Position numbers and translations under genes: made by a program. A stretch of DNA of 64,000 nt from Balneola sp. (GTDB lineage: Bacteria > Bacteroidota > Rhodothermia > Balneolales > Balneolaceae), in contig RHLJ01000001.1 of assembly GCA_003712055.1 (NCBI GenBank), forward strand, positions 434,001 through 498,000, written 5' to 3'. Below the pieces are notes generated by a model. The model did not search any database. It was not told where the DNA came from and worked only from the letters and a program-made list of their open reading frames with translations. The first letter of the stretch is position 1, and every line of letters starts with the position of its first letter. Shown piece after piece: positions 1 through 64,000 of the stretch.

Positions 1-663
1 AACCTGCTCCTTAAGATTTCCTGAGGGGGTACGAATTTCTCCCGGGGGGATAACTAATAGCATCCAAATCATAGACCCAATAAACCGGATTATAGCGTAC
101 CCTACTAACGAATAAATGGCTACCTCGATAGAATACCCCAGAGAAATAGGAACAATAAGCGCCAAGAAAGAAATCAAACTAGTTAAAATCTGATACCACC
201 CGGCTTCTTTTTGTCTATCCAAAGCAAGTAATATATTATGAACAGGCCAAGTAGGAATTTCGAACACAGCCATAATGGCTATAAAGGGCAACAAGCTTTG
301 AATTGCAATAATAGCTGTTTTATCAAAACCACTTATTAGCTCAGGAGCGAATAGTTGCACTATCATAATTACTCCACCAGCCAAGAGCCCAGTTAGTACC
401 AGTAAACCAGTTGTTTGAAGCGCAAAAGCTTTCCTGAAATTTTTTGCAAGATGCTCAAAGTAATAAAAGACGCTTTCCGGAAACCCAAGTGTAGCGAGAT
501 TACGTGCCACCTCATATATCATTAATAGATATCCAAGTATTGCATATTCTGTTTTCCCTAATACCCTTACGACAATAACAGCAGTTGTTAAGTCAATGAG
601 TGAAGTAAGTATCCTCGAAAAAACCACAACCATGGTTTTTTGTTTCAAAGAGTTATTACTCAT
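1..663 (-). CDS. Oligosaccharide flippase (Wzx/MATE-like), 3' part cut off by the window edge
   Basis: The first 221 codons of a polytopic membrane protein lie here; the gene runs off the left edge. I read it directly from the minus strand, where the frame stays open from an ATG at 663 to base 1. The N-terminus has a short basic stretch, then hydrophobic segments at about residues 10-35, 80-110, 115-135 and 160-180, separated by short loops with aromatic and charged residues. This is the pattern of polysaccharide-biosynthesis flippases that move lipid-linked sugar units across the inner membrane. Its start overlaps the end of the upstream glycosyltransferase by 8 bp, so the two are probably translationally coupled. 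The family call rests on topology and context, not on a diagnostic motif. Confidence 0.72.
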   Translation of the reverse strand, partial: MSNNSLKQKTMVVVFSRILTSLIDLTTAVIVVRVLGKTEYAILGYLLMIYEVARNLATLGFPESVFYYFEHLAKNFRKAFALQTTGLLVLTGLLAGGVIMIVQLFAPELISGFDKTAIIAIQSLLPFIAIMAVFEIPTWPVHNILLALDRQKEAGWYQILTSLISFLALIVPISLGYSIEVAIYSLVGYAIIRFIGSMIWMLLVIPPGEIRTPSGNLKEQV

Positions 664-1933
664 TACTTATCACCTCATCTAAGAGTTCTGCAAGTTGTTT
701 CGAAGTATGTAGTGCAGAAAATTTAATAACAGCTTTTACCTCTGTTTTAACTGAAAAAGAGATCTTCTCTCCTTTTTGTAAAGCTTCGACCGATTTAATT
801 AATAGGTCAGCAGCTTCAACTAATCTATCTTTAGAAAACTGCACTCCCCTACCTGTCTCTTCTAAAATAGTCGCAATTTCATCGTTTTGAACAAGAGAAA
901 GAATGGGCCTATTGGATACTAGGTAGTCTAATAACTTGGCAGGTACAATCTCTTTTCTATCGGGATGTGTGCTTAATAATAGGATATCGGCATTTGCAAT
1001 TTCTTTCTGAACTAATTCGAAGGGAACTTTATCCCTTACAATAAAACGATCATGAACACCGGCTTCGATTGCTGCATCTAAATCTTCTCCTGATAACTCA
1101 GCGTAGGAATGAATATTGATATACTTAAGTACTTCTGGATTTTTTTCTTTTACAATAGCCAAGACCTCAATAATTAAAGAGGCTGTAGACAATTCCCGAA
1201 AACTTCCCATAAAGAAAACCTCCAAATTCTTAGAAAGAATTGCAGGTATTGACTGATAGGGCTGCCCTTGAAAGCTATTATAAATGGTAGTAGTTCTTCC
1301 CTTTAGTTTAGGGTATTCGTTGAGATAGAGCTTCTCTGTTTTCTTTGCCGTAAATGTCATGTAATCCGCTTTCCTAACCATCCAGGCTTCAGCCCTTTTC
1401 TCAATGTTGCGGGCAAAAAATCCTTTTTTAGGGAACCTCACTTTGCATAATGTCCATGGATCTCTGAAGTCTGCTACCCAGGGCAGTTTTAATTTCTTTG
1501 CTATTTTTCCGGCTATATACCCTCCAGACCAAGGATCAGAAGTAGTCCAAACTACATCGGGTTTAACTTCTTCGATGACCGATTTGATCTCACCCTTCAT
1601 AGCCCAAAAAAATGGCAACCACGTATCTACAGGGAAATTTGAATCTATCCAATCCGCAAATGAATTGTTCTTTTTCTTTTTGACTTCGTTTGCTGACTTC
1701 GGGCTTTTGTTATCCTTGTAGGTTCTATCTATCGGAGATCTGAGTTTAAAGATCGGAATATCTTTTAGCTCCTCTTGTTCGTTTTTTGTCAGTTCAGAGC
1801 TCGAGTCATCAATGCATAGTACAGATGGTTCCCATCCATACTTCTTTAAATGTATTGCAAATTTATAAGGCCTAAGTGATCCAACCCTCCTTCTGGGGAC
1901 GAAATATGGGGCTATTATAAGTACGCGCTTCAA
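656..1933 (-). CDS. Glycosyltransferase family 4-like protein
   Basis: A 425-residue GT-B fold glycosyltransferase, probably adding a sugar to a surface polysaccharide precursor at the cytoplasmic face of the inner membrane. The N-terminus (KRVLIIAPYFVPRRRVGSLR) is a typical acceptor-domain opening, with a glycine-containing loop near residue 18. A DPWSGG segment near 133 and a PWVADFRDPW segment near 151-160 match GT4 proteins of this group. The C-terminal donor domain starts near 240 (FFMGSFRE) and carries the acidic/proline element VPAKLLDYLVSNRP. It sits between another glycosyltransferase and the truncated flippase, in a polysaccharide gene run. Sugar specificity cannot be read. The protein at 12075-13331 has the same architecture and is probably a paralogue. 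Confidence 0.85.
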   Translation of the reverse strand: MKRVLIIAPYFVPRRRVGSLRPYKFAIHLKKYGWEPSVLCIDDSSSELTKNEQEELKDIPIFKLRSPIDRTYKDNKSPKSANEVKKKKNNSFADWIDSNFPVDTWLPFFWAMKGEIKSVIEEVKPDVVWTTSDPWSGGYIAGKIAKKLKLPWVADFRDPWTLCKVRFPKKGFFARNIEKRAEAWMVRKADYMTFTAKKTEKLYLNEYPKLKGRTTTIYNSFQGQPYQSIPAILSKNLEVFFMGSFRELSTASLIIEVLAIVKEKNPEVLKYINIHSYAELSGEDLDAAIEAGVHDRFIVRDKVPFELVQKEIANADILLLSTHPDRKEIVPAKLLDYLVSNRPILSLVQNDEIATILEETGRGVQFSKDRLVEAADLLIKSVEALQKGEKISFSVKTEVKAVIKFSALHTSKQLAELLDEVISNE

Positions 1934-1958
1934 AACAGGGTCTCTTTACCCTAATGAC

Positions 1959-2993
1959 TTAACTAGTGGCCTGTTCCTGCACTTCATGAGGTGCAGAGTT
2001 CTGAGCTCTTAGATTAAGATCATTATTCACAAGCCTTTTCCATACCTGTTCTGAAAAACTAAAGAATGGAGTTTTCTGATGATACCAACCAAAGTGTAGA
2101 CAATAAGGAGTAGTCATAAGATAATCACCGCTGCCGGGTATCAAGGTAAAAACACTAGTCAGAAAATTTCTAAATGTAGATGATTTCAATCCTCTAAAGG
2201 AGTACACAAAATCATTGTTATAGTATTTACATTTCACGTATTGGAATTCATCATCGTGCTCGGTGAGATCGTCGATATAATCCAGTTGAGGGCTATTATG
2301 CCCCTGCAACCATGGGTAAATAGGAATATTCAGCTTTGACATAGCCATCGCCAGACTCCATTCACATGACTCTTCGGTTCGACCTTGTTCCATTTTTCGG
2401 CTTCTGAAATGTGTTTCATCCTTTTTCGAAAGCATTTCACCAGCCATCAAACACACTTTCTTTGTTAGGTCATAATCCTTGGCATACATCATTCCTGACT
2501 GTACACGGCTCAAATAGGTTAATCCAAACTTCTTCAGCGTTTTCCTTCTTCTTCCAAAAAAAACATCCTTCAATACTCCGACTCCTTTTGCAGCTCCAAA
2601 AAAGCTGTCTGAAATCAGATTACCGGTAATAGTAAAATCAAACGAAGCGAACGACTGCCAGAGATTGTCGGGATTTTTACACCAAACAATATCGCTATCA
2701 AGAAATATGTTACGCTCGAAGAATAAGTAGTGATAAATGTTGTGCTTGAACCCAACAATAGAGGCATGTTCCTCAGGCAATGGATGGATTATATCAAAAA
2801 GATGAGTAAGACCTTTCTCCTCAAGAATAGCACGTTGCTTTTCACCACAAGCTAATGCGACCGGTCTTTCCCTGTCATATCTTCTTAGACTAACAACCGA
2901 AGCTACTGCGTGCTTTAAATATTTTGGATGCCCATAGCTAACATAAACGTAGCCTTCTTTACCCGCTTTTTCTTTTTTGTATGATTGTAGCAC
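1959..2993 (-). CDS. Putative GT-A type glycosyltransferase (nucleotide-diphospho-sugar transferase-like)
   Basis: A 344-residue protein without a signal peptide. The N-terminal half has the GT-A hallmarks: a beta strand with a glycosyltransferase-like opening (YVYVSYGHPKYLKHAVASVV), then NIFLDSDIVW at about 95-104. The DSD triad at 99-101 fits the metal-binding DxD motif that holds the nucleotide sugar. The C-terminal half (about 180-340) is rich in Trp, Tyr and His and does not match a family I can name. It follows the MlaC-like gene and precedes the GT4 gene by 25 bp, so it probably belongs to the same polysaccharide transcript. The exact CAZy family and sugar remain unknown; GT8-like or an unclassified GT-A enzyme are both possible. 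Confidence 0.62.
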   Translation of the reverse strand: MLQSYKKEKAGKEGYVYVSYGHPKYLKHAVASVVSLRRYDRERPVALACGEKQRAILEEKGLTHLFDIIHPLPEEHASIVGFKHNIYHYLFFERNIFLDSDIVWCKNPDNLWQSFASFDFTITGNLISDSFFGAAKGVGVLKDVFFGRRRKTLKKFGLTYLSRVQSGMMYAKDYDLTKKVCLMAGEMLSKKDETHFRSRKMEQGRTEESCEWSLAMAMSKLNIPIYPWLQGHNSPQLDYIDDLTEHDDEFQYVKCKYYNNDFVYSFRGLKSSTFRNFLTSVFTLIPGSGDYLMTTPYCLHFGWYHQKTPFFSFSEQVWKRLVNNDLNLRAQNSAPHEVQEQATS

Positions 2994-3049
2994 TGTCTGT
3001 TTTTTTGAAAAGATACGGCTTATCCAAACGCATTGAAAGCGTTGAATAA

Positions 3050-3640
3050 TTACTGGGCCGCCCTTTTCCTAAGGCTATCCATAAGTGCATCAAAACCTCT
3101 TCGTGCAATGATTCGCTGGAATTGATTTTTATAGGATTCTGCAGTCCAAAGATCATCGACACTCATATCAGTAATAACCCATTCTTCTCCTTCAAGTACC
3201 ATCTTATAATCTACAGGGGTGCGAACCTCGTCTAACTCAGCCATCGTTTTAACAAGAGCTGAGCCATCCTCAACTTCGATAGAGTTATAGGTAACTACTG
3301 CCCGGTATATTTCGAGCTTATTCATTGAATGATCTCTAACAATAGTGCTGAACAAATCGATAAACTCTGTTCTACTTTCTGCAGAAATTTCATTATAAGT
3401 ATCAGCAAGAGCCGTTTTGGCCATAGCTTCAAAATCGATGATACCATTTATAATCTCCTTGAGATTTTCTCTTTGCTCTTCAGAATATTCCTGCCCCTCC
3501 GGCCCAAGTAGTTCTTTTATTTGATCATCACGTTCAGTTAGAAGAGTTCTGATCCCTTGCTCATTTTCTTGAGCAATTACCTGCATTGAACTTATTCCAA
3601 TACAGAAAACAGCAAATATAGTTGTGATTACCTTTCTCAT
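3050..3640 (-). CDS. MlaC/Ttg2D-family periplasmic phospholipid-binding protein
   Basis: A 196-residue exported protein with a signal peptide of about 23 residues ending ..QVIAQ. The mature part has the MlaC pattern: an acidic helical N-terminus, the IDFEAMAKTALAD segment near 90-100, a helix (SRTEFIDLFSTIVRDH) and then beta strands ending VITDMSVDDLW. In the family this domain carries phospholipids between the inner and outer membranes with an MlaFEDB ABC transporter. No MlaE, MlaF or MlaD gene is in the window. Instead, it lies 10 bp downstream of a TolC-family gene on the same strand, which suggests a linked envelope role, possibly with ABC components encoded elsewhere. Confidence 0.8.
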   Translation of the reverse strand: MRKVITTIFAVFCIGISSMQVIAQENEQGIRTLLTERDDQIKELLGPEGQEYSEEQRENLKEIINGIIDFEAMAKTALADTYNEISAESRTEFIDLFSTIVRDHSMNKLEIYRAVVTYNSIEVEDGSALVKTMAELDEVRTPVDYKMVLEGEEWVITDMSVDDLWTAESYKNQFQRIIARRGFDALMDSLRKRAAQ

Positions 3641-3650
3641 AAATCCGTAA

Positions 3651-5033
3651 TTAATTATTCCTCGTGGCTGTTAACGGTATACCAGCTGATTTATTTAACT
3701 TTGCAACTGTTGAGTTTAATTCAAAAATGCCTTCCATTTCTGATAGTCGAAGTTCTAATTCTTGCCTAACAGCATCAACCAGATCTTTTGAGTCACCGAA
3801 TCCAAAATCATAGTCTAATTGCTCCATTCTGAGCCATTCTTTTGCAACTTGAAGCGCTTCTCCCGTCTTTTCGACCTTAACTTCAGCAAGAGCAGCCTTT
3901 CGATATGCATCATTTACTTCAAGAATAATCAGATCTTGTTGAGAATCCTTAAGATAATTTAACCGGCTAACTTCCAGTTTGCTGCGCTCAAAAGAAGTTT
4001 TTGCCTGAAAGAAGTTCAGGTTTTGACGAATGGTAAATCCAATCGCCGTATTAAATGTATTCTCCGGAGTAGAGATAAATGGATTGGGTTGTCTGGGTCG
4101 GATAGGAGTACTCGCAAATGTAGTGGTAAAACCCAGATACAAACCCGGAAGGTTTTGGGACTTTAGTGACTCGATATATTCTGTTAGTGCTTCTTTCCCT
4201 AATTCTAAAGCAAGTAGTTCCGGGCGATTGTCTTTTGCACTCTTTTGATAGAACCCAAGATGCTCCATTTTTAATTGTACCGGATCCAAAAACCTCACTT
4301 GAGGCTCATAAATAATTCCCAAAGCATTCCTAAGTGCATAGTTCCAGGTCTCTTTAACGTAATGTAAACTTTGAGCTACTTCCTCTCTTTGAATATCAAA
4401 TTGGGCCTTAAAAATGCGAAATTTATATTCATCGGTATCATCCGCCTCTTCCGGGTTCTCTTCTCTTTGTTTTTCGAGAGCACGTTCTATTTGCTCAATT
4501 TTATCTTCAGCATCAGTGAGAAGCCGTTCAATTTCTAAAGCAAATACATAGCTATAATATAAATCATAGAGTATTAGCTCGATCTCAGCCTGTGTGGCAT
4601 TATACTCTTCTTCTGTAGCACGAGCAGCTATTTTAGCAGCATTAATTGCTTTGTTTATTGCTCCCCAGGTAAATACAGGCTGTACCCCTTGTAAACGTAC
4701 GCGGGTGTAGAGCCCTACTTTACTCCAATCATTAGTTGCATCTGGGTCGAGATATATTTGGTCATCGGCATAATCTCCCGGTGAATCAACACTTGGAACT
4801 ATAGCATGCTCACTTCTTAAAGACAATGAAGGTAAAAACCTTTGATCCTTGGCCATCTGAGTTTGGTTTTCGGCCAGCTCAATATTAGTACCAACAACCT
4901 TCATTTGCCCCGAATTCTCAAGAGCAATAGCCAGGAACTCAGGAAAACCTATTCTAAGTGTATCTTGCGAAAAACCTGATCCAGAACTAACCAGTATCAG
5001 TGTAAGTAAGAAGAAAAGCGTTTTAACTTTCAT
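3651..5033 (-). CDS. TolC-family outer membrane efflux protein
   Basis: A 460-residue TolC-type outer membrane channel protein. It starts with a signal peptide of about 22 residues (VKTLFFLLTLILVSSGSGFS). Two OEP-like repeats follow, with long coiled-coil helices at about 50-70, 140-220, 260-290 and 380-440 (RQELELRLSEMEGIFELNSTVAKLN) and short strand segments such as QGVQPVFTWG that would form the barrel. It would be the exit duct of a tripartite exporter, but no membrane fusion protein or inner-membrane pump is adjacent. A 12-bp perfect palindrome (5041-5052) lies just upstream, but short palindromes of that length occur by chance. The tRNA terminator separates this gene from the ATP synthase run. 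Confidence 0.88.
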   Translation of the reverse strand: MKVKTLFFLLTLILVSSGSGFSQDTLRIGFPEFLAIALENSGQMKVVGTNIELAENQTQMAKDQRFLPSLSLRSEHAIVPSVDSPGDYADDQIYLDPDATNDWSKVGLYTRVRLQGVQPVFTWGAINKAINAAKIAARATEEEYNATQAEIELILYDLYYSYVFALEIERLLTDAEDKIEQIERALEKQREENPEEADDTDEYKFRIFKAQFDIQREEVAQSLHYVKETWNYALRNALGIIYEPQVRFLDPVQLKMEHLGFYQKSAKDNRPELLALELGKEALTEYIESLKSQNLPGLYLGFTTTFASTPIRPRQPNPFISTPENTFNTAIGFTIRQNLNFFQAKTSFERSKLEVSRLNYLKDSQQDLIILEVNDAYRKAALAEVKVEKTGEALQVAKEWLRMEQLDYDFGFGDSKDLVDAVRQELELRLSEMEGIFELNSTVAKLNKSAGIPLTATRNN

Positions 5034-5070
5034 AATGATGGCGTTTTAACGCACCCCTTTAGCTTTTATT

Positions 5071-5101
5071 TAAAACAAAAATAGCCCCTTTGGGGCTATT
5101 T
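5071..5101 (-). terminator. Intrinsic terminator closing the atp/tRNA-Ser transcript
   Basis: Read on the minus strand there is a perfect 10-bp stem (AAATAGCCCC / GGGGCTATTT, arms at 5092-5101 and 5079-5088) with a 3-nt loop, followed by TTGTTTTA. It lies just beyond the tRNA-Ser 3' end and before tolC, so it fits a rho-independent terminator for the tRNA or for the whole ATP synthase transcript. Confidence 0.88.
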
Positions 5102-5105
5102 AATG

Positions 5106-5190
5106 CGGAGAGTGAGGGATTCGAACCCCCGGTACCTTGCGGTACAACGGTTTTCAAGACCGCCGCATTCGACCACTCTGCCAACTCTCC
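5106..5190 (-). tRNA. tRNA-Ser (anticodon TGA)
   Basis: An 85-nt class II tRNA read on the minus strand. The acceptor arms GGAGAGT and ACTCTCC pair over 7 bp, the D-arm contains GCAGAGTGGTCGAA, the anticodon loop CTTGAAA gives anticodon TGA for serine UCA codons, a long variable arm (GTACCGCAAGGTAC) forms its own stem, and the T-arm has GGTTCGAATCC. The discriminator is G and CCA is not encoded. Only 6 nt separate its 5' end from the atpG stop codon, so it is probably processed from the atp transcript unless a promoter lies inside atpG. Confidence 0.96.
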
Positions 5191-5196
5191 AATAAA

Positions 5197-6090
5197 TCAA
5201 TTACCGCTTAACGCCTGAGCTCCAGAAACAATTTCTGAAATTTCAGTAGTAATAGCACTCTGTCTAGCCTGGTTGTACTTGAGCCGAAGATCTTTTTCAA
5301 GGTCCTTTGCATTTTCTGTAGCACTATCCATAGCCGACATCCTAGCACCCTGCTCTGAAGCATTAGATTCTAACACTGCTTTCCAAAGCTGCATATTTAA
5401 ATGCAAAGGTAACAGCTTTTCCAGAATGGCTTCTGCATCAGGCTCGAAAATATAATCAATCGCTTCTTTAGAAACACCATCGTCGGTGCCAGCAATAGCT
5501 TCAGGATCGATAGGAAGTACTTTCTCCACCTTTCTGTTCTGAGCGATCACTGATTTGAATTCATTATATGCCAGATATACCTGATCAAACTCTTCATTAA
5601 TGAAACGATCAGTTACTTCACTCATGATTGTTGAAGTTGGAGCATATTCCAGACTATCAAAAAAACCGGGATGGCTTTCGACTACATTATATTTTCTTTT
5701 CTCAAAGTATGCTGTCGCTTTCTTACCAATTGTGATTAATGATAATGTGCCTTGATCTCGGTGTGCCGAAAGATTGGTTTCAATAGATTTTTCTACTTCT
5801 TTGAAGAGATTATTATTGAAACCACCACACAAACCTCTATCCGAACCGACAACAATCATTACTACCTGCTTCACATCTTCAGGGTTTCTCATGATTGGAT
5901 TATTAGCAGAATTACTCCCTACTAACCTTCCAACAACATCCTGAATCTTTGAAGCATAAGGGCGAGTACGAACCATTCGTTCCTGAGCTTTCCTAAGCTT
6001 AGCAGCAGCAACCATTTTCATGGCTTTGGTAATCTGCTGGGTATTATTTACCGTACTAATTCTGTTTCGTATGTCGCGTAAATTTGGCAT
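5197..6090 (-). CDS. atpG: F0F1 ATP synthase gamma subunit
   Basis: The central rotor shaft of F1, which couples c-ring rotation to catalysis in the alpha/beta hexamer. The 297-residue protein shows both family signatures: the N-terminal helix ([20 protein letters not shown]) and the C-terminal helix ([16 protein letters not shown] to [10 protein letters not shown]), plus the [10 protein letters not shown] loop at 83-92. Its length is normal for Bacteroidota gamma. It is the last protein gene of the atpB-E-F-H-A-G order and follows atpA by 3 bp. The beta and epsilon genes are not in the window. The start is the only ATG consistent with the conserved N-terminal helix. Confidence 0.97.
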
Positions 6091-6093
6091 CTA

Positions 6094-7710
6094 TCAGGCT
6101 TCCTGAGCAGCTAAAAGTTGATCGATTACTGTATTTGCTGTAGCAATTACTTCAGCTCCAAACTCATCACTAAGCACACCGCTTACTGCCAATGCTTCCA
6201 TCTCTTTATTGTATTTGGTTAATACATTTTCGAGGAATTGAGATTGGAATTCGCTGATCTCGCTTACAGGAAGCTTATCTAATAATCCTTCGGAATTTAC
6301 TTTCAAAAGAACAATTTCTTGCTCTACAGGAAGTGGCTGGTATACATCCTGCTTCAACAATTCAGCAGTACGCTCACCACGACGTAATTGAGCCTGGGTA
6401 GCCGGATCAAGATCAGAACCGAACTTAGCAAAAGCTTCAAGTTCTCTGTACTGAGCCAAATCAAGTTTTAATGTACCAGAAAGTTTCTTCATTGACTTCA
6501 CCTGAGCAGATCCCCCTACCCTCGATACCGAGATACCTACGTCAATTGCAGGGCGGATACCTGAGTTGAATAAATCGGTGTCAAGGAATATCTGACCATC
6601 AGTAATCGAAATTACGTTAGTCGGGATATAAGCAGAAACATCACCTGCCTGCGTTTCAATTACAGGAAGTGCTGTAAGAGATCCACCACCCTTTACTTTT
6701 GGCTTTAATGAGTCAGGAATGTTATTCATCGACTGAGCAACACCATCATCATCAATAATTTTTGCTGCACGCTCTAATAATCGACTGTGAAGATAGAATA
6801 CATCACCAGGATATGCTTCACGGCCAGGAGGTCGCTTAAGTAGTAGTGACAACTCACGGTAAGCCACTGCCTGCTTTGATAAATCATCATAAATAACCAG
6901 GGCATGACGGCCTGTATCTCGGAAGTACTCACCTACCGTTGCTCCTGCGAATGGAGCGATATATTGCATCGGAGCAGCTGAACTTGCTGGTGCGCTGATA
7001 ATTACTGAATATTCGAGCGCTCCGTTTTCTTCTAGTACCTTTTTGATTCCCGCAACAGTAGAAGCCTTTTGGCCTACAGCTACATAAATACAGAATACTG
7101 GCTTTTCAGAATCCTGAGTAGCTTTTTGATTTAAGATAGTATCAATAGCTACTGAAGTTTTTCCAGTTTGACGGTCTCCAATAATAAGCTCTCGTTGACC
7201 TCGTCCAATAGGAATAAGTGAGTCAATCGCCTTAATACCAGTTTGAAGTGGCTCAGCTACAGGCTCACGGTAGATTACTCCGGGAGCTTTTCTTTCAAGT
7301 GGAAGCTGAATGGTTTCACCAGTAATAGGTCCTTTACCATCTACCGGATTTCCAAGTGGATCAATTACGCGACCTAATACTCCTTCACCAACACTGATAG
7401 AAGCAATATCTTTAGTTCGCTTTACGGTATCCCCTTCCTCTACAGCACTTGAAGATCCAAAAAGTACAATACCAACATTGTCTTCTTCAAGGTTAAGTAC
7501 CATACCGGTAGCTGCGTTACCATTTTCATCCTTCGAATCTGGAAGAACTACTAATTCTCCGGCTTCTACTTGAGAAAGTCCATATACACGTGCAATACCA
7601 TCACCTACTTCAAGTACGGTACCTACATCATATACATCGGCTTCATTGTCAAAGCCTGATAGTTGTTTACGTAATATGGCTGAAACTTCGTCGGGTCTGA
7701 CTTGGCTCAT
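6094..7710 (-). CDS. atpA: F0F1 ATP synthase alpha subunit
   Basis: The non-catalytic nucleotide-binding subunit of F1. The 538 residues show the N-terminal beta-barrel ([16 protein letters not shown]), the Walker A loop GDRQTGKT at 178-185, the [20 protein letters not shown] region carrying Walker B, and [16 protein letters not shown] with the arginine that reaches into the beta catalytic site. It is about 25 residues longer than the E. coli protein, partly through a [10 protein letters not shown] insertion near 58-67 and a longer C-terminus. Downstream of atpH and upstream of atpG, it keeps the canonical order. Confidence 0.98.
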
Positions 7711-7733
7711 TGTTTTTTAATTTCTGAATCGTT

Positions 7734-8288
7734 CTAATTCAATTCCATGGAGGTTTCCAGGAATGTTTGTTGAAGTTGCTCGAGCTTATGTTTTACAGTT
7801 CCGTCAATAACTGTATCATCGATTTTCACCATCAACCCACCTTTTAATTCAGGTTGTTCTTTCAAATCTAACTCTACTTTTTTCGATGTAGAGTTCTCAA
7901 GCGCTTTTTTTAGATTGGTAACCTGTTTTGCATCTAGTGAAGTAGCGGTTCTCACTTCTACCTCAATAATACCAGCGTATTGATTGTATTGATGGATAAA
8001 GGCAACGGTAATCTCGTGGAGAATAGCCGCACGTTCCTTCGAAGCAATCAATGATATAAATTCAGCAGTAAGTTTGTTCACTTCCTTGCTGAATAATGTT
8101 GAAAGAGCGGCTTTCTTGTCGTCAGGTTTTATAATTGGGCTTTTAAGAAATGCTATTAATTCCTTAGAGCCATCAATCGTATTTTTGACAAACAAGATAT
8201 CTTTAAGGATGGGATCAACCACCTTTTGCTCTTTTGCTGTTTCTAATAAAGCTGTAGCGTAACGTCGAGCTGCTTTAGATACCAACAT
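7734..8288 (-). CDS. atpH: F0F1 ATP synthase delta subunit
   Basis: A peripheral-stalk subunit that ties the b dimer to the top of the alpha/beta hexamer. The 184-residue protein opens with the family helix (KAARRYATALLETAKEQ), has the FISLIASKERAAIL helix near 95-110 and ends with a conserved C-terminal domain (PELKGGLMVKIDDTVIDGTV) seen in all OSCP/delta proteins. It lies between atpF (11 bp upstream) and atpA (23 bp downstream) on the same strand, matching the standard order. Length is typical. Confidence 0.95.
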   Translation of the reverse strand: MLVSKAARRYATALLETAKEQKVVDPILKDILFVKNTIDGSKELIAFLKSPIIKPDDKKAALSTLFSKEVNKLTAEFISLIASKERAAILHEITVAFIHQYNQYAGIIEVEVRTATSLDAKQVTNLKKALENSTSKKVELDLKEQPELKGGLMVKIDDTVIDGTVKHKLEQLQQTFLETSMELN

Positions 8289-8299
8289 AGGTTATCAAA

Positions 8300-8815
8300 T
8301 TAATTTTTTGACAAATCGTCGATAAAGTTATCGACCAATTTGTTGTTCTTTGTTGCGTCTAATTCTGAATCAAGAATAGTTTCTGCAGCTTTGATAGCCA
8401 GATTGGCTACTTCTTGCCTAAGTTCGGTAAGCGCTTGCTTCTTTTCTTGTTCGATAGACGCTCTTGCTTGTTCTACAATTTGAGCGGCATCTTCTTTGGC
8501 TTTCGCAATTAGGTCGTCACGGAGGTCATTTGCCTCTTCTTTCGCCTTTTTGCGGATTTGCTGTGCATTTGCTTCAGCTTCACGGAGTGCTTTCTCATTA
8601 TCTTTTGAGATTTGCTCCGCTTTGGCCAATGCTTGTTCAGCAGATTCCAAAGAATCTTTAATCTTGGCTTCCCGCTCATTTAGCGATTTCATGATTGGCG
8701 GTACTGCATACTTCATCATCACCAGGATAAATATAATCATGGAAATCAAAATCCAGATCGCAAAACCAGGGTTAAATGATAGGATACCGCCTCCGCCTGC
8801 TAAAAGGAAAGTCAT
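8300..8815 (-). CDS. atpF: F0F1 ATP synthase b subunit
   Basis: The peripheral-stalk b subunit of 171 residues. One membrane segment at about 12-36 (FNPGFAIWILISMIIFILVM) is followed by a long charged coiled coil (about 45-150; SLNEREAKIKDSLESAEQAL). An N-terminal glycine run (LLAGGGGILSF) precedes the membrane helix. Gene order c-b-delta places it correctly. A single copy fits a homodimeric b stalk, as no b-prime gene is present here. Confidence 0.95.
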   Translation of the reverse strand: MTFLLAGGGGILSFNPGFAIWILISMIIFILVMMKYAVPPIMKSLNEREAKIKDSLESAEQALAKAEQISKDNEKALREAEANAQQIRKKAKEEANDLRDDLIAKAKEDAAQIVEQARASIEQEKKQALTELRQEVANLAIKAAETILDSELDATKNNKLVDNFIDDLSKN

Positions 8816-8828
8816 GGAAATGCCTTAT

Positions 8829-9056
<228 letters not shown>

Positions 9057-9095
9057 CTATTTTATTTTGTTATGGTTATTTATGAATAAAATTTC

Positions 9096-10151
9096 TTACG
9101 CAACATGTTCTGCGTTGTAGTGCTCTTCTGCATGATCATGATCTTCAGCTGCCATACCGATAAATACAGCTGAAAGAAGTGTAAAAATATAGGCTTGTAA
9201 TAAAGCTACAAACACTTTCAATGCATATAGTACCACAGTTAGAGTAACCGAAAATACACTAACACTGATCCCTGCTACATTGCCAAATATGTCAGCAAAA
9301 ATGAAGATCAACCCTAAAATCGCGATGATCATAATCTTTCCTGAAAGCATATTTGCAAATAGTCGGATTGCCAGAGCAAATGGTTTAGTGAAAACCCCCA
9401 AAATTTCTACTGGAGTAAGAATAGCTCTTACCCATGTTGGTACTCCCGGGAACCAAAAAATATGTCCCCAATAATCTTTTGTTCCACTAAACTGAGTGAT
9501 GAAGAAAGTCATAACAGCTAAAGTAGCTGTCACAGTAAGATCAGCAGTCGCGGTAGCCGCCCATGGCAGCAAACCAAATAAATTCATAAAAGCAATACCC
9601 ATGAATACTGTGAACAGATAAGGCATATATCTATCAGCTTTATGGGGATCAATGTTTGAACGAGCCACGTCATCTCTGATGAAGACAAATAGTACTTCAA
9701 AAATGTTTTGAAGTGCGCCTTTTGGCTCTACGTCTCTTCCAACTCCTTTTTTATATCTGTTGGCCATTGATACGGTAAGCCAAACGGCCAGAATCATACC
9801 TAGCCAAAAGTAGATCAAATGCGATGTAATGGAAAAATCCATGATAATGCTACCTCCATCTGCAGGCGTAGCTACCTGATCAACATCTATAAAATTACCC
9901 TTTTTTATAAGTGCCTTTGTACTCATTGCCGCATCAAAACGTGTAGCTCCTTGCGCGTCTTCCCAAACAATCATCCTTGGCAGGTAAACTTTGCCCCAGG
10001 GCACCTTTAAATAATCGTGATCAACAACTGTCCCCATAACATCTAAAACGGGCTCCTCGTCTCCGTTCGCTGCGTCTGCTGCCAAGATGTTTACGTGATT
10101 AATTGCTAAAAATAGTAGGGTAAGAAATAGGCGACGCAGGGTCTTGATCAT
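9096..10151 (-). CDS. atpB: F0F1 ATP synthase a subunit with long N-terminal extension
   Basis: The stator subunit that forms the proton half-channels beside the c-ring. The essential arginine is Arg263 in PFALAIRLFANMLSGK. The protein has 351 residues, about 80 more than E. coli AtpB: a signal-like hydrophobic start (about 1-24) precedes a polar stretch to about residue 105, then the first canonical membrane helix (HLIYFWLGMILAVWLTV). Extended a subunits of this type are usual in Bacteroidota. A His/Glu-rich tail (DHDHAEEHYNAEH) closes it. Its ATG overlaps the stop of the upstream small membrane protein by one base. Confidence 0.95.
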   Translation of the reverse strand: MIKTLRRLFLTLLFLAINHVNILAADAANGDEEPVLDVMGTVVDHDYLKVPWGKVYLPRMIVWEDAQGATRFDAAMSTKALIKKGNFIDVDQVATPADGGSIIMDFSITSHLIYFWLGMILAVWLTVSMANRYKKGVGRDVEPKGALQNIFEVLFVFIRDDVARSNIDPHKADRYMPYLFTVFMGIAFMNLFGLLPWAATATADLTVTATLAVMTFFITQFSGTKDYWGHIFWFPGVPTWVRAILTPVEILGVFTKPFALAIRLFANMLSGKIMIIAILGLIFIFADIFGNVAGISVSVFSVTLTVVLYALKVFVALLQAYIFTLLSAVFIGMAAEDHDHAEEHYNAEHVA

Positions 10152-10522
10152 TACTTTTTACTGCTTTTTTCTACTAGTAGTTTATTGAAGAAAATCATTT
10201 CCGTCATAGAATAACAAAGATAGGAAATTATGAAACTAACTGTAAAGTAGATTTCATCAATTTTTGTCGCTCCAAGCAGAATTGAGAAGACTATCAGAAC
10301 TAAAAAGAACCTACCAATTACAGAAAGAAAAAAAACCTTATTGAAAACCTCCCATTCTCTTTCAAAGAAAGAATCTATTACCCATGCACTTACTAGAATG
10401 GACCCCAATCCTAAAAAGATGCCCGACACTACTCCGATAGATTGTGTTTTATTCAATAAAAAAAATGCTGCTACAATAAGTGGCAACATTAATAAGCTTA
10501 CCTTTAAAAGTTTAGGAAGCAT
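10151..10522 (-). CDS. Small four-helix membrane protein in the atp operon (AtpI-like)
   Basis: A 123-residue hydrophobic protein with about four membrane segments (near 7-24, 30-50, 62-82 and 87-110) and a charged C-terminus (EKSSKK). I do not recognise a firm motif. Its position, between atpZ and atpB with a one-base overlap to atpB, is where an atpI-type gene is expected; AtpI helps c-ring assembly or Mg2+ uptake in other bacteria. The AtpI role is therefore an inference from context and topology only. Confidence 0.6.
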   Translation of the reverse strand: MLPKLLKVSLLMLPLIVAAFFLLNKTQSIGVVSGIFLGLGSILVSAWVIDSFFEREWEVFNKVFFLSVIGRFFLVLIVFSILLGATKIDEIYFTVSFIISYLCYSMTEMIFFNKLLVEKSSKK

Positions 10523-10527
10523 TTTTG

Positions 10528-10743
10528 CTATTCTTTTTTATTCAGTTTTCTCGCTATTCGAAAAATACTATTAAAGAAGAGTAAAATTCCGACAAAAGCT
10601 CCAGCCAGTAGTAACCATGGACTGGTTCCGAAATATTGGTCGAAGAGATACCCGACAAAAAGAGGAACTGCGAGCGTAGCCGCTATTTCCGCTCCTAGCC
10701 CAATGTATTCTCTGTATTTTTTGGGAAGATAGCGCTCGCTCAA
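10528..10743 (-). CDS. atpZ: AtpZ/AtpI family protein
   Basis: A 71-residue protein with two membrane helices (about 15-35 and 41-60) and basic ends. The segment LGAEIAATLAVPLFVGYLFDQYFGTSPWLLL matches the ATPase_gene1/AtpZ family: a glycine-rich first helix, then GYLFD and a short turn before the second helix. AtpZ with AtpI has been linked to Mg2+/Ca2+ transport or to ATP synthase assembly. Its start overlaps the stop of the bactofilin gene by 4 bp (ATGA), tying the two functions into one transcript. Confidence 0.8.
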   Translation of the reverse strand: MSERYLPKKYREYIGLGAEIAATLAVPLFVGYLFDQYFGTSPWLLLAGAFVGILLFFNSIFRIARKLNKKE

Positions 10744-11183
10744 CCTGTAGCTTTTGCTTTTAATTGGGTCCCTTTCTCGTAGTCTGCGTCGCTGGACTGA
10801 GAAAGTACTTTGGTATTATCACCCATTCTACAAGCTCCATTAACCTGGGCCCCCTCTTCAACAACCAAGGTTTTGGTATGTATATTTCCATCTACTACTG
10901 CATCTTTTCTAAGAATCAAACGGTTCGAAACTCTGACCTCACCTTCAACTCTACCAGCGATATCTGCATCAGAAGAAGTAACATTTCCAACTACTTTTCC
11001 TTTACCTGTAATTATCAACTTACCTTTTGAAATGGCCTCCCCTTCAACAGTACCTCCAATTCGAATATCAGAATGGGCGTGAATATTACCTTTAAGCTTG
11101 GTTCCTTCACTTATTATGTTAACTGAGGGTGATGTATTTTGTTGATTATTCACTTTGGTAGAGTTTTTATTTCCGTTAAACAT
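10740..11183 (-). CDS. Bactofilin (polymer-forming cytoskeletal protein)
   Basis: A 147-residue bactofilin. The core at about 25-130 is a right-handed beta-helix with six-residue turns of alternating Gly, Ile and Val (IRIGGTVEGEAIS, ADIAGRVEGEVRV, AVVDGNIHTKTLVVEEG), flanked by disordered, polar ends. Bactofilins self-polymerise without nucleotide into membrane-bound filaments that often position cell-wall enzymes. The M23 peptidase gene ends 4 bp upstream, a recurrent pairing, so the filament and hydrolase probably work together in shape or stalk formation. Confidence 0.93.
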   Translation of the reverse strand: MFNGNKNSTKVNNQQNTSPSVNIISEGTKLKGNIHAHSDIRIGGTVEGEAISKGKLIITGKGKVVGNVTSSDADIAGRVEGEVRVSNRLILRKDAVVDGNIHTKTLVVEEGAQVNGACRMGDNTKVLSQSSDADYEKGTQLKAKATG

Positions 11184-11187
11184 GATA

Positions 11188-12042
11188 CTACTGAATTAAA
11201 TAAATTGTTGGGTCTTGAGGAAATCCATTTTTCCAAATCTCAAGATGTAAATGAGGGCCGGTACTCGAAACCCCCACATCGCCAGTGGTCCCCAGTATAT
11301 CCCCTTTTATAATAGCATCTCCTACTTTTTTAGTAATAGAGGAGCAATGCTTATACATACTCATAAGCCCACCTGAGTGCTGAACTGCAATTACATATCC
11401 ATCATTAATAGTCCAGTTCGCTGTAATAATTGTGCCATCTGCGAGCGCTGATATTGGTTCATTTTTACTCGTGGCGATATCAATTCCGTAGTGAGATTCT
11501 TCAGGTTCAAATCCCCTTGTGAGAGTGCCTTGAACAGGATATGCAGTGGGAAAGTCTGGAGCCCTCTCAAAAATGTTGGAAAAGAAAACACCCGAGGTAT
11601 TTAGCTCTGTAGCTGAGAGCTCATTATTGAATGTAGTAAGAGGAACTTCCAAATTTTGTTCTTCATCGAATAAAGAAGAGAATCGATTGTCTAGTACAAG
11701 AGTAGTATCTAAGCTTAGGCGAATTACACGTTTCATTTCAGACAATTGATTGTCTCGTGTAATGAGAGAATCTTGCAGCGCTATTACTCTTTCAGTAATT
11801 CCTTCGACTCGAGATCTAAGCTCATCATCTTTATTGCTGTATAAAAGCGAACCTAATGGAGTAAACATAAATAAAAGAGCAACGAACATAGAAACTGCTA
11901 CACATGTAACACCAAAAAAAAAGAATAATCGATTAGGAACCAGTTTAAAAGATTCATCCTCTCCTGGTTTACTATCATCTAACAGTATGATTGTTAACCG
12001 TTTAAATCTCCGTTGATATAATTGCTTTAGTAGATCTAGCAT
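11188..12042 (-). CDS. Membrane-anchored M23 family metallopeptidase
   Basis: A 284-residue peptidoglycan endopeptidase of the LytM type. One membrane helix at about 39-61 leaves a short basic cytoplasmic tail and a periplasmic part with a coiled coil (about 72-110) and the M23 domain from about 165. Zinc ligands are His184 and Asp188 (HYGID) and His266 in GPHLHLEIW; His232 and His264 fit the catalytic histidines. All are intact, so it should be active rather than an EnvC-like activator. Adjacent bactofilin on the same transcript suggests that the filament localises it. Confidence 0.92.
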   Translation of the reverse strand: MLDLLKQLYQRRFKRLTIILLDDSKPGEDESFKLVPNRLFFFFGVTCVAVSMFVALLFMFTPLGSLLYSNKDDELRSRVEGITERVIALQDSLITRDNQLSEMKRVIRLSLDTTLVLDNRFSSLFDEEQNLEVPLTTFNNELSATELNTSGVFFSNIFERAPDFPTAYPVQGTLTRGFEPEESHYGIDIATSKNEPISALADGTIITANWTINDGYVIAVQHSGGLMSMYKHCSSITKKVGDAIIKGDILGTTGDVGVSSTGPHLHLEIWKNGFPQDPTIYLIQ

Positions 12043-12074
12043 AATGTGATTATCCGCTCTTCAATATGCATTAA

Positions 12075-13331
12075 TCATTTTGAAATTTCATTAAATAACT
12101 CGGCTAATTGAGCAGTTAATACTTTTCTGTCAAACTTTAAGACAAACTCATCATTCGTTTGTGGCATTGTTTCTTCTTCTAAGTGCTTAATAACCTTTTC
12201 AATGTTTGAATAAACATCGTTAACACTTTCCGGATTGGAAATAAATGCCTTGCCATAGTTTTTTAACGTTTCTTTAGCGTCTCCTTCAGGCAGAAGAGCC
12301 AAGACAGGTTTTTTTGAGGCCATATATTCATAAGTCTTTCCAAAAGATATAGCTTCAGGCCGTTTTTTGTGATTGTTATTCATCCAAAGCACATCAGCTA
12401 TTAAAAGGTTTTTTACTGCTTCTTTATGATTTACCTGACCATAGTACACAGTCACATCACTTAGCCCTTTTGCTTCGATAAGTTTTCGATCCCTCTCCGA
12501 AAGAAATCCCTGAAAATGAAGCTCAATAACAGAACTATATTTTGGATTCTCCTCGATAAATCTTGACATGGCCTCCAGAAAAATTCCAGGACCGCTTTGA
12601 ACATAAAATGTACCGCTATAAAGAAATGATATTTTTTTTGGATCAGAATTGAGTTTCGGGAGTACAGAAAAGTCTTCAGAATCAAATCCCTGGGGAATGA
12701 TTTCTATTCTTGTTGAACATCTTGATGAAAGTGAATCAGCGATATACTTATTTATGGTTATTAGGCAATCTGCATTTTCTATCGTTTTACTTTCAAGACT
12801 TCTCATTCTTGAATAATGAAACCTGCTTGGATAGTTAATGAAATGACTGTTAAGCCAGTCATCCCTAAAATCCATTATTAATGGGATATCGAAAATTCTC
12901 TTGAGCTTATCGGCTAACATTAAGTTTGAATATGGAGGTGCTGATGCAAAAATCAGATCGATATCTCCTTTTCTTAAAAGCTGTTGTGCCTTTTTATACC
13001 CCTCGTTAATCCAACCTTTCTTATTGTCGGGAAGCCAAAAGAAAAGCGAAATCTTTCGGAGAAATGATTCTAGCCAGGTAGGAAAAACTAGTTTTCGTTT
13101 TCCTGTTCTATGAAGGGGAGTATTCCCTCTAACTCTATGGATTTCGATCTCCATTTCGTCCAGTTCTTTCTGGAGGGATTCATCAAAAGAATGGTATGCC
13201 CCCGGCTCCGGACAAATAACTATGGGATTCCATCCGAACTCTCTTAAATACTTGATGAATTTCAGCGGACGTTGCACGCCACTCCCACCCATTGGAGGAA
13301 AGTAGTAGAGAATAAATAATACGCTTTTCAT
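12075..13331 (-). CDS. Glycosyltransferase family 4-like protein
   Basis: A 418-residue GT-B glycosyltransferase. The N-terminus VLFILYYFPPMGGSGVQRPL has the glycine-rich loop (MGGSGVQR) of GT4 acceptor domains, followed by PLIMDFRDDW near 155. The donor domain begins near 235 (SFLYSGTFYVQSGPGIFLEA) and shows GKTYEYMASKKPVLAL, with the Glu of the EX7E region. It resembles the protein at 656-1933 in layout, including FFWLPDN near 95. It lies 11 bp after guaB and 32 bp before the M23 gene. The sugar and acceptor are unknown; peptidoglycan-linked or surface glycans are both possible. Confidence 0.85.
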   Translation of the reverse strand: MKSVLFILYYFPPMGGSGVQRPLKFIKYLREFGWNPIVICPEPGAYHSFDESLQKELDEMEIEIHRVRGNTPLHRTGKRKLVFPTWLESFLRKISLFFWLPDNKKGWINEGYKKAQQLLRKGDIDLIFASAPPYSNLMLADKLKRIFDIPLIMDFRDDWLNSHFINYPSRFHYSRMRSLESKTIENADCLITINKYIADSLSSRCSTRIEIIPQGFDSEDFSVLPKLNSDPKKISFLYSGTFYVQSGPGIFLEAMSRFIEENPKYSSVIELHFQGFLSERDRKLIEAKGLSDVTVYYGQVNHKEAVKNLLIADVLWMNNNHKKRPEAISFGKTYEYMASKKPVLALLPEGDAKETLKNYGKAFISNPESVNDVYSNIEKVIKHLEEETMPQTNDEFVLKFDRKVLTAQLAELFNEISK

Positions 13332-13342
13332 CCCTACCCTAA

Positions 13343-14830
13343 TTACACAGAGTAATTAGGTGCCTCTTTAGTAATTTGAACCGAGTGTGGATGACTTTCT
13401 TTATAAGAAGCCGCAGATATCTGAACGAATTCAGCTTTCGTTTTTAACTCATCAATAGATGACGTCCCACAATAACCCATTGCCGCCCTTAGTCCACCTG
13501 ACATTTGATGTACCACTTCTCCCAGGTATCCTTTATAGGGTACTCTTCCTTCGATACCCTCTGGTACCAGTTTGTTTATATCATCTTCAACATCCTGGAA
13601 GTACCGGTCCTTCGAACCTTTTTTCATTGCCCCAATACTTCCCATCCCCCTATAGGATTTATACTTCCTTGATTCGTAAATAATAGTTTCGCCCGGGCTT
13701 TCATCCACTCCCGCGAACATTGACCCCATCATTACCACATCTGCACCTCCGGCTATTGCTTTCGGAATGTCACCTGTTTGCTTGATTCCCCCATCTGCAA
13801 TAACACCAATTCCGTTATTCTTGCAAAAATCTGCGACTTCCATAACTGCACTTAATTGCGGTACACCTACTCCGGTAACTACCCGCGTAGTACAAATTGA
13901 GCCAGGGCCTACGCCAACCTTTACTACATCCGCTCCAGCATCAGCAAGTGCTTCAGCCGCATCTCTGGTTGCAATGTTACCACCGATAACATCAAGGTCA
14001 GAAAACTTTTTCTTTATAGCAGATACTGTATTAAGTACTCCTTGTGAGTGACCATGGGCAGTATCAACGGTAATAATATCAACACCTGCATTAACAAGTG
14101 CTTCAACTCGATCAATGGTATCAGGTGTTACCCCTACTGCAGCACCTACTCTTAGTCTTCCCATTTCATCTTTACAGGCGTTAGGGAAGTTCATTTTCTT
14201 TTCTATATCCTTAAATGTGATAAGTCCGACAAGCTTATAGTTTGCATCTACTATTGGAAGTTTTTCAACTTTGAATTCTTGGAGAATTTCTTCTGCCTGG
14301 TGAAGGCTGGTACCTTGTTTTCCGGTAACAAGGTTTTCTTTTGTCATGATATCACCCAGTTTTCTGGTCATCTCAGACTCGAAGCGCAAATCGCGGTTGG
14401 TAACTATCCCAATTAAGATCCCTTTTTTATCTACAATCGGAATACCCCCAATTTTATGAACCCTCATCAAATTTCTTGCATCCTGAACAGTAGCGTTTTC
14501 ACCTAAGGTCACGGGATCAACGATCATACCACTTTCACTTCTCTTAACTAGCCGGACATGCTCCGCCTGGTCTTCTATGGACATATTCTTATGCAACATT
14601 GCAATACCCCCTTCTCTGGCAAGTGCAATAGCCAATCGATATTCTGATACGGTGTCCATTGCCGCACTCATTATGGGAACATTCAATGTAAGCTTTGAAG
14701 TGAGTTTTACTGATAAATCAACTTCTCGGGGTAATACTTGGGAATAGCCAGGAACAAGAAGCACATCGTCGTATGTGAGGCCTTGCCTTGTGATGCGCTC
14801 GAATGAAGACGAGTCATTCATTTTATACAT
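13343..14830 (-). CDS. guaB: Inosine-5'-monophosphate dehydrogenase
   Basis: Catalyses IMP + NAD+ + H2O to XMP + NADH, the committed step of guanine nucleotide synthesis. The 495 residues form a TIM barrel with the catalytic loop [15 protein letters not shown] and nucleophile Cys313, the flap with [15 protein letters not shown], and a pair of CBS domains inserted at about 100-215 ([24 protein letters not shown]). The length is normal. ATGs at 14830 and 14821 are both possible; the first gives three extra residues. A TATCTTTG element at 14860-14867 may be its promoter. It heads the run that continues to the ATP synthase genes. Confidence 0.97.
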
Positions 14831-14859
14831 GAAACAAGAGAATTTTGCTTGCGGTTTTT

Positions 14860-14867
14860 CAAAGATA
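14860..14867 (-). promoter_or_regulatory. Possible -7 element (TATCTTTG) for guaB
   Basis: On the minus strand TATCTTTG matches the Bacteroidota -7 consensus TAnnTTTG and would start RNA about 26 nt before the guaB ATG. No TTTG -33 box stands at the usual distance, so this is only half of a promoter. Confidence 0.35.
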
Positions 14868-14952
14868 AGGATATCTGTATGGAAGTGCTTTATCGATTAA
14901 ACTATTTTTTGGCACTAGCGTAGCAAACACCGAAAAATTTAACAGTGGCATT

Positions 14953-15720
14953 TTGAGCGAATTGTATTCAAAAAAAGAGATTAGCAAAATTCTTTCCAGA
15001 GCTTCTGAAATCCAACAGAGAAAGGATTTATATGGAGATAAAGAGGGGCTCACGGAAAGTGAATTGGTCGAGTTGGCGGCTGAAGTGGGAATTGAAAAGG
15101 ATTCATTACTTGAGGCCCTTGAAAATGTAAAGCTTCCCAATTCAAAAAATGAGTTCAACTGGTTCAAAGGAACTGCTGCCGTTCAGGATATCCAATTAAT
15201 TGACGGTGAAATAACTGTTCAAAACTGGGATCAGATCATAAGAGAAGTTCGAAGAACCACAGGTGGAGTTGGAGAATCAAGCAAACAAGGAGATTCCTTT
15301 GAATGGGTACAGCGATTTAAAGAGATTGGATTTCGTCATATTTCCTTTACTCCTACAAATGGAAAAACTAAAGTCCAGTATGTATATAAGTGGAATGGCT
15401 TAAAGTTTATGACCGGTTTTTTCAGTTTTATGTTTGCTTTTGCTATAGCCGTAATTGCATTTGAAAACTCTACATTCTCTAAAACTTTGAGCTTACCCAT
15501 CGCTTTTGCTATAGGAGGAATAGGTTCATACCTCAACCGCCTTTATCTCAAACCTTATTTCGAAAAGAAAAAAGCAACAATGCATAGAGTTATGGATGTT
15601 ATTAGGACTGCATTAAAGAAACAATCTTCCCCTGAGATTGTGATTGAGGATCAGGAAGTCTATAACTCAGAGGAATCTGATGGAATCAATATCAATAAGG
15701 TTTCTACTAAAGAGGCTTAA
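14953..15720 (+). CDS. Hypothetical protein with two membrane helices
   Basis: A 255-residue protein with no motif I can name. The start is a TTG at 14953; no ATG is available upstream in frame, and the N-terminus is acidic and helical (SKKEISKILSRASEIQQRK), with a helix-turn-like stretch TESELVELAAEVGIEKDSL. Residues 50-145 look globular. Two membrane helices follow at about 150-170 (MTGFFSFMFAFAIAVIAF) and 176-192, then a basic linker and an acidic tail. It is transcribed divergently from guaB. Its last codons lie inside a 27-bp sequence that recurs at 16353-16379. Confidence 0.7.
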   Translation: MSELYSKKEISKILSRASEIQQRKDLYGDKEGLTESELVELAAEVGIEKDSLLEALENVKLPNSKNEFNWFKGTAAVQDIQLIDGEITVQNWDQIIREVRRTTGGVGESSKQGDSFEWVQRFKEIGFRHISFTPTNGKTKVQYVYKWNGLKFMTGFFSFMFAFAIAVIAFENSTFSKTLSLPIAFAIGGIGSYLNRLYLKPYFEKKKATMHRVMDVIRTALKKQSSPEIVIEDQEVYNSEESDGININKVSTKEA

Positions 15721-15730
15721 TCTTTAGGGC
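15704..15730 (+). repeat. 27-bp direct repeat, copy 1
   Basis: CTACTAAAGAGGCTTAATCT plus TTAGGGC. Copy 2 at 16353-16379 differs at two positions (25/27 identical). This copy covers the stop codon of the upstream plus-strand gene. The two copies bracket the lipoprotein gene at 15749-16261. Confidence 0.8.
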
Positions 15731-15748
15731 CTTAGTTAGTCGGTCATT

Positions 15749-16261
15749 TTATTCAATTACCAAAAACGGTAAGGCTAAAGTATCTCGTATGAAAGCATAG
15801 TCTGTACTTCCCTCCACCCAAAAGAATATTGAGATAACAATATTTGTTTCACCCGGATCAAGAGCCTTTATGTTAAGGTTTATTTCTTCTCCTCTCATTA
15901 TTTCAAAATCCGGGTATTCAAAAGAGGAATAATTTTGCCCCCCACTCAAATTTGCCTCAACTATGGAAGGGTCTTGAACCATCATTGAATAATAATCGGC
16001 TGGAAAAATCCCTTCATTGCATACACAATCAGGATTTCCGGTACACTCAACATCAAGCTCTACATATTCATCTAACCGAATAGAAGTAAATTCATCACGC
16101 TCTAATATAATTTCATTAACAGGCTGTTTTACTACAAGGCTTACACTCGTAGTTGAAGTGGCTCCAAAAAGCCCACAAGAACCTGAGCAACTATTATTTA
16201 AAACAGCATAAAATAGAAACACCAAAAGAAGTAAGAATTCTTGAAATCTATGGCAATTCAT
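15749..16261 (-). CDS. Hypothetical lipoprotein
   Basis: A 170-residue exported protein of unknown function. A hydrophobic N-terminal segment (about 9-22, FLLLLVFLFYAVL) leads to a cysteine at NNSC or the nearby SGSC, fitting a loose Bacteroidota lipobox. The mature part is acidic and strand-rich, with two more cysteines (ECTGNPDCVCNEG) and a Tyr/Asp/Glu-rich centre, suggesting a small beta-sandwich. It is alone on the minus strand between convergent and same-strand unknown genes, and is bracketed by the 27-bp direct repeat, which raises the possibility that it arrived as an insertion. Confidence 0.68.
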   Translation of the reverse strand: MNCHRFQEFLLLLVFLFYAVLNNSCSGSCGLFGATSTTSVSLVVKQPVNEIILERDEFTSIRLDEYVELDVECTGNPDCVCNEGIFPADYYSMMVQDPSIVEANLSGGQNYSSFEYPDFEIMRGEEINLNIKALDPGETNIVISIFFWVEGSTDYAFIRDTLALPFLVIE

Positions 16262-16352
16262 AAGTATAAAAATGACATATATAGCATCAATCTTTCTAAT
16301 GAAATAAAATAGAGTTTGCTACATAACAATACACTACGCGCTTTGAAAAACT

Positions 16353-16379
16353 CTACTAAAGAGGCTTGATCTTTAAGGC
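16353..16379 (+). repeat. 27-bp direct repeat, copy 2
   Basis: CTACTAAAGAGGCTTGATCT plus TTAAGGC; 25 of 27 bases match copy 1 at 15704-15730. This copy covers the stop of the minus-strand gene at 16356-16703, so the same DNA ends two unrelated frames on opposite strands. Confidence 0.8.
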
Positions 16380-16703
16380 ATCGATTGCCGCTTTTAGTGT
16401 ACAGATTCCATCCTGAAAACTGCTCACCCAAAAGTAAATACTATTTCTTCTTTGCTCTACATAAGGATCATTTGTGCAAAAAAGTCCTTTTAATTCCTGA
16501 ACCATGAACTTCACATCTTCATAGATTTCAATTTTTAGTTCGTCAGGAAGTTTAGACCAACCAAGTAGCGAAAACGCTTCCTGCATCTCTGAATACTCTT
16601 CTGAACTCTCTTTTTTAATTCGCTGAAGTAGTGGGGTTACAAAAAGTTTAACTGAACTGGTAGAACTTGTGTTGTAGTTGCTAAGTGCGTTTGCTGGTGT
16701 CAT
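16356..16703 (-). CDS. Hypothetical small protein behind a palindromic promoter region
   Basis: A 115-residue soluble protein from ATG 16703; a TTG at 16736 would add 11 residues but lies inside the predicted -7 promoter element, so the ATG is preferred. It is mostly helical and acidic in the middle (ESSEEYSEMQEAFSLLGWSK, then DELKIEIYEDVKFMVQELKG), and contains CTNDPYVEQRRNSIYFWVSSFQDG near the end. I recognise no family. A 9-bp-arm palindrome and a TAAGTTTG element lie directly upstream, so it is probably a regulated single gene. Confidence 0.62.
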   Translation of the reverse strand: MTPANALSNYNTSSTSSVKLFVTPLLQRIKKESSEEYSEMQEAFSLLGWSKLPDELKIEIYEDVKFMVQELKGLFCTNDPYVEQRRNSIYFWVSSFQDGICTLKAAIDALKIKPL

Positions 16704-16733
16704 GATTGTTTGGCTTTGTTTTTTTGATTTGAC

Positions 16734-16741
16734 CAAACTTA
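16734..16741 (-). promoter_or_regulatory. -7 promoter element TAAGTTTG for the 16356-16703 gene
   Basis: Minus-strand TAAGTTTG matches TAnnTTTG exactly. RNA would begin near 16730, giving a leader of about 27 nt to ATG 16703. No TTTG stands about 19 nt upstream; the palindrome at 16750-16771 occupies that place. Confidence 0.45.
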
Positions 16742-16749
16742 AACATCTG

Positions 16750-16771
16750 GAGTGACATCATTATGTCACTC
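16750..16771. promoter_or_regulatory. Perfect 9-bp inverted repeat, candidate operator
   Basis: GAGTGACAT-CATT-ATGTCACTC, with arms at 16750-16758 and 16763-16771. It lies in the divergent space between the small unknown gene and exbD and overlaps where the -33 box of the minus-strand promoter should be. That placement fits a dimeric regulator; the regulator is unknown. Confidence 0.5.
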
Positions 16772-16870
16772 AATTTCAAGGAAAAATCTCACATCTAAAT
16801 GCTAGATATAAGTAAGACGTAATCTCTTTTAATAAAGAAGCTTTGTACTACTAATTAAATGGAGATCATT

Positions 16871-17398
16871 ATGTTTTTATCAAAACGTGAACGAGATGGA
16901 GCTTCTATTAACGGCTCATCAATGGCAGATATCGCCTTTCTTCTTCTCATTTTCTTCCTGGTAACTACCACCATCAATGTTGATACCGGTATAGCTATGG
17001 TTCTTCCTCCACCACCTGAGGATATTGAAATAGATATACCCGACCGCAATCTTTTGACCATTTTCGTCAATTCGAAAGGTGAAATCTTACTGGATAATCG
17101 AAGGGTTGAGTTTGAACATTTGAAACCAGAACTAAAACTATTTATCAATAACTGGGGTACGGATCCTGAGCTTTCCGATTCCCCAGAACGAGCTATTATC
17201 TCATTGAAAACTCAGAAAGAAACTCCCTACAAAATCTATATTGATATGCTGGATGAGCTAATGGGGGTGTATGTGGAACTTAGGAATGAAGCTTCTCTAG
17301 CCAGGTATGGAGTAGAATTCTCAAGATTATCGGAAGGAAGTGCAAGTAGAAATTATATTAAGGAGCTATATCCTAAAAGAATTTCTTTAGCACAGTAA
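16871..17398 (+). CDS. ExbD/TolR-family biopolymer transport protein
   Basis: The small stator subunit of proton-motive-force-driven TonB/Tol complexes. From ATG 16871 it has 175 residues. A short cytoplasmic basic stretch (KRERDG) leads to one membrane helix (MADIAFLLLIFFLVTTTI) that holds the conserved proton-carrying Asp, followed by the periplasmic domain (LPPPPEDIEIDIPDRNLLTIFV). GGAG at 16861-16864 sits 6 nt before ATG 16871 and favours it over ATG 16859. No exbB or tonB is adjacent, so it must pair with a partner encoded elsewhere. A REP-like palindrome follows. Confidence 0.88.
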   Translation: MFLSKRERDGASINGSSMADIAFLLLIFFLVTTTINVDTGIAMVLPPPPEDIEIDIPDRNLLTIFVNSKGEILLDNRRVEFEHLKPELKLFINNWGTDPELSDSPERAIISLKTQKETPYKIYIDMLDELMGVYVELRNEASLARYGVEFSRLSEGSASRNYIKELYPKRISLAQ

Positions 17399-17425
17399 TT
17401 ATTCTGATTAAATAAGAAAAGGATC

Positions 17426-17533
17426 CTTTTGCGAGCGTAGCGAAGCAATCTCAAAAACAGGGAGAGTAAATCAGGAGATTGCTTCGTCGATTTCCGCAGT
17501 TATATTTAATTTTATCCGCGACTCCTCGCAAAG
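17426..17533. repeat. REP-like interspersed palindrome
   Basis: Inner arms GCGAAGCAATCTC (17440-17452) and GAGATTGCTTCG (17475-17486) and outer arms CTTTTGCGAG (17426-17435) and CTCGCAAAG (17525-17533) form nested inverted repeats about 108 bp long in the gap between convergent exbD and folD. The wording resembles intergenic repeats common in Bacteroidota genomes. Without the whole genome its copy number is unknown. Confidence 0.65.
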
Positions 17534-17544
17534 ACCTTTCCTAA

Positions 17545-18435
17545 TCAATCAGGGTAAATACTCTTCTTGGCTGCGAGGAGAGTATTTTTCATGAGCATGG
17601 CTACTGTCATTGGACCTACCCCACCAGGTACAGGAGTAATCCAGCTCGCTTTTTTCTTAACGGCTTCATAGTCCACATCCCCGACTAGTTTATACCCTTT
17701 TGGTGATGTTTCATCGGCAATACGATTAATACCAACATCAATCACCACTATCCCTTCTTTTACCATTTCCGGCTTAATCAAATGAGGCTGGCCTGCAGCA
17801 ACTATCAGTATATCTGCATTGATGGTATGCGCAGTAAGGTCTCGAGTATATTTATGGCAAATGGTGGTCGTAGCTTTCCCGGCTGAGTTTTCACGAGATA
17901 ACATCACAGCCATTGGAGATCCTACGATATTGCTTGCTCCTACTACCACTGCATGTTTTGACTTGACTGGAATGCTATAGTATTTGAAAAGCTCCATAAC
18001 TCCTGCCGGAGTACAACTTCTGAAACACGGTTGATCAACCGATAATCGCCCTACATTCATAGGATGAAAACCATCTACATCTTTTCGGTGATCAATACTT
18101 TCAATTACATCATATTGAGAAAGGTGTGAAGGAAGTGGCATTTGAACCAGTATACCATCTACTGAATCATCATTATTTAGGTCTCGAATTACCTCCTTAA
18201 GCTCCTTTGCTGAAATAGTGTCCTGCAATTCAAGGGTATTGGTCTCTATTCCCACGTCTTGACAGGCTTTGGTTTTGGTACCTGTATATACAATAGAGGC
18301 AGGGTCATCTCCGACTAACACCACTTGAAGGAAAGGCCGACGATTCCCTTTCGACACCCATTGCTCCACATCCTCACGAACGCTTTGACGAACTAGCTCA
18401 GCTACTTTTTTACCGTCTATAATTTCTGCACTCAT
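17545..18435 (-). CDS. folD: Bifunctional methylene-tetrahydrofolate dehydrogenase / methenyl-THF cyclohydrolase
   Basis: Interconverts 5,10-methylene-THF and 10-formyl-THF with NADP+, feeding purine and formyl-Met synthesis. The 296 residues show DSVDGILVQMPLP near 93-105, the KDVDGFHPMNVGRL element, the dinucleotide loop VVVGASNIVGSPMAVML and the C-terminal TPVPGGVGPMTVAMLMKN signature. A short insertion (SRENSAGKATTT) before the second strand of the NADP domain is a mild difference from E. coli FolD. It follows the NtrC-type regulator by 2 bp. Confidence 0.97.
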   Translation of the reverse strand: MSAEIIDGKKVAELVRQSVREDVEQWVSKGNRRPFLQVVLVGDDPASIVYTGTKTKACQDVGIETNTLELQDTISAKELKEVIRDLNNDDSVDGILVQMPLPSHLSQYDVIESIDHRKDVDGFHPMNVGRLSVDQPCFRSCTPAGVMELFKYYSIPVKSKHAVVVGASNIVGSPMAVMLSRENSAGKATTTICHKYTRDLTAHTINADILIVAAGQPHLIKPEMVKEGIVVIDVGINRIADETSPKGYKLVGDVDYEAVKKKASWITPVPGGVGPMTVAMLMKNTLLAAKKSIYPD

Positions 18436-18437
18436 AA

Positions 18438-19811
18438 TTACCGCTCGATATTATATTTTTTCATTTTATTGTACATATGGCTCCGCTGGATTCCAATTGC
18501 TTCTGCCGTCTTCGAAATATTCCAGTCGTTTTTTTCCAATTGTCTTGTAAGGAAGATTTTTTCAGATCTATCTTTGAATTCCTGAAAATCATTTACAGAA
18601 TCAGATAGCCCCTTTAATTCCTCACTTTTTGATTCTTTAGTGAGGAACATCTGTTTAATTATTTTCGCTGAAATTTGATCTTCAGGTGTTAAAATAGCCA
18701 GTCGTTCCACTGCATTCTGTAATTCACGCACATTTCCGGTCCAACTATATTCTGTGAGTTCTTTTAACCCATCTTCAGTAAAATTTACAGCCGAAAGGGA
18801 GATATCTTCAGCTTTAAGTTTCTTTAGATATTCACTGGCTATGGTTGCTATGTCCTCCTTTCGCTCCCTTAATGGAGGCACCTGTACAGGAATTACACTA
18901 ATTCGATGAAATAAATCTTCTCTGAAGTTTTTTTGCCTTATTTCTTCTTCCAGATTTTTGTTAGTAGCAGCAAGTACACGTGTATCTATAGAAATAACCT
19001 CACTTCCTCCTACTCTGGTAATTCTGTGTTCTTGTAATGCCCTAAGTACTTTTGCCTGGGCATCCAATGGCATATCCCCTATTTCATCAAGAAATAAGGT
19101 ACCACCAGTAGCTTGTTCAAACTTCCCTGCCCGGGCAAAATCAGCTCCTGTAAAAGCTCCCTTTTCATGTCCGAATAATTCACTTTCTATTAACTCTGAT
19201 GGAATGGCTGCACAATTTACTTCTACAAAAGGACCATTACTCTTTGCGCTCTTCTCATGGATCCAGCGAGCTACCAATTCTTTTCCCGTACCGTTTTCTC
19301 CTGTAATAAATACCCTCGATTTTGTAGGTGCTACTTTGTCGATAACCTCTTTTACTTTGGTAATAGCTTTACTGGATCCTATGATTTCCTGGACTTTAGG
19401 AAGCTTCTTTTTTATCTGTTTAACTTCCTGGCTTAAGTCTCTGAGCGACAATGCGTTTCTTACAGCAACTAATAAGTGATTTAAATCAGGGGGCTTTTCC
19501 AGGAAATCATGAGCTCCTTGCTTGGTAGCTTCTACCGCAATTTCAATAGTACCATGTCCCGATATCATAATGACCGGGAATTCATGCCCTTTTTCTCTAA
19601 TTCCTTTTAGGGTTTCAAGACCATCCATTCCCTGCATTTTAATATCGAGTAAAACAAGGTCTACTCGTTCTCTTTCAACTAATTCAAGTGCCTGAGCCCC
19701 ACTTTCAGCGATTGAAACCTTGTAACCTTCGAACTCCAGAATCTCTTTCAGAGTACTTCGAATAGCTCGTTCATCATCGGTAACAAGAATATGTGCTTTT
19801 GAATCAGCCAT
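18438..19811 (-). CDS. NtrC-type sigma-54-dependent response regulator
   Basis: A three-domain transcription activator. The receiver domain (about 1-115) carries Asp56 as phosphoacceptor in LVLLDIK; the AAA+ domain (about 140-370) has Walker A GENGTGKE and the sigma-54-contact loop GAFTGA; a Fis-type helix-turn-helix closes it (KTAEAIGIQRSHMYNKMKK). Start ATG 19811 is chosen over TTG 19817. The intact GAFTGA loop predicts real sigma-54 dependence. No histidine kinase is adjacent, so it is an orphan regulator; the same operon holds ptsN, dacB and folD. Confidence 0.94.
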   Translation of the reverse strand: MADSKAHILVTDDERAIRSTLKEILEFEGYKVSIAESGAQALELVERERVDLVLLDIKMQGMDGLETLKGIREKGHEFPVIMISGHGTIEIAVEATKQGAHDFLEKPPDLNHLLVAVRNALSLRDLSQEVKQIKKKLPKVQEIIGSSKAITKVKEVIDKVAPTKSRVFITGENGTGKELVARWIHEKSAKSNGPFVEVNCAAIPSELIESELFGHEKGAFTGADFARAGKFEQATGGTLFLDEIGDMPLDAQAKVLRALQEHRITRVGGSEVISIDTRVLAATNKNLEEEIRQKNFREDLFHRISVIPVQVPPLRERKEDIATIASEYLKKLKAEDISLSAVNFTEDGLKELTEYSWTGNVRELQNAVERLAILTPEDQISAKIIKQMFLTKESKSEELKGLSDSVNDFQEFKDRSEKIFLTRQLEKNDWNISKTAEAIGIQRSHMYNKMKKYNIER

Positions 19812-19823
19812 CCTCAAAGCTAA

Positions 19824-21266
19824 TCAATATTTCTCATACAGGTAGTTCAAAATCCGTTCATGTACGGCATCAATAGGCCTAACCTTACCGATAAAGTTAT
19901 TTGCCGCCATACTAACAATCAGTTCTCTACCGGATGAAGTAGTCATATACCCACTTAGTGTCCTAACACCTCCCACGTATCCGGACTTCCCTTTAAAATT
20001 ATTTTGAAGAGTTGTTCCTCTCATCCGATGACCAATGGTTCCATCTACTCCAGCAATGGACATACTATTATAAAAAGCTGAGAACTCGGGGTGATTCTGC
20101 ATCTTATAAAGGAATTCAGATAGGATTGAAGTCTTTGTAAAATTTCCTGAGGCCATTCCGGACCCATCCTTCATGATTACATAGGTAGTATCAATTTCCA
20201 GATTAGCCAGAAAATTTCTTACCTCTTTGACTCCATCATCGAAAGTTCCTGGGACCCCAAACTTCTCTGCTGCGAGCGTTTTAAGAAGCATCTCGGTATA
20301 GAAATTATCGCTTTCTTTGTTAGTCCATTCTATTAACCGAGAGAGAGGTTCTGAGGTGTGAGAAGCCAGTGTAACCAAGTCTGAGAAGCTTTCAGTAGCA
20401 ACATTTTCTCCATACACTTCTTGTGGGTTCAGATTTAGCATATAAGCTTGCCTTAAGAAACCCTCGAATGAATCAATAAAAAATACTTGAGCTTGGTTAA
20501 TAGACAGCGATTCTTCTTCTAGATAGCCCTGAGGGAGTTTACTTTTTAATAGAATTCTGTGGCTGCCCAGTTCTCTCCTGTAAAACTCATCATATTCTCG
20601 ATCAGCTTCTACTATTTCTTGTTCGTTTATAAATTCAAATAGACTCCCATACTCTGGAAACCAGGATATTCTAGGTTTTGCACCGATTTCACCATCTGCG
20701 TCAACGACCAAATCAACAGCATTGTTATTAAAAGACAGAGGCGAAATTTCTACTCCATAGTAGAAGCTCAAATCATCCCAATCCCAACCTTTAGGATATC
20801 GTTGATTATCAAAGTAGCTTACATCAACTTTAATGTTTCCACTGTAAGACTTGATACCGTTATTCGTTAACTGTCTCAAAAAAGAGTCAAAAACATACTC
20901 TCTGTCTCCATCATACATAAAGCCACTAATACTAGGATCACCAGAACCTTTTATAATCAAATCCCCTTCCCAAACTGAATCCTTCAAACTACCCTGCCCA
21001 TAAATGTTGGTAGTAAATCTGAAATCACTTCCTAATCCATCAAGAATAGCAGCCGTTGTAAATAACTTTTGATTGGAGGCCGGAATTATAAGTTTGCCTG
21101 AATTGAATTCCTCTAGAATAATCCCATCACTATCCCTCACACTTATCGACCAAAAAGCTTCCTGATTGGCAGCATTTTCAAGTATCGAAGTTAAATCCTG
21201 AGCCAGAGACAGATTCGCAACAGAAAGAAGGAATACAAAGAATGAGTTGCGAACTAAATGAATCAT
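19824..21266 (-). CDS. dacB: D-alanyl-D-alanine carboxypeptidase / endopeptidase (PBP4, DacB type)
   Basis: A periplasmic class C low-molecular-weight penicillin-binding protein that trims or cleaves peptidoglycan cross-links. The 480 residues start with a signal peptide of about 22 residues (FFVFLLSVANLSLAQ). Active-site motifs are SNQK at 64-67 (SxxK), SDN in KESDNFYTEML (SxN), and KSG in FKGKSGYVGG standing for KTG. The long stretch between SxxK and SxN holds the extra domains of the S13 family. It lies 3 bp after ptsN and 12 bp before the regulator ATG. Confidence 0.94.
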   Translation of the reverse strand: MIHLVRNSFFVFLLSVANLSLAQDLTSILENAANQEAFWSISVRDSDGIILEEFNSGKLIIPASNQKLFTTAAILDGLGSDFRFTTNIYGQGSLKDSVWEGDLIIKGSGDPSISGFMYDGDREYVFDSFLRQLTNNGIKSYSGNIKVDVSYFDNQRYPKGWDWDDLSFYYGVEISPLSFNNNAVDLVVDADGEIGAKPRISWFPEYGSLFEFINEQEIVEADREYDEFYRRELGSHRILLKSKLPQGYLEEESLSINQAQVFFIDSFEGFLRQAYMLNLNPQEVYGENVATESFSDLVTLASHTSEPLSRLIEWTNKESDNFYTEMLLKTLAAEKFGVPGTFDDGVKEVRNFLANLEIDTTYVIMKDGSGMASGNFTKTSILSEFLYKMQNHPEFSAFYNSMSIAGVDGTIGHRMRGTTLQNNFKGKSGYVGGVRTLSGYMTTSSGRELIVSMAANNFIGKVRPIDAVHERILNYLYEKY

Positions 21267-21269
21267 AGA

Positions 21270-21740
21270 TTAGTGAACGAAATACTTTTCTTCTTCCTCT
21301 TTAAATGCTTCCAGAATTACTTCTTTTGTAGTAGAAGAAAGAATTTTTTCTCTGAATGAAGCACTATTCATCAGCCTCGAAATTCTGCTCAACAATTTGA
21401 TATGGTGGCTATGCTTAGAATCAGGGCCTACTAATAGAAAGATGAGCTCTACAGGTTCATTATCAATTGAGTCGTAGTCTAACGGAGTACTTAATTTTGC
21501 AAAGGCAGCATAATTGTCATCAATCGCTTTTGTTTTGCAATGTGGAATCGCAAGTCCTTTGCCCACTCCTGTACTCATAACGAATTCTCTTTCAAACACT
21601 CCTTCCCTAACCTGCTCTAATGCATCTTCATCCATCTTAGAAGAAAGTAGATCAATCATAGAATTAATTACCTGCTTCTTGTTCTCCACTTCTAGATTAG
21701 GAACCACTGTGTCTGCATCAAGTAAAGAAAATAAATTCAT
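21270..21740 (-). CDS. ptsN: PTS IIA-like nitrogen-regulatory protein (PtsN / EIIA-Ntr)
   Basis: A 156-residue IIA fructose/mannitol-fold protein. His67 in GKGLAIPHCKTKAI is the phosphorylation site. The later element PVELIFLLVGPDSKHSHHIKLLSRISRLM matches EIIA-Ntr or PTS-like IIA domains. There are no transport domains, so it fits regulation (potassium, nitrogen or stress) rather than sugar uptake. No HPr or EI gene is in the window. It is first in the ptsN-dacB-regulator-folD run; sharing a run with a sigma-54 activator is suggestive, as PtsN and RpoN are linked in other bacteria. Confidence 0.85.
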   Translation of the reverse strand: MNLFSLLDADTVVPNLEVENKKQVINSMIDLLSSKMDEDALEQVREGVFEREFVMSTGVGKGLAIPHCKTKAIDDNYAAFAKLSTPLDYDSIDNEPVELIFLLVGPDSKHSHHIKLLSRISRLMNSASFREKILSSTTKEVILEAFKEEEEKYFVH

Positions 21741-21878
21741 TAAGTTATGGATGGAATTAAAGAGTTAACGTTTCAATCAACAGGACTTAGAATATAGGGA
21801 GTGAATAGTTATTCAAACAACGGCTTTTTACCAAACATTCTTAACAGATATGACTCCTTTATTAGCATACAGAATACG

Positions 21879-21886
21879 TATATTTG
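21879..21886 (+). promoter_or_regulatory. -7 promoter element TATATTTG directly before ccmB
   Basis: An exact TAnnTTTG match whose predicted RNA start (about 4 nt downstream) coincides with ATG 21890. Either ccmB is leaderless or the match is accidental. No TTTG box at the -33 distance supports it. Confidence 0.35.
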
Positions 21887-21889
21887 CGC

Positions 21890-22558
21890 ATGTCCTGGCT
21901 GAGATCATCTATTTCTATTTTTAAAAAAGACCTCCAAATCGAATTTAGAACGCGGTTTGCCTTTAATATGGTATTAGCTTTTTTAGTGGCTTCCATGTTA
22001 TTGATTCTTTTTACACTACGTGCACAACAATTAGATCCCACTCCAAAAAGTGGATTAATATGGATTGTTGTACTATTTGCCGCTCTTTCGGTACTTGGGA
22101 GAAGTTTTATTTATGAAACCGACAAGAATACCTATCCATTGCTTCAGGTTTATGCACGGGGCTCGAGTGTTTTTTTAGGAAAATTATTCTTCAATACTTT
22201 TTTCACCCTGTTTATAAACCTGGCAACTTTTTTCTTATACATATTCTTTGTGGATCTAAGAGTAGTATCCATTCAAGCATTTATTGGAATACTTCTGCTG
22301 GGTACTCTCGGACTCTCTTCTGTTTCTACTCTTACTGCTGCAATAGTATCACAAGCAGATCGAAAAGGAGCCGTTTTTTCTGTTCTTTCAATACCGCTTT
22401 TTGTTCCCTTAATCCTCCTTCTTACAAGAGTTACCAAAGCAGCCTTTATTGATGGTAATATCGAAGGTATTCAGGGAGATTTACTCGCTTTAGTTGGCTT
22501 TGTGGGTGTTACCATCACAACCGGAACGATACTCTTCGACTATATCTGGGAGGATTGA
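21890..22558 (+). CDS. ccmB: Heme exporter permease CcmB
   Basis: The membrane subunit of the CcmAB heme/cytochrome c maturation ABC transporter. From ATG 21890 it has 222 residues and six hydrophobic segments (near 24-44, 55-70, 90-125, 130-150, 160-180 and 197-217). The opening FKKDLQIEFRTRFAFNMVLAF is typical for CcmB (KDL.IE.R.R). No ccmA or ccmC is adjacent in this window. Its TGA overlaps the ATG of holB by one base. The TTG six bases upstream is rejected because it lies within a promoter-like element. Confidence 0.88.
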   Translation: MSWLRSSISIFKKDLQIEFRTRFAFNMVLAFLVASMLLILFTLRAQQLDPTPKSGLIWIVVLFAALSVLGRSFIYETDKNTYPLLQVYARGSSVFLGKLFFNTFFTLFINLATFFLYIFFVDLRVVSIQAFIGILLLGTLGLSSVSTLTAAIVSQADRKGAVFSVLSIPLFVPLILLLTRVTKAAFIDGNIEGIQGDLLALVGFVGVTITTGTILFDYIWED

Positions 22559-23742
22559 TGAATATTAGTTTCGGAAATAGAAGACTGATCGGACAACACC
22601 GGGCAAAGAAACAATTAGAAAGAATCCTTTCTTCTCAAAGGGTTAGCCATGCATACTTATTTTCAGGACCAGCGGGTGTTGGTAAAACTGCTTTCTCCTT
22701 GGCTTTAGCAGAAGCGATAAATGGGATTGATCACTTGAGTGATTTAAGCGATTACAAATCAAGCCAAAAATCTTCCTGGTTTACTCACCCGGATATCCAC
22801 GTGTTCATACCGAAGCCTACTTCAGCAAAAATTGAGGAATTGAGGCCAAGGCTAGAGTTACTTGCTTCCGATCCATATGAAATTATTGGCTTCGCGCAAC
22901 GCCCCTCACTTACTTCTGATCAATCCTCAAAAAATCTTCAGGCTTTTTACCCTGTGGATTATTTCCGTGAAGAAATCCGTAAGGTCTCGCGCCTTCGCCC
23001 AAATGAAGGGAGCCGGGTTGTTATCATCATTACGCAGGTTGAAACTATGCGTAAAGAAACGGCTAATGCCTTTTTAAAACTTCTTGAAGAGCCTAATGAC
23101 CGACTCATGTTCATTCTTACTACAGAACATTATGAGCAGCTCCTCCCTACTATTACTTCCAGATGTCAACACATTCCTTTGTCGAACTTACAGGAAGATG
23201 AGATACGAATGGGCTTGATTGAGATTGATGAGGTTGACGAAAAGGATGCTTCCTACCTGGCTCGAGTCTCAGGAGGAAACTATTCTCAAACTCGATTTTT
23301 TAATGCAGATCGTCTAAAAGAAGATCGGGAAAACATGGTTAATTTCCTTCGCTTATCCTTTAGTCAGGATGCTGTAGGAATTTCACATATGGCTCAAGAC
23401 TGGCAGAGTTCGCTAAACATTGAAGGAATGCTGGCATTACTAAATTTGATGGAGATGTACATCAGAGATCTTATGATTTATAGAGAGACTTCAAACAAAA
23501 CATTAGTTGCCAATATTGATCAGATAGATTCCATAGAAAAATTTGTTGCGGCTTTAGATAATGCACTGTTAGCAGAAATGATGGAGGAGATAGATAAGCT
23601 ACGTCCAATGCTTCAGCAGAATGTATCTCCTAAATTAGCTTTTACTGCCCTTGCTTTGAGGTTCTCTAGTCTAATGCGTGGTAAACAACCCTATATTGGT
23701 GAGGAAGAACCCTGGAAACACTTACCAGCCTTTGTAGAATGA
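22558..23742 (+). CDS. holB: DNA polymerase III delta-prime subunit
   Basis: A clamp-loader subunit that helps load the sliding clamp at the replication fork. From ATG 22558 it has 394 residues. The AAA+ domain shows GPAGVGKT at 37-44, the EANAFLKLLEEP-like helix (ETANAFLKLLEEPNDRLMFI) and the sensor SRC in PTITSRCQHIPL, a hallmark of delta-prime. The C-terminal third (about 270-390) is the helical collar. The zinc-binding cysteines of E. coli HolB are not evident. It overlaps ccmB and dapF by one and four bases, so the three are probably co-translated. Confidence 0.92.
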   Translation: MNISFGNRRLIGQHRAKKQLERILSSQRVSHAYLFSGPAGVGKTAFSLALAEAINGIDHLSDLSDYKSSQKSSWFTHPDIHVFIPKPTSAKIEELRPRLELLASDPYEIIGFAQRPSLTSDQSSKNLQAFYPVDYFREEIRKVSRLRPNEGSRVVIIITQVETMRKETANAFLKLLEEPNDRLMFILTTEHYEQLLPTITSRCQHIPLSNLQEDEIRMGLIEIDEVDEKDASYLARVSGGNYSQTRFFNADRLKEDRENMVNFLRLSFSQDAVGISHMAQDWQSSLNIEGMLALLNLMEMYIRDLMIYRETSNKTLVANIDQIDSIEKFVAALDNALLAEMMEEIDKLRPMLQQNVSPKLAFTALALRFSSLMRGKQPYIGEEEPWKHLPAFVE

Positions 23743-24566
23743 TGGAATTAGAGTTTTATAAAATGGAAGGCGCCGGAAACGACTTCGTTGTCCTTGACAA
23801 TAGAAAATTAGGTTTGCCACTTGAAGAAATAATCGCCCTTTCTCCTCAACTTTGTGACAGAAAATTCGGAATAGGAGCGGATGGATTATTAGCTCTGGAG
23901 AACTCATCGTTACCAGATGTTGACTATACTATGATATACAGAAATGCAGACGGTAGTGATGCCGGAATGTGTGGAAACGGAAGCAGGTGCCTTGCTCTTT
24001 TTGCTGCTCATAACGGATTTAATAAAGAACAAACTTTTAATGTTCATGAAGCTATTTACAAAGCTACAGTCGATATAGAACAAGAGCAGGTGAGTGTAAG
24101 CTTTCCGGATGTAATAGCTCCAAAAAAATTGAACATCAATAAGAAAAACTATCTTCAGGTATACACTGGAACGGAGCATATAATCAGCTTTGAGGATTTG
24201 GATAGGCTCGAAATTGAAGATGAATTAGTGGAAGAAGGTCGATTTATCCGAAACCATCCAGTACTTAACCCTCCGGGTACCAATGTCAATTTTGTATGTC
24301 CAAATGAAGACGACTCCATGTATGTTCAAACCTACGAGCGCGGCGTGGAGGATTTAACACTTGCTTGTGGTACGGGGGCCATTGCCTCAGCAATAGGGAC
24401 TCATTTTATGCAGGAATACAACACAGGAGAATTTAGTTTTGAAGTTATCGTTAAGGGAGGAACGCTCTCGGTTCATTTCAGCTTCGATGAAGCAACAAAT
24501 ACCTATTCAAATATAAAACTCAACGGGCCTGCGCGTTTTGTCTATGCCGGTATCATTAATTTGTAG
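23739..24566 (+). CDS. dapF: Diaminopimelate epimerase
   Basis: Converts LL- to meso-diaminopimelate for lysine and peptidoglycan. The catalytic cysteine pair is present: MCGNGSRC (about Cys77 from the second Met) and LACGTGA (about Cys209). The N-terminal MEGAGNDFVV motif, which binds substrate, is intact. Two adjacent ATGs (23739 and 23742) are possible and differ by one residue. The 275-residue length is normal. It overlaps the end of holB and the start of the plug-like lipoprotein gene, which makes a compact four-gene run. Confidence 0.96.
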   Translation: MMELEFYKMEGAGNDFVVLDNRKLGLPLEEIIALSPQLCDRKFGIGADGLLALENSSLPDVDYTMIYRNADGSDAGMCGNGSRCLALFAAHNGFNKEQTFNVHEAIYKATVDIEQEQVSVSFPDVIAPKKLNINKKNYLQVYTGTEHIISFEDLDRLEIEDELVEEGRFIRNHPVLNPPGTNVNFVCPNEDDSMYVQTYERGVEDLTLACGTGAIASAIGTHFMQEYNTGEFSFEVIVKGGTLSVHFSFDEATNTYSNIKLNGPARFVYAGIINL

Positions 24567-25830
24567 ATTACTAACTATTCCCTTCTTCCTATTTCTGGTA
24601 TCCTGCTCGAATACAGAAAACCAATTAGTATCCACCCCAGTAACAACCACAGATAATACAAGCCTTCTTCTGGTTCCGAATCAATTAAAAGCTCCTCCGT
24701 CTATCAAGGGTGTGCAGCTTTATAGAAAAGGCAATCAGGCCAGTCTTCCTATTATCGAGCTGAATAGTGAGAACAAATTGATTCTTGAATTTGATGAGCT
24801 AACCACTCTATCTGGTCAGTTTATCATTCAGTTCAGCCATAGAAATCAAGACTGGTCAAAAAGCGGATTACCTGATCCATGGATAATGGAGGGTATTAAT
24901 GAACTTGTGTTATTTGGTGGTGAACCGAATAGGACTAATAGGCCAAACTACTTTCATTATTCATTGGAGTTTCCAACCAGAGAAATTGAATTCAAAGTTA
25001 GTGGAAATTATTTATTACATGTATTGGACTATAACTCCGGTACAGAATTATTCAGCCTCCCCTTTTTTATTTCAGAACAAGAAGGTGAGCAGGTTCATCA
25101 AGTTGAAACTCTATTCAACCAGGGACAGAATGGACAGGCTTTAGACCAGTTATTCGGAGAATACCGTTATCCTGACTTTGTTGAGTTCCCCCAATTCAAT
25201 TTGTCTTACACTTTTACTCAGAATCGTTTTTGGGGACAATCTCGAAAAGCTGATCAATATAGTTTCACAAATGAAGGGGAAACAGAATTTCACATTTCGA
25301 GAGGAAACGCCTTTCCAGCAAGTTTTGATTTTACCAGTCTGAATCTCTCTGAACTAAGTCTACAAAACCCTTCTATTTTTAGCATAGACCCAACAGCAAT
25401 TCCAACCGAAGTAATTTTAAAAGATGATTTTCTAAACTTCCTTTCCGACCCCTCTCCCACCTTTAATGCTGAATTTGGGCTTCCTGATAAAAGCCTTCTT
25501 GCTAGATATTCAGAGGTCAGCTTCCGATTAAACACTGGTGGAAATACAACGATTAACGATTTCTACCTGATCGGAGATTTTAACCAATGGAGCATTTCTG
25601 ATAGAGAAAAATTGAGATATAACCGAGAATTAGGGGTCTGGGAAACAAAACTGCTCATCAAGGAGGGGAATTACTCTTACAAGTATGTAACTCTTGAGGG
25701 AAAAGAAATTGACCCCATTCTATTAAGTGACTCCATAACAAAACGGGATCAGGAGTATGTGAGCTTTGTATACTACCTTGATCCCGATTTACAATACGAT
25801 CGCTTGCTACATGCCAAGCTTTTTCAATAG
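24544..25830 (+). CDS. Type IX secretion system plug-like protein (DUF5103 family lipoprotein)
   Basis: A 428-residue lipoprotein from ATG 24544: signal CRLLTIPFFLFLVSC with lipobox LVSC. Residues about 55-185 match the DUF5103 N-terminal domain as I know it (KGVQLY...ILEFDELTT...SGNYLLHVLD), and the C-terminus (about 340-425, FYLIGDFNQWSISD then KEGNYSYKYV) is the E-set/glycogen-binding-like end of the family. In Flavobacterium, a member closes the SprA channel of the type IX system on the periplasmic side. SprA itself is not in the window. The gene overlaps dapF by 23 bp. A TTG at 24538 is the alternative start. Confidence 0.78.
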   Translation: MPVSLICRLLTIPFFLFLVSCSNTENQLVSTPVTTTDNTSLLLVPNQLKAPPSIKGVQLYRKGNQASLPIIELNSENKLILEFDELTTLSGQFIIQFSHRNQDWSKSGLPDPWIMEGINELVLFGGEPNRTNRPNYFHYSLEFPTREIEFKVSGNYLLHVLDYNSGTELFSLPFFISEQEGEQVHQVETLFNQGQNGQALDQLFGEYRYPDFVEFPQFNLSYTFTQNRFWGQSRKADQYSFTNEGETEFHISRGNAFPASFDFTSLNLSELSLQNPSIFSIDPTAIPTEVILKDDFLNFLSDPSPTFNAEFGLPDKSLLARYSEVSFRLNTGGNTTINDFYLIGDFNQWSISDREKLRYNRELGVWETKLLIKEGNYSYKYVTLEGKEIDPILLSDSITKRDQEYVSFVYYLDPDLQYDRLLHAKLFQ

Positions 25831-25836
25831 TCGGTA

Positions 25837-28800
25837 TTAGAAGTCTATACCAATTGAGAAATAGTGGATTGGATTGCCTTCAAAACCATTTCTACCATAA
25901 GACCATCCTATATCATATCGGAAAGGAAGTCCGAAAACGATGGTTCTTAATCCAAATCCCGAACCAATAAGAATGTCTCCATCTAAAGCGGTAATAGGAT
26001 TTCCATCATTACCTATTATCGGTTCACCATTGGTTGGTACTTCTGTTGTGAAGTTATCCGCATCTTCATCGTAATAAATGATTCGCTCCTCACCGATTCT
26101 AAAACTAAGATCAGCATCATTAACATTAAAATTAATTGTTTCATTGGCCAGGTTAACCAAAGATACATTGATGTTTTGTCCCCAAGCAGTACCAACATCA
26201 ATAAAGAATGCTCCTGTAATGTTGTAAAGAGGTAGTATAGGAACTGCTCCAGGAACTAAAGCCGCAAATAATGGGAACCTGAACTCAGTATTGATGAGTG
26301 CAAATTTGTTTCCATAAATAGTATTGTACTCATGACCTCTCAGAGGAACAGCAGGTAACGTAAAGAAAGTATCAGCAAGGCGCTCTAAAGGAATTCCATT
26401 GTCTGACCATCTTTGATTAATCCATCCTAGCATACCTCCAAGGAAATACGTTTGCGAATCACGGCCGAATGAAGCACCACTCGAACCTCTAAGTGCGAGT
26501 GAATAACCTAAACCTATATTGAAATAGCGCCTGAAATCACCAAGAACAGATGCAAAAGCCGGGGAATCTTCTCCAACACCAGGACTCCCTGATATACCGA
26601 TAGAATATCTGGTTCCACCCATGGGAGTAATAAAGCCCGGAATATTAAGAGTAGCATCTTTTGTATAGGTAACTTGAGGATACAATAATGAACTCTTTAG
26701 ATTCTCTGAATTAATAACCGTATTCGGATCAATAAATAAAGCGGTAAATGGAGTAGTAACTACATTGTAATCTCTGGTTAACCCTATCCATGTAAGGCTG
26801 GCATCTACCCTTCTGAATTTGTCAATTGGGTATTGCAAACTTAATCCCCCACCAAATGTTCTGAAGCGTAATAACTCTCCTCCAAAAGTCTGGTATTGTC
26901 GTGATGAGTGGAAATAGGAAAGAAATACATTCGTTCTCTTTTTCAGGTATCCGTATTGAATAGAATAATTACTATTTCTTAAGTCAGTTTGGAAGTTTGA
27001 TCCCAATGAAAGCTGGTGATCTCCTAATAAATCACTAATCAAAAATTGAATTGGTGCATAAGCTCCATAGGTTGACAATCCGACCGAAGGGCTGTAAGCA
27101 ACATCGGTACTGAACCTTAGCCGGTAATCTCTTGGTACGTACCTTCCATCGTCGGTGACATTGTCTTCAAGATCAAAAATAAACTCATCTATTAGAGTAA
27201 GTGTACTATCCAAAATTACTTCTTCTGAGAACACATAATTTCTGAAATCAATCTCACCACTTTGTTCAAAAGTGCTGGCCCGTTCTTCATCAGTCATTTG
27301 AGCCTCTTCTTCTTCCTTCTCAATTTGAGTCCTCTCAACAGCATTCACAATCCCGACATCAAACATTTCCCGGGCATATAGAGTAGCAGGCACTCTTTCT
27401 TCTTGTGTCTCCTGAACCCTTCGCTGTGCCCAGTAATTTTTTACCAAAGGCTCAGTTTTCTTTCTTGAAAAAGGTGATTTCAAAAGAAAGATATCCAGAT
27501 ATCCTTCATTTATTGCTCCAATAGCAATTCTTGAACCGTCGGCACTCATACTAAACTGAGAAACACCAGCCTGAAGGTCGGTAAGTGCATATGCTTTCTT
27601 AGTCTCGAAATCATACTCATAAATATTCTGAATACCATTTTCATCAGAATTGAATGTTAATCTTCCAGAGCGTGTCACAGCAGGTTGCTTTTCACTCCAA
27701 TCACTGGAAGCAGTAATTCGCTCAACTTGTTTTGTATTAATGTTAATCTGATAGATATCTGTTTGGTAGAAATCCAAATCAGCTAATAAACGATATTCTG
27801 TTTTATAGGTATTCGTTTCGATCTTTTCTCCCCTGTCCGAAACAAAGAAAATAGATTCAGAATCGCTTGACCATGCGGGCTGGAAATCAGAGAAAAAATC
27901 CTGGGTTAAATTTGTTAATTCTTCAGTATCAAAGTTGTAGACAAAAATATCTTGATAAGGACCGATGTTACCATCAAAAGCAATCTTTCTTCCATCGGGT
28001 GACCATGCCACAGATTCTATTGCATCAATCGTCTCAAACTCCAGCTTCTCCACTTCTTTAGTCCGATAATTTACCAGAGCGATATCATCCTTCCCTTTCC
28101 TTTTCGTTGACAACGCTATGAATTCACCATCGGGTGACCAAGTAATATTTGGGTTTAGAATATTTAGTTCTTCAAAATCTGGATTATCCTCGCCTCGAAC
28201 TAATGTTTTAAGTTTTCGGCCATTTAATGCATCGATAACAATTACATCGAAATACCCTCTGCCATTTGTGATAAATGCAATCCTGTCTCCTTGGGGTGAA
28301 ATAGTCGGGCTGGTATTGTATGTACCAAATTCGCCTCTTCGGGTCATTAGCGTAGAGATACTCTTTGCGCTTTCTCGTTCTGCTACTTCAGGGAAGTACC
28401 GCTCCTTAAGGCTTTGCTCCCAGCGTTCGGATAGTTCATCAATAGTAAGACCTAAAGCATCTGCAAACCCATATTCAATACTACGGGAAGTCTTTATACG
28501 ATTTAATATTTCCGCAATTTTTTCTCTACCATATTCTTCAACAATAAAATTCCAAACAGACTGTCCTCCTCTGTATGCATAGTAATTTCTCAAATACCGA
28601 ATTGGAGGCAAATATCCATTAATAACGGCATCCCTTATAAACATATCTGTATTTGTATCCCATCCAAGTGCTGTATACTCTGCAAGCCCTTCTTCGAACC
28701 AAAGTGGAAATACCAATTGAATATTATTCTGAATTATCGACTGGATGTTTCCACCATAGAACATGTCGTTGAACACAGCATGCACAAGCTCATGATGCAA

Positions 28801-29214
28801 TGTTCTTCTGAAGTCATTATAGTCTCCCATAAATGGAACTGTCATCCTGTTTTTCCACTTATCGGTTACCCCACCTATTCCCTCGGTACCAGTCGGGTCA
28901 AGTGGTACGACATTTGTCTGAGAGAAATCGTTATGAGAATCATAAACTATTAGAGGAATACGACTTACAATTTCATGGTTAAAATCTTCCGAAAGTTGTT
29001 TGTAAGCGGATTCCAGGCTTTGGGCAGAAAACTCAGCAAGCTCGTAATTTTTCTCTCCGTAATAGTAAATATCAAAGTGCTTCGATTGGATGAATCTCCA
29101 CTCAAAATTTTCATATTGAACACGGTTTTTCCCAAACGGAAAGTACTGTGCTTCTGCTGATGTAATACCAAACCCAACAGCTAAAATCAGAATAGTTACA
29201 AACTTTGCTTTCAT
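25837..29214 (-). CDS. Peptidase (HExxH) / TolB-like propeller / BamA-like barrel outer membrane protein
   Basis: A 1125-residue exported protein with three visible parts. After a signal peptide (about 1-22) comes a gluzincin-like peptidase region: HELVH at 141-145 and WFEEGLAEY at 172-180, with Glu175 as the likely third ligand. Residues about 280-600 hold repeated TolB/PD40 units (SPQGDRIAFITNGRG, SPDGEFIALSTKRKG, SPDGRKIAFDGN, SSDSESIFFVSDRG). The C-terminal half (about 690-1125) is strand-rich, ending YDIGWSYGRNGFEGNPIHYF and a terminal Phe, as in Omp85/BamA-family barrels; no POTRA domain is seen. It is last in the rqcH-aroK-aroB-tamB-rnr run. A surface or secretion protease-chaperone role is inference. 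Confidence 0.78.
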   Translation of the reverse strand: MKAKFVTILILAVGFGITSAEAQYFPFGKNRVQYENFEWRFIQSKHFDIYYYGEKNYELAEFSAQSLESAYKQLSEDFNHEIVSRIPLIVYDSHNDFSQTNVVPLDPTGTEGIGGVTDKWKNRMTVPFMGDYNDFRRTLHHELVHAVFNDMFYGGNIQSIIQNNIQLVFPLWFEEGLAEYTALGWDTNTDMFIRDAVINGYLPPIRYLRNYYAYRGGQSVWNFIVEEYGREKIAEILNRIKTSRSIEYGFADALGLTIDELSERWEQSLKERYFPEVAERESAKSISTLMTRRGEFGTYNTSPTISPQGDRIAFITNGRGYFDVIVIDALNGRKLKTLVRGEDNPDFEELNILNPNITWSPDGEFIALSTKRKGKDDIALVNYRTKEVEKLEFETIDAIESVAWSPDGRKIAFDGNIGPYQDIFVYNFDTEELTNLTQDFFSDFQPAWSSDSESIFFVSDRGEKIETNTYKTEYRLLADLDFYQTDIYQININTKQVERITASSDWSEKQPAVTRSGRLTFNSDENGIQNIYEYDFETKKAYALTDLQAGVSQFSMSADGSRIAIGAINEGYLDIFLLKSPFSRKKTEPLVKNYWAQRRVQETQEERVPATLYAREMFDVGIVNAVERTQIEKEEEEAQMTDEERASTFEQSGEIDFRNYVFSEEVILDSTLTLIDEFIFDLEDNVTDDGRYVPRDYRLRFSTDVAYSPSVGLSTYGAYAPIQFLISDLLGDHQLSLGSNFQTDLRNSNYSIQYGYLKKRTNVFLSYFHSSRQYQTFGGELLRFRTFGGGLSLQYPIDKFRRVDASLTWIGLTRDYNVVTTPFTALFIDPNTVINSENLKSSLLYPQVTYTKDATLNIPGFITPMGGTRYSIGISGSPGVGEDSPAFASVLGDFRRYFNIGLGYSLALRGSSGASFGRDSQTYFLGGMLGWINQRWSDNGIPLERLADTFFTLPAVPLRGHEYNTIYGNKFALINTEFRFPLFAALVPGAVPILPLYNITGAFFIDVGTAWGQNINVSLVNLANETINFNVNDADLSFRIGEERIIYYDEDADNFTTEVPTNGEPIIGNDGNPITALDGDILIGSGFGLRTIVFGLPFRYDIGWSYGRNGFEGNPIHYFSIGIDF

Positions 29215-29232
29215 ATCTTACCTCGATAATGC

Positions 29233-31386
29233 TTATACAGGAATAAAATCAATTTGCCTTTTTTGGTGATTAACACTATCCACTTTCACATGGATTTCGT
29301 TTCCTAATTGAAACTTTTTCTTCGAAGATCTTCCGACTAGCTGATGACTTTTCTGATCATAAAAAAAGAAATCTCCTTTCAAATCACCAACACGGATCAT
29401 CCCCTCACAATGTATATTTTTTAGGTCAACAAAAATACCTCTTTCAGTAACGCCGCTGATTACGCCTTGAAAGGTTTGCCCGATTTTGTCGCTTAAAAAT
29501 TCCACCTGTTTAAGTTTAATAGAATCGCGCTCGGCATCAACTGCCACACGTTCTCTTTCGCTACAATGTTCACCGTGTTTTAAAAGAGAGTCGTAGGAGT
29601 AAGAAGTAGTACCTTTTGCATACTCTTTAAGAATACGGTGAACAATCACGTCAGGGTAACGGCGAATTGGGCTTGTAAAGTGTGCATAATGTTCAAAACC
29701 AAGACCAAAATGACCAATATTTTTGGGACTATACTCTGCTTTAGCCATTGCTCTTAAAGTAAGCTCATTTACAATGGTTTCAACTGCCGTGCCCTTAACC
29801 TCATTTAAAAGCTTGTTAATCCCCTTTGGAGATAAGGAATTATTAACTGAAAAGTGAATCCCTAATGGAGAAACTTGCTCCGCTACCGCGCTCAATTTTT
29901 TAGCATCTGGCTTATCATGGATTCTGTAGAAAAAAGGAAAAAGATTCTTTGACAACTTTTTTCCCGATTGTTTTCGGAGGTTATCAATATGGATGGATAC
30001 GGTTTTATTTGCCATTAGCATGCATTCCTCAATGAGCCGATGAGCAAACTTCCGTTCTTTGAGGATAACTTCAATTGGTTTTCCTTTGCTATCAAGTACA
30101 AAACGTGGTTCAGGGGAATCAAAATCAATTGCTCCTTCTCTGAATCGCTTTTCCATCAATGTTTTGGCTAGCTTACCTGCCAGGTGTACCTCTTTTTTAT
30201 ATTCATGATCAGCACCGTCCAAGATCTCCTGAGCTTCTTCATAGGTAAATCTTTGCTTAGAATGTATTATGGTTTCTTCAATAGAATAATCAACAAGGTT
30301 TCCTTTGTCGTCAATTTCCATAAAACAACTATAGGTAAATTTGTCTTCATTCGGTCTTAAACTGCACAAGCCATTACTTAGTCGTTCAGGAAGCATTGGT
30401 ATTACCCTATCAACCAGGTAGATACTTGTACCTCGTTCGAAAGCTTCTTTATCTAACACTGTTTCCGTTTTCAAATAATGGGTGACGTCTGCAATATGCA
30501 CTCCGAGATAATAATTACCTTGTTCGGTATAGGAAATACTAAGAGCATCATCAAAATCCTTAGCGTCAGCGGGATCTATTGTGAATACCATTTCAGACCT
30601 TAGATCCCTCCTGCTACTTACATCGTCCTGAGTTATTTCCTCAGAAATTTCCTCAGCATATTTCTCTACCTCGGGAGGGAATTCGGCTGTAAGTTCATTT
30701 TCAGCTAGAATAGATAGAATATTTGCATCGTTACTGCCAGACTTCCCTAATACGGAAGTAACCACTGCTTCTGGTAGCGCTTGTGGATGAACCCATTTCT
30801 TTAATTCGAATGTGACTTTATCATTGTTCTCAGCACCATTCAAATTTTTTGATAATACATAAAAATCTGTGTGAGCTGATTTTTGATCAGGCTCGATAAT
30901 AAAGGTCTTGGTACCGGTCTTCTTGAGTGTTCCTACATAAAACTCTTTCCCTCTTTTTAGTATTTCTTCAATCTTACCCTGAGGCTGACCTGAATACCGA
31001 TTGGTTCCACTTATTTTAATACTAACCCAATCATCCTGAAGAGCGAGACCAACATCTCTTTTCGATATTTTAACGTCTTCATCTAATCCTTCAACCGTTA
31101 CAAAACCCATTCCTGATCTGGTAATTTGGATTTTACCTTCCAGTAGATCCGGTGATTTCCTGGGTTCTTTGTTTCCTTTCTTAATGGATATACTATTACC
31201 GTCTTTTATAATTAGCCTCTTTGACGCCAGACTATTTATTGCCTTATCTAATCTTTTAAGCTCTTTCTTACTGCTTAATAAAAGTACATCAATGACGGTT
31301 TGTTTTGGAAGTCTTTTATTTGGACTGTTTTTGACAAGGTCCATTACAATTTCTTCGAGGGTGCTAAGCCGCTGGCTTCTACTCAT
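29233..31386 (-). CDS. rnr: Ribonuclease R
   Basis: A processive 3'-5' exoribonuclease that unwinds structured RNA. The 717 residues begin with a winged-helix segment (about 1-65), then cold-shock OB folds (about 80-215), the RNB catalytic domain with FTIDPADAKDFDDAL at 268-282 (Asp271, Asp277, Asp279 and Asp280) and a C-terminal S1 domain (about 632-715, TFQGVISGVTERGIFVDL). No lysine-rich tail is present after S1, unlike E. coli RNase R. Its start codon touches the tamB stop. All catalytic aspartates are intact. Confidence 0.95.
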   Translation of the reverse strand: MSRSQRLSTLEEIVMDLVKNSPNKRLPKQTVIDVLLLSSKKELKRLDKAINSLASKRLIIKDGNSISIKKGNKEPRKSPDLLEGKIQITRSGMGFVTVEGLDEDVKISKRDVGLALQDDWVSIKISGTNRYSGQPQGKIEEILKRGKEFYVGTLKKTGTKTFIIEPDQKSAHTDFYVLSKNLNGAENNDKVTFELKKWVHPQALPEAVVTSVLGKSGSNDANILSILAENELTAEFPPEVEKYAEEISEEITQDDVSSRRDLRSEMVFTIDPADAKDFDDALSISYTEQGNYYLGVHIADVTHYLKTETVLDKEAFERGTSIYLVDRVIPMLPERLSNGLCSLRPNEDKFTYSCFMEIDDKGNLVDYSIEETIIHSKQRFTYEEAQEILDGADHEYKKEVHLAGKLAKTLMEKRFREGAIDFDSPEPRFVLDSKGKPIEVILKERKFAHRLIEECMLMANKTVSIHIDNLRKQSGKKLSKNLFPFFYRIHDKPDAKKLSAVAEQVSPLGIHFSVNNSLSPKGINKLLNEVKGTAVETIVNELTLRAMAKAEYSPKNIGHFGLGFEHYAHFTSPIRRYPDVIVHRILKEYAKGTTSYSYDSLLKHGEHCSERERVAVDAERDSIKLKQVEFLSDKIGQTFQGVISGVTERGIFVDLKNIHCEGMIRVGDLKGDFFFYDQKSHQLVGRSSKKKFQLGNEIHVKVDSVNHQKRQIDFIPV

Positions 31387-34300
31387 TAATTCCCTGGTAC
31401 TGATGAGGTTTGATTTTCTGTTATTTGATCTTCCTGTTCGTCGTTACTATTCTTTCGCCCGAAAAGCTTTCTAAATGGTCTGGTTATTTTTTTCAAAAAT
31501 TCATCCCAGCTATTAAAGTTAACCTCTGCTTCTAGGCCTAACCCGTTTATATCCTGGCCTTGTTGGTTTTCATCGCCTGAACCTAAATTACTAAAAGTTG
31601 GATCTTGCCTGTGAAAAGCAGTCACCGATAAGGTTTGGTTAATTCGATAGGTCGCACCAATATCCCCAATATTTGATTGTGCTCCAGTAATCTGTCCTTC
31701 CCTGCTAAGTATGATACGGTCATTATATAACCTCAAAGCAACCGCTAGATCAACATTGTTATAGGTATTCAAATTAAAATCGATATCAAGACTACCAACA
31801 TCACTTCTTAATAACGAGTTTATCTGATTAGAAAGTAACGGACTTATTACCTGGCTCGAAAGTAAAGGATTTAACACCGCACCACTTCCCGAAAAATTTT
31901 CACTAAAAGAGTCGGTAGTACTGGTCGTAGCAGTAGTAGATGGGATAAAATCTCCCATTAGCAGAAAACTTGTAGCCTGAATAAGCTTCTCATCTTCATT
32001 TCTGTTCAATGTGTTTATTTGAGCACTCAGTGCAGTGTTCTGTCGAGCTTCGAACGTATTGGGTAATCGGAAGAAGAAATTATTTTCAATACTGCTAAGT
32101 GTCCCACCCACATTTAATACCAACTGAACAGGTACCCTTTGAGAATTATCCTGATCAATATCTGACCTGGATTGTGTTAATGTATTAATGTCTGGTCTTG
32201 CTTCATAAAAAGCATTTAGATTTAAGCTCGCATCAGTCGGGTTTCCATTCCAGGTAATAGTACCTCCTCGTTCCAGCTCAAATCTTCTTGCAAATATATC
32301 ACCACTTACAAATTGATAATTACCTCCTGATATATCGAACTGCCCAAACATTGACAGCTCTTCATCTTGTAATCGTATTTGTAATCGACCCGTACCATCT
32401 GCAGTAATCGCATCTCCGGTAACCGGATCAAATATTAGCCTCACCGTCATTGGTTGAAGAGCTATAAACTGCAAATCCATGGTAAAGCGTTCAGTAAATG
32501 TACGCTCAAACGGATCTTCATCTTCTTGTGCAAGAAAAGCTTGTGCTCCTGAAGTAGTGGTATTATCAATTCTTCCTAATGATGAAAAATCATCTACAAA
32601 ACGGATGAATTTATTATCCTCATCAAATTCAGTTTCTTCTAACAGAGGAATTCCAATATTTGAGAAATCAGAAATATAAACGGGGGTAACTGTTTCCAGC
32701 ACTGGATCCAAATTTGTACCAGTCAATCGAATCGTACTTGAACCATATGCGTCTCCAAAAAATGGAACATCCTGATCCAATATGCTATTCAAGAATTGGA
32801 ATTCATCCATTTCAATGAGCAGATCCATGGAATGTAGCTTACTAAAATCGTTAAGATTATACGTTCCACTTACTATTGCAGCGCCACCAGATGGATCTAT
32901 AACGAACACATCTTCAAAATTGAGTCCTTGATCACGACTAAAACTCAATGAACCAATACCATAATAGAAAGTATCCAAAAAACGGGGCCTCATATACACT
33001 GCATCGTCCATACCTATATCATAGTTAATATTGAAGTCATAATCTTCAAGATTCCCCCATACAAGTCCACTTCCGTTGGCTTTACCTGACATTTCAGAAA
33101 ACACTTTAGGAGCGATGAAGGGTATGATCCATAGGTCTACATTCTCAAAATCTAAATCAAACCTGAATAGTGAATCTGTTTCCGGGAACCCGTTATTGTC
33201 TGGCGCAAGAATATACCCCTTCAAACTGATATCCTGACCTGTTCTGTTATTCCGGAAATAATAATCAGGGTATTTGGTTGAATCAGTATCTACGATTATT
33301 TCAGTATCAAATCGGTTTAATGGTTGATTGAATTCACTTAATACAGAAATGTCGCCAACCACATTATTGTCCAAACCTAAACCCAGGATGTTTAACTCTC
33401 CTTGAAGTGTCGGAGACCGAGTAAGAGATCGAGTTGTAAACTGACCATTCAAGTCCCCAGAGAAGTTTATTCGGCCATTTATCAAATCTGAAATTCGTTC
33501 CAGATCTACATTTTCTATCTGGTAATTCACAGAATCGGTTGCATCTGCACTTAAAATACCTTCAATCGCAATATTCTCGTCAAAATTGCTTAGCTCAAAA
33601 TCCTGGAATCTTAATTTTTCATCGGCCAGATACTGCACTGACGGAGTTTCCACCCCTTCCCATAAGTATAAATCACTACCCAACGCAAATTCGTGAATGT
33701 AAGCTGTTATTGCTGAATCCGTAAGCGCTATACCACTTGTTAGTTCGAATTTTGAATCTTCAGCTATTTCATCAATCGTATGAGTATAAATGATCGAATC
33801 TTCCTGCATATCAAATTCAAAAGAGAGGCCTTTTGCATCAAGCAGACCTGTACTAATTGAACCAAGATCGAGCTGAGCCTGTAACCCGGAAAATGATTTA
33901 AGAGTCTCTGAGCTTCTAAAACTTCCGGTCACCTGTAATGCAAGTGAATCTATAGTAGTTTCCTTAAAACTGATTGATGGATCATTTATGGAAGCATTAA
34001 AGAGAAGTCTATTAGGATTCCCATTTACATTAGATCTAATTTGAGCTGCTGATTGAATTGAAGGGAATGCAGGCACATAGGCTTTTATGAAGTCCAGGTT
34101 TTTTATGGAAGCGTTCATAGTAAAATTCTGATCCGAGCTAATCACCAATGAATCCGAATCAAATGTATCTACTGTTGTTAATAGAACTTCCTCATCAACT
34201 CTTTCCTTAAAATAAGAACTCCAATAAGGGGCCATTCTTACTAGCTCATTAAGTTGAAAGCTACCCTGCATAGACATATCAAAAGCGGTAGAAGTGAACC

Positions 34301-36095
34301 TTAATGCTCTGGTTGCATTGCCAGGCTCATTTAAATCCATATACACCTGATGAGTTGGAAGAGTGTCTTCTCCTATAGTAGCAAATGGTACATCGATCGT
34401 AAGTTGCCCATATACATTATCCCAACTATTGCCTTTCAAAAAGATTTCGTACTCCAGATTTGCGAACACTGAATCTAATGACTGAGCCTGCGTCAAGCCT
34501 TTCAAATCAACATTTTCTCCACTTCCTGTAAACTCCAGACCAGGTATTGAATCTGTCATATCAATAGTGCCCCTCCCTGTTAGGTAAGCAGAGGGTGAGG
34601 TAAACATCAAAGACGGACGGATAATCCCTTCGTTCCATGTTCCTTCTGCTGAAAGAGTATCAAAATTTACCCTGTTTAAGTTACCATCAGAGAAGAAGAA
34701 ACTAGAAGAACCAGAAGCGTTTCTTACGCTTCTCCAGTCATCAGAATTTATTGCAAAAGAACCGGTTAAATGACTTTCAATTATTTGATCCGAAATAAGT
34801 CCTCCTAAATTTATATCAGTAAAACTTCCATTAAGATCTATACTAGCATACTCAGTCATTCCCAGGTCAAAATTAGTAATCACCTCGCCCACAGAACTCA
34901 ATACTTCAACCTCTCCTGCTAACCCCGATCTATTTCCACTGATCTTTACATCAAAACTGGAGGTTGTAATAACATCTATTTGAGGCTCGCTTAATTGAGG
35001 TACGAATTCCGAAAATTCTGAACTATCTACCAGGACGTTTTCTAAATCAACCTCAAACTGAAGACTTTCTAAATTCAAGGGAGATTTGACGAAGCCATAC
35101 CCATCAATCCCGCTTCGTCCCATAAAGAAATCGAATTCCTCAAACCATAAGGAATCAAGACTTCCATTACCTTTAAAATTCGCATAAAGTACTTTATCAA
35201 ACCTCTCATATTCAGGATAAAATCTGGTAATCAAACCAGGATTTACAAGAAGTTCACTTATTCTGTAGGAGATTTCGGAACTCTGAATCTGCCCGAGAAA
35301 ATCATCTTTTAAAAAATCTACCCCATTAAACTCACTACTGAATTCAAGTGCTGAACTTCCTAACCTGATATTAAATGCATTGAATTCCAGGTATTGCTCA
35401 TCGTTAAACACCTGCCCAAATATATTCGCGTTTTCAATATCCAGTTCTGGCATATTGAAACTGAAGCGATCTATATCAAAAAATCTACTTTCTCTTTTGT
35501 TTTCAATAAATATTTGGGCATTAATATCCCGAATTGTCAATGTATCCAGTCCTTCTTGAGCAGATTCTTGAGGGTTATCAAAAATTACCACCCCCCCACT
35601 TATTGTTGCTGATGGTACCAGTACTTCAAAATTAATGCCTTGAGCTTCATTATTGGTTGAATCGAAAGTATCGTTCTCACAAGGTTCAATAGCATACGCT
35701 AACGATCGTCCTTCTCTATCTCGAAACAATACCACAGGATCCTTAATATCAAGATGGTTAATGATGAGCTGGTTGCGAAATAATGCCCAAAAATCTACCG
35801 AAGCGTTTACCGTATCAGTAGAAAAAACCGGCCGGAATGACGTAGAATCTTGATATATGGCTACATTCTTAAACTCGAAATCAAAAGGAATTGCTCCTGA
35901 AAACTCTCCTAGCTTTAATACTCCCTTGTATTGGTTGTTAAAATTATCCTCAATCTTAGATGCTATATAACTCTTTGATGCAGGTAATTGTAGAATTGCA
36001 AAACCAAGGGTAGACAAAACCACACAAACCAGAATCAATACCCCTAGTATGGTCCAGAAAAGCTTCCAGGTTCTATGTACCCATCTATATGCCAT
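31386..36095 (-). CDS. tamB: TamB / YtfN-like translocation and assembly module protein
   Basis: A 1569-residue inner-membrane-anchored AsmA/VPS13-like bridge protein. One membrane helix near 14-36 is followed by a very long beta-taco region rich in alternating hydrophobic and Ser/Asp residues, and the C-terminal DUF490 domain (about 1130-1520) with RLQIRLQDEELSMFGQFDIS and GGTITWNGNPTDASLNLNAFYEARPDI. TamB-like proteins move phospholipids or help insert outer membrane proteins. The rnr gene and the large barrel protein follow it; no POTRA-bearing TamA is present. Confidence 0.9.
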   Translation of the reverse strand: MAYRWVHRTWKLFWTILGVLILVCVVLSTLGFAILQLPASKSYIASKIEDNFNNQYKGVLKLGEFSGAIPFDFEFKNVAIYQDSTSFRPVFSTDTVNASVDFWALFRNQLIINHLDIKDPVVLFRDREGRSLAYAIEPCENDTFDSTNNEAQGINFEVLVPSATISGGVVIFDNPQESAQEGLDTLTIRDINAQIFIENKRESRFFDIDRFSFNMPELDIENANIFGQVFNDEQYLEFNAFNIRLGSSALEFSSEFNGVDFLKDDFLGQIQSSEISYRISELLVNPGLITRFYPEYERFDKVLYANFKGNGSLDSLWFEEFDFFMGRSGIDGYGFVKSPLNLESLQFEVDLENVLVDSSEFSEFVPQLSEPQIDVITTSSFDVKISGNRSGLAGEVEVLSSVGEVITNFDLGMTEYASIDLNGSFTDINLGGLISDQIIESHLTGSFAINSDDWRSVRNASGSSSFFFSDGNLNRVNFDTLSAEGTWNEGIIRPSLMFTSPSAYLTGRGTIDMTDSIPGLEFTGSGENVDLKGLTQAQSLDSVFANLEYEIFLKGNSWDNVYGQLTIDVPFATIGEDTLPTHQVYMDLNEPGNATRALRFTSTAFDMSMQGSFQLNELVRMAPYWSSYFKERVDEEVLLTTVDTFDSDSLVISSDQNFTMNASIKNLDFIKAYVPAFPSIQSAAQIRSNVNGNPNRLLFNASINDPSISFKETTIDSLALQVTGSFRSSETLKSFSGLQAQLDLGSISTGLLDAKGLSFEFDMQEDSIIYTHTIDEIAEDSKFELTSGIALTDSAITAYIHEFALGSDLYLWEGVETPSVQYLADEKLRFQDFELSNFDENIAIEGILSADATDSVNYQIENVDLERISDLINGRINFSGDLNGQFTTRSLTRSPTLQGELNILGLGLDNNVVGDISVLSEFNQPLNRFDTEIIVDTDSTKYPDYYFRNNRTGQDISLKGYILAPDNNGFPETDSLFRFDLDFENVDLWIIPFIAPKVFSEMSGKANGSGLVWGNLEDYDFNINYDIGMDDAVYMRPRFLDTFYYGIGSLSFSRDQGLNFEDVFVIDPSGGAAIVSGTYNLNDFSKLHSMDLLIEMDEFQFLNSILDQDVPFFGDAYGSSTIRLTGTNLDPVLETVTPVYISDFSNIGIPLLEETEFDEDNKFIRFVDDFSSLGRIDNTTTSGAQAFLAQEDEDPFERTFTERFTMDLQFIALQPMTVRLIFDPVTGDAITADGTGRLQIRLQDEELSMFGQFDISGGNYQFVSGDIFARRFELERGGTITWNGNPTDASLNLNAFYEARPDINTLTQSRSDIDQDNSQRVPVQLVLNVGGTLSSIENNFFFRLPNTFEARQNTALSAQINTLNRNEDEKLIQATSFLLMGDFIPSTTATTSTTDSFSENFSGSGAVLNPLLSSQVISPLLSNQINSLLRSDVGSLDIDFNLNTYNNVDLAVALRLYNDRIILSREGQITGAQSNIGDIGATYRINQTLSVTAFHRQDPTFSNLGSGDENQQGQDINGLGLEAEVNFNSWDEFLKKITRPFRKLFGRKNSNDEQEDQITENQTSSVPGN

Positions 36096-36096
36096 A

Positions 36097-37191
36097 TCAC
36101 GAGAACTCCGAGATCAACGCATTCCAACTCTCTTCAATCAATAAAGTTTCGGAAAAAGGCTTAACAAAAGGATCACCTAATTCTTGAAGGAGAATTAATC
36201 GAATAATATTGTCCTTTACTTTCTTGTCGTTCAACATTAGCTGCGTAAGCTCTTTTCCGGTAGATGATAGTTCACTCAAATTAAAGTCATACAACGGTTT
36301 AAACTGCTCTAAATTGGCTAATCCTATACTTGCACCTATTGCATTAGAAACCGAAACAGCTCCAAACATTCCTGCAAAAACGGCCTCACCATGGGAGTAC
36401 TTTTCATAATTACCTACATTTTCAATTACATGAGCAAAGGTATGTCCAAAATTGAGTGCTTCTCTAATACCAGACTCCTTCACATCTTTTGACACTATAT
36501 CTGCTTTAATTTGTGCGCTCTGACTTATAATTGGAATCCATTCCTTTGGAGAGGCAAACTTTCCATTCTTGGTGAGCAAGGTCAATTGTTCAAAAATATC
36601 CGGAGCCTCAATCATTCCGTATTTTAAAATCTCACTTAATCCGTTTACCCATTCTTTTTTAGGCAAAGATTTCAAAAAACGAATATCAGCAAAAACTGCT
36701 TTCGGTTGATAAAATGCTCCTAATAAATTTTTTCCAACGGTATGATTAATCCCGGTTTTTCCCCCTATTGAACTATCAACCATTGCTAATAACGTAGTGG
36801 GCATATGAATTAAAGGAATACCCCTCAACACGCTTGCAGCAACAAATCCCGCTAAGTCACCAACCACTCCACCTCCAATTGCCAGTAACGCTGTATTCCG
36901 CTCTACTCCACTTTGTAAAACGAAATGAGCAACACTTGAAAATTGATCCAGACTTTTATTTGTCTCCCCACTAGGAACCACATATTTGATTACCCGTTCA
37001 AAATCTTTACTAAGACCTATATCGATATACTCACTGTGATTGGAATAGGCCTTTTCATCAATAATGACAAAGATTTTTTGGGAGCTGAATTTGGCAGAAA
37101 TAAATTCAGAAGCCTCCTTTATGAGGTTTTTTCCAATTTTTATTTCGTAAGTATCTACTGAATTTGTTGAAACTGAAATGACTTCAGACAT
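36097..37191 (-). CDS. aroB: 3-dehydroquinate synthase
   Basis: Second step of the shikimate pathway: DAHP to 3-dehydroquinate, using NAD+ and a divalent metal. From ATG 37191 it has 364 residues, with the NAD-binding GGGVVGDLAGFVAAS loop, SSIGGKTGINH and the metal/active-site EALNFGHTFAHVIEN region. The start at 37191 overlaps the aroK stop by 8 bp; an ATG at 37209 would only add six polar residues. Gene order rqcH-aroK-aroB-tamB with 1-8 bp spacing or overlap indicates one transcript. Confidence 0.95.
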   Translation of the reverse strand: MSEVISVSTNSVDTYEIKIGKNLIKEASEFISAKFSSQKIFVIIDEKAYSNHSEYIDIGLSKDFERVIKYVVPSGETNKSLDQFSSVAHFVLQSGVERNTALLAIGGGVVGDLAGFVAASVLRGIPLIHMPTTLLAMVDSSIGGKTGINHTVGKNLLGAFYQPKAVFADIRFLKSLPKKEWVNGLSEILKYGMIEAPDIFEQLTLLTKNGKFASPKEWIPIISQSAQIKADIVSKDVKESGIREALNFGHTFAHVIENVGNYEKYSHGEAVFAGMFGAVSVSNAIGASIGLANLEQFKPLYDFNLSELSSTGKELTQLMLNDKKVKDNIIRLILLQELGDPFVKPFSETLLIEESWNALISEFS

Positions 37192-37747
37192 GCCTTTTGA
37201 GCTTTTCAATAAGTATTTGAGCTATTTCTTCTTTGGGTCGATAACCATCACTTTCCACAGTAATTTGCGCCTGAGAATACAACCCTTCACGACTTAAATA
37301 TAAGCTTTTAAGCTCGTTTAACAGAGTTTCTCTCGATTTTATTTTTCCTTCTGCATCAAGAGTAATTGGCCGGTTTTTATTCCTCGAAACTCGCTCTATA
37401 ATTACCTCTAAGGGTATCTTAATAAGTACGAGAAGACCGCGTAGTTTTAGTTGGTCAATTATCCTTTGATTTTGCAGAGCCCCTCCTCCTAAAGCAATTA
37501 CTCCGGAAAAGTTTTTTGTTAGCTCTAAGAGGTATTCCCTTTCTTTATCTCTGAAATATTTTTCTCCTTCTTCTTTGAATATGTCTTTAATCGACTTTCT
37601 TTCCTTTTCTTCGATTATCTCATCAAGATCAACAAAAGGTCTATTTATTAATTCTGCAACTAACCTACCTATTGTAGACTTACCCGAAGCCATAAATCCG
37701 GTTAAAAAAATACTTCCTTGAAATCGATTCAATCTGTAGTCATTCAT
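37184..37747 (-). CDS. aroK: Shikimate kinase
   Basis: Phosphorylates shikimate with ATP. The 187 residues show Walker A GFMASGKS at 17-24, the shikimate-binding DLDEIIEEKERKSIKDIFKEEG stretch and the GGGA loop (IALGGGALQN) with FRDKEREYL. The LID region NRPITLD follows. The N-terminal ten residues are a little longer than average. It sits 2 bp after rqcH and overlaps aroB. Confidence 0.95.
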   Translation of the reverse strand: MNDYRLNRFQGSIFLTGFMASGKSTIGRLVAELINRPFVDLDEIIEEKERKSIKDIFKEEGEKYFRDKEREYLLELTKNFSGVIALGGGALQNQRIIDQLKLRGLLVLIKIPLEVIIERVSRNKNRPITLDAEGKIKSRETLLNELKSLYLSREGLYSQAQITVESDGYRPKEEIAQILIEKLKRHV

Positions 37748-37749
37748 AA

Positions 37750-39321
37750 TTATGGTTTTTCAGGCTCAACAAATTCAACCTGTTCTTTTTGAACCAGGAC
37801 CGCACCGGGAGCTGCTCCTTTCGGTTTCCGTACAAATTTCCTCTTAGTGTAAATTACTGGTACCAATCCAGCACCCTTTGCTTTAGAATTATACGCTGCA
37901 TACGCTGCTACTTTTTGTACTACCTCTTTATCTGGCATACTCTTTTGATTCCTCATCCTGATAATTACATGTGACCCGGATACTCCTCGTGCATGTAACC
38001 ATACATCTTCCTTATGCGATAGTTGAACCAGTTTATCGTTACTCTTCGCATTTTTACCTATCCAGATTTCATAACCTAAAACATCCATTAGATGAAACGG
38101 AAGAGCAGCATTTTTTTCATTATTAGAGGTGTTTTTGAATAATATAAGATCGTCTTTATTCTTTTTCTCCCAATCATTTAATGCAAAAAAATCACTTACT
38201 TCATCAAGTTTGGATATCAAGTTTACTAATTGGTCTTTTCTTTGCTTCAACACAGGAATTTTTTCTCGGGCTTCGAAATATGATTTCTTAGAATTTGAAG
38301 AGCGTTCGTAAAACTTAGAAGCATTTTCTGCGATACTTAACTCTTGATTTACTTCTATTACAAGCTCCTCATTGTTATTATAAAAATCGACTGCTATAAG
38401 CTTCGTGCTTTCAGGCATCCCCTTGTGTGCATTAGCCATTAGAATATGCCCCTTTTGCTCATAATCTTGAGCACGGTTAAGACCGCCTTCTGCTTTTTCT
38501 AGATTCTTGAGCACAGCCTCAGTTCGCTGTAATTGCTTTTTTAACGATTTGATATGAATATTTTTTCTTTGATTAAATCTTAGTCGACCAGAGTAATTCT
38601 TAGTTCGCCATAGAATTAGCTCATTTATACTTTCGAAAAATCTTTCTGTACTTGAAGGAAAAATCCTTTCAGGAAAAACCGTTGTTTCTCCATTTGTTAA
38701 TAATCTGAATTCTGCCTCATTTTCCAATGCTGTAGTTAACTCTTTGGAAAATTCGATAATCCCATCAGTTGTAAGCTCTTCCAAACCGTGGTAATTGACT
38801 AGATCGTCTAAATCAGCCCTTGGGAGCATCGGGTTACTTTCGATCAGTATTTTCTTAGCCGTTTTACCCTCCCCTGTTACTTCAAATAGTGTTTGACTCT
38901 TGGCTTTAGGAGTAGCTGAACCAATTTCACCGAAATCCTTGAATAGTTCGGCAATTATACCTTCTTCAATTAAATACGCATTTGCTCGTGAGCTAAACAG
39001 CTTGAACAAAAGTGCTTTTCCATCCCCAAATTCTATAGAAATAATCCGATCATTTTTAACCAATTCTACTCCCTGAATGGGTGTTAAATAAACATCCTCA
39101 AAAAAGGTAATCCGATTCGCTTTTTTTGGAGGACGATAGCTATCAAGGAAGAGTGAAATATTACCCGGAGACGTATTGAATATTAATCGGGAACTTTCCG
39201 AATCTCCTTTTATATACAGCTCAAGTGTGTTTTTGAAAGGCGTTGTTGCCAATTCAATTACAGCATTTGATAATTTGTTTTTCAGCTCCCGCTTTAAATA
39301 TATTAGCTCGTAATAATTCAA
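37750..39321 (-). CDS. rqcH: RqcH / NFACT-family ribosome quality-control protein
   Basis: A 523-residue NFACT protein of the bacterial ribosome-associated quality-control pathway, which adds C-terminal alanine tails to nascent chains on split large subunits. The N-terminal NFACT-N domain carries the key Asp-Arg pair at about 91-92 (NDRIISIEF), the middle is a coiled coil (about 245-375), and the C-terminal NFACT-R domain has the DVWLHARGVSGSHVIIR signature. The start is a TTG at 39321, which gives the N-terminus NYYELIYLKREL expected for the family; no ATG fits. It heads the operon and is divergent from the 39361 gene across only 39 bp. Confidence 0.9.
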   Translation of the reverse strand: MNYYELIYLKRELKNKLSNAVIELATTPFKNTLELYIKGDSESSRLIFNTSPGNISLFLDSYRPPKKANRITFFEDVYLTPIQGVELVKNDRIISIEFGDGKALLFKLFSSRANAYLIEEGIIAELFKDFGEIGSATPKAKSQTLFEVTGEGKTAKKILIESNPMLPRADLDDLVNYHGLEELTTDGIIEFSKELTTALENEAEFRLLTNGETTVFPERIFPSSTERFFESINELILWRTKNYSGRLRFNQRKNIHIKSLKKQLQRTEAVLKNLEKAEGGLNRAQDYEQKGHILMANAHKGMPESTKLIAVDFYNNNEELVIEVNQELSIAENASKFYERSSNSKKSYFEAREKIPVLKQRKDQLVNLISKLDEVSDFFALNDWEKKNKDDLILFKNTSNNEKNAALPFHLMDVLGYEIWIGKNAKSNDKLVQLSHKEDVWLHARGVSGSHVIIRMRNQKSMPDKEVVQKVAAYAAYNSKAKGAGLVPVIYTKRKFVRKPKGAAPGAVLVQKEQVEFVEPEKP

Positions 39322-39360
39322 ACCTACTAAGTAAAGAGAGTAATTTAGTTAATCATACTT

Positions 39361-40014
39361 ATGCATTATCCAATATTCAATTCCATTGTAAATACTGTAA
39401 GCACTCAATTGGATAAACGTGGAATTAAAAGTCAGACTTTTAAAACCTGGGAAGATAATAAGATTAATGCCATTGGCTTAGAATTACTTATTGAACTCGA
39501 TAAAAGTTCAGAATTTCTTAAATCACTGTCCATAAACTTTGATTGGGATAGTTTTCGTGAAACCACTGTTGCCAGTAAACTTGAAGGGATGAAAGGACAT
39601 CCTTTTTTAAAGATCAAAAAACTTTTCAAAACCCCCGTTGCCCCTACTATTGATATTGAAATTTCCTGGCTTTTCGATATCGAGCGTTGCCAACCTGAAT
39701 ACCCGGGGAAAGAAGGAAATTATCGGATTGAGCAGGCCAGCCTATGGATGGAATCGATAAGCAAACAGATTAACGAACTTCTTAAAGACCAGAACATTAT
39801 CACAAGATGGCATATAGAAATTGAAGGAGATGAATCAGGTAAGTACCTCTCTGCCATAAATTTAATTTCCTACTTTCAATATGAGTTTACATCACCAAAA
39901 ACGGTAAATGATGTGAACAATATTGTAAGTAAGAAATTTCAGGATCTTCTTTTAAAAGCTAGTAAAGTCATTCACCTTTGTGATGAGGTTCTTCAAGAAA
40001 GCGTAGCCGCTTGA
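39361..40014 (+). CDS. Hypothetical soluble protein
   Basis: A 217-residue cytoplasmic protein with no signal peptide or membrane segment and no motif I recognise. It has an acidic, alternately charged sequence with several aromatic residues; TPVAPTIDIEISWLFDIERCQPEYPGK in the centre and a helical C-terminus (FQDLLLKASKVIHLCDEVLQES). The ATG at 39361 follows a short 39-bp divergent space with rqcH. Its stop overlaps the ATG of the DUF2007-like gene by one base, so the two are probably translated together; I infer no function. Confidence 0.7.
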   Translation: MHYPIFNSIVNTVSTQLDKRGIKSQTFKTWEDNKINAIGLELLIELDKSSEFLKSLSINFDWDSFRETTVASKLEGMKGHPFLKIKKLFKTPVAPTIDIEISWLFDIERCQPEYPGKEGNYRIEQASLWMESISKQINELLKDQNIITRWHIEIEGDESGKYLSAINLISYFQYEFTSPKTVNDVNNIVSKKFQDLLLKASKVIHLCDEVLQESVAA

Positions 40015-40412
40015 TGAATAAACCCATCGTTCTCCGTGCTTATCAAAACACCAATGAGGCTTACGCAAACAAATGCCTTTTAGAGGATGCAGGGATTACA
40101 GTTTTTCTTTATGATGAATATACTCCCTCTACCCTACCAAGTCCTTCTTCAGGAACAAAGATTGTTGTACCCGAATATCAGGTTGAAGAAGCACTGTTGA
40201 TACTAGATCAAAACTTTAAAGAAAACCATCCTGATTTATATTCTGATGAAGATACAGTTCGGTGTCCAAAGTGTGATTCAAAAAGGATTTTCCTAATGAA
40301 GAACCGACTCACCTTAGCTCGATTAATATTCTCCATAACGTTTTTCTTCTTTAAAGATGACAGAAAGAGATACCAATGCAGAGATTGTCGAAATACCTGG
40401 AGAGAATTTTAG
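40014..40412 (+). CDS. DUF2007-like protein with C-terminal zinc ribbon
   Basis: A 132-residue protein from ATG 40014. The N-terminal half (about 5-65, VLRAYQNTNEAYANKCLLED then GTKIVVPEYQVEEALLIL) fits the DUF2007 putative signal-transducing domain. The C-terminal part holds a four-cysteine zinc ribbon, CPKC near 84 and CRDC near 124, around a short hydrophobic stretch (LARLIFSITFFFF). The one-base overlap with the previous gene shows coupling. The role of DUF2007 is not established; zinc binding is inferred from the cysteine pairs. Confidence 0.75.
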   Translation: MNKPIVLRAYQNTNEAYANKCLLEDAGITVFLYDEYTPSTLPSPSSGTKIVVPEYQVEEALLILDQNFKENHPDLYSDEDTVRCPKCDSKRIFLMKNRLTLARLIFSITFFFFKDDRKRYQCRDCRNTWREF

Positions 40413-40414
40413 AA

Positions 40415-40440
40415 ATAAAAAAGGCTCCGTAAAAGGAGCC
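40415..40440. terminator. Bidirectional intrinsic terminator
   Basis: AGGCTCC (40421-40427), 6-nt loop, GGAGCCT (40434-40440). On the minus strand the stem is followed by TTTTTTATTT, a strong terminator for the tiny ribosomal protein gene; on the plus strand the T-run is weaker but the hairpin directly follows the DUF2007-like gene. Confidence 0.82.
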
Positions 40441-40447
40441 TAAAATC

Positions 40448-40540
40448 TTACTTTTTCTTTTTATGCCTGTTCTTTCTCAGGCGCTTTTTGCGCTTATGCT
40501 TCGCAATTTTAGCGCGTTTTCTTTTTTTACCACTTGGCAT
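40448..40540 (-). CDS. AURKAIP1/COX24-domain small ribosomal protein (bS22-like)
   Basis: A 30-residue, extremely basic peptide: MPSGKKRKRAKIAKHKRKKR followed by LRKNRHKKKK. The pattern K-KRAK-AKHKRKKRLRKNRHKKK is that of the COX24_C/AURKAIP1 family, whose mitochondrial member is mS38 and whose actinobacterial member is bS22 in the small ribosomal subunit. The Bacteroidota-type form is usually about this long. It has a strong AGGTGAG ribosome site 5 nt before ATG 40540, its own likely promoter (40589-40596) and a terminator right after the stop, so it is a separate one-gene transcript. Ribosome residence in this organism is inference. Confidence 0.85.
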   Translation of the reverse strand: MPSGKKRKRAKIAKHKRKKRLRKNRHKKKK

Positions 40541-40588
40541 AAATGCTCACCTAGGTGTTAATTCATTGTTTATTGTTCGAACAAGGGT

Positions 40589-40619
40589 CAAAAATAAGAA
40601 CTTTACTAAGGTTTTCTAA
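40589..40619 (-). promoter_or_regulatory. Likely promoter of the tiny ribosomal protein gene
   Basis: On the minus strand TATTTTTG (40589-40596) matches TAnnTTTG, with a TTTA near-match to the -33 TTTG box about 20 nt upstream. RNA would begin near 40585, giving a leader of about 45 nt. Its upstream end lies close to the hup stop codon. Confidence 0.5.
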
Positions 40620-40620
40620 A

Positions 40621-40914
40621 TCAAATTTTAGCGGACATGGATTCATTAACCGCTTCTTTGAAGTCCCTGGACATTTTTAACACAGGAGCAAACTGCTCAG
40701 GTACAATTACTTCCACATTGGTTTTAGGATTTCGTGCAACTCGCTGAGCTCTTTTTACTACTTTAAAGCTCCCAAAGCCACGAAGCTCAATAGTCTCACC
40801 CCTTTTCATGGCATCAACCACTGTTTCCATGAAGCCATTTACAACAGCCTCAGTTTCAACTTTGGTAAGCCCTACTGATGATGATATAATATCTACGATA
40901 TCTGCTTTCGTCAT
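40621..40914 (-). CDS. HU/IHF-family DNA-binding protein
   Basis: A 97-residue nucleoid protein. The N-terminus TKADIVDIISSSVGLTKVET forms the helical dimer core, and GFGSFKVVKRAQRVARNPKTN includes the beta arm base with RNPKTN just before the DNA-intercalating Pro in the arm (VIVPEQFAPVLKMS). It bends and compacts DNA as a dimer. The residues at the arm do not discriminate HU from IHF by eye. A 16-bp perfect palindrome lies about 62 bp upstream in the divergent space shared with the symporter gene. Confidence 0.92.
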   Translation of the reverse strand: MTKADIVDIISSSVGLTKVETEAVVNGFMETVVDAMKRGETIELRGFGSFKVVKRAQRVARNPKTNVEVIVPEQFAPVLKMSRDFKEAVNESMSAKI

Positions 40915-40975
40915 TTTTTTTTAGCTCGTTATTCTTAATTAGCATCGCAACACAATAGGAAAAGCAAATCGTTCA

Positions 40976-40991
40976 TTTTATTGCAATAAAA
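40976..40991. promoter_or_regulatory. Perfect 16-bp palindrome between HU and symporter genes
   Basis: TTTTATTGCAATAAAA occupies the middle of the 162-bp divergent intergenic region. It could be an operator for either gene or an AT-rich chance palindrome; about one such 16-mer is expected per 65 kb at even base composition, but few would fall in an intergenic region. Confidence 0.35.
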
Positions 40992-41076
40992 GAAATCTGG
41001 TTGGATTCTCTTATCATTCTTTGTCAAATGTTTATTACTTTGGCAGCTTTAATAACCATTCAATCAAACATAGTGC

Positions 41077-42717
41077 ATGGAAACTTTTGAAAGTATTGTT
41101 AATACCCTGAACAATCTTGTTTGGAGTACCCCCACCTATTTCCCATTAATGGTAGCTGTTCTTCTAAGTTTTGGGATCTTTATTACTCTTAGATTAGGCT
41201 TCGTTCAGGTAAGGAAATTCAAACACGGTATACTCTCCGTAATGGGGAAATATGATGACCCCGATGCAGTGGGTGATGTAAATCACTTCCAGGCGCTAAC
41301 TACTGCATTATCCGCAACTGTAGGTATTGGTAATATTGCCGGTGTTGCGATTGCTATTCACTATGGAGGACCAGGTGCGCTTTTCTGGATGTGGGTAACC
41401 GCCTTTTTTGGAATGGCCGTTAAATACACAGAATGTACACTAGCTGTTAAATATCGGATCCAAAATGATGATGGATCCGTTTCTGGTGGCCCAATGTATT
41501 ATATAGAAAAAGGACTCGGTGAAAACTGGAAATGGCTGGCAGTTTTCTTCGCCGCAATGGCAGTTATTTGTTCTTTCCTAACAGGAAATGCAGTACAGGC
41601 TAATACGGTAGCTGATACTTTACAAAGCACATTCTTAATTCCCGGATGGATAACAGGATTGGTAACTGCCTCACTTGTTGGTTTTGTAATTATCGGAGGG
41701 ATCAAAAGAATTGGTAAAGTAACAGCTAGCTTGATGCCAATCATGGCCATTATTTATGTTCTTGGAGCACTAATTATTCTTTTACTCAATTATGAAAAAG
41801 TTCTTCCTGCTTTCGGTACCATTCTTGAGTATGCATTCACACCAAAAGCAGGAGCATTTGGAGTAGGTTCTGGACTATTCCTCACTACTCTTGTATGGGG
41901 GATCAAGCGAGGTTTATTTTCAAATGAAGCCGGACAAGGTTCAGCTCCTATTGCTCATGGCGCTGCTAAAACGAAAGAGCCAGTCCGAGAAGGTGTTGTA
42001 GCACTATTAGAGCCGTTTATTGATACTCTTGTGGTTTGTACCATGACAGGTCTTGTTATCGTGAGTACTGGCGTTTGGGATCAAAAGCATGATGTTTTAT
42101 TCACATCTAATGCCACTGAAACCGAAATTGTTATTGACGGACCAGGAAGCACTCTTCTGTTGGTTGATGGTGTTCCGACAAATGGTACTATCCAAAGAAA
42201 TGATCATGATAAAGGCACCTTTTATACCAATGAAGCTAGGACTCAGGCTTTTAATGGTAGTATAGAAGTACAGGATGATGGAAGTGTTGTTATAACCGCA
42301 TCAAGTGGAGCGGAGGTAGAAACTCTCTACACAAGCATTGTAGAAAATGGTGCTCCTCTTACAGCTATTGCTTTTGAAAAAGGTCTAGCTCCCCTATTTG
42401 GTGGAGGAAAATATATCGTAACCATTTGTGTGATTTTATTTGGAGTTTCTACTGCCATTAGCTGGAGTTACTATGGTGATCGATCTATCCAATACCTGGC
42501 AGGTGATAAGTCAATTATCTATTACAAAGTGGTTTATCTGATCATGCACTTCATAGGTGCCGTACTTGCCCTTGAAACCGTATGGGCAATCGGGGATATT
42601 GCTCTTGGCTTGATGACCTTCCCTAACATTATAGCTTTGTTTGCACTTTCTGGAGTAGTTGCTACTGCTAGTAAGGTTTACTTTGCTAAAATGGATGGAA
42701 TAGAATCAAAAGACTGA
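41077..42717 (+). CDS. Sodium:alanine/glycine symporter (AGCS family) with an inserted domain
   Basis: A Na+-coupled amino acid importer. Family signatures are present: GIGNIAGVAIAIHYGGPGALFW near 84-105, the ECTLAVKYR segment, NAVQANT, and GIKRGLFSNEAGQGSAPIAH near 275-294. The length is 546 residues against about 450 for most members; the excess is a polar, beta-rich stretch at about 335-424 (VLFTSNATETEIVIDGPGST...) between the VIVSTGVW helix end and NGAPLTAIAFEKGL. That insertion would face one side of the membrane as a small domain. ATG 41077 fits the family start. The next gene upp follows by 1 bp. Confidence 0.93.
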   Translation: METFESIVNTLNNLVWSTPTYFPLMVAVLLSFGIFITLRLGFVQVRKFKHGILSVMGKYDDPDAVGDVNHFQALTTALSATVGIGNIAGVAIAIHYGGPGALFWMWVTAFFGMAVKYTECTLAVKYRIQNDDGSVSGGPMYYIEKGLGENWKWLAVFFAAMAVICSFLTGNAVQANTVADTLQSTFLIPGWITGLVTASLVGFVIIGGIKRIGKVTASLMPIMAIIYVLGALIILLLNYEKVLPAFGTILEYAFTPKAGAFGVGSGLFLTTLVWGIKRGLFSNEAGQGSAPIAHGAAKTKEPVREGVVALLEPFIDTLVVCTMTGLVIVSTGVWDQKHDVLFTSNATETEIVIDGPGSTLLLVDGVPTNGTIQRNDHDKGTFYTNEARTQAFNGSIEVQDDGSVVITASSGAEVETLYTSIVENGAPLTAIAFEKGLAPLFGGGKYIVTICVILFGVSTAISWSYYGDRSIQYLAGDKSIIYYKVVYLIMHFIGAVLALETVWAIGDIALGLMTFPNIIALFALSGVVATASKVYFAKMDGIESKD

Positions 42718-42718
42718 G

Positions 42719-43345
42719 ATGAATAGACTAACGGTAGTTAAACACCCCATTGTTGATCGGTACCTCACGTTCTTAAGAGATAAGAACACAAATACTGCTT
42801 TATTCAGGCGGGCAATGTCAAACATTGGGGTGATTCTTGCCTACCACTCTTTGTCAGATTTACCACTTGATGAAACCGAAATAGAAACTCCTATTCAAAA
42901 AACAATGGGCTATGTTCCTGGCCCTGAGGTAGTCGTAATACCCATACTAAGAGCCGGGTTAAGCCTTGTTGATGGAATCGTTGATTTTATGCCTGAAGCA
43001 AAAGTAGGGCATGTTGGGGTGTATAGAGATGAGGAAACTCATGACCCGGTCAACTACTATGATAATCTTCCTCATGGAATTGAAGAAGCCTATAACCTGG
43101 TAGTAGATCCAATGTTGGCTACAGGAGGTAGCGGTAGCCATGCTATTTCATTCTTGAAAGAAAATGGAGCCAAGACCATAAAATTTGTTTGCCTCATAGC
43201 AGCACCTGAAGGAATTGAACGACTTCAGAAAGATCATCCCGATGTACCGATAATTACTGCAGCTGTGGATGAGAAGCTAAATGAGAATGCCTTTATCGTA
43301 CCCGGCCTTGGAGATGCAGGAGATCGGTATTTTGGAACGATATAG
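42719..43345 (+). CDS. upp: Uracil phosphoribosyltransferase
   Basis: Salvages uracil: uracil + PRPP to UMP + PPi. The 208 residues show RRAMSNIGVILAYH near 30-43, IPILRAGLSLVDG near 74-86, the PRPP-binding DPMLATGGSGS at 130-140 and the uracil-binding C-terminal GLGDAGDRYFGT. Length is typical. It lies 1 bp after the symporter gene, and its last codons overlap the start of lptC, so symporter, upp, lptC and ostA are probably one transcript. Confidence 0.96.
   Translation: MNRLTVVKHPIVDRYLTFLRDKNTNTALFRRAMSNIGVILAYHSLSDLPLDETEIETPIQKTMGYVPGPEVVVIPILRAGLSLVDGIVDFMPEAKVGHVGVYRDEETHDPVNYYDNLPHGIEEAYNLVVDPMLATGGSGSHAISFLKENGAKTIKFVCLIAAPEGIERLQKDHPDVPIITAAVDEKLNENAFIVPGLGDAGDRYFGTI
43318..43322 (+). 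promoter_or_regulatory. Shine-Dalgarno AGGAG deciding the lptC start
   Basis: AGGAG ends 9 nt before TTG 43332, an ideal distance, while ATG 43314 has no usefully spaced site. This favours a TTG start that gives a perfect lipoprotein signal. Confidence 0.5.
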
Positions 43346-43883
43346 CCTTTTCCCCTTCTTTTTATGCCTTCTTTTTTTGGTGAACTGCTCAAAGCTTTCT
43401 GAGTATGATACTCAACAAATAAGGAATGCACTGGCTGACTCACTACTCACAACTACCGAAAGTTGGGATGTTTCGATGAAGGTTATTGAAGATGGAAAAA
43501 GAAGCCTTAATATAACTGGTAGTTACTCCACTACTATTAAAGATTCCGAAAGACATGAGACAAGGATAAGTGGCCCTGTCTTTATCGAAATATTTGACAA
43601 AAATGGAGTGTTCAAAAGTAGTGTTGATTGTGATAGCGCGGTATACAGACCAGATGAAGGTATTTTTGAAATGTTCGGAGAGGTACGAGTAGTCACAAAC
43701 GATTCACGTAAACTTCGATCCGAGTATCTGAAGTGGGATAGAAATAATGATAAAGTAAGTACTCCCGAATTCGTGATTTTCATTGCTCCTCCCGACAGTA
43801 TTGCCGCAAATGGATTTATTGGGGATACTGATCTGACCAATTACACCCTTAATGAGGGTGGCGGACAAGTAGTTATTGATTAA
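43332..43883 (+). CDS. lptC: LPS export ABC transporter periplasmic protein LptC
   Basis: A 183-residue membrane-anchored LptC-family protein that hands lipopolysaccharide from the LptBFG complex to the LptA bridge. From TTG 43332 the signal is ERYSLFPFFLCLLFLVNC, so it appears to be a lipoprotein (lipobox LVNC), unlike the transmembrane E. coli LptC. The core has the LptC/A jelly-roll repeats: SGPVFIEIFDKNG, SAVYRPDEGIFEMFGEVRV and LRSEYLKWDRNNDKVSTPEFV. An ATG at 43314 would add six residues. Its stop shares one base with the ostA ATG, supporting joint translation of partners. Confidence 0.85.
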   Translation: MERYSLFPFFLCLLFLVNCSKLSEYDTQQIRNALADSLLTTTESWDVSMKVIEDGKRSLNITGSYSTTIKDSERHETRISGPVFIEIFDKNGVFKSSVDCDSAVYRPDEGIFEMFGEVRVVTNDSRKLRSEYLKWDRNNDKVSTPEFVIFIAPPDSIAANGFIGDTDLTNYTLNEGGGQVVID

Positions 43884-45298
43884 TGAAGTATCATTTTTTA
43901 ATAGCACTCTTCTTTTTTATTGGGTTATCAACCTCCCCCTTTCAAAGTAAAGCTCAAAGTATTGTTACCCTCGAGCGCTTTGAGTCGGCCAGACTTGAAA
44001 CCATAGACGGAGAACAAATTCGAAAGATTTATACAGCCAGAATGAGCCTCGGCGATGTAACTATGGTTTGTGATAGCGCCTGGCAATTTATTGATAAGAA
44101 TGAGCTACGCGCTTTTGGTAATATTCAAATAGACACTTCTACCGAGAATATCTGGACCGATACACTATACTATTATACCAACCAGGAGCTAAGCAAACTT
44201 CGTGGCAGAGTAGTTATTTTTCAGGACAGTACCACCCTGTTTGGGGAAAAAGTAGATTATAACTTTGCCACCAAAGTCGCCTATTTCAAGGAAGGGATAC
44301 GCCTTGAAGATGAGGATGGAGTGCTTACTGCTTTTCAAGGAGTCTATTTTCAAAACCAGGATAGTGCAATATTTCGAAATCATGTACAGATTTCGGACTC
44401 TGCCCAATATGCCGAAGGCGATAGTCTCTTTATCAATAGAGAGCGAGAATTTTTGCAGCTTTATAGCAATGTATTTGTAATCGACAGTACAAATAACGGG
44501 CTATTAACCGGAGATTTTCTGGAAGCCGATTCAACAGGTCGTAGATATGTAGAAGGGAATGGGTATCTGAGAAAAATAGATGCTGATTCAGCAAGCTCTG
44601 ATACCACACACATCTATGCAGAAGAACTACTCATGATCGAAAATGACTCGACATCAACAATAAGTGGATTTATAGATGTATCTGTGTGGTCTGAAAATTT
44701 CTCCTCGTTATCAGATTCATTGTTTTATGATTCACAATCAGAACTCTTTGAATTGGAGGGTAATCCAATAGCGTGGCATAAACGTATTCAGCTTTCTGGT
44801 CCATTCATAGATGTGCAACTTGATAGCAACAAAGTAAAGCTGCTCAAATCTTATATAGGAGCTTTTGCTGTGCAGGAAGATTCGGCCACCGGTCGATTAC
44901 ATCAACTAAAAGGCGATTCTTTAATAGCATTCTTTGATCAAGGGGAAGTTTCTGAAATTCTGATCCACCCCAACAGCGAGATATTATACCATACCAAAAA
45001 TGATAATGGAGATGCAGACGGGGCTATGGAAAGTACATCTCCAAGAACGATACTCTATTTTGAAAATGGCGAACTCACTCAGGCTAAAATGGGTAAAAAC
45101 CAGGGATATTTCTTACCCGAATACGCTGAGTTAGCAAGTCGCAAGCTTGATGGCTTCCAGTGGAATCCTGAATTGAGACCTCAAAAAACAGAAACCAGTC
45201 CTGCACCAAAATGGGAACCTATTCCAACAGAGAGACCTTTTGCATTGCCTACAAGGTTTGTTAATTTTCTGGAGCTCAAAGCTTCAGAGAAAAATTAA
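43883..45298 (+). CDS. OstA-like / LptA-domain outer envelope protein
   Basis: A 471-residue exported protein with a signal peptide of about 24 residues (YHFLIALFFFIGLSTSPFQS). The mature part is built from OstA/LptA-type beta-jelly-roll repeats: AFGNIQIDTSTENIWTDTL, GRVVIFQDSTTLFGEKVDY, FFRNHVQISDSAQYAEGDSL-like units and VEGNGYLRKIDADS. This fits a periplasmic LPS-bridge (LptA-like) protein, longer than E. coli LptA, common in Bacteroidota. It is coupled to lptC by a one-base overlap. No LptD barrel domain is visible. A Pro-rich tail (PAPKWEPIPTERP) ends it. Confidence 0.85.
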   Translation: MKYHFLIALFFFIGLSTSPFQSKAQSIVTLERFESARLETIDGEQIRKIYTARMSLGDVTMVCDSAWQFIDKNELRAFGNIQIDTSTENIWTDTLYYYTNQELSKLRGRVVIFQDSTTLFGEKVDYNFATKVAYFKEGIRLEDEDGVLTAFQGVYFQNQDSAIFRNHVQISDSAQYAEGDSLFINREREFLQLYSNVFVIDSTNNGLLTGDFLEADSTGRRYVEGNGYLRKIDADSASSDTTHIYAEELLMIENDSTSTISGFIDVSVWSENFSSLSDSLFYDSQSELFELEGNPIAWHKRIQLSGPFIDVQLDSNKVKLLKSYIGAFAVQEDSATGRLHQLKGDSLIAFFDQGEVSEILIHPNSEILYHTKNDNGDADGAMESTSPRTILYFENGELTQAKMGKNQGYFLPEYAELASRKLDGFQWNPELRPQKTETSPAPKWEPIPTERPFALPTRFVNFLELKASEKN

Positions 45299-45351
45299 TT
45301 TTTGTGAAAAGCTTTTTCAATTAACTTTACCAAGAACTAAATAATCAGGTC

Positions 45352-45753
45352 ATGAAGCAATTTTCAGCAACACTCTCTATTCTTTTTATGCTAGTAGTTT
45401 TAAGTTGTGAATCATCGACAGTTACTGGCAGCGAAGATGTTATTGTCATTCAAAATGTCAGTATTTCTTTAGATTCCACCTATGTATTCGGAAATGAATT
45501 CCGTGCTAATGGTACTATTACCAATAATAGTAACTCCAATATCATTCCTATTTGGTACTTAGAAGGATCTTTTTTCAGGGATGCTAATTCTTCTTTCAAA
45601 ATGGGTGGAGAGAATACTTCTTTCACTTTTTCCCTTGCACCAGATCAAACTACTGGTTGGGAATTAAGATTTAATGATTCTCAATACCCTGCCTCAAATT
45701 ACCCTGACTTTAGTGTTGGCGAACTAAGGGCTTATCGTTATGAAAGTGATTAG
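45352..45753 (+). CDS. Hypothetical lipoprotein
   Basis: A 133-residue exported protein: signal QFSATLSILFMLVVLSC with lipobox VLSC, then a strand-rich, Ser/Asn-rich mature part (NVSISLDSTYVFGNEF, GTITNNSNSNIIPIWYLEGS) resembling a small immunoglobulin-like or FxLYD-type beta-sandwich; this is a guess. It stands alone, 53 bp after ostA, with a possible own promoter (TTTG at 45301, TAACTTTA at 45322). It converges with the M15 peptidase gene across 13 bp. Function unknown. Confidence 0.66.
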   Translation: MKQFSATLSILFMLVVLSCESSTVTGSEDVIVIQNVSISLDSTYVFGNEFRANGTITNNSNSNIIPIWYLEGSFFRDANSSFKMGGENTSFTFSLAPDQTTGWELRFNDSQYPASNYPDFSVGELRAYRYESD

Positions 45754-45766
45754 AATTGATTATGAA

Positions 45767-46363
45767 CTAGACCAGCTTATGAATTGACTCCCAGGGCAAT
45801 TGAAAGTGGTGGTAATCGGGCTTGTGTACCCAACCCCCTCCCCAATCTGTAAATCCGTGCTTCTCAAAAATTTGCACTATCGGTTCTACCATCCCTTTCC
45901 GAATTGAATTTCTATTCACATAATCAATTGCGCTTGATGGAAACACGTTAATTTTCGCCTGCTTCTTATCTAATAGCATATATGGATTCTGAGCCGGATT
46001 AATATCAATGGCACAACCATAAGCATGACTACTCCAACGATCGGTATTCATTATTCTACGTCCGTTAAAGGCAGAGGAGTTATTAGCCTCCATAGAAGCA
46101 ACATCATCCCCTTTAAATTGCTCCATGGGTACGATACTATAGATTGGGAATGCAACAGAAAAAAGCTCTTCAAAAATAAGCTTCACCTGTTCAGAAATAC
46201 TATCAAGTACAATCATCGTTGAGCTATGCTCATAATCATCAAATCCAAAGTATTTAATTTCAACAACACGAAGGCGTGAGTGATGCAATGGACAATCTTC
46301 GCTCCATATATTGCCTGATTGCATGGATTGAATCTCGTTTTCTGTTAAGGATCGTATCGACAT
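45767..46363 (-). CDS. M15-family metallopeptidase (D-Ala-D-Ala / L-Ala-D-Glu peptidase-like)
   Basis: A 198-residue cell-wall peptidase-like enzyme. Zinc ligands are visible: His113 and Asp120 in SSHAYGCAIDINP (the SxHxxGxAxD motif) and His186 in DYHHFQL, with Asp183 in the DxxH element. The TDWGGGW segment fits the M15 fold (endolysin-like M15B/C). There is no signal peptide, so it is cytoplasmic or released on lysis, or it acts on recycled muropeptides. TACCTTTG at 46381-46388 could be its -7 element. It is divergent from the methyltransferase gene across a short gap. Confidence 0.88.
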   Translation of the reverse strand: MSIRSLTENEIQSMQSGNIWSEDCPLHHSRLRVVEIKYFGFDDYEHSSTMIVLDSISEQVKLIFEELFSVAFPIYSIVPMEQFKGDDVASMEANNSSAFNGRRIMNTDRWSSHAYGCAIDINPAQNPYMLLDKKQAKINVFPSSAIDYVNRNSIRKGMVEPIVQIFEKHGFTDWGGGWVHKPDYHHFQLPWESIHKLV

Positions 46364-46422
46364 CTTTTATAACTTTTGAGCAAAGGTAATCAAACTCATA
46401 CCGTATTTTGAAAGAAAACAAT

Positions 46423-47088
46423 ATGCATGATGAGGCTTTCCTAAAAGAAGTAGCTGCCCAGCTTCGAAAACCAAGCGGGGAGTTTGGGACTGAAGTTGCT
46501 CTGGCCATGAATGAAAGCAACAAAACAATGAATCTGGCTACGATCTCTGCCCTTCAGATTGAAGAAGGTAATCACATTCTGGAAATAGGAATGGGTAATG
46601 GATTTTTTGTTTCTCAAATCCTGGAGCAGGCTGATGATCTAAGATATACTGGTATAGATTATTCTGAAGATATGGTTCAACTGGCTTCTTCAGTTAACCG
46701 AGAATATATTGAAAAGGGACTAGCAGTATTTCATACTTCTCCTGCTCAACACCTTCCTGTTTCAGAGCAATCTATTGACCGATTGTTTACGATTAATACC
46801 CTTTATTTTTGGAACGATCATACTTCAATTCTCAACGAATTTAGAAGAGTAATTACCCTGGAAGGTTTATTGGTCATTTCTATTCGCCCCGAAAATTGTC
46901 TAAAAGAATATCCGAGTACCCAATTTAATTTCGAATATTACACTAATGAAAAAGTGTCCAGCTTACTAGAAGACCATGGCCTTGCGGTACAAGAGATTAT
47001 TAATAAAAAAGAGCCTGAAACAGAAGTACTGGGGAAAGTCATTATTCCTGAATATTCGATTATCATTGCCAGTATCAAAGCTACTTGA
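46423..47088 (+). CDS. Class I SAM-dependent methyltransferase
   Basis: A 221-residue methyltransferase from ATG 46423. Motif I is ILEIGMGNGFFVSQIL, motif II region YTGIDYSEDMVQLA (the acidic Asp that binds the SAM ribose), and motif IV SIDRLFTINTLYFW, all in correct order for a Rossmann-type enzyme. The rest of the sequence does not tell the substrate. A TTG at 46408 would add five residues. A DUF1080 lipoprotein gene follows 46 bp downstream. It could act on a small molecule or quinone-like substrate; that is not resolved. Confidence 0.85.
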   Translation: MHDEAFLKEVAAQLRKPSGEFGTEVALAMNESNKTMNLATISALQIEEGNHILEIGMGNGFFVSQILEQADDLRYTGIDYSEDMVQLASSVNREYIEKGLAVFHTSPAQHLPVSEQSIDRLFTINTLYFWNDHTSILNEFRRVITLEGLLVISIRPENCLKEYPSTQFNFEYYTNEKVSSLLEDHGLAVQEIINKKEPETEVLGKVIIPEYSIIIASIKAT

Positions 47089-47134
47089 AACAAAGTCCTT
47101 TTACCCTTAACCTTTTCGAAACTAAAATTGATAT

Positions 47135-47872
47135 ATGAATACCAGACACGTCCTTTCACTTCTTTTTATTTCTTTTCTGATTTCCTTTTGCGCAGATGAA
47201 CCTCAACAACAAGTAAAGGAAGTTGAAAGCGAGCCAGAATGGATTTCACTGTTTGATGGAGAAAGCTTTGAGGGGTGGAAAGAGTATAATTCTGACACCA
47301 TCAATCCAAAATGGCAAATCGAAGATGGGACTATCATTATTTCTAAAGATGGAGATGATGTAACTAAGAATACCGGCTTTGGTAAATCTATCATCACGGA
47401 ACAGCAATTCGGGAATTTTGTACTTGAGCTGGAATACAGAATGAGTCGAGGTGGAAATAGCGGTATCATGTACCATGTGGTCGAAGACCCAAAGTATAAC
47501 AACGATTTTGAAACCGCCCCTGAATACCAGTTACTGGATGACGTGAACTCTGCTTCCGAATACCTCCCCCATCGCCTCACCGCTGCAAATTATGATATGT
47601 TTGCTCCTGATACTTCCTTAAAACAACTAAACCCTCCTGGCGAGTGGAATAAAGTTCGCCTGGTATATGATAATGGGCGGGTTGAACACTGGCTAAATGA
47701 TATTAAAGTGCTGGAATTTACAGAAGGAAGTCCGCAGTGGCAGCAGGCTTATATCAAAAGTAAGTTCTCAAAACACTTTCCTGACTGGGGAAAATCAAAT
47801 ACAGGGCATATCAGTTTACAGGATCATGGGGATTATGTGGCATTTAAGAATATCCGTATTCGAGAGCTCTAG
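47135..47872 (+). CDS. DUF1080 (3-keto-disaccharide hydrolase-like) lipoprotein
   Basis: A 245-residue exported protein: signal HVLSLLFISFLISFC with lipobox LISFC. The mature part matches the DUF1080 concanavalin-like family: EWISLFDGESFEGWKEYN near the start, then GNFVLELEYRMSRGGNSGIMYHV and EYQLLDD in the centre and GHISLQDHGDYVAFKNIRIREL at the end. Some family members cleave 3-keto-glycosides; others have unknown glycan roles. Metal- and substrate-binding residues cannot be assigned by eye. It is 6 bp before the acetyltransferase gene. Confidence 0.88.
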   Translation: MNTRHVLSLLFISFLISFCADEPQQQVKEVESEPEWISLFDGESFEGWKEYNSDTINPKWQIEDGTIIISKDGDDVTKNTGFGKSIITEQQFGNFVLELEYRMSRGGNSGIMYHVVEDPKYNNDFETAPEYQLLDDVNSASEYLPHRLTAANYDMFAPDTSLKQLNPPGEWNKVRLVYDNGRVEHWLNDIKVLEFTEGSPQWQQAYIKSKFSKHFPDWGKSNTGHISLQDHGDYVAFKNIRIREL

Positions 47873-47878
47873 CCTGTT

Positions 47879-48367
47879 ATGATCAGGGAAGCCACGCTAT
47901 TGGACGCTCCGGCTATTACCAAAATCTACAATCATTACGTAGAACACTCGGGAGCAACGATGGAATACGAAACGGTTTCCTCTTCCTTCTATGAAGACAA
48001 GATAAAAAAGACATTGGATTCCGAGCAGTTTTGGCTAGTAGCAGAAAAAGATGGTGAGATAATCGGGTATGCATATTCGAGAATATGGAACCCACGAGAT
48101 GGTTATCGTTTTACCTGTGAGGTTTCCATTTATATCTCCCCTACTGTTATCACCAAAGGATGGGGCACTAAACTCTACACTGCACTATTTAACAAGCTCA
48201 AAGAAGCAGGCATGCTGGTAATCATTGCTGTGATTACTCTTCCCAATGAAGCAAGTATCGCACTACACGAGAAGTTTGGAATGAAGAAAGTAGCTCACTT
48301 CCCAAAGATGGGAATTAAGTTTGATCGATGGCTGGATGTTGGTTATTGGCAGGTTAATCTCAATTAA
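47879..48367 (+). CDS. GNAT N-acetyltransferase (phosphinothricin acetyltransferase-like)
   Basis: A 162-residue GNAT enzyme. The N-terminus REATLLDAPAITKIYNHYVEHS resembles Pat/YncA-type acetyltransferases, and ISPTVITKGWGTKLYTALFNKLKE contains the acetyl-CoA pyrophosphate loop (WGTKLY, in place of the usual RG.G.G.). The terminal FGMKKVAHFPKMGIKFDRWLDVGYW ends in the aromatic-rich strand typical of the subfamily. It probably acetylates an amino acid analogue or amine, but the substrate is unknown. It closes a plus-strand group and is followed by a REP-like palindrome. Confidence 0.85.
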   Translation: MIREATLLDAPAITKIYNHYVEHSGATMEYETVSSSFYEDKIKKTLDSEQFWLVAEKDGEIIGYAYSRIWNPRDGYRFTCEVSIYISPTVITKGWGTKLYTALFNKLKEAGMLVIIAVITLPNEASIALHEKFGMKKVAHFPKMGIKFDRWLDVGYWQVNLN

Positions 48368-48385
48368 TATTCTTTCTTTTAAATA

Positions 48386-48463
48386 GTCATTCTGAGGCTA
48401 CTGCCGAAAAATCTAATCGGATCTTTACCCAATTAGATCCTTCGCAAGTATGCTCAGGACGAC
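48386..48463. repeat. REP-like interspersed palindrome
   Basis: GTCATTCTGAG (48386-48396) and CTCAGGACGAC (48453-48463) are complementary outer arms with two G-T style mismatches, and AATCTAAT / ATTAGATCC form an inner arm. The wording GTCATTCTGAG...TTCGC resembles widespread Bacteroidota intergenic repeats. It lies between convergent genes. It differs from the element at 17426-17533. Confidence 0.6.
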
Positions 48464-48470
48464 TTTGTTT

Positions 48471-49124
48471 TTACTCAATCAACCCAAGAATAAAGGCTTT
48501 CTTAATTAAGCCAGCCGTATTTTTGACATCCAGTTTGGCCATTATATTCTTGCGATGAGTCTTTACAGTATGTTCGCTTAGAAATAAGCTCTCGGCAATT
48601 TCTTTCATGGTAAATTCTTCGGCGATTAGCCGAATTAGCTCTACTTCACGATCAGTAAGTTTTCCTGTATCATCATTAGTCGAAGTATCTAAAAGACCAG
48701 AGGAAGATTTATATCCGCTTACTATTACTTCCATAACCTCAGGACTAAATGCGAAACTGCCCATAGCAACATCTTTAATTGCTTTTTTCATTTCAGGGAA
48801 ACCAACACTTTTCAACAAATATCCCGAAATCCCACTTTCCATCAAGTGACTGATAAAGTCTTCATTAAAGTAAGTGCTAAGCATAATTATCTTAACAGAA
48901 GGATATTGACGTAATACATTTTCTGCGACTTCTACCCCATTAGGTTTTCCCATTTCTATATCCAACATAAGCACATCAGGTTGAAGCCCTGTAGCAAGGA
49001 AACGCATCACCTCCAACCCATTAGTGAAGGTACCGATAACTTCTATTTCTTCATTCCGGTTGAGTAGTACCTCAACCCCTTGAAGAAATACTTTGTGATC
49101 ATCTACAAGTACTACTTTAACCAT
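48471..49124 (-). CDS. NarL/FixJ-type response regulator
   Basis: A 217-residue two-domain regulator. The receiver domain has Asp55 as phosphoacceptor (LMLDIEMG) with acidic residues DD at 8-9 and Lys at about 105 (LLKSVG). The C-terminal LuxR helix-turn-helix (about 150-212: LTDREVELIRLIAEEFTMKE and SEHTVKTHRKNIMAKL) binds DNA. It directly follows the TPR histidine kinase gene by 1 bp on the same strand, so kinase and regulator form a cognate pair. Targets cannot be read. Start ATG is at 49124. Confidence 0.93.
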   Translation of the reverse strand: MVKVVLVDDHKVFLQGVEVLLNRNEEIEVIGTFTNGLEVMRFLATGLQPDVLMLDIEMGKPNGVEVAENVLRQYPSVKIIMLSTYFNEDFISHLMESGISGYLLKSVGFPEMKKAIKDVAMGSFAFSPEVMEVIVSGYKSSSGLLDTSTNDDTGKLTDREVELIRLIAEEFTMKEIAESLFLSEHTVKTHRKNIMAKLDVKNTAGLIKKAFILGLIE

Positions 49125-49125
49125 A

Positions 49126-51537
49126 TCAGTTTAATGTGAGTGAACTCCAAATGCCTTCTTTTTGAATGACAGGAATATGAATATCAATGGTTACACCCTT
49201 TCCTAACTCGGCCTCGAGGTTAAATTTACCACCTAATAGTTTTACCCTGTTCTCCATATTCTCCAAACCGTAACTATCCTGCCTTATACTTTCTGCTTCA
49301 ATAATGCTGGTATCAAATCCTACCCCGTTATCTTTGATCATCACATTCAATTGATTTTCTTCATCCAGGTCTAATTCTAATTCAATAAGCTCCGCTCTGG
49401 AATACTTAAGTGAATTACTTAAAGCCTCTTGAATAATCCTATATACATTCATCTCCACAAGATTATCAAGTTTCCTGTCCAGTTCAATTCTACTATTTAT
49501 CTCGATACCAAGCTTAGTAATTTTGGATAGCAGGGTCTCCAAATCCCTGGTCAAACCCTCACCAGAGGAAGTACCTTCTTTCATTTCCTTTATTAATGCA
49601 CGAACCTCTTTAAATGCATCATCCAAAAACTGATTTCCTTCAGTAAATGAAGGAAGCAATTCGGGCTGCTTTTCCTTGATATCTTCGTTTAAGGAACTAA
49701 AGTATAGTTTTACCAAAGAAAGAATACTTCCGAGGCGATCATGTAGTTCTGCAGCAAGCCTTTTTCGTTCTTTATCTTGCCCTTCCATCATTGCCGAAAT
49801 TGATTCCAGGCGCTGTTTATCTAACAAGGAGTCAATCTGGTTTTGATAAAGTGTTTCTTTTTGTGCTGAGATAATCCTCTTTTTCCTACTTCTATACTGA
49901 AACCAGGCGATGATCCCTATTACCGTACCCAGTAACGAGAATACACTAATTATAAGTGCTCTATTTTCAGCATTCCTTCGTTCAATTACCGCCTGATCCT
50001 CGGCGTTTTGAGCCCTTAAAACCTGATTCTGCGCCTCTATTTTTTCTGTTTCATATTCCGTGATTAACTCTTCAATAGCCTTTATTCGAGCAAGGTTTAC
50101 GAGGCTGTCTTTATATGCATCATAAAGTAGCTGAAAGTTATATGCGTTCTCGAAATCATTAACATCAGCGTATAGCTCAGCCAATCCAAATGATGCACTT
50201 CGCTGAATTTCTAAATACTCCGATTCGTCTGCATATTGAAGACTCCTTAAATAGTAGTTCTCCGATTGAATGGCGTTTCCCAAATAGAAATAGGTCGCAC
50301 CCAAATTATTATACACCTCAGCCAGCTTACGATGATCTTCTAATTCTTCGTACAAAGTTCCAGCCTCTAATAGGTAATCTCGTGCCTGCCTGTACTCCTT
50401 TTTTTGATTGAATAACACCCCAAGATTACTCAGAATATTTGCTCTTCGACCAGAATTATTGGTTCCTTCGACCATTTCTAGAGCCCTGTTGTAATATTTA
50501 AGCGCTGAGTCGGGTTCACTAATTTCATCAAATACTTTTCCAAGATTCTGGAAGACTTCTCCCTTTCCCTGAGGATCATCAAACTGAGTATATACCCGAA
50601 AAGCTTCTCTAAAATATTGAATGGCCTCTTCGAAATATTCTTGCTTTTCGTATACCACTCCAATGTTTAGATATTTTGAAGCCAACAGTTTACCGTCTTC
50701 CGGGCTTGATATAAGTGCAAGCTCTAAACTGGCTAGGTAATTGGATAGCGCGTTGTCATATTGTCCCCAATCGAAGTACAGATTACCAATATTATTTATC
50801 ACCATCGATAGTCCAATAGTATCTTCTGAAGCGGTTTTTATCTCTTTAAATCGTTCATAATATACCAGTGCATTTTGATAGTCGGCTTCCCCTGCAAGCC
50901 AGTTACCCATATTTAATAACGCACTTGAAAGATAGCGCTCATCTCCCAGTGTTTCTCGTATGTCAATACTGGTTTGATAACTGGCATAAGCCGAATCAGA
51001 GCTCCCATGTGCCCTATATGCATTTCCAAGATTATTAAATGATCCGGCTACTCCTCTCATATCTCCAAATGCCCTTTTCAGGCTAATACTTTGTCGGTAG
51101 TAGCCGATAGCTTCATCATACCTACCTGTGCCCCGATATAATAGTCCAATTCTGTTATAGGAATCAGCCAGTTGCTGCTGATTCCCCTTTTTCTTGCTAA
51201 GCTCGATTGCTCTCAGAAAAAAGGTTTCTGATTCATTCGTTTTACCCTGCCTGCGATATATCAAGCCAAGCAAGTCAGCCATTTCTTCATGCAGAGGAGT
51301 ATTTAATCCCAGGTTTTGTATGGAAAACCATGCTTCGTTTGCATAATAAGCAGCAGAATCTAATCGGGATGGATAAAACTCATCTGCTTTTTGAGCCTGA
51401 TACTCGATCTGAGATAAATCTTGTGCGAATAATGCCACTGGCATAACCAGCAACACTATCCCCCATATTACTCTTAAAGCCCTTGAGATGAATACTCCCC
51501 CTAATGATAAAGGGTTACTCTTCTTCGGCTTCATCAT
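49126..51537 (-). CDS. Tetratricopeptide-repeat sensor histidine kinase (HisKA_3 type)
   Basis: An 803-residue sensor kinase. An N-terminal membrane or signal segment (about 14-38, ALRVIWGIVLLVMPVALF) leads to a periplasmic or cytoplasmic array of about nine TPR units (about 50-480; repeated ALxNxGN, YYxRALE elements such as SYNRIGLLYRGTGRYDEAIG). A coiled coil and one clear membrane helix (about 522-545) follow, then the dimerisation domain with phosphoacceptor His in AAELHDRLGSILS and a HATPase domain (NSLKYSRAELIELELDLDEE, NGVGFDTSII, YGLENMENRVKLLGG). The topology suggests sensing through TPR contacts. It overlaps the small acidic gene by 23 bp. Confidence 0.92.
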   Translation of the reverse strand: MMKPKKSNPLSLGGVFISRALRVIWGIVLLVMPVALFAQDLSQIEYQAQKADEFYPSRLDSAAYYANEAWFSIQNLGLNTPLHEEMADLLGLIYRRQGKTNESETFFLRAIELSKKKGNQQQLADSYNRIGLLYRGTGRYDEAIGYYRQSISLKRAFGDMRGVAGSFNNLGNAYRAHGSSDSAYASYQTSIDIRETLGDERYLSSALLNMGNWLAGEADYQNALVYYERFKEIKTASEDTIGLSMVINNIGNLYFDWGQYDNALSNYLASLELALISSPEDGKLLASKYLNIGVVYEKQEYFEEAIQYFREAFRVYTQFDDPQGKGEVFQNLGKVFDEISEPDSALKYYNRALEMVEGTNNSGRRANILSNLGVLFNQKKEYRQARDYLLEAGTLYEELEDHRKLAEVYNNLGATYFYLGNAIQSENYYLRSLQYADESEYLEIQRSASFGLAELYADVNDFENAYNFQLLYDAYKDSLVNLARIKAIEELITEYETEKIEAQNQVLRAQNAEDQAVIERRNAENRALIISVFSLLGTVIGIIAWFQYRSRKKRIISAQKETLYQNQIDSLLDKQRLESISAMMEGQDKERKRLAAELHDRLGSILSLVKLYFSSLNEDIKEKQPELLPSFTEGNQFLDDAFKEVRALIKEMKEGTSSGEGLTRDLETLLSKITKLGIEINSRIELDRKLDNLVEMNVYRIIQEALSNSLKYSRAELIELELDLDEENQLNVMIKDNGVGFDTSIIEAESIRQDSYGLENMENRVKLLGGKFNLEAELGKGVTIDIHIPVIQKEGIWSSLTLN

Positions 51538-51871
51538 ATTTGGTTACTGTACTACCTTCATCCTCAGGATCATCTAGCCAAACCGTAACTTTTATCTGGG
51601 TATCAGGAGCTACTTTATTTTCAGGTGTGGGCAATGAAACTACCAATGGCACTACTTCCCATTGCTCTGAAGGATTTTTCTTTGGCCCATCAACATCTAC
51701 ATTAACCTGTACAAGTTTAGGATTTTCTATACTGATGGATGGCTGCTGAGATATTTTGTAATTCTTAGGAATGAATACAGCTATCCACAAAGAGTATTCA
51801 TTGGAAGTATTTTTTGTTAATCGAATATATGGTTTCAGAAGGCCCAACGATTGATCTGATTTTGAACTCAT
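51515..51871 (-). CDS. Hypothetical small acidic protein upstream of the histidine kinase
   Basis: A 118-residue soluble protein with no signal or membrane segment. It is strand-rich with alternating hydrophobic and polar residues (YSLWIAVFIPKNYKISQQPS, NVDVDGPKKNPSEQWEVVPLV) and a very acidic C-terminus (DDPEDEGSTVTKYDEAEEE). No family recognised. It overlaps the TPR kinase start by 23 bp on the same strand, so the two are probably expressed together; a role as a third, regulatory component of the two-component system is inference. Confidence 0.7.
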   Translation of the reverse strand: MSSKSDQSLGLLKPYIRLTKNTSNEYSLWIAVFIPKNYKISQQPSISIENPKLVQVNVDVDGPKKNPSEQWEVVPLVVSLPTPENKVAPDTQIKVTVWLDDPEDEGSTVTKYDEAEEE

Positions 51872-52095
51872 GACAGCAAATTTTATTAAGATTGAAGTGA
51901 TTTAGAAAAGCATATCTCTAGAATACCACAAAAGGGCTACCCATAAATACACCTTTTAGTGATGCCTTTAATATCAATTGAAGACAACTTTCTACCCGAT
52001 AGAGTTAACATACTATCCAGCAACTTTGATTACAAATCAAGATTAATAAAAGGCGTGTGAACAAGAAATTATTTTTTTAAGCGATAGAGCTTTCT

Positions 52096-52121
52096 GAATA
52101 GAGACAGAAAGAATAGAGACA
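52096..52121 (+). repeat. Short direct repeat of GAATAGAGACA
   Basis: GAATAGAGACA occurs at 52096-52106 and 52111-52121, separated by GAAA, a 15-bp period that would place both copies on nearly opposite faces of the helix. It may be a binding-site pair; function unknown. Confidence 0.4.
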
Positions 52122-52143
52122 AACATAGATTTCAATGTCCTTC

Positions 52144-52180
52144 ATTACCACCGAGGATGAATTCCGGGTGGTAATTTTTT
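52144..52180 (+). terminator. Terminator-like hairpin with T-run on the plus strand, no gene upstream
   Basis: ATTACCACC (52144-52152), 14-nt loop, GGTGGTAAT (52167-52175), followed by TTTTT. On the plus strand this is a fair rho-independent terminator, yet the plus strand has no gene upstream before 48367. It may end an unannotated small RNA or be a remnant. Confidence 0.45.
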
Positions 52181-52198
52181 ATAAAGATTTCCCGCACG

Positions 52199-52238
52199 TT
52201 AATGGTTATTGGTGAATCTCCTTTCCAATAACCATTAA
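52199..52238. repeat. 14-bp perfect inverted repeat
   Basis: TTAATGGTTATTGG (52199-52212), 12-nt spacer, CCAATAACCATTAA (52225-52238). It is far above chance. It lies about 70 bp beyond the EF-G stop codon on the minus strand, so it could end that transcript (no T-run on either strand) or be a structural RNA or regulator site. Confidence 0.6.
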
Positions 52239-52306
52239 CTAGTAACAAATAAGCTATTAAACAATTGTTGTGCTATGATCTATCTTACTTCATACACTTA
52301 ATTACC

Positions 52307-54433
52307 TCATGCTTCTTCTAACTCCAGGTTTTCCTGTATCACCCGTTCCTGGATATCAAACGGAACCTGGGCATAATGGGAAAAACTTCTTGAATAAGTG
52401 GCACTACCTTGGGTCATAGACTTAAGCCGGGTTGAATAGTGATCCAATTCTTCTAAAGGAACATGAGCCTTAATCTTTTGAAGTGAACCTTCTGCATCCA
52501 TTCCCTGGATCTGTCCCCGACGTGTGCCAAGGTCGCTCATCACATCCCCCATATAATCTGAGGGTACGGTTACTTCGATTTCGTATACAGGCTCCATTAA
52601 CCTTGGATTTGCCTGTAGGAAACCATCGCGGAATGCCATACGGGCTGCAGTTTTGAAAGCTGCTTCGTTGGAATCAACGGAGTGCATCGATCCATCATAC
52701 ACAGAAACTCGAATGTCCCTGGCTCTACAACCACTCATTGGTCCATTCTCCATCTTTTCCATAATTCCCTTTACAATTGCAGGCATAAAGCGATTATCGA
52801 TCACACCCCCAACTATGCAGTTCTGGAATACAAGCTTCCCTCCCCATGATAATTCATGGTCTTCTCTGTTTCTGACTTTCATATCAACAGGATCTGGCAT
52901 TCCTTCTTCAAAAGGCTCAATCAGGAAATGAACTTCGGCATACTGCCCGGCTCCCCCAGACTGTTTCTTGTGCTTGTATCTAGTTTTAATTGGAGAGCCA
53001 ATCGTTTCCCGATAAGGTATTCGGGGGGTAATGAACTCAATATCCAGATGAAACCTATTGGTAAGGGCGTGTTCTATAGTATTTAGATGCTCCTCACCTT
53101 GTCCATGTATAATTATTTGTTTCAGTTCCTGGCTGTGTTCAATTACTACGGATGGGTCTTCACGATGAATCTGATGGAGGGCATTGCCCAATTTATCTTC
53201 ATCTCCTTCTTTCACTAATTTAACTGCCGTTCGGATAGTTGTAGCCGGAAAATGAATAGGATCCAGTTTTACATCATTACCTTTTTCATGAAGTGTATCA
53301 TTCACCTCACTGTCCTTGAGCTTTACAACCGCTCCTATATCTCCCGTTTTAACTTCGGCAATTTCAATGCGCTTATGCCCTTCGGTTAGGTAGAGATTTC
53401 CAAGGCGCACCGTATTGGAGTTACTTTCATTTACCAAATCCATTCCAGCCAGAACTGAGCCACTATATACTTTAAAATATATCAGATCACCAACATGAGA
53501 CTCGGAATGGGTTTTAAATAGAAACATGACTGGTTTTCCATCCGGATTCATGACGAAGTCGTCTCCTGCTTCGGTTTTTGGAGAAGATACTTCAAGAGGA
53601 TTAGGAGCCACATCATCTATAAAACCCATGATTCTACCCGTACCCATATTCCTTGATGCACATGCACAGAAAAGCGGATAAATTTGTTGTTTTACTAAGG
53701 ACAAATGAAGTCCTTTTTGCATTTGTTCTTCGTCCAGTTCTCCATGCTCGAAATAGATATCCATTAAGGTCTCATCATTTTCGGCAATTACTTCTACCAG
53801 CTCCTGGTGTAATCGTGATGCTCGCTCCTGCTCAGATTCAGGAATAGGAAGTTTATCGGGCTTACCTCCTCCTTCAGGAAATTCATACATTGTCATTCTT
53901 AGCACATCAATAATGGCATGGAAATCCCCTCCCTCACTAAAGGGGTACTGAACTACCGTTACTTCTCGGCCAAAGTGTTCTTTTGCTTCATCCACAGCCT
54001 TCCAAAAATCAGACCGTTCATTATCCAGTTTGTTAACCACAAACATAGAAGGGGTTTGATACTTTTGTGTGTATTTCCATAGAGAATCGGTTGCGACTTC
54101 TACCCCGTTTTCTGCATTAAGTGTAAAAATTGCTGTATCTGCGACCCGTAATGCTCCTACTACTTCCCCTATATAATCAGAGGTTCCCGGAGTATCGATT
54201 AGGTTAATTTTGTGTCCCCTCCAGTCTAAATTCATAAATGATGCGAAAATCGATTTACCTTTCTCTTTTTCCTGCTGATGGTAATCTGATACCGTATTTT
54301 GATCTTCAATAGTTCCTCGTCGATTGGTGGCTCCGGACTCAAACAACATAGTCTCAGCGAGTGTTGTTTTACCGGAGCCTGAATGACCCAACAGTACAAC
54401 ATTTCGGATGCGGGTAGGATTATATACTTTCAT
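52307..54433 (-). CDS. Elongation factor G-like protein (EF-G type II, FusA2-like)
   Basis: A 708-residue translational GTPase with all EF-G domains. G1 is GHSGSGKT at 16-23, G3 DTPG at 80-83 followed by TSDY, and G4 NKLD at 134-137; domains II to V follow (about 290-700). Canonical EF-G has AHIDAGKT and DTPGHVDF; here the His after DTPG, which helps GTP hydrolysis, is Thr. This matches the EF-G-2 or FusA2-like subfamily, whose members have weak or specialised translocation or recycling roles. A standard EF-G is expected elsewhere. GGAG sits near the start codon. The gene is divergent from ansA. Confidence 0.88.
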   Translation of the reverse strand: MKVYNPTRIRNVVLLGHSGSGKTTLAETMLFESGATNRRGTIEDQNTVSDYHQQEKEKGKSIFASFMNLDWRGHKINLIDTPGTSDYIGEVVGALRVADTAIFTLNAENGVEVATDSLWKYTQKYQTPSMFVVNKLDNERSDFWKAVDEAKEHFGREVTVVQYPFSEGGDFHAIIDVLRMTMYEFPEGGGKPDKLPIPESEQERASRLHQELVEVIAENDETLMDIYFEHGELDEEQMQKGLHLSLVKQQIYPLFCACASRNMGTGRIMGFIDDVAPNPLEVSSPKTEAGDDFVMNPDGKPVMFLFKTHSESHVGDLIYFKVYSGSVLAGMDLVNESNSNTVRLGNLYLTEGHKRIEIAEVKTGDIGAVVKLKDSEVNDTLHEKGNDVKLDPIHFPATTIRTAVKLVKEGDEDKLGNALHQIHREDPSVVIEHSQELKQIIIHGQGEEHLNTIEHALTNRFHLDIEFITPRIPYRETIGSPIKTRYKHKKQSGGAGQYAEVHFLIEPFEEGMPDPVDMKVRNREDHELSWGGKLVFQNCIVGGVIDNRFMPAIVKGIMEKMENGPMSGCRARDIRVSVYDGSMHSVDSNEAAFKTAARMAFRDGFLQANPRLMEPVYEIEVTVPSDYMGDVMSDLGTRRGQIQGMDAEGSLQKIKAHVPLEELDHYSTRLKSMTQGSATYSRSFSHYAQVPFDIQERVIQENLELEEA

Positions 54434-54470
54434 GGCGAACTCCGTTTTTGATTGCTGATTATTTTAGAAA

Positions 54471-54483
54471 AGAAAAGCGCTTT
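54471..54483. promoter_or_regulatory. AGAAAAGCGCTTT motif upstream of ansA
   Basis: A 13-mer with a palindromic core (AAAGCGCTTT), also present exactly once at 58170-58182 upstream of the ammonium transporter. It lies 14 nt before the ansA TATATTTG element, about where a -33 box would be. I saw no third copy in the window. Confidence 0.45.
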
Positions 54484-54496
54484 CATATTTTGCGCT

Positions 54497-54504
54497 TATA
54501 TTTG
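54497..54504 (+). promoter_or_regulatory. -7 promoter element TATATTTG for ansA
   Basis: An exact TAnnTTTG match, RNA start predicted near 54508, leader about 69 nt. No TTTG -33 box; the palindromic motif at 54471-54483 covers that place, which would fit activator-dependent transcription. Confidence 0.45.
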
Positions 54505-54576
54505 TCAATGAACATGCTGAACATTCGTGAAGAGAATGTGAAGCGTTAAGTTAATCGACTGGAGCAAAGAATCAAG

Positions 54577-55569
54577 ATGAAAAAAATCCTCATTATTCAA
54601 ACCGGAGGAACCATCGCCATGAGCGCTAAAGGTGAAGGCGTTGAGTTGGATCCCGAAGCCTGGTCTGAAACCCTATATCAGCGAATTGAAGGACTGAATG
54701 AACTGGCCGAAATTACTACCGTTCCTCTTTTCTTTGAAGACAGCTCCGACCTAAACCGAGAACATTGGACTGAACTAGCCCGCTGTATCGAAGAACATTA
54801 TGATGCTTATGATGGCTTCGTAATTCTCCACGGAACCGATACTATGGCCTTTACTGCCTCTGCCCTTTCTTTCAGCCTGATCAATCTGTCCAAACCGGTT
54901 ATTTTAACCGGAAGCCAGGTTCCTTTAAGTAATATCAGAAGTGATGCCCGTCGAAATTTCATTAATGCAATCGAAATAGCTACTACTAAAATCAATGAAG
55001 TAGCTATTTGTTTTAATGATCATGTCTATCGCGGCAACAGAGCTACCAAAACGAGTATTGGAGATTTTGATGCTTTTGGCTCTCCAAATTTTCCTGAATT
55101 GGCAGAAATTGGATTGGAAGTAGAACTCAATATTTCTCCTATTTCAGGAGAACATCCCTTTAGTGTTCTTCCATCATTTGACAATTCGGTGCTGGTACTA
55201 AATGTATTTCCTTCATTAAACACCAACTACCTAATGGCATTGGAACTTTCAAAACTAAAAGCAATCATCGTTCGATCATTTGGTAGCGGAAATTTCCCAA
55301 TGAAAGGTGAGTATAGTCTCCTCCCTTTCTTTGAAAAATGCAGAGAGCATGGAGTGATTGTGGTGCTCCTCTCACAGGCCGATTATGATGCCGTTAATCT
55401 TACCAAATACCCAGCCGGTAGAGCTGCTCTTAAGGCTGGAGCAATTTCCGGTGCCGACATGACACTTGAAGCTGCTCTTACAAAAATGATGTGGCTACTG
55501 GGCAACTATGAAGACAAAGGAATCATTGAGAAACTATTTCAACAAAGCCTGGCCGGAGAGTTAAGCTGA
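54577..55569 (+). CDS. ansA: Type I (cytosolic) L-asparaginase
   Basis: Hydrolyses L-asparagine to aspartate and ammonia. The 330 residues have both family signatures: TGGTIAM at 9-15 with the nucleophile Thr12, and HGTDTMAFTASALSFSL at 85-101 with the second Thr and Asp. No signal peptide is present, which favours the cytosolic type I enzyme. The region EVAICFNDHVYRGNRATKTS with the catalytic Lys is intact. It is divergent from the EF-G-like gene and would release ammonia, complementing the amt transporter further on. Confidence 0.94.
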   Translation: MKKILIIQTGGTIAMSAKGEGVELDPEAWSETLYQRIEGLNELAEITTVPLFFEDSSDLNREHWTELARCIEEHYDAYDGFVILHGTDTMAFTASALSFSLINLSKPVILTGSQVPLSNIRSDARRNFINAIEIATTKINEVAICFNDHVYRGNRATKTSIGDFDAFGSPNFPELAEIGLEVELNISPISGEHPFSVLPSFDNSVLVLNVFPSLNTNYLMALELSKLKAIIVRSFGSGNFPMKGEYSLLPFFEKCREHGVIVVLLSQADYDAVNLTKYPAGRAALKAGAISGADMTLEAALTKMMWLLGNYEDKGIIEKLFQQSLAGELS

Positions 55570-55570
55570 G

Positions 55571-55598
55571 TGAACATTGAACATTGATCATTGTACAA
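55571..55598 (+). repeat. Degenerate 7-bp tandem repeat after ansA
   Basis: Four consecutive heptamers TGAACAT, TGAACAT, TGATCAT and TGTACAA follow the ansA stop codon directly. The pattern may be a short microsatellite; similar wording (TGAACATGCTGAACAT) occurs upstream near 54509. Confidence 0.5.
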
Positions 55599-55654
55599 TG
55601 CCTTTCAAATCTTACCTCTTAATTCCTTGTTCTTTATTCTTACCTAAACATCCC

Positions 55655-56683
55655 TCAAGGTATCCTCTTATCCATCAGAAAAAACCAAAGCGGAGGTAAT
55701 AGTGCAGCCAGGATCATAGCAGGATAACCTGCAGGGAGTTGGGGTGAATCTTCATGGTGATCTAATATCTGGTACTTCTTACTTGCTATATAATGATGAT
55801 CGGAATGGCGAGTAAGTTCATATAGTACAATTCGTCCAAAACTATGATTGGAATTCCAGGAATGCTTGGGTAGTACTTTTTCATATCGGCCATTTTCAAG
55901 CTTCTTTCTTCTTAACCCGTAGTGCTCAAGGTAATTGATGGTTTCAAGAAGCAACAAACCAATCACTCCTGCTAACAACACATAGAGCATATTTGGATAT
56001 CCTGTAAAAAAATAAATCAGCCAGATATAGCCAATCTGTGAAAAGGTGAATAACAGCATGGTATTATCAATAGAGAACACTCCTTGCTTATTTTTTCTCA
56101 GACGATCTGCTTCAATCTTCCATGCACTGGAATACCCTAAAAAAGTTGATTTCAACCAGAAGAAATAAAGCCCCTCCCCTTTCTTGGCGCTGGCAGGATC
56201 AAGATCAGTCCCAACATGTTTGTGATGGCCTCTGTTATGCTCTACAAAGAAATGGACATAAAGCGCTGGAAGAAGCAAAAGCTGCGAAGTTAAATGATCA
56301 ATCTTCGAAGTCCGATGCCCCAATTCATGGCCTACATTGATACCGCATGTTCCAATCACAATACCTACTGATATAAGGTTACCAGCCATTTCGAAACCAG
56401 TCATTGGAACTGTATTTAACTGATAGATAAAATAACCTAACACAAAGTACAGAATGGGAAGGTTGAGATATAACAACCAATCAAATAACCGACGTTTCAA
56501 AAATTCGGCTTGCTCATTTATTGAAACGTTCTCCTCTGAAATGGGACTAAACTGATCAATGATAGGAACAAGTACGAATACAAAAATCACATTCATGAAC
56601 GTATAGCCCCCTCCTAACCATAGCCCAAGCACTGTTAGAGTGGGATTTATATAAGCAGCTAGATATTTGAGGTCTTTGATCAT
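55655..56683 (-). CDS. alkB: AlkB-type alkane 1-monooxygenase
   Basis: An integral-membrane non-heme di-iron hydroxylase that puts oxygen on the terminal carbon of n-alkanes. From ATG 56683 it has 342 residues. All four histidine elements are present: HELGHR at 119-124, EHNRGHHKHVGTDLDPAS at 148-165, NYLEHYG at 250-256 and RHSDHH at 292-297. Six or so membrane helices surround them. An ATG at 56728 adds 15 residues that do not fit the family start. No rubredoxin or rubredoxin reductase gene is adjacent, so electron donors must be encoded elsewhere. Fatty acid or sterol desaturase-like roles are less likely. Confidence 0.9.
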   Translation of the reverse strand: MIKDLKYLAAYINPTLTVLGLWLGGGYTFMNVIFVFVLVPIIDQFSPISEENVSINEQAEFLKRRLFDWLLYLNLPILYFVLGYFIYQLNTVPMTGFEMAGNLISVGIVIGTCGINVGHELGHRTSKIDHLTSQLLLLPALYVHFFVEHNRGHHKHVGTDLDPASAKKGEGLYFFWLKSTFLGYSSAWKIEADRLRKNKQGVFSIDNTMLLFTFSQIGYIWLIYFFTGYPNMLYVLLAGVIGLLLLETINYLEHYGLRRKKLENGRYEKVLPKHSWNSNHSFGRIVLYELTRHSDHHYIASKKYQILDHHEDSPQLPAGYPAMILAALLPPLWFFLMDKRIP

Positions 56684-56794
56684 GACTGGCCTTAATTTAA
56701 TTGGAGTGGGTCTACATATCAACGACAAGCTGTTCCGTCCAGTTGAAATGTCTACTCATTTTAGTATTATCAGCCAGCAATCCGGCCTTCTGAC

Positions 56795-57508
56795 ATGTAT
56801 TTTATTTTTGATCTAGAAACTATTCCTGATATCGAATTTATTCGAACTGTACTTCATGATGATAAATCAGATGAAGAGCTGCTATTAGAAAAAGCCAGTG
56901 AAGAACTGGCAAGAAATAAATCCGGTTTCCTTCCACCTATGTACCATCGCATGGTTTCCTGGGTAGGTTTATGGATCGAAAATACTGGTCAGCCCCGACA
57001 AAAAGTCGCCTGGAATGGAACTGATGAGAAAGAAGGACTTCAGAAAATCTTCGAGACTATAGGTACCTATAAAGACTTTGGACTAATTCATCACAATGGA
57101 AAAGGCTTTGATATTCCCGTTCTCACCTATCGAGCTATGAAACACGGCCTACAAATGCCTGTCCGAATGAGTGATTACGATATCCGGTATCGATATAGCA
57201 AACATAACCTGGATTTGGTGGATGAGTTCAGTAACTATGGAGCCAGCTCCTGGCCTAAGCTAAAACATCTTGGACAACTTATTGGCATTCCCTTCAAGCA
57301 AACAGGCGAAGGAAACCAGGTGTATGAGATGTTCAAAAGAAATGAATTACCGCTCATTGAGCATTATTGTTATGAAGATGTAATGGCTACCTATATCGTC
57401 TGGCTTTACTACCAATTCACAGCTGGGCATATCCCAGAAGATCAGTTTACGAATTTGAGAGAAAGAGCCCTCCAGAACCTTAATCAGATACAGAAAAATA
57501 ACTCTTAA
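56795..57508 (+). CDS. 3'-5' exonuclease of the PolB-exo-like family
   Basis: A 237-residue DnaQ-like nuclease. The N-terminus IFDLETIPDIEF holds the Exo I Asp6 and Glu8; LIHHNGKGFDIPVLTYRAM near 95-113 is Exo II with Asp; and the C-terminal EHYCYEDVMATYIVW has the Exo III Tyr-x3-Asp pattern. This fits the predicted PolB-exonuclease family (DNA_pol_B_exo2), which acts alone. It is transcribed divergently from alkB and followed by a lipoprotein gene after one base. Its substrate and partners are unknown. Confidence 0.86.
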   Translation: MYFIFDLETIPDIEFIRTVLHDDKSDEELLLEKASEELARNKSGFLPPMYHRMVSWVGLWIENTGQPRQKVAWNGTDEKEGLQKIFETIGTYKDFGLIHHNGKGFDIPVLTYRAMKHGLQMPVRMSDYDIRYRYSKHNLDLVDEFSNYGASSWPKLKHLGQLIGIPFKQTGEGNQVYEMFKRNELPLIEHYCYEDVMATYIVWLYYQFTAGHIPEDQFTNLRERALQNLNQIQKNNS

Positions 57509-57509
57509 G

Positions 57510-58121
57510 ATGAATATTAAAATTACCTCTATTCTAGTTTTAGCTTCTCTTTTTTTAATCTATTGCACAACTACTAAGATAGATTCGCAGGTAATGGCTC
57601 CGAACTTTGATCAAAAAGTAACAAACCTATTTTATGTGATTAATCTCCAGGATAAAATGGAAAAAACTGTTCCGACCCTTGTTGATAAATCCAAGTCGAT
57701 TTACACTGAAAATGGATTCCCATTTAATCATGAAGAATATACTTTCTTTAGTGAAAGAGGGACGTTTACACTTGAGAATATGGTTATTAGTGCTAAGGAA
57801 AAGAATTTCGATTTCTTTCTAATTCTTTTGGAAACTGACCATGACAGAGAAACATATTTTTCTGGCCCCACAGTGGGGGCTAATGGTATGTTCGTAGGAG
57901 GAAGTACATCAAAAACAATCAAGCATGGTCTGGAAGCCTACTTATATACAGTCTCTGATACTACAGAAATATGGAGAGCAAAAATTGAGGTTACAAGTGG
58001 TGATTATGGTAATTCTACTCAAACAGGTAATTCATTAGCCAAAGGAGTAATTGAAAGGCTTTTAAGTGATGGGCTTCTACCTTCAGGCTTTACCATACCT
58101 TCTGAATGGGATGAATATTAA
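57510..58121 (+). CDS. Hypothetical lipoprotein
   Basis: A 203-residue exported protein: signal KITSILVLASLFLIYC with lipobox LIYC. The mature part has a mixed alpha/beta pattern, with VTNLFYVINLQDKMEKTVPT, FDFFLILLETDHDRET and a Gly-rich loop (GPTVGANGMFVGGSTSKT) before SGDYGNSTQTGNSLAKGVIE. It loosely recalls DUF4136-like periplasmic proteins, but I would not assign it. It lies one base after the exonuclease gene, so the two may be one transcript. Confidence 0.66.
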   Translation: MNIKITSILVLASLFLIYCTTTKIDSQVMAPNFDQKVTNLFYVINLQDKMEKTVPTLVDKSKSIYTENGFPFNHEEYTFFSERGTFTLENMVISAKEKNFDFFLILLETDHDRETYFSGPTVGANGMFVGGSTSKTIKHGLEAYLYTVSDTTEIWRAKIEVTSGDYGNSTQTGNSLAKGVIERLLSDGLLPSGFTIPSEWDEY

Positions 58122-58169
58122 AAAACCCACACTACTTAGTTAATTAGAAAAAGTCAATGTTTATTTTCC

Positions 58170-58182
58170 AGAAAAGCGCTTT
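58170..58182. promoter_or_regulatory. AGAAAAGCGCTTT motif upstream of amt
   Basis: Exact copy of the 13-mer at 54471-54483; here AAAAGCGCTTTT is a perfect 12-bp palindrome. It lies 114 bp before the amt start. It could be a site for a nitrogen-responsive regulator. Confidence 0.45.
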
Positions 58183-58295
58183 TTATATTATTTATCCTTA
58201 ATTATTTAGGAATAATAAAAAATAGACTAAAGTTTTTTTGTCTATCTACCCCTATACTCCCAACGCCTAATCGCAATTAATTTGGAGTACAATCG

Positions 58296-59594
58296 ATGAA
58301 AAAACTCGCAGCTACCCTAATGCTGTTATTTTTAGGGACAATCTCACTTTACGGGCAAGAAACAGAAACAGCTATTAATGCAGGTGATACTGCATGGCTT
58401 CTTATTGCAACTGCTCTCGTTATGCTTATGACCCCCGCCGGCCTTGCTCTTTTCTATGGCGGATTAACCCAAAACAAACACGTACTCAATACAATAGGTA
58501 TGAGCTACATGGCATTTTGTACCGGTACTATTGTATGGGTAGTAGTGGCCTATTCCCTCGCTTTTGGAGAAGGAAATGCCTTTATAGGCGACTTGAGCAA
58601 TGTCTTTTTAAAAGGAATTGGCGTGAATGATGTTTCTGGAAGCATCCCCACTCTTCTCTTTGTGGTTTTCCAGGGAACCTTTGCGGCTATTGCAGTTGCT
58701 ATTGTTAGCGGCTCAATTATTGAACGGGTACGCTTTTCAACATGGGGAATTTTCTCTGTTCTCTGGGTAATTGCTGTTTATTCTCCAATCGCACACTGGG
58801 TTTGGGGAGGTGGATTCCTAAGTGAATCTGGTGAAATGGACTTTGCAGGTGGAACAGTAATTCATATTAATGCTGGTGTTGCTGGCCTTGTACTTTCATA
58901 TCTGGTCGGTAAACGAATGGAGCATAGTCTTGAGGAAATAAGAAAACCCTCCTCTATTAAATTTATGATTCTCGGATCTGCCCTTCTCTGGTTTGGTTGG
59001 TTTGGATTCAATGGCGGTAGCCAGCTTGCTGCAGATGGAATTGCTGCTAATGCATTATTGGTAACCAATGTTGCAGCCTGTGCCGGTGCTCTTATCTGGT
59101 TAACTATTGAATGGTTTATTGTTAAGAAACCAACACTAATTGGTATGGCATCAGGTGCGGTTTCAGGCCTGGTTGGGATTACCCCTGCTTCAGGTTTTGT
59201 GGATGTAAGTGGTGCACTTGTTATTGGAGTCGTTTCCGGTTTAGTTGGATACTGGGGTGTTGTTCATCTCAAATCATGGGTTCGCCATGATGATACCCTG
59301 GATGCTTTCGGTATTCACGGATTAGTAGGTATAGCCGGAGCTATCCTAACAGGTGTATTTGCTAACCCTGAGATCAATGGCGGAGCTGGAGCACTCTATG
59401 GAAATGTTGGCCAGATTTGGGTTCAAACAAAAGCAGTACTAATTACCATTGCTTATTCTGCAGTAGCTACATTCATTGTGTGGAAAGTCGCGTCCTTAAT
59501 TACTTCCGGTGGTAGAATTACTGAAAACCTGGAGCTAGAAGGAATGGATATTGGATACCATGGTGAGAAGCACATGGATATCGAAACCGAATAA
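58296..59594 (+). CDS. amt: Ammonium transporter (Amt family)
   Basis: A 432-residue homotrimeric ammonium channel. A signal-like N-terminus (about 1-21) precedes eleven membrane helices. The conserved twin histidines are His190 (GGTVIHINAG) and His341 (DAFGIHGLVG), and the APIAHWVWGGGF-like segment gives IAHWVWGGGF near 165-174. A GGAG site lies 9 nt before ATG 58296. No glnK/glnB gene follows, unlike many bacteria, so regulation by PII must come from elsewhere. The long, AT-rich 174-bp leader region contains the AGAAAAGCGCTTT motif. A terminator follows. Confidence 0.95.
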   Translation: MKKLAATLMLLFLGTISLYGQETETAINAGDTAWLLIATALVMLMTPAGLALFYGGLTQNKHVLNTIGMSYMAFCTGTIVWVVVAYSLAFGEGNAFIGDLSNVFLKGIGVNDVSGSIPTLLFVVFQGTFAAIAVAIVSGSIIERVRFSTWGIFSVLWVIAVYSPIAHWVWGGGFLSESGEMDFAGGTVIHINAGVAGLVLSYLVGKRMEHSLEEIRKPSSIKFMILGSALLWFGWFGFNGGSQLAADGIAANALLVTNVAACAGALIWLTIEWFIVKKPTLIGMASGAVSGLVGITPASGFVDVSGALVIGVVSGLVGYWGVVHLKSWVRHDDTLDAFGIHGLVGIAGAILTGVFANPEINGGAGALYGNVGQIWVQTKAVLITIAYSAVATFIVWKVASLITSGGRITENLELEGMDIGYHGEKHMDIETE

Positions 59595-59616
59595 TTTGCT
59601 CTCTCAATAACTCCTT

Positions 59617-59650
59617 AAAGCCTGTTGCCTATCAGTAACAGGCTTTTTTT
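59617..59650 (+). terminator. Intrinsic terminator of amt
   Basis: AAAGCCTGTT (59617-59626), 10-nt loop, AACAGGCTTT (59637-59646), and a T-run to 59650. The T-run overlaps the stop codon of the convergent oxidoreductase gene. Confidence 0.85.
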
Positions 59651-61130
59651 ATACAATCCGGTCAGGATCGCTGAAGTCAGGAATCTCTCCTCTATAGCCA
59701 AACACTTTTTTGATCAGCTTTACTGACCACTCACTTTGGTTCTTGATATACCATTGATCCGCAGCTCTTCGTGCTCCAAGGCTCCAGCTTGGATAAGGAT
59801 GGATCGTATCAGCAATCCCCCTCATGCTTACTCCATTCTTCATCGCAAGCGCATATTCCGAGATAAATTCACCAGCATGAGCACCAACTACAGAAGCACC
59901 ATAAATCTTGCCCGAAAGTTTATTGGCATAAATCTTTATTAATCCCGTTGCTTCACTTTCTGTTAAGGCTCGATCAATTTTGGAATATGGGAAACGATAG
60001 GTCTCAAAACTCACCCCTTGCTCTTCCAGTTGAGTTTCTGTCTTTCCTACATGGGCTAACTCTGGTTCAGTGAAGGTAACCCAGGGCACATTCTTTTCAT
60101 CAATTTTCATTGGAAGTTTTAGTAAGGCACTTGTGGTGGCAACTTTTGCGGTATGCTCACTCATATGAGTAAACTGGTACCGACCATTTACATCACCAAT
60201 TGCATAAATATGGCTCACATTGGTCTGACAGGAATCATCTACTGAAATACCCTTTCTGTCGAAGTTGACCCCTGCTTTCTCCAGGTCAAGCGTTTCAATA
60301 TTCGGCTTTCTACCAGTGGCTATAAGTAAATGAGTTCCGAAAATTACTTTCGCTTCTCCGTTTTGAACCACATGTACTTCTACCCTTTCCTCATTTTTAA
60401 CTACCGTTTTTATGGATGATTCCATTTCGAAAACGACCCCTTGTGATTGCAGCTCGCTCATTAAAATTTCTACAAGCTCTTCATCATCATTTCTCATGAT
60501 ACGATCGGCCATATCAATCACAGTAACTTTGGAACCCAAACTGGAAAAGGCCTGACTCATTTCCGTACCAATTGGCCCTCCACCAATTATCAATAGCTCT
60601 TCGGGAAGATTCTCGATCTCAAAAAGAGATTCGTTGGTTAAATGCTCCACTTCTTCCAATCCCTCGATAGGTGGAACTGAAGCAGAAGCTCCACTAGCAA
60701 TAAAAAAATACCTGGAAGAAACTTTCCGAGAACCTCCTTGAGCCAGTTGGACATCTATTGTATGTGCATCAATAAAACTCGCCTCTCCAAATACTACCTC
60801 TACCCCTTGATCTTCATAAATCTTTGGATCATCCGCATCTTCATAAACTTCATCCCTTATTTTATGAACATGTTCTATTACTTTTTTAAAATCGACAACA
60901 GGTTCAGTATCAACTAATCCGAATTTAGAAGCTTCTTTTATTTGCCGAACTACTTTACCCGCTTTAAGAAGTACTTTACTAGGTACACATCCAGTCCATG
61001 TACAATCACCACCTAATCGATGGCGCTCAATCATCATGGTCTTAGCACCTATATTGGCAGCAATACCTGAAGCTGTTAGCCCTGCGGCTCCACCTCCAAT
61101 TACTACAGCATCATATTCATATTTCGACAT
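59649..61130 (-). CDS. Mercuric-reductase-like pyridine nucleotide-disulfide oxidoreductase
   Basis: A 493-residue FAD/NAD(P)-dependent flavoprotein. FAD binding is GGGAAGLTA at 12-20, the redox disulfide pair is Cys43 and Cys48 in GGDCTWTGCVPSK, NAD(P) binding is IIGGGPIGTEMSQAFSSLGSK and the second FAD site is IYAIGDVNGRYQFTHMSEHTAK. Near the C-terminus the usual HPHPTLSE dimer active-site motif reads HPYPSWSLG, so the base His is kept but the Glu is Leu. No N-terminal HMA domain or C-terminal vicinal cysteines are present, so mercury reduction is unlikely; the true substrate is unknown. It has a near-consensus promoter. Confidence 0.88.
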   Translation of the reverse strand: MSKYEYDAVVIGGGAAGLTASGIAANIGAKTMMIERHRLGGDCTWTGCVPSKVLLKAGKVVRQIKEASKFGLVDTEPVVDFKKVIEHVHKIRDEVYEDADDPKIYEDQGVEVVFGEASFIDAHTIDVQLAQGGSRKVSSRYFFIASGASASVPPIEGLEEVEHLTNESLFEIENLPEELLIIGGGPIGTEMSQAFSSLGSKVTVIDMADRIMRNDDEELVEILMSELQSQGVVFEMESSIKTVVKNEERVEVHVVQNGEAKVIFGTHLLIATGRKPNIETLDLEKAGVNFDRKGISVDDSCQTNVSHIYAIGDVNGRYQFTHMSEHTAKVATTSALLKLPMKIDEKNVPWVTFTEPELAHVGKTETQLEEQGVSFETYRFPYSKIDRALTESEATGLIKIYANKLSGKIYGASVVGAHAGEFISEYALAMKNGVSMRGIADTIHPYPSWSLGARRAADQWYIKNQSEWSVKLIKKVFGYRGEIPDFSDPDRIV

Positions 61131-61159
61131 AAAGAACTCCGGTCTTAGTTTAAGCGTGA

Positions 61160-61190
61160 CAAATATATCGTTCGCTTTTCCTCAACCAAA
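61160..61190 (-). promoter_or_regulatory. Near-perfect Bacteroidota promoter of the oxidoreductase gene
   Basis: On the minus strand TTTG (61187-61190), exactly 19 nt, then TATATTTG (61160-61167), matching the TTTG-N19-TAnnTTTG consensus in full. RNA would begin near 61156, a leader of about 26 nt. It supports the Bacteroidota-like assignment. Confidence 0.72.
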
Positions 61191-61209
61191 ACCAGAGATC
61201 GATTGTTTA

Positions 61210-63879
61210 CTAATTTGTTATAAATTCAGCTTTTTTTTTGAAGCTCCCGTGTTTGATTACTGATTGTGCTATTGCCAGGTGAGCTATTGGCACTCTATAT
61301 GGCGAGCACGATACATAGTCCATTCCTAGTTTATAGCAGAAATCTATACTAGCAGGATCACCTCCATGCTCACCACAAATTCCAATCTTTAGGTCAGGAT
61401 TGGAAGCGTGTCCAAGCTCAGTACCCATATGAACAAGTTGCCCGACACCATCCTTATCTAAGGTCTGAAATGGGTCATCTTTCAGGATACCTTCTTCCAG
61501 GTAATGAGGGATAAATTTTGCGGCGTCATCTCTACTATAGCCTAGTGCCATCTGGGTTAGATCATTCGTTCCAAATGAGAAAAACTCCGCCTCTTTAGCT
61601 ATTTGATTAGCTACTAAAGCTGCCCTGGGTACTTCAATCATAGTTCCAATTTTGAAACTTAGTCGATCTTTGAACTCACCAAATACTTGCTCAGCTGTTT
61701 GCTCAACAATGGCACGCTGATTTATGTATTCCCTTACGTTTCCTACTAAAGGAATCATGATTTCGGGAATAACGGTTACTCCTTCTTTCTTTAGCTCCAG
61801 AGCAGCCTCGATGATCGCTCTAGTCTGCATTTCTGTAATTTCAGGATGTGTGATCCCCAATCGACATCCGCGGTGTCCAAGCATTGGGTTGAATTCCCTT
61901 AGAGCTGTTACTTTCCGTTTCAGTACTTCTACGCTTATTCCCAAATCATCTGCTACTTCTTTGATTTCACTTTTGCTTTGAGGTAAAAACTCGTGAAGAG
62001 GCGGATCAAGTAACCGAACTGTCACCGGTAACCCATCCATTACTCTGAAAATGCCTTTGAAGTCTTCCTTCTGGAAAGGAAGAATTTTATTCAAAGCCCT
62101 GGTACGCTCTTCGGTAGTTTCAGCTACAATCATTCGGCGCATTGCAATAACCCGATCATCTTTAAAGAACATGTGCTCGGTACGAGCGAGGCCTATACCC
62201 TTGGCACCAAGTTTTCTTGCAAGCGAAGCATCTTCCGGAGTTTCGGCATTGGCGCGGACATCTATTTTTTCGAATCCGGATACCCAACGCATAAAGGTTT
62301 CATATTCCTCGCTTAATACAGGAGGGTGCATATTATGCTGTCCCAACATGATCATGCCTCGAGTACCATCAATTGAAATCCAGTCGCCCTCATTCACGGT
62401 TACTTCACCATTTGTGAATGACTTATTCTTATAGTTGATAACAATATCACTACATCCGGCAACACAAGGTTTGCCCCAACCGCGAGCCACTACAGCTGCA
62501 TGTGAGGTCATTCCTCCACGAGATGTCAGTATTCCCTCAGCTGAAGACATGCCACCAACATCTTCCGGGCTGGTTTCAATGCGAACCAGAATCACCATTT
62601 CTCCAGCTTCAGCAGCTTTTTCTGCCTTTTTACTGGAGAAAACTACCTTACCAACAGCTGCACCAGGAGATGCTGGTAATCCTTTTCCAAGTATTTCCTC
62701 TTCCTTAAAATCATCCACCGAGAATTGAGGATGCAGTAGCTGCTCAATATGCTCCGGCTCAACAAGTGTACTTATAGCCTCTTCTTTCGATAGTACATCC
62801 TGGTTCACTAAATCGACAGCGATCTTTACAGCTGCAGTTCCGGTTCTTTTTCCGTTTCTGGTCTGCAAGATATAAAGCACCCCCTCCTGCACAGTGAATT
62901 CAATATCCTGCATGTTTTTATAATGTCCTTCCAGTTTGCTTGTGTACCTGAAAAGTTCGTCATACACATTAGGCATCTGCCTTTTCATTTTTTGAATTGG
63001 CTGTGGAGTACGGATACCTGCTACAACGTCTTCTCCCTGTGCATTCACAAGGTATTCACCATACAGTTCGTGCTCTCCGGTAGATGGATTTCGAGTGAAA
63101 CAAACACCAGTAGCACTGTTCTCTCCCATATTTCCATACACCATGGCCTGCACATTTACCCCGGTACCAGCAAGACCTGTAATATGGCTAATCTCTCTGT
63201 ATTTAATGGCTCTACCACTGTTCCAGGATGAAAACACTGCATTGATGGCGAACTTTAATTGCTCAACAGGATCTTCAGGAAACATATGGCCTGAATGTTT
63301 ACGATAAATAGCTTTGTATCGATCTGTTAGAATTTTTAGATCATTGGCTGAAAGCTCTATATCCTCTTTCACATTCACCTGTTCTTTAAGGTGCTCAATT
63401 GCTTCTTCAAAATGTTCGTGAGCTACCCCCATAACAACATCTCCAAACATATCTATAAAGCGACGATAGCTATCATACACAAAGCGTTCGTTCCCTGTCT
63501 TTTTGATCAGTGCTTCAACAACGGTATCGTTTATACCCAGATTCAATATCGTATCCATCATCCCTGGCATAGAAACAGCAGCTCCGGATCGAACCGAAAC
63601 CAATAAAGGATTTACCGGATCCCCAAATTTGGTTCCTGTTTCTTTCTCTATGTGATGGATTCCATCCAGTACTTGATCATATAACTCCTCTGGCCAAACC
63701 ATTGCATGTTCAATGGTATACTGGCATGCTTCTGTTGATATGGTAAATCCCGGTGGGACGGGAACTCCAATGTTACACATTTCGGCGAGGTTCGCTCCTT
63801 TACCTCCAATTAGTTCGCGCATCGTTCTATTACCGTCAGTCTTCTTTCCAAACCGGTACACAAAGTGTTTTTCTTGCAT
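61210..63879 (-). CDS. ppdK: Pyruvate phosphate dikinase
   Basis: Interconverts pyruvate + ATP + Pi and phosphoenolpyruvate + AMP + PPi. The 889 residues show the nucleotide-binding domain (about 1-340; LIGGKGANLAEMCNIGVPVP), the phosphohistidine domain with His460 in GGMTSHAAVVARGWGKPC, and the PEP-binding barrel (about 530-889) ending CGEHGGDPASIDFCYKLGMDY with the catalytic Cys region. It is full length and normal for bacteria. It stands as a single minus-strand gene upstream of the oxidoreductase; no PPDK regulatory protein (DUF299) is adjacent. Confidence 0.96.
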   Translation of the reverse strand: MQEKHFVYRFGKKTDGNRTMRELIGGKGANLAEMCNIGVPVPPGFTISTEACQYTIEHAMVWPEELYDQVLDGIHHIEKETGTKFGDPVNPLLVSVRSGAAVSMPGMMDTILNLGINDTVVEALIKKTGNERFVYDSYRRFIDMFGDVVMGVAHEHFEEAIEHLKEQVNVKEDIELSANDLKILTDRYKAIYRKHSGHMFPEDPVEQLKFAINAVFSSWNSGRAIKYREISHITGLAGTGVNVQAMVYGNMGENSATGVCFTRNPSTGEHELYGEYLVNAQGEDVVAGIRTPQPIQKMKRQMPNVYDELFRYTSKLEGHYKNMQDIEFTVQEGVLYILQTRNGKRTGTAAVKIAVDLVNQDVLSKEEAISTLVEPEHIEQLLHPQFSVDDFKEEEILGKGLPASPGAAVGKVVFSSKKAEKAAEAGEMVILVRIETSPEDVGGMSSAEGILTSRGGMTSHAAVVARGWGKPCVAGCSDIVINYKNKSFTNGEVTVNEGDWISIDGTRGMIMLGQHNMHPPVLSEEYETFMRWVSGFEKIDVRANAETPEDASLARKLGAKGIGLARTEHMFFKDDRVIAMRRMIVAETTEERTRALNKILPFQKEDFKGIFRVMDGLPVTVRLLDPPLHEFLPQSKSEIKEVADDLGISVEVLKRKVTALREFNPMLGHRGCRLGITHPEITEMQTRAIIEAALELKKEGVTVIPEIMIPLVGNVREYINQRAIVEQTAEQVFGEFKDRLSFKIGTMIEVPRAALVANQIAKEAEFFSFGTNDLTQMALGYSRDDAAKFIPHYLEEGILKDDPFQTLDKDGVGQLVHMGTELGHASNPDLKIGICGEHGGDPASIDFCYKLGMDYVSCSPYRVPIAHLAIAQSVIKHGSFKKKAEFITN

Positions 63880-64000
63880 AATAAACCTCTAAATAGTTGG
63901 TTTAGATTTCCTCGAGTGAAGAGCGGGAGCACAGAGCGCCTGCTCGAAATACTCAACCTAAGTATTCAAAACGCTTATGAAGATATGATGTAGAAGAACC
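63880..64000. other. Right-edge 121 bp upstream of ppdK, nothing assigned
   Basis: It contains a GC-rich imperfect hairpin (GAGCGGG...CCTGCTC near 63921-63945) and no open frame or promoter consensus. It may hold the ppdK leader. Confidence 0.4.

Follow-up and report, generated by a model that had tools for sequence, protein, structure and literature searches.

What does an Omp85-type outer membrane protein do with a zinc peptidase and a beta propeller in the place of POTRA domains, and why is it encoded beside tamB? The question is raised by a 1125-residue protein encoded in the window, the stretch of 64,000 nucleotides of Balneola sp. DNA that was analysed. Our reading is that it is an Omp85 protein for envelope assembly that lacks POTRA domains, carries its own protease and probably works where the TamB pathway reaches the outer membrane. 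Features of the locus are collected in Table 1.

Table 1. Features of the peptidase-propeller-Omp85 locus, in window coordinates.
Feature	Position	Strand	Evidence and remarks
Sigma-54 response regulator	18441-19817
T9SS plug protein gene	24538-25830		Convergent with the Omp85 gene; NCBIfam, 180.5 bits (cut-off 100)
Peptidase-propeller-Omp85 protein gene, 1125 aa	25837..29214	-	ATG start, no internal stop
Signal peptide (putative), residues 1-22	29149..29214	-	Cut near AEA-Q, no lipobox Cys; signal-peptide rules
Conserved stretch GKNRVQYxxFxW, residues 26-40	29095-29139
Gluzincin peptidase domain, residues 24-284	28363..29145	-	Pfam Peptidase_MA_2, AlphaFold2, fold search
HELVH zinc motif, residues 141-145	28780..28794	-	Family alignment
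WFEEGLAEY, residues 172-180	28675..28701	-	Family alignment
TolB-like six-bladed beta propeller, residues 285-590	27445..28362	-	PD40, AlphaFold2, fold search
Helical/disordered acidic linker, residues 591-690	27145..27444	-	Helices, then pLDDT <50 at 641-679
Omp85 16-strand membrane barrel, residues 691-1125	25840..27144	-	AlphaFold2, fold search and family profiles
LRGH, residues 958-961	26332..26343	-	L6 (V)RG(F/Y)-type motif of Omp85 barrels
YFSIGIDF, C-terminal strand ending in Phe (beta signal)	25840..25863	-	Sequence and family alignment
rnr (RNase R)	29233..31386	-	TIGR02063, 753 bits; 18 bases upstream of the peptidase-propeller-Omp85 gene
tamB-family gene (putative)	31386..36095	-	Shares one base with the start of rnr; weak NCBIfam TamB match, 4.1e-7

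Domain anatomy

The initial annotation had described in this frame an HELVH motif, a downstream WFEEGLAEY, SPDG-type repeats and a terminal Phe, and had read them as a peptidase, a propeller and an Omp85-like barrel fused in one chain without POTRA domains. The motifs were all borne out in a minus-strand frame free of stops; the initial annotation had named no strand, and the plus strand of the same interval has stops throughout. The propeller repeats appear as WSPD at residues 359 and 404 and in weaker form as WSSD at 448 and SADG at 557, and residues 1-22 resemble a signal peptide of type I. The HELVH and SPDG motifs are not chance resemblances, because the corresponding Pfam families pass their cut-offs: Peptidase_MA_2 (PF13485) covers residues 71-270 at 47.9 bits (cut-off 32.4), with E 6.7e-14 for the peptidase segment alone, and the PD40 repeats reach 48.1 bits (cut-off 20.9). 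HELVH followed by E175 is the HExxH plus downstream Glu ligand arrangement of gluzincins, E175 in WFEEGLAEY being the likely third zinc ligand.

A full-length AlphaFold2 model built from 31 relatives (mean pLDDT 75.6, pTM 0.72) comprises a helical peptidase, the propeller, a linker, helical and acidic, of poor model quality, and then the barrel. The peptidase domain was also modelled separately (pLDDT 88). A profile of the peptidase had no match among the sequences of solved structures, but the fold search matched its model to collagenases of Grimontia, Vibrio and Clostridium, in their catalytic part (Z 17.3, rmsd 4.0, 232 aligned), and next to M1 aminopeptidases. Propeller strands span residues 299-579 and align with TolB (Z 27.8, rmsd 2.3, 245 aligned), although the NCBIfam TolB equivalog model scores 112.8 bits, short of its cut-off of 343.15. 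At the C-terminus the model has the proposed membrane barrel, with 16 long strands between residues 701 and 1121 by our count, and its nearest folds are BamA (Z 22-24), the best being F. johnsoniae BamA (9n2d; Z 24.1, rmsd 3.8, 312 aligned). A Pfam search at E up to 1 returned no POTRA domain, and the segment before the barrel is made up of peptidase, propeller and linker. Family profiles, the AlphaFold models and the fold searches agree on the three segments, and we regard an anatomy of zinc peptidase, TolB-like propeller and Omp85 barrel, lacking POTRA, as close to certain.

Identity of the barrel and other Omp85 proteins of the genome

Searched by itself, the C-terminal 447 residues of the window protein matched nothing in Pfam, Omp85 (PF01103) included, and the assignment of the barrel needed family profiles. 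PF01103 matches 17 of 33 aligned family barrels, with a best E of 2.4e-17, and no other Pfam family does; in whole-genome searches, family ORFs of several relatives score above its curated cut-off, such as a 1062-residue ORF of genome G111 and a 1059-residue ORF of G206. The barrel profile also matches the sequences of solved BamA. Compared with proteins of the same genome, it gave P 96.6 for a TamL-like protein, 95.4 for another Omp85, 94.4 for TamA and 61.8 (E 7.7e-5) for BamA, against 0.1 for four control proteins. Within the L6-type motif, R959 and G960 are invariant in 31 full-length rows and in 33 barrel rows, the single exception in a larger alignment being locus L131, where LRA replaces the motif; D1006, G1008 and W1011 are likewise invariant in the 31 full-length rows. 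The C-terminal barrel of this family is an Omp85 barrel.

The same genome encodes a BamA with POTRAs (L002), a TamL-like POTRA-Omp85 (L003) and a 1252-residue Omp85 (L004, contig C4). A second TAM-like pair lies on contig C3 at ~285-292 kb, where a TamA-type POTRA-Omp85 (L001) adjoins a second tamB (L168). Because of this pair and the TamL-like protein, the TamB encoded in the window has other possible partners.

The Pfam family PF00149 is that of calcineurin-like phosphoesterases. It is carried by the "Metallo-Omp85" group of a 2014 survey (PMC4104836), a group which was considered for the window protein and is hence a different family; as described there, it is possibly the type to which L004 belongs.

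Distribution and probable loss of the zinc site

Matches to the protein, mostly full length, were found in 96 of 97 related genomes. Across a phylum-wide sample of the Bacteroidota group (in the GTDB sense), 257 of 296 genomes match at E 1e-10. Roughly 65 of the 257 matches are weak (families f24, f27, f25 and f46; E above 1e-25) and probably reflect the propeller only, f24 and f27 having no or weak matches only; about 190 of the 296 have a strong match by our row count. Families f24 and f27 may be the groups of Bacteroidaceae and Flavobacteriaceae on which laboratories mostly work, and their lack of strong matches could be a reason for the family having escaped study. Several genomes also carry paralogs with all three domains at other sites, and given this wide distribution and these paralogs the Balneola protein is a single ortholog within a family that is both large and old. 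The Salinibacter ruber plasmid pSR116 encodes a 633-residue peptidase-propeller protein without a barrel (L176:2929-4830), annotated as "basic secretory protein-like"; for Gemmatimonadota, a plasmid search for copies elsewhere yielded a propeller match only.

The zinc-site residues H141, E142, H145 and E175 are all retained in 107 of 122 aligned family members, and among the 108 rows with H141 the second His and E175 are each present in 107. A tree was built without the peptidase columns, by a quick method and unrooted, and in it 13 of the 14 rows of the tree set with a degenerate site fall together on the same side of one branch with support 100. The fourteenth, L160, sits on a long, uncertain branch as a separate second change. 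All 13 rows (L093, L096-L100, L157-L159, L161, L165-L167) have the three-domain layout intact; the named members are Bernardetia, Flexibacter, Cytophagales, Vicingaceae and Acidiluteibacter, all of which we take to be of class Bacteroidia. As HExxH gluzincins are the ancestral fold, we infer for this unrooted tree that the change was a loss rather than a gain.

This branch amounts to a natural experiment built into the family, with the zinc site gone and the architecture kept, and because one branch lost the site yet retained all three domains, the family must also have a non-catalytic role. An earlier proposal that the periplasmic part both binds and cleaves substrates may apply to the Balneola protein, whose zinc motif is intact, but binding and cleaving cannot be all that the family does, since the site is degenerate in one deep branch. 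The stretch GKNRVQYxxFxW, which directly follows the signal peptide, ranks with the best-conserved parts of the family; copies whose zinc site is dead keep it, and so does the copy without a barrel.

The same data bear on whether the enzyme works outside the cell. N-terminal domains of Omp85 proteins are normally periplasmic, as are TolB-like propellers, and this siting speaks against a reading in which the barrel carries the peptidase-propeller half of its own chain out to the cell surface, so that the peptidase would cleave external proteins there. A precedent does exist in the patatin-Omp85 protein PlpD, which according to the main text of the 2014 survey exports its lipase via its own Omp85 barrel (PMC4104836), and the nearest folds of the peptidase are secreted collagenases, with the barrel-less plasmid protein pointing the same way. 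A surface enzyme would nonetheless leave the retention of a dead peptidase domain together with the barrel unexplained, and we consider such export improbable.

A conserved tamB-rnr block

In the window, aroK, aroB, the tamB-like gene, rnr and the peptidase-propeller-Omp85 gene form a run in one direction. Same-position orthologs of the tamB-like gene match Pfam TamB (PF04357; 1.7e-32 and 2.1e-16), and by this sequence criterion the window gene belongs to the TamB family. The initial annotation had pointed to tamB in the same run, and this association holds well beyond the window: all 47 of the Balneolales loci whose upstream sequence reaches far enough show the order tamB, rnr, peptidase-propeller-Omp85 gene, and so do 20 loci in seven families (f18, f20, f23, f26, f38, f41 and f47) that belong to other classes than Balneola. 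In these 20 loci tamB was detected with a profile of the window gene. Single-sequence phmmer searches had made the linkage appear confined to Balneolales, a sensitivity artefact that the TamB profile reversed.

When all ORFs of the window were compared by blastp with the 20 linked loci, rnr and the peptidase-propeller-Omp85 gene recurred in 20 each, and tamB in 3 (20 by profile). The sigma-54 regulator was found in 2 of the 20, and no other window ORF was consistent there, so that the conserved block is exactly three genes. ORFs similar to the regulator by blastp neighbour the family gene in L139 and L141. In the sampled Rhodothermia other than Balneolales the gene has no linkage to tamB, and the same is true of the branch with the degenerate site and of several further families.

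The composition of the block also bears on the T9SS plug gene next door, which invites the idea that the Omp85 protein belongs to the type IX secretion system. The plug gene is present in 23 of 53 Balneolales loci (phmmer), but it lies on the opposite strand and was found in 0 of the 20 loci in which other families show the linkage (blastp with the window ORF as query), and we rejected this idea as scarcely credible. Close to its C-terminal end, the plug protein gives a weak AMPK1_CBM match.

For six genomes (G097, G111, G198, G140, G290 and G304) the sole Pfam-TamB protein is the one in the linked run. Several genomes in which the genes are unlinked, such as G247, G243 and G328, have TamB adjoining a different Omp85, one whose length resembles that of TamA. 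In the TamAB hybrid barrel, the last strand of TamB pairs with beta 1 of TamA, and the POTRAs hold TamB (PMC12800296). Outside Balneolales and f18, most TamB proteins encoded in the run end in an aromatic-terminated strand, e.g. GLKYRFEF, which by analogy may be suited to barrel pairing. Such a strand was seen in f20, f23, f26, f38 and f41, and Balneolales and f18 have a charged tail after the last strand.

Since essentially only tamB, rnr and this Omp85 gene recur outside the class, the link to TamB is better than a coincidence, though unproven. It has to be weighed against a free-standing Omp85 factor for assembly or quality control, or a BAM accessory, that makes no contact with TamB, its gene order only reflecting the joint expression of housekeeping genes for envelope and RNA. 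Many families keep the whole architecture with the gene away from tamB, the three-domain paralogs are sited elsewhere, and TamB has TamA and TamL as possible partners, all of which would suit such a factor. The main text of the survey by Heinz and Lithgow, which in 2014 defined the WD40-Omp85 subfamily by its TolB-like propeller, likens it to a BamA-BamB fusion (PMC4104836). Mere co-expression, however, would not usually hold a block together across classes while its flanks change, and we give this explanation somewhat less than an even chance.

Proposed function

We favour a mechanism in which the barrel would insert outer-membrane clients, or pass them on, where the TamB bridge meets the outer membrane; this TamB is encoded two genes upstream of the Omp85 gene. 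The TolB-like propeller may serve as a periplasmic docking platform in place of POTRAs, and the peptidase would remove stalled or misfolded clients in cis. A model for this last step is BepA, a zinc peptidase that acts in trans on BAM, where it either promotes or degrades LptD (PMC8423444). In the zinc-less branch, the peptidase domain may have been retained as a scaffold. For the whole chain, from the anatomy through client handling at the end of the TamB bridge, propeller docking and peptidase clearance in cis to the scaffold, we estimate a probability of roughly 0.4. Its parts differ in strength, and a role in envelope assembly or quality control is fairly likely.

Direct cooperation with TamB is a more tentative proposal, to which we would give somewhat under even odds. 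It is supported by the fixed gene order, the genomes with a sole TamB and the aromatic TamB ends. Against it, three interfaces between TamB and the POTRAs of TamA (PMC12800296) are without counterpart in this protein, and rnr, an RNA-decay gene, sits between tamB and the Omp85 gene. In F. johnsoniae, TamB was pulled down with the POTRA-bearing TamL, the two genes being in separate operons (PMC12045153), and the Balneola genome has both a TamL-like protein and its TamA-tamB pair. In the non-Balneolales Rhodothermia, and in many further families, the gene also lies away from tamB.

The peptidase-propeller-Omp85 protein, linked to TamB by gene order, is a conserved candidate for the barrel that would, outside Proteobacteria, receive the lipids or proteins which TamB delivers to the outer membrane. 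At its boldest, the proposal would make this a third kind of TAM in much of the Bacteroidota group, with TamB docking on a POTRA-less, protease-bearing Omp85 so that delivery and proteolytic quality control are combined in one machine. We think this extension rather unlikely; if true, the zinc-less branch would have turned its protease into a pure docking domain.

Comparison with known systems

A literature search, conducted chiefly outside subscription papers, found, beyond the 2014 survey, nothing on the peptidase-propeller-Omp85 combination, and the family is of a kind already named but, as far as was found, uncharacterised. Like the WD40-Omp85 proteins, it has a TolB-like WD40 propeller N-terminal to an Omp85 barrel and no POTRA; the zinc peptidase, the loss of the zinc site in one branch and the tamB-rnr neighbourhood are not part of that paper's main text (PMC4104836), with which we compared the family by description rather than member by member. 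The conserved tamB-rnr block and a peptidase with lineage-specific loss of its zinc site look new.

With the TAM systems, TamA or TamL and TamB, the locus shares an Omp85 barrel encoded beside a TamB-family gene; here, however, a propeller and a peptidase replace the POTRAs, rnr lies between the genes, and the link is known from gene order. BamA and BamB likewise offer a 16-strand Omp85 barrel and a beta propeller, and the closest barrel fold is a BamA, but in Balneola the two are in one chain without POTRA, the nearest propeller is that of TolB, and a peptidase is added. The likeness to TolB lies in the six-bladed PD40 propeller, which differs in its fusion to peptidase and barrel and in falling below the NCBIfam TolB cut-off. 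BepA (M48) is also a zinc peptidase beside an Omp85 barrel in the periplasm, as is proposed here; the parallel is a functional analogy only, as the Balneola enzyme is a Peptidase_MA, collagenase-like gluzincin fused in cis. PlpD, finally, joins an enzyme domain to an Omp85 barrel in the same way, with a patatin where the present family has a peptidase and a propeller.

What the first reader, a model, noticed from the sequence alone, without database searches (positions are those of the whole stretch)
54471..58182. Shared 13-bp palindromic motif upstream of ansA and amt
Seen: AGAAAAGCGCTTT at 54471-54483 and at 58170-58182, each in the non-coding region before an ammonia-releasing enzyme and an ammonia channel; I saw no other copy. 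A 13-mer shared by two such short regions is unlikely by chance even in AT-rich DNA. In ansA it takes the -33 place before TATATTTG. Inference: a binding site for a nitrogen-responsive regulator.
Basis: partly seen in the sequence, partly recalled or inferred. Interest (0 to 1): 0.52.

Follow-up and report, generated by a model that had tools for sequence, protein, structure and literature searches.

The report
LacI-type operator for nitrogen genes
The short repeated DNA word in front of an asparaginase gene and an ammonium channel gene is a real, conserved regulatory switch site, found across an order of bacteria in front of nitrogen, amino-acid and central-metabolism genes, and it is probably bound by an undescribed LacI-family regulator that sits beside a purine-synthesis gene.

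Summary
In detail: AGAAAAGCGCTTT occurs exactly twice in the window, before ansA and amt. Inside it is a palindrome, AAAGCGCTTT (ansA) or AAAAGCGCTTTT (amt). Genome-wide the 10-mer occurs 15 times (reversed control 3), 10-11 of them non-coding, before amt, ansA, gltB, glnA, gdhA, thrC, a peptide transporter and a 2-oxo-acid dehydrogenase E2. In 84 Balneolales genomes the 12-mer occurs 448 times against 29 for the control. Of 76 upstream sites read in 12 genomes, 32 precede nitrogen-assimilation, amino-acid or peptide genes, 9 2-oxo-acid dehydrogenase genes, 13 central-carbon genes and 22 others.

Best candidate regulator: one LacI-family protein (CcpA/PurR-like, next to purC). Its recognition helix is invariant in 43 of 43 syntenic orthologs read. 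Genomes without it (10 of 84) have background motif counts (11 sites, control 6); those with it have 437 (control 23). One genus with an altered helix is also at background. Lrp, the first alternative, is present everywhere and has a different motif.

This is a new lineage's global LacI regulon; nothing was shown by experiment.

The parts
54471..54483 (+). 13-mer AGAAAAGCGCTTT before ansA; operator core AAAGCGCTTT at 54474-54483
   Evidence: same place (-102/-104) with core AAGCGCT in 9 of 12 near-relative ansA loci
54497..54504 (+). candidate -7 box TATATTTG of the ansA promoter; starts about 19 bp after the operator centre, so the operator covers the -33 position and no TTG is present there
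   Evidence: read; the column block ATTTG is conserved or nearly so in A2
54577..55569 (+). ansA, type I asparaginase (330 aa)
   Evidence: NCBIfam TIGR00519, 287.9 bits, above the 260.5 cut-off
52307..54433 (-). divergent EF-G-like GTPase gene; less likely to be the target because its distance to the site varies in relatives while ansA's does not
   Evidence: (not family-tested; name from the sequence read)
58170..58182 (+). 13-mer AGAAAAGCGCTTT before amt; perfect 12-bp palindrome AAAAGCGCTTTT at 58172-58183
58196..58210 (+). CCTTAATTATTTAGG, a second, different palindrome resembling the CCTAA-N5-TTAGG box that is conserved upstream of lrp in relatives; candidate Lrp site
58296..59594 (+). 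amt, ammonium transporter (432 aa)
   Evidence: NCBIfam TIGR00836, 412.6 bits, above the 343.3 cut-off

Best explanation
The word is the operator (consensus AAAAGCGCTTTT) of a global LacI-family transcription factor of the order Balneolales. In this genome that factor is P0002 (338 aa, G000:C1:44438-45451, outside the window), encoded next to purC and divergent from a phytoene-synthase-like gene. A dimer would bind the palindrome through the invariant recognition helix VAISTVSRV. It would set transcription of ammonium uptake, glutamine/glutamate synthesis and breakdown, asparaginase, peptide uptake, some amino-acid pathways, 2-oxo-acid dehydrogenases and several glycolytic, gluconeogenic and TCA steps, so coordinating carbon and nitrogen flow. 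Shown by computation: the motif, its non-coding enrichment, its neighbours, its conservation and its co-occurrence with the gene. Inferred: physical binding, and regulation. Position hints at a dual mode: about -41 to -48 at a subset of promoters (activator-like or -33 occlusion) and about -31 at ansA (repressor-like). The effector is unknown. The effector domain has a conserved KHAGFTEE-like block. By aligned positions the CcpA residues recalled to hold phospho-HPr, and PurR Arg190 (also recalled), are not kept, so the signal may differ from both.
For: Own genome: 15 AAAGCGCTTT sites against 3 for the reversed control; 11 of 15 non-coding by reading, 10 of 15 by script, in DNA whose coding fraction in the window is 0.95 (binomial P = 1.6e-10 for 10 of 15). 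Order: 448 sites against 29 control in 84 genomes. Ortholog-level hit (E<=1e-80) in 74 of 84: 437 sites, control 23. The 10 without: 11 sites, control 6 (Mann-Whitney one-sided p=5e-6, not corrected for kinship). The losses fall in separate genera (G209 in g17, G012, G015, seven of twelve g6 genomes), plus G004 in the smaller panel. All 12 g6 genomes together lack clear enrichment (16 against 8). The five g6 hits sit elsewhere in the genome and carry GVSTATVSR or GVSVATVSR instead of VAISTVSR, whereas 43 of 43 non-g6 orthologs read have VAISTVSRV and purC downstream. Nearest solved relatives are CcpA (1rzr, 2.3e-43) and PurR. The consensus of strong CcpA sites, TGAAAGCGCTTTCA (PMC3463425, passages), contains this same 10-bp core, and LacI sites are typically even palindromes with central CG, mostly 30-140 bp upstream of starts (PMC4052901 section 9). 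-7 boxes cluster 30-39 bp downstream of the site centre: 11 observed, 2.0 expected.
Against: No binding or expression data. Co-occurrence is partly phylogenetic, and another factor lost in the same genomes could give it. Some genomes keep the gene with hardly any exact sites: G008 1 (control 1), G120 1, G022 1, G031 0. G009 has 3 sites and no ortholog-level hit, but is only 71% complete. G331 lacks the gene yet has 4 sites (control 3). No site lies before the regulator's own gene in this genome. 22 of 76 upstream sites precede unrelated or unassigned genes, and a few sites are coding. The site at amt is poorly conserved in close relatives. The promoter-position result rests on a lax pattern with non-independent orthologous sites.
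Confidence: 0.82

Rival explanations
1. The site is bound by the single Lrp/AsnC-family protein (P0001), a feast/famine regulator of amino-acid metabolism.
For: Targets resemble an Lrp regulon (recalled). The gene is present and highly conserved in 58 of 58 relatives. A degenerate copy lies upstream of lrp in the own genome and GAAAGCGCTTCTC in G014.
Against: Lrp is equally present in genomes with no motif. Its own upstream regions keep a different palindrome, CCTAA-N5-TTAGG.
Confidence: 0.06
2. The site is bound by another LacI paralog (for example P0003 next to amylase-like genes) as a sugar or carbon-catabolite regulator.
For: Six LacI-family genes over the cut-off in the genome; P0003 is also CcpA/RbsR-like.
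Against: P0003-type paralogs (about 33-37% identical to P0002) are present in G012 and G034, which have no enrichment. The other paralogs match sporadically and several sit beside sugar genes.
Confidence: 0.06
3. The site is a nitrogen-specific regulator's box, and the carbon targets are incidental. (This concerns the signal and can hold together with the best explanation's protein.)
For: 16 of 76 upstream sites precede nitrogen-assimilation genes and 16 amino-acid or peptide genes; glutamine synthetases of two unrelated types (GSII in G000, GSIII in G043) both carry it.
Against: 13 of 76 sites precede central-carbon genes and 9 precede 2-oxo-acid dehydrogenases, in several genomes each.
Confidence: 0.25
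4. Chance recurrence of an AT-rich word.
For: The word is short and AT-rich at its ends; the Markov estimate for the 10-mer is about 6 per genome.
Against: 15 seen with strong non-coding bias; 12-mer 448 against 29 across the order; similar position before gdhA, ansA and E2 orthologs.
Confidence: 0.01

Closest known systems
CcpA / cre (Firmicutes)
   Same: LacI family, nearest solved structure; cre strong consensus TGAAAGCGCTTTCA holds the same 10-bp core; global, positive or negative by position (PMC3463425 passages).
   Different: Here A/T, not G/C, at the sixth position from the centre; targets weighted to nitrogen and amino acids; residues aligned to CcpA Arg303/Lys307 (recalled as phospho-HPr contacts) are Ser/Ala; below the NCBIfam ccpA cut-off (175.5 of 442.35 bits).
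PurR (Gammaproteobacteria)
   Same: LacI family, second-nearest structure; global; touches purine and nitrogen-assimilation genes (PMC4052901 section 8); here the gene is linked to purC, and in two genomes a site lies between amt and purB.
   Different: Recognition helix differs; the residue aligned with PurR Arg190 (recalled) is Thr; the regulon is not the purine pathway; below the PurR cut-off (195.3 of 501 bits).
PckR, GapR, GluR (Alphaproteobacteria)
   Same: Lineage-specific global LacI factors over gap, pckA, ppdK and TCA genes; PckR and GapR genes are mostly not clustered with targets; effectors unknown or only proposed (PMC4052901 section 11).
   Different: Those regulons are carbon-centred and their motifs are distinct from one another; here gdhA, gltB, glnA, amt and amino-acid genes are the core. 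Orthology was not tested.
NtrC, NtcA, GlnR, TnrA (known nitrogen regulators)
   Same: Control amt, glnA, gltB and gdhA (recalled).
   Different: Different protein families and different sites (recalled); none was searched for here.

Membership tests
LacI-family transcription factor and operator | N-terminal LacI helix-turn-helix above the Pfam cut-off | tested here: met
   PF00356 68.9 bits at G000:C1:45299-45436, cut-off 27
LacI-family transcription factor and operator | Even palindrome with central CG, mostly 30-140 bp upstream of starts | tested here: met
   12-bp even palindrome; spacings; standard from PMC4052901 section 9, where motifs are 16-22 nt long
LacI-family transcription factor and operator | Gene and motif co-occur across genomes | tested here: met
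   exceptions listed in the Against line
LacI-family transcription factor and operator | Protein binds the site | not testable with these tools
   needs EMSA or ChIP
CcpA equivalog | NCBIfam TIGR01481 score above cut-off | tested here: not met
   175.5 of 442.35 bits
CcpA equivalog | Phospho-HPr contact residues Arg303/Lys307 (recalled) | tested here: inconclusive
   aligned residues Ser/Ala, with an Arg next to one of them
PurR equivalog | NCBIfam PRK10703 score above cut-off | tested here: not met
   195.3 of 501 bits
Lrp operator | Motif tracks Lrp and stands before lrp | tested here: not met
   Lrp in 58 of 58 irrespective of motif; a different palindrome upstream of lrp
Global regulon (more than 15 genes in at least 7 operons, several pathways; PMC4052901 section 8) | Size and diversity per genome | tested here: inconclusive
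   9-11 upstream sites in G000, G043 and G116 cover several pathways; genes per operon not counted

The most novel reading that the evidence does not exclude
Balneolales have placed ammonium uptake, glutamine and glutamate synthesis, amino-acid breakdown and central carbon flux under one LacI-family master regulator of carbon/nitrogen balance, with a new effector type (conserved KHAGFTEE-like block), in place of the known nitrogen-control systems; and genus g6 has kept a relative of the sensor while changing its DNA recognition helix.
Probability: 0.35. Interest if true: 0.68.

Novelty: new member of a known kind. Interest (0 to 1): 0.5.

Why it matters
I found no described nitrogen or global metabolic regulator for Balneolota in the papers searched (only). 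This gives a named candidate protein, its operator and a list of targets, so that carbon/nitrogen control in a whole order becomes directly testable. It would also add a nitrogen-weighted example to the few known global LacI regulators.

Tried and rejected
Lrp was the first candidate because of the target list. It was set aside because its ortholog is in all 58 relatives irrespective of motif, and because its own upstream regions keep another palindrome. Other LacI paralogs were set aside by neighbourhood and by presence in motif-free genomes. A structured RNA in this region: no Rfam match up to E=1 in 50000-64000, nor at gathering score in L029, L030 and L035. The ansA leader hairpin has no pair with changes on both sides. 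Sigma-70 and terminator scans gave nothing above shuffles. Literature: the exact 12-mer was found in one unrelated paper; the 10-mer in 24 papers, of which the relevant ones among the 20 listed were on CcpA cre sites and the LacI survey; Balneola + LacI + regulon, 0 papers; two wider searches gave nothing on point in their listings. A search for CcpA-HPr contact residues gave one listing, not read, so those residues are recalled.

Rows dropped: six ansA loci (L260-L264, L266) whose upstream region is of another kind and lacks the site, and twelve distant ansA hits (L267-L278), were left out of the '9 of 12' count. One of 20 fetched regulator loci (L308) gave no parsed protein. In G011 8 of 9 sites were fetched and in G002 2 of 7; in G005, G023, G014, G018, G001, G116, G043 and G035 all listed sites were read. 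One search scored the thrC site of the own genome as coding because the script took a long TTG-started frame.

Full report
Observation. AGAAAAGCGCTTT is at 54471-54483 and 58170-58182 and nowhere else exactly in the window. The first lies 98 bp (palindrome centre to start codon) before ansA, the second 118 bp before amt. Both proteins are above the NCBIfam cut-offs for type I asparaginase and ammonium transporter. The real unit is a palindrome: AAAGCGCTTT at ansA, AAAAGCGCTTTT at amt.

Genome. The window is part of a 3.63-Mb, 9-contig genome. The 10-mer occurs at 15 places, the reversed control at 3. Reading the neighbours, 11 sites are non-coding: before amt, ansA (divergent EF-G-like gene), gltB, gdhA, glnA (divergent menA), thrC, a 2-oxo-acid dehydrogenase E2, an oligopeptide symporter (divergent small membrane protein), an MFS carrier, a TonB-dependent receptor, and one in the dnaK-tsaD gap. 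Family names come (on this genome's protein or on a cluster representative from a relative), except that EF-G, dnaK and tsaD are names read from sequence. Four are inside genes.

Relatives. The exact 12-mer is in 54 of 58 relatives. In 84 genomes of the order it occurs 448 times, the control 29. Outside the order but inside the class, 32 genomes hold 26 copies. Ninety-one distinct sites were classified in twelve genomes and 76 stand upstream of a gene. Sixteen precede nitrogen-assimilation genes (gdhA, gltB, amt, ansA, glutamine synthetase II and III); 16 precede amino-acid or peptide genes (hisC, thrC, lysine 6-transaminase, 4-hydroxyphenylpyruvate dioxygenase, piperidine-6-carboxylate dehydrogenase, peptide symporter); 9 precede 2-oxo-acid dehydrogenase E1/E2; 13 precede central-carbon or energy genes (pyruvate phosphate dikinase, GTP-PEP carboxykinase, GAPDH, phosphofructokinase, citrate synthase, NqrA, thiolase, aldehyde dehydrogenase, formate-THF ligase, accC-like); 22 precede others, including glucoamylase-like, TonB receptor and unassigned genes (names). 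The categories are mine and were made after seeing the lists. G012 contributes one site, yet has no regulator ortholog; that site is probably chance.

The two window sites in relatives. Before ansA the core AAGCGCT is kept at -102/-104 in 9 of 12 near-relative loci, while the distance to the divergent gene varies, so ansA is the likelier target. Before amt, three relatives (G002, G011, G014) keep only AAAAGCCCTTCC at the homologous place and three (G001, G018, G006) none. Other amt paralogs in G011, G014 and G043 carry perfect sites.

Regulator. Lrp was tested first: its ortholog is in 58 of 58 relatives irrespective of the motif, and its upstream regions share CCTAA-N5-TTAGG in many of them. 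A palindrome with central CG suggests LacI. The genome has six LacI genes over the cut-off. One, P0002, is followed by purC and divergent from a phytoene-synthase-like gene (both names read from sequence). In the 58-genome panel 53 have an ortholog-level hit (E<=1e-106). The five without are G004 (0 motifs), G015 (0), G034 (0), G012 (1) and G009 (3, 71% complete). In the 84-genome panel 74 have a hit with 437 motifs (control 23), and 10 have none with 11 motifs (control 6). Genus g6 as a whole is near background (16 against 8). Its five hits are not at the purC locus and have a different recognition helix, whereas all 43 other orthologs read have VAISTVSRV and purC downstream. Against: G031, G022, G120 and G008 have the gene with 0-1 motifs, and G331 has 4 motifs (control 3) without it.

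How it may work. CcpA and PurR are the nearest solved relatives. The published consensus of strong CcpA sites contains the same ten central bases (PMC3463425, passages seen). In a subset of promoters a -7 box begins 30-39 bp after the site centre (11 observed, 2.0 expected), which would put the site near -41 to -48; at ansA it covers the -33 place. The -33/-7 consensus used is that of Bacteroidota, recalled. This fits a dual regulator but does not prove it. The signal is not known: by alignment, recalled phospho-HPr and purine contact residues are not kept, while a block around KHAGFTEE is conserved in the orthologs and in the g6 relatives. These are inferences.

What is known. The comparative survey of LacI regulons names CcpA, PurR, FruR, PckR, GapR and GluR as global regulators; its abstract, sections 8, 9 and 11 and searched passages were read, and its Bacteroides group is a single taxonomic group. 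None of the passages read mentions Balneolota. The present case is a further global LacI regulon in a new lineage with unusual weight on nitrogen and amino acids. No binding or expression data exist here.

Noticed in passing
L114-L143 (upstream of lrp); window 58196-58210: A conserved palindrome CCTAA-N5-TTAGG stands upstream of lrp in many relatives and a close copy stands next to the LacI-type site before amt; likely the Lrp autoregulatory and target site.
   Followed up: partly
window 54505-54576; L249-L259: The ansA leader is unusually well conserved (block ...GAACATTCGTGAA..GAATGTGAAG...), with a possible 5-bp hairpin but no pair changed on both sides.
   Followed up: partly
L041 (G000), L176 (G043): Glutamine synthetases of two unrelated types (GSII and GSIII) occupy the same place, divergent from a menA gene, each with the operator between.
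   Followed up: partly
L225, L299-L302: Genus g6 holds a 56-58% identical LacI protein at another locus with an altered recognition helix but the same effector-domain signature; its own motif is unknown.
   Followed up: no
window 21270-21740: A PTS EIIA (PtsN-like) protein by sequence read; could link to carbon/nitrogen signalling.
   Followed up: no
L035 about 1329-2216: An operator in a roughly 890-bp gap between dnaK and tsaD with no clear gene after it and no Rfam match.
   Followed up: partly
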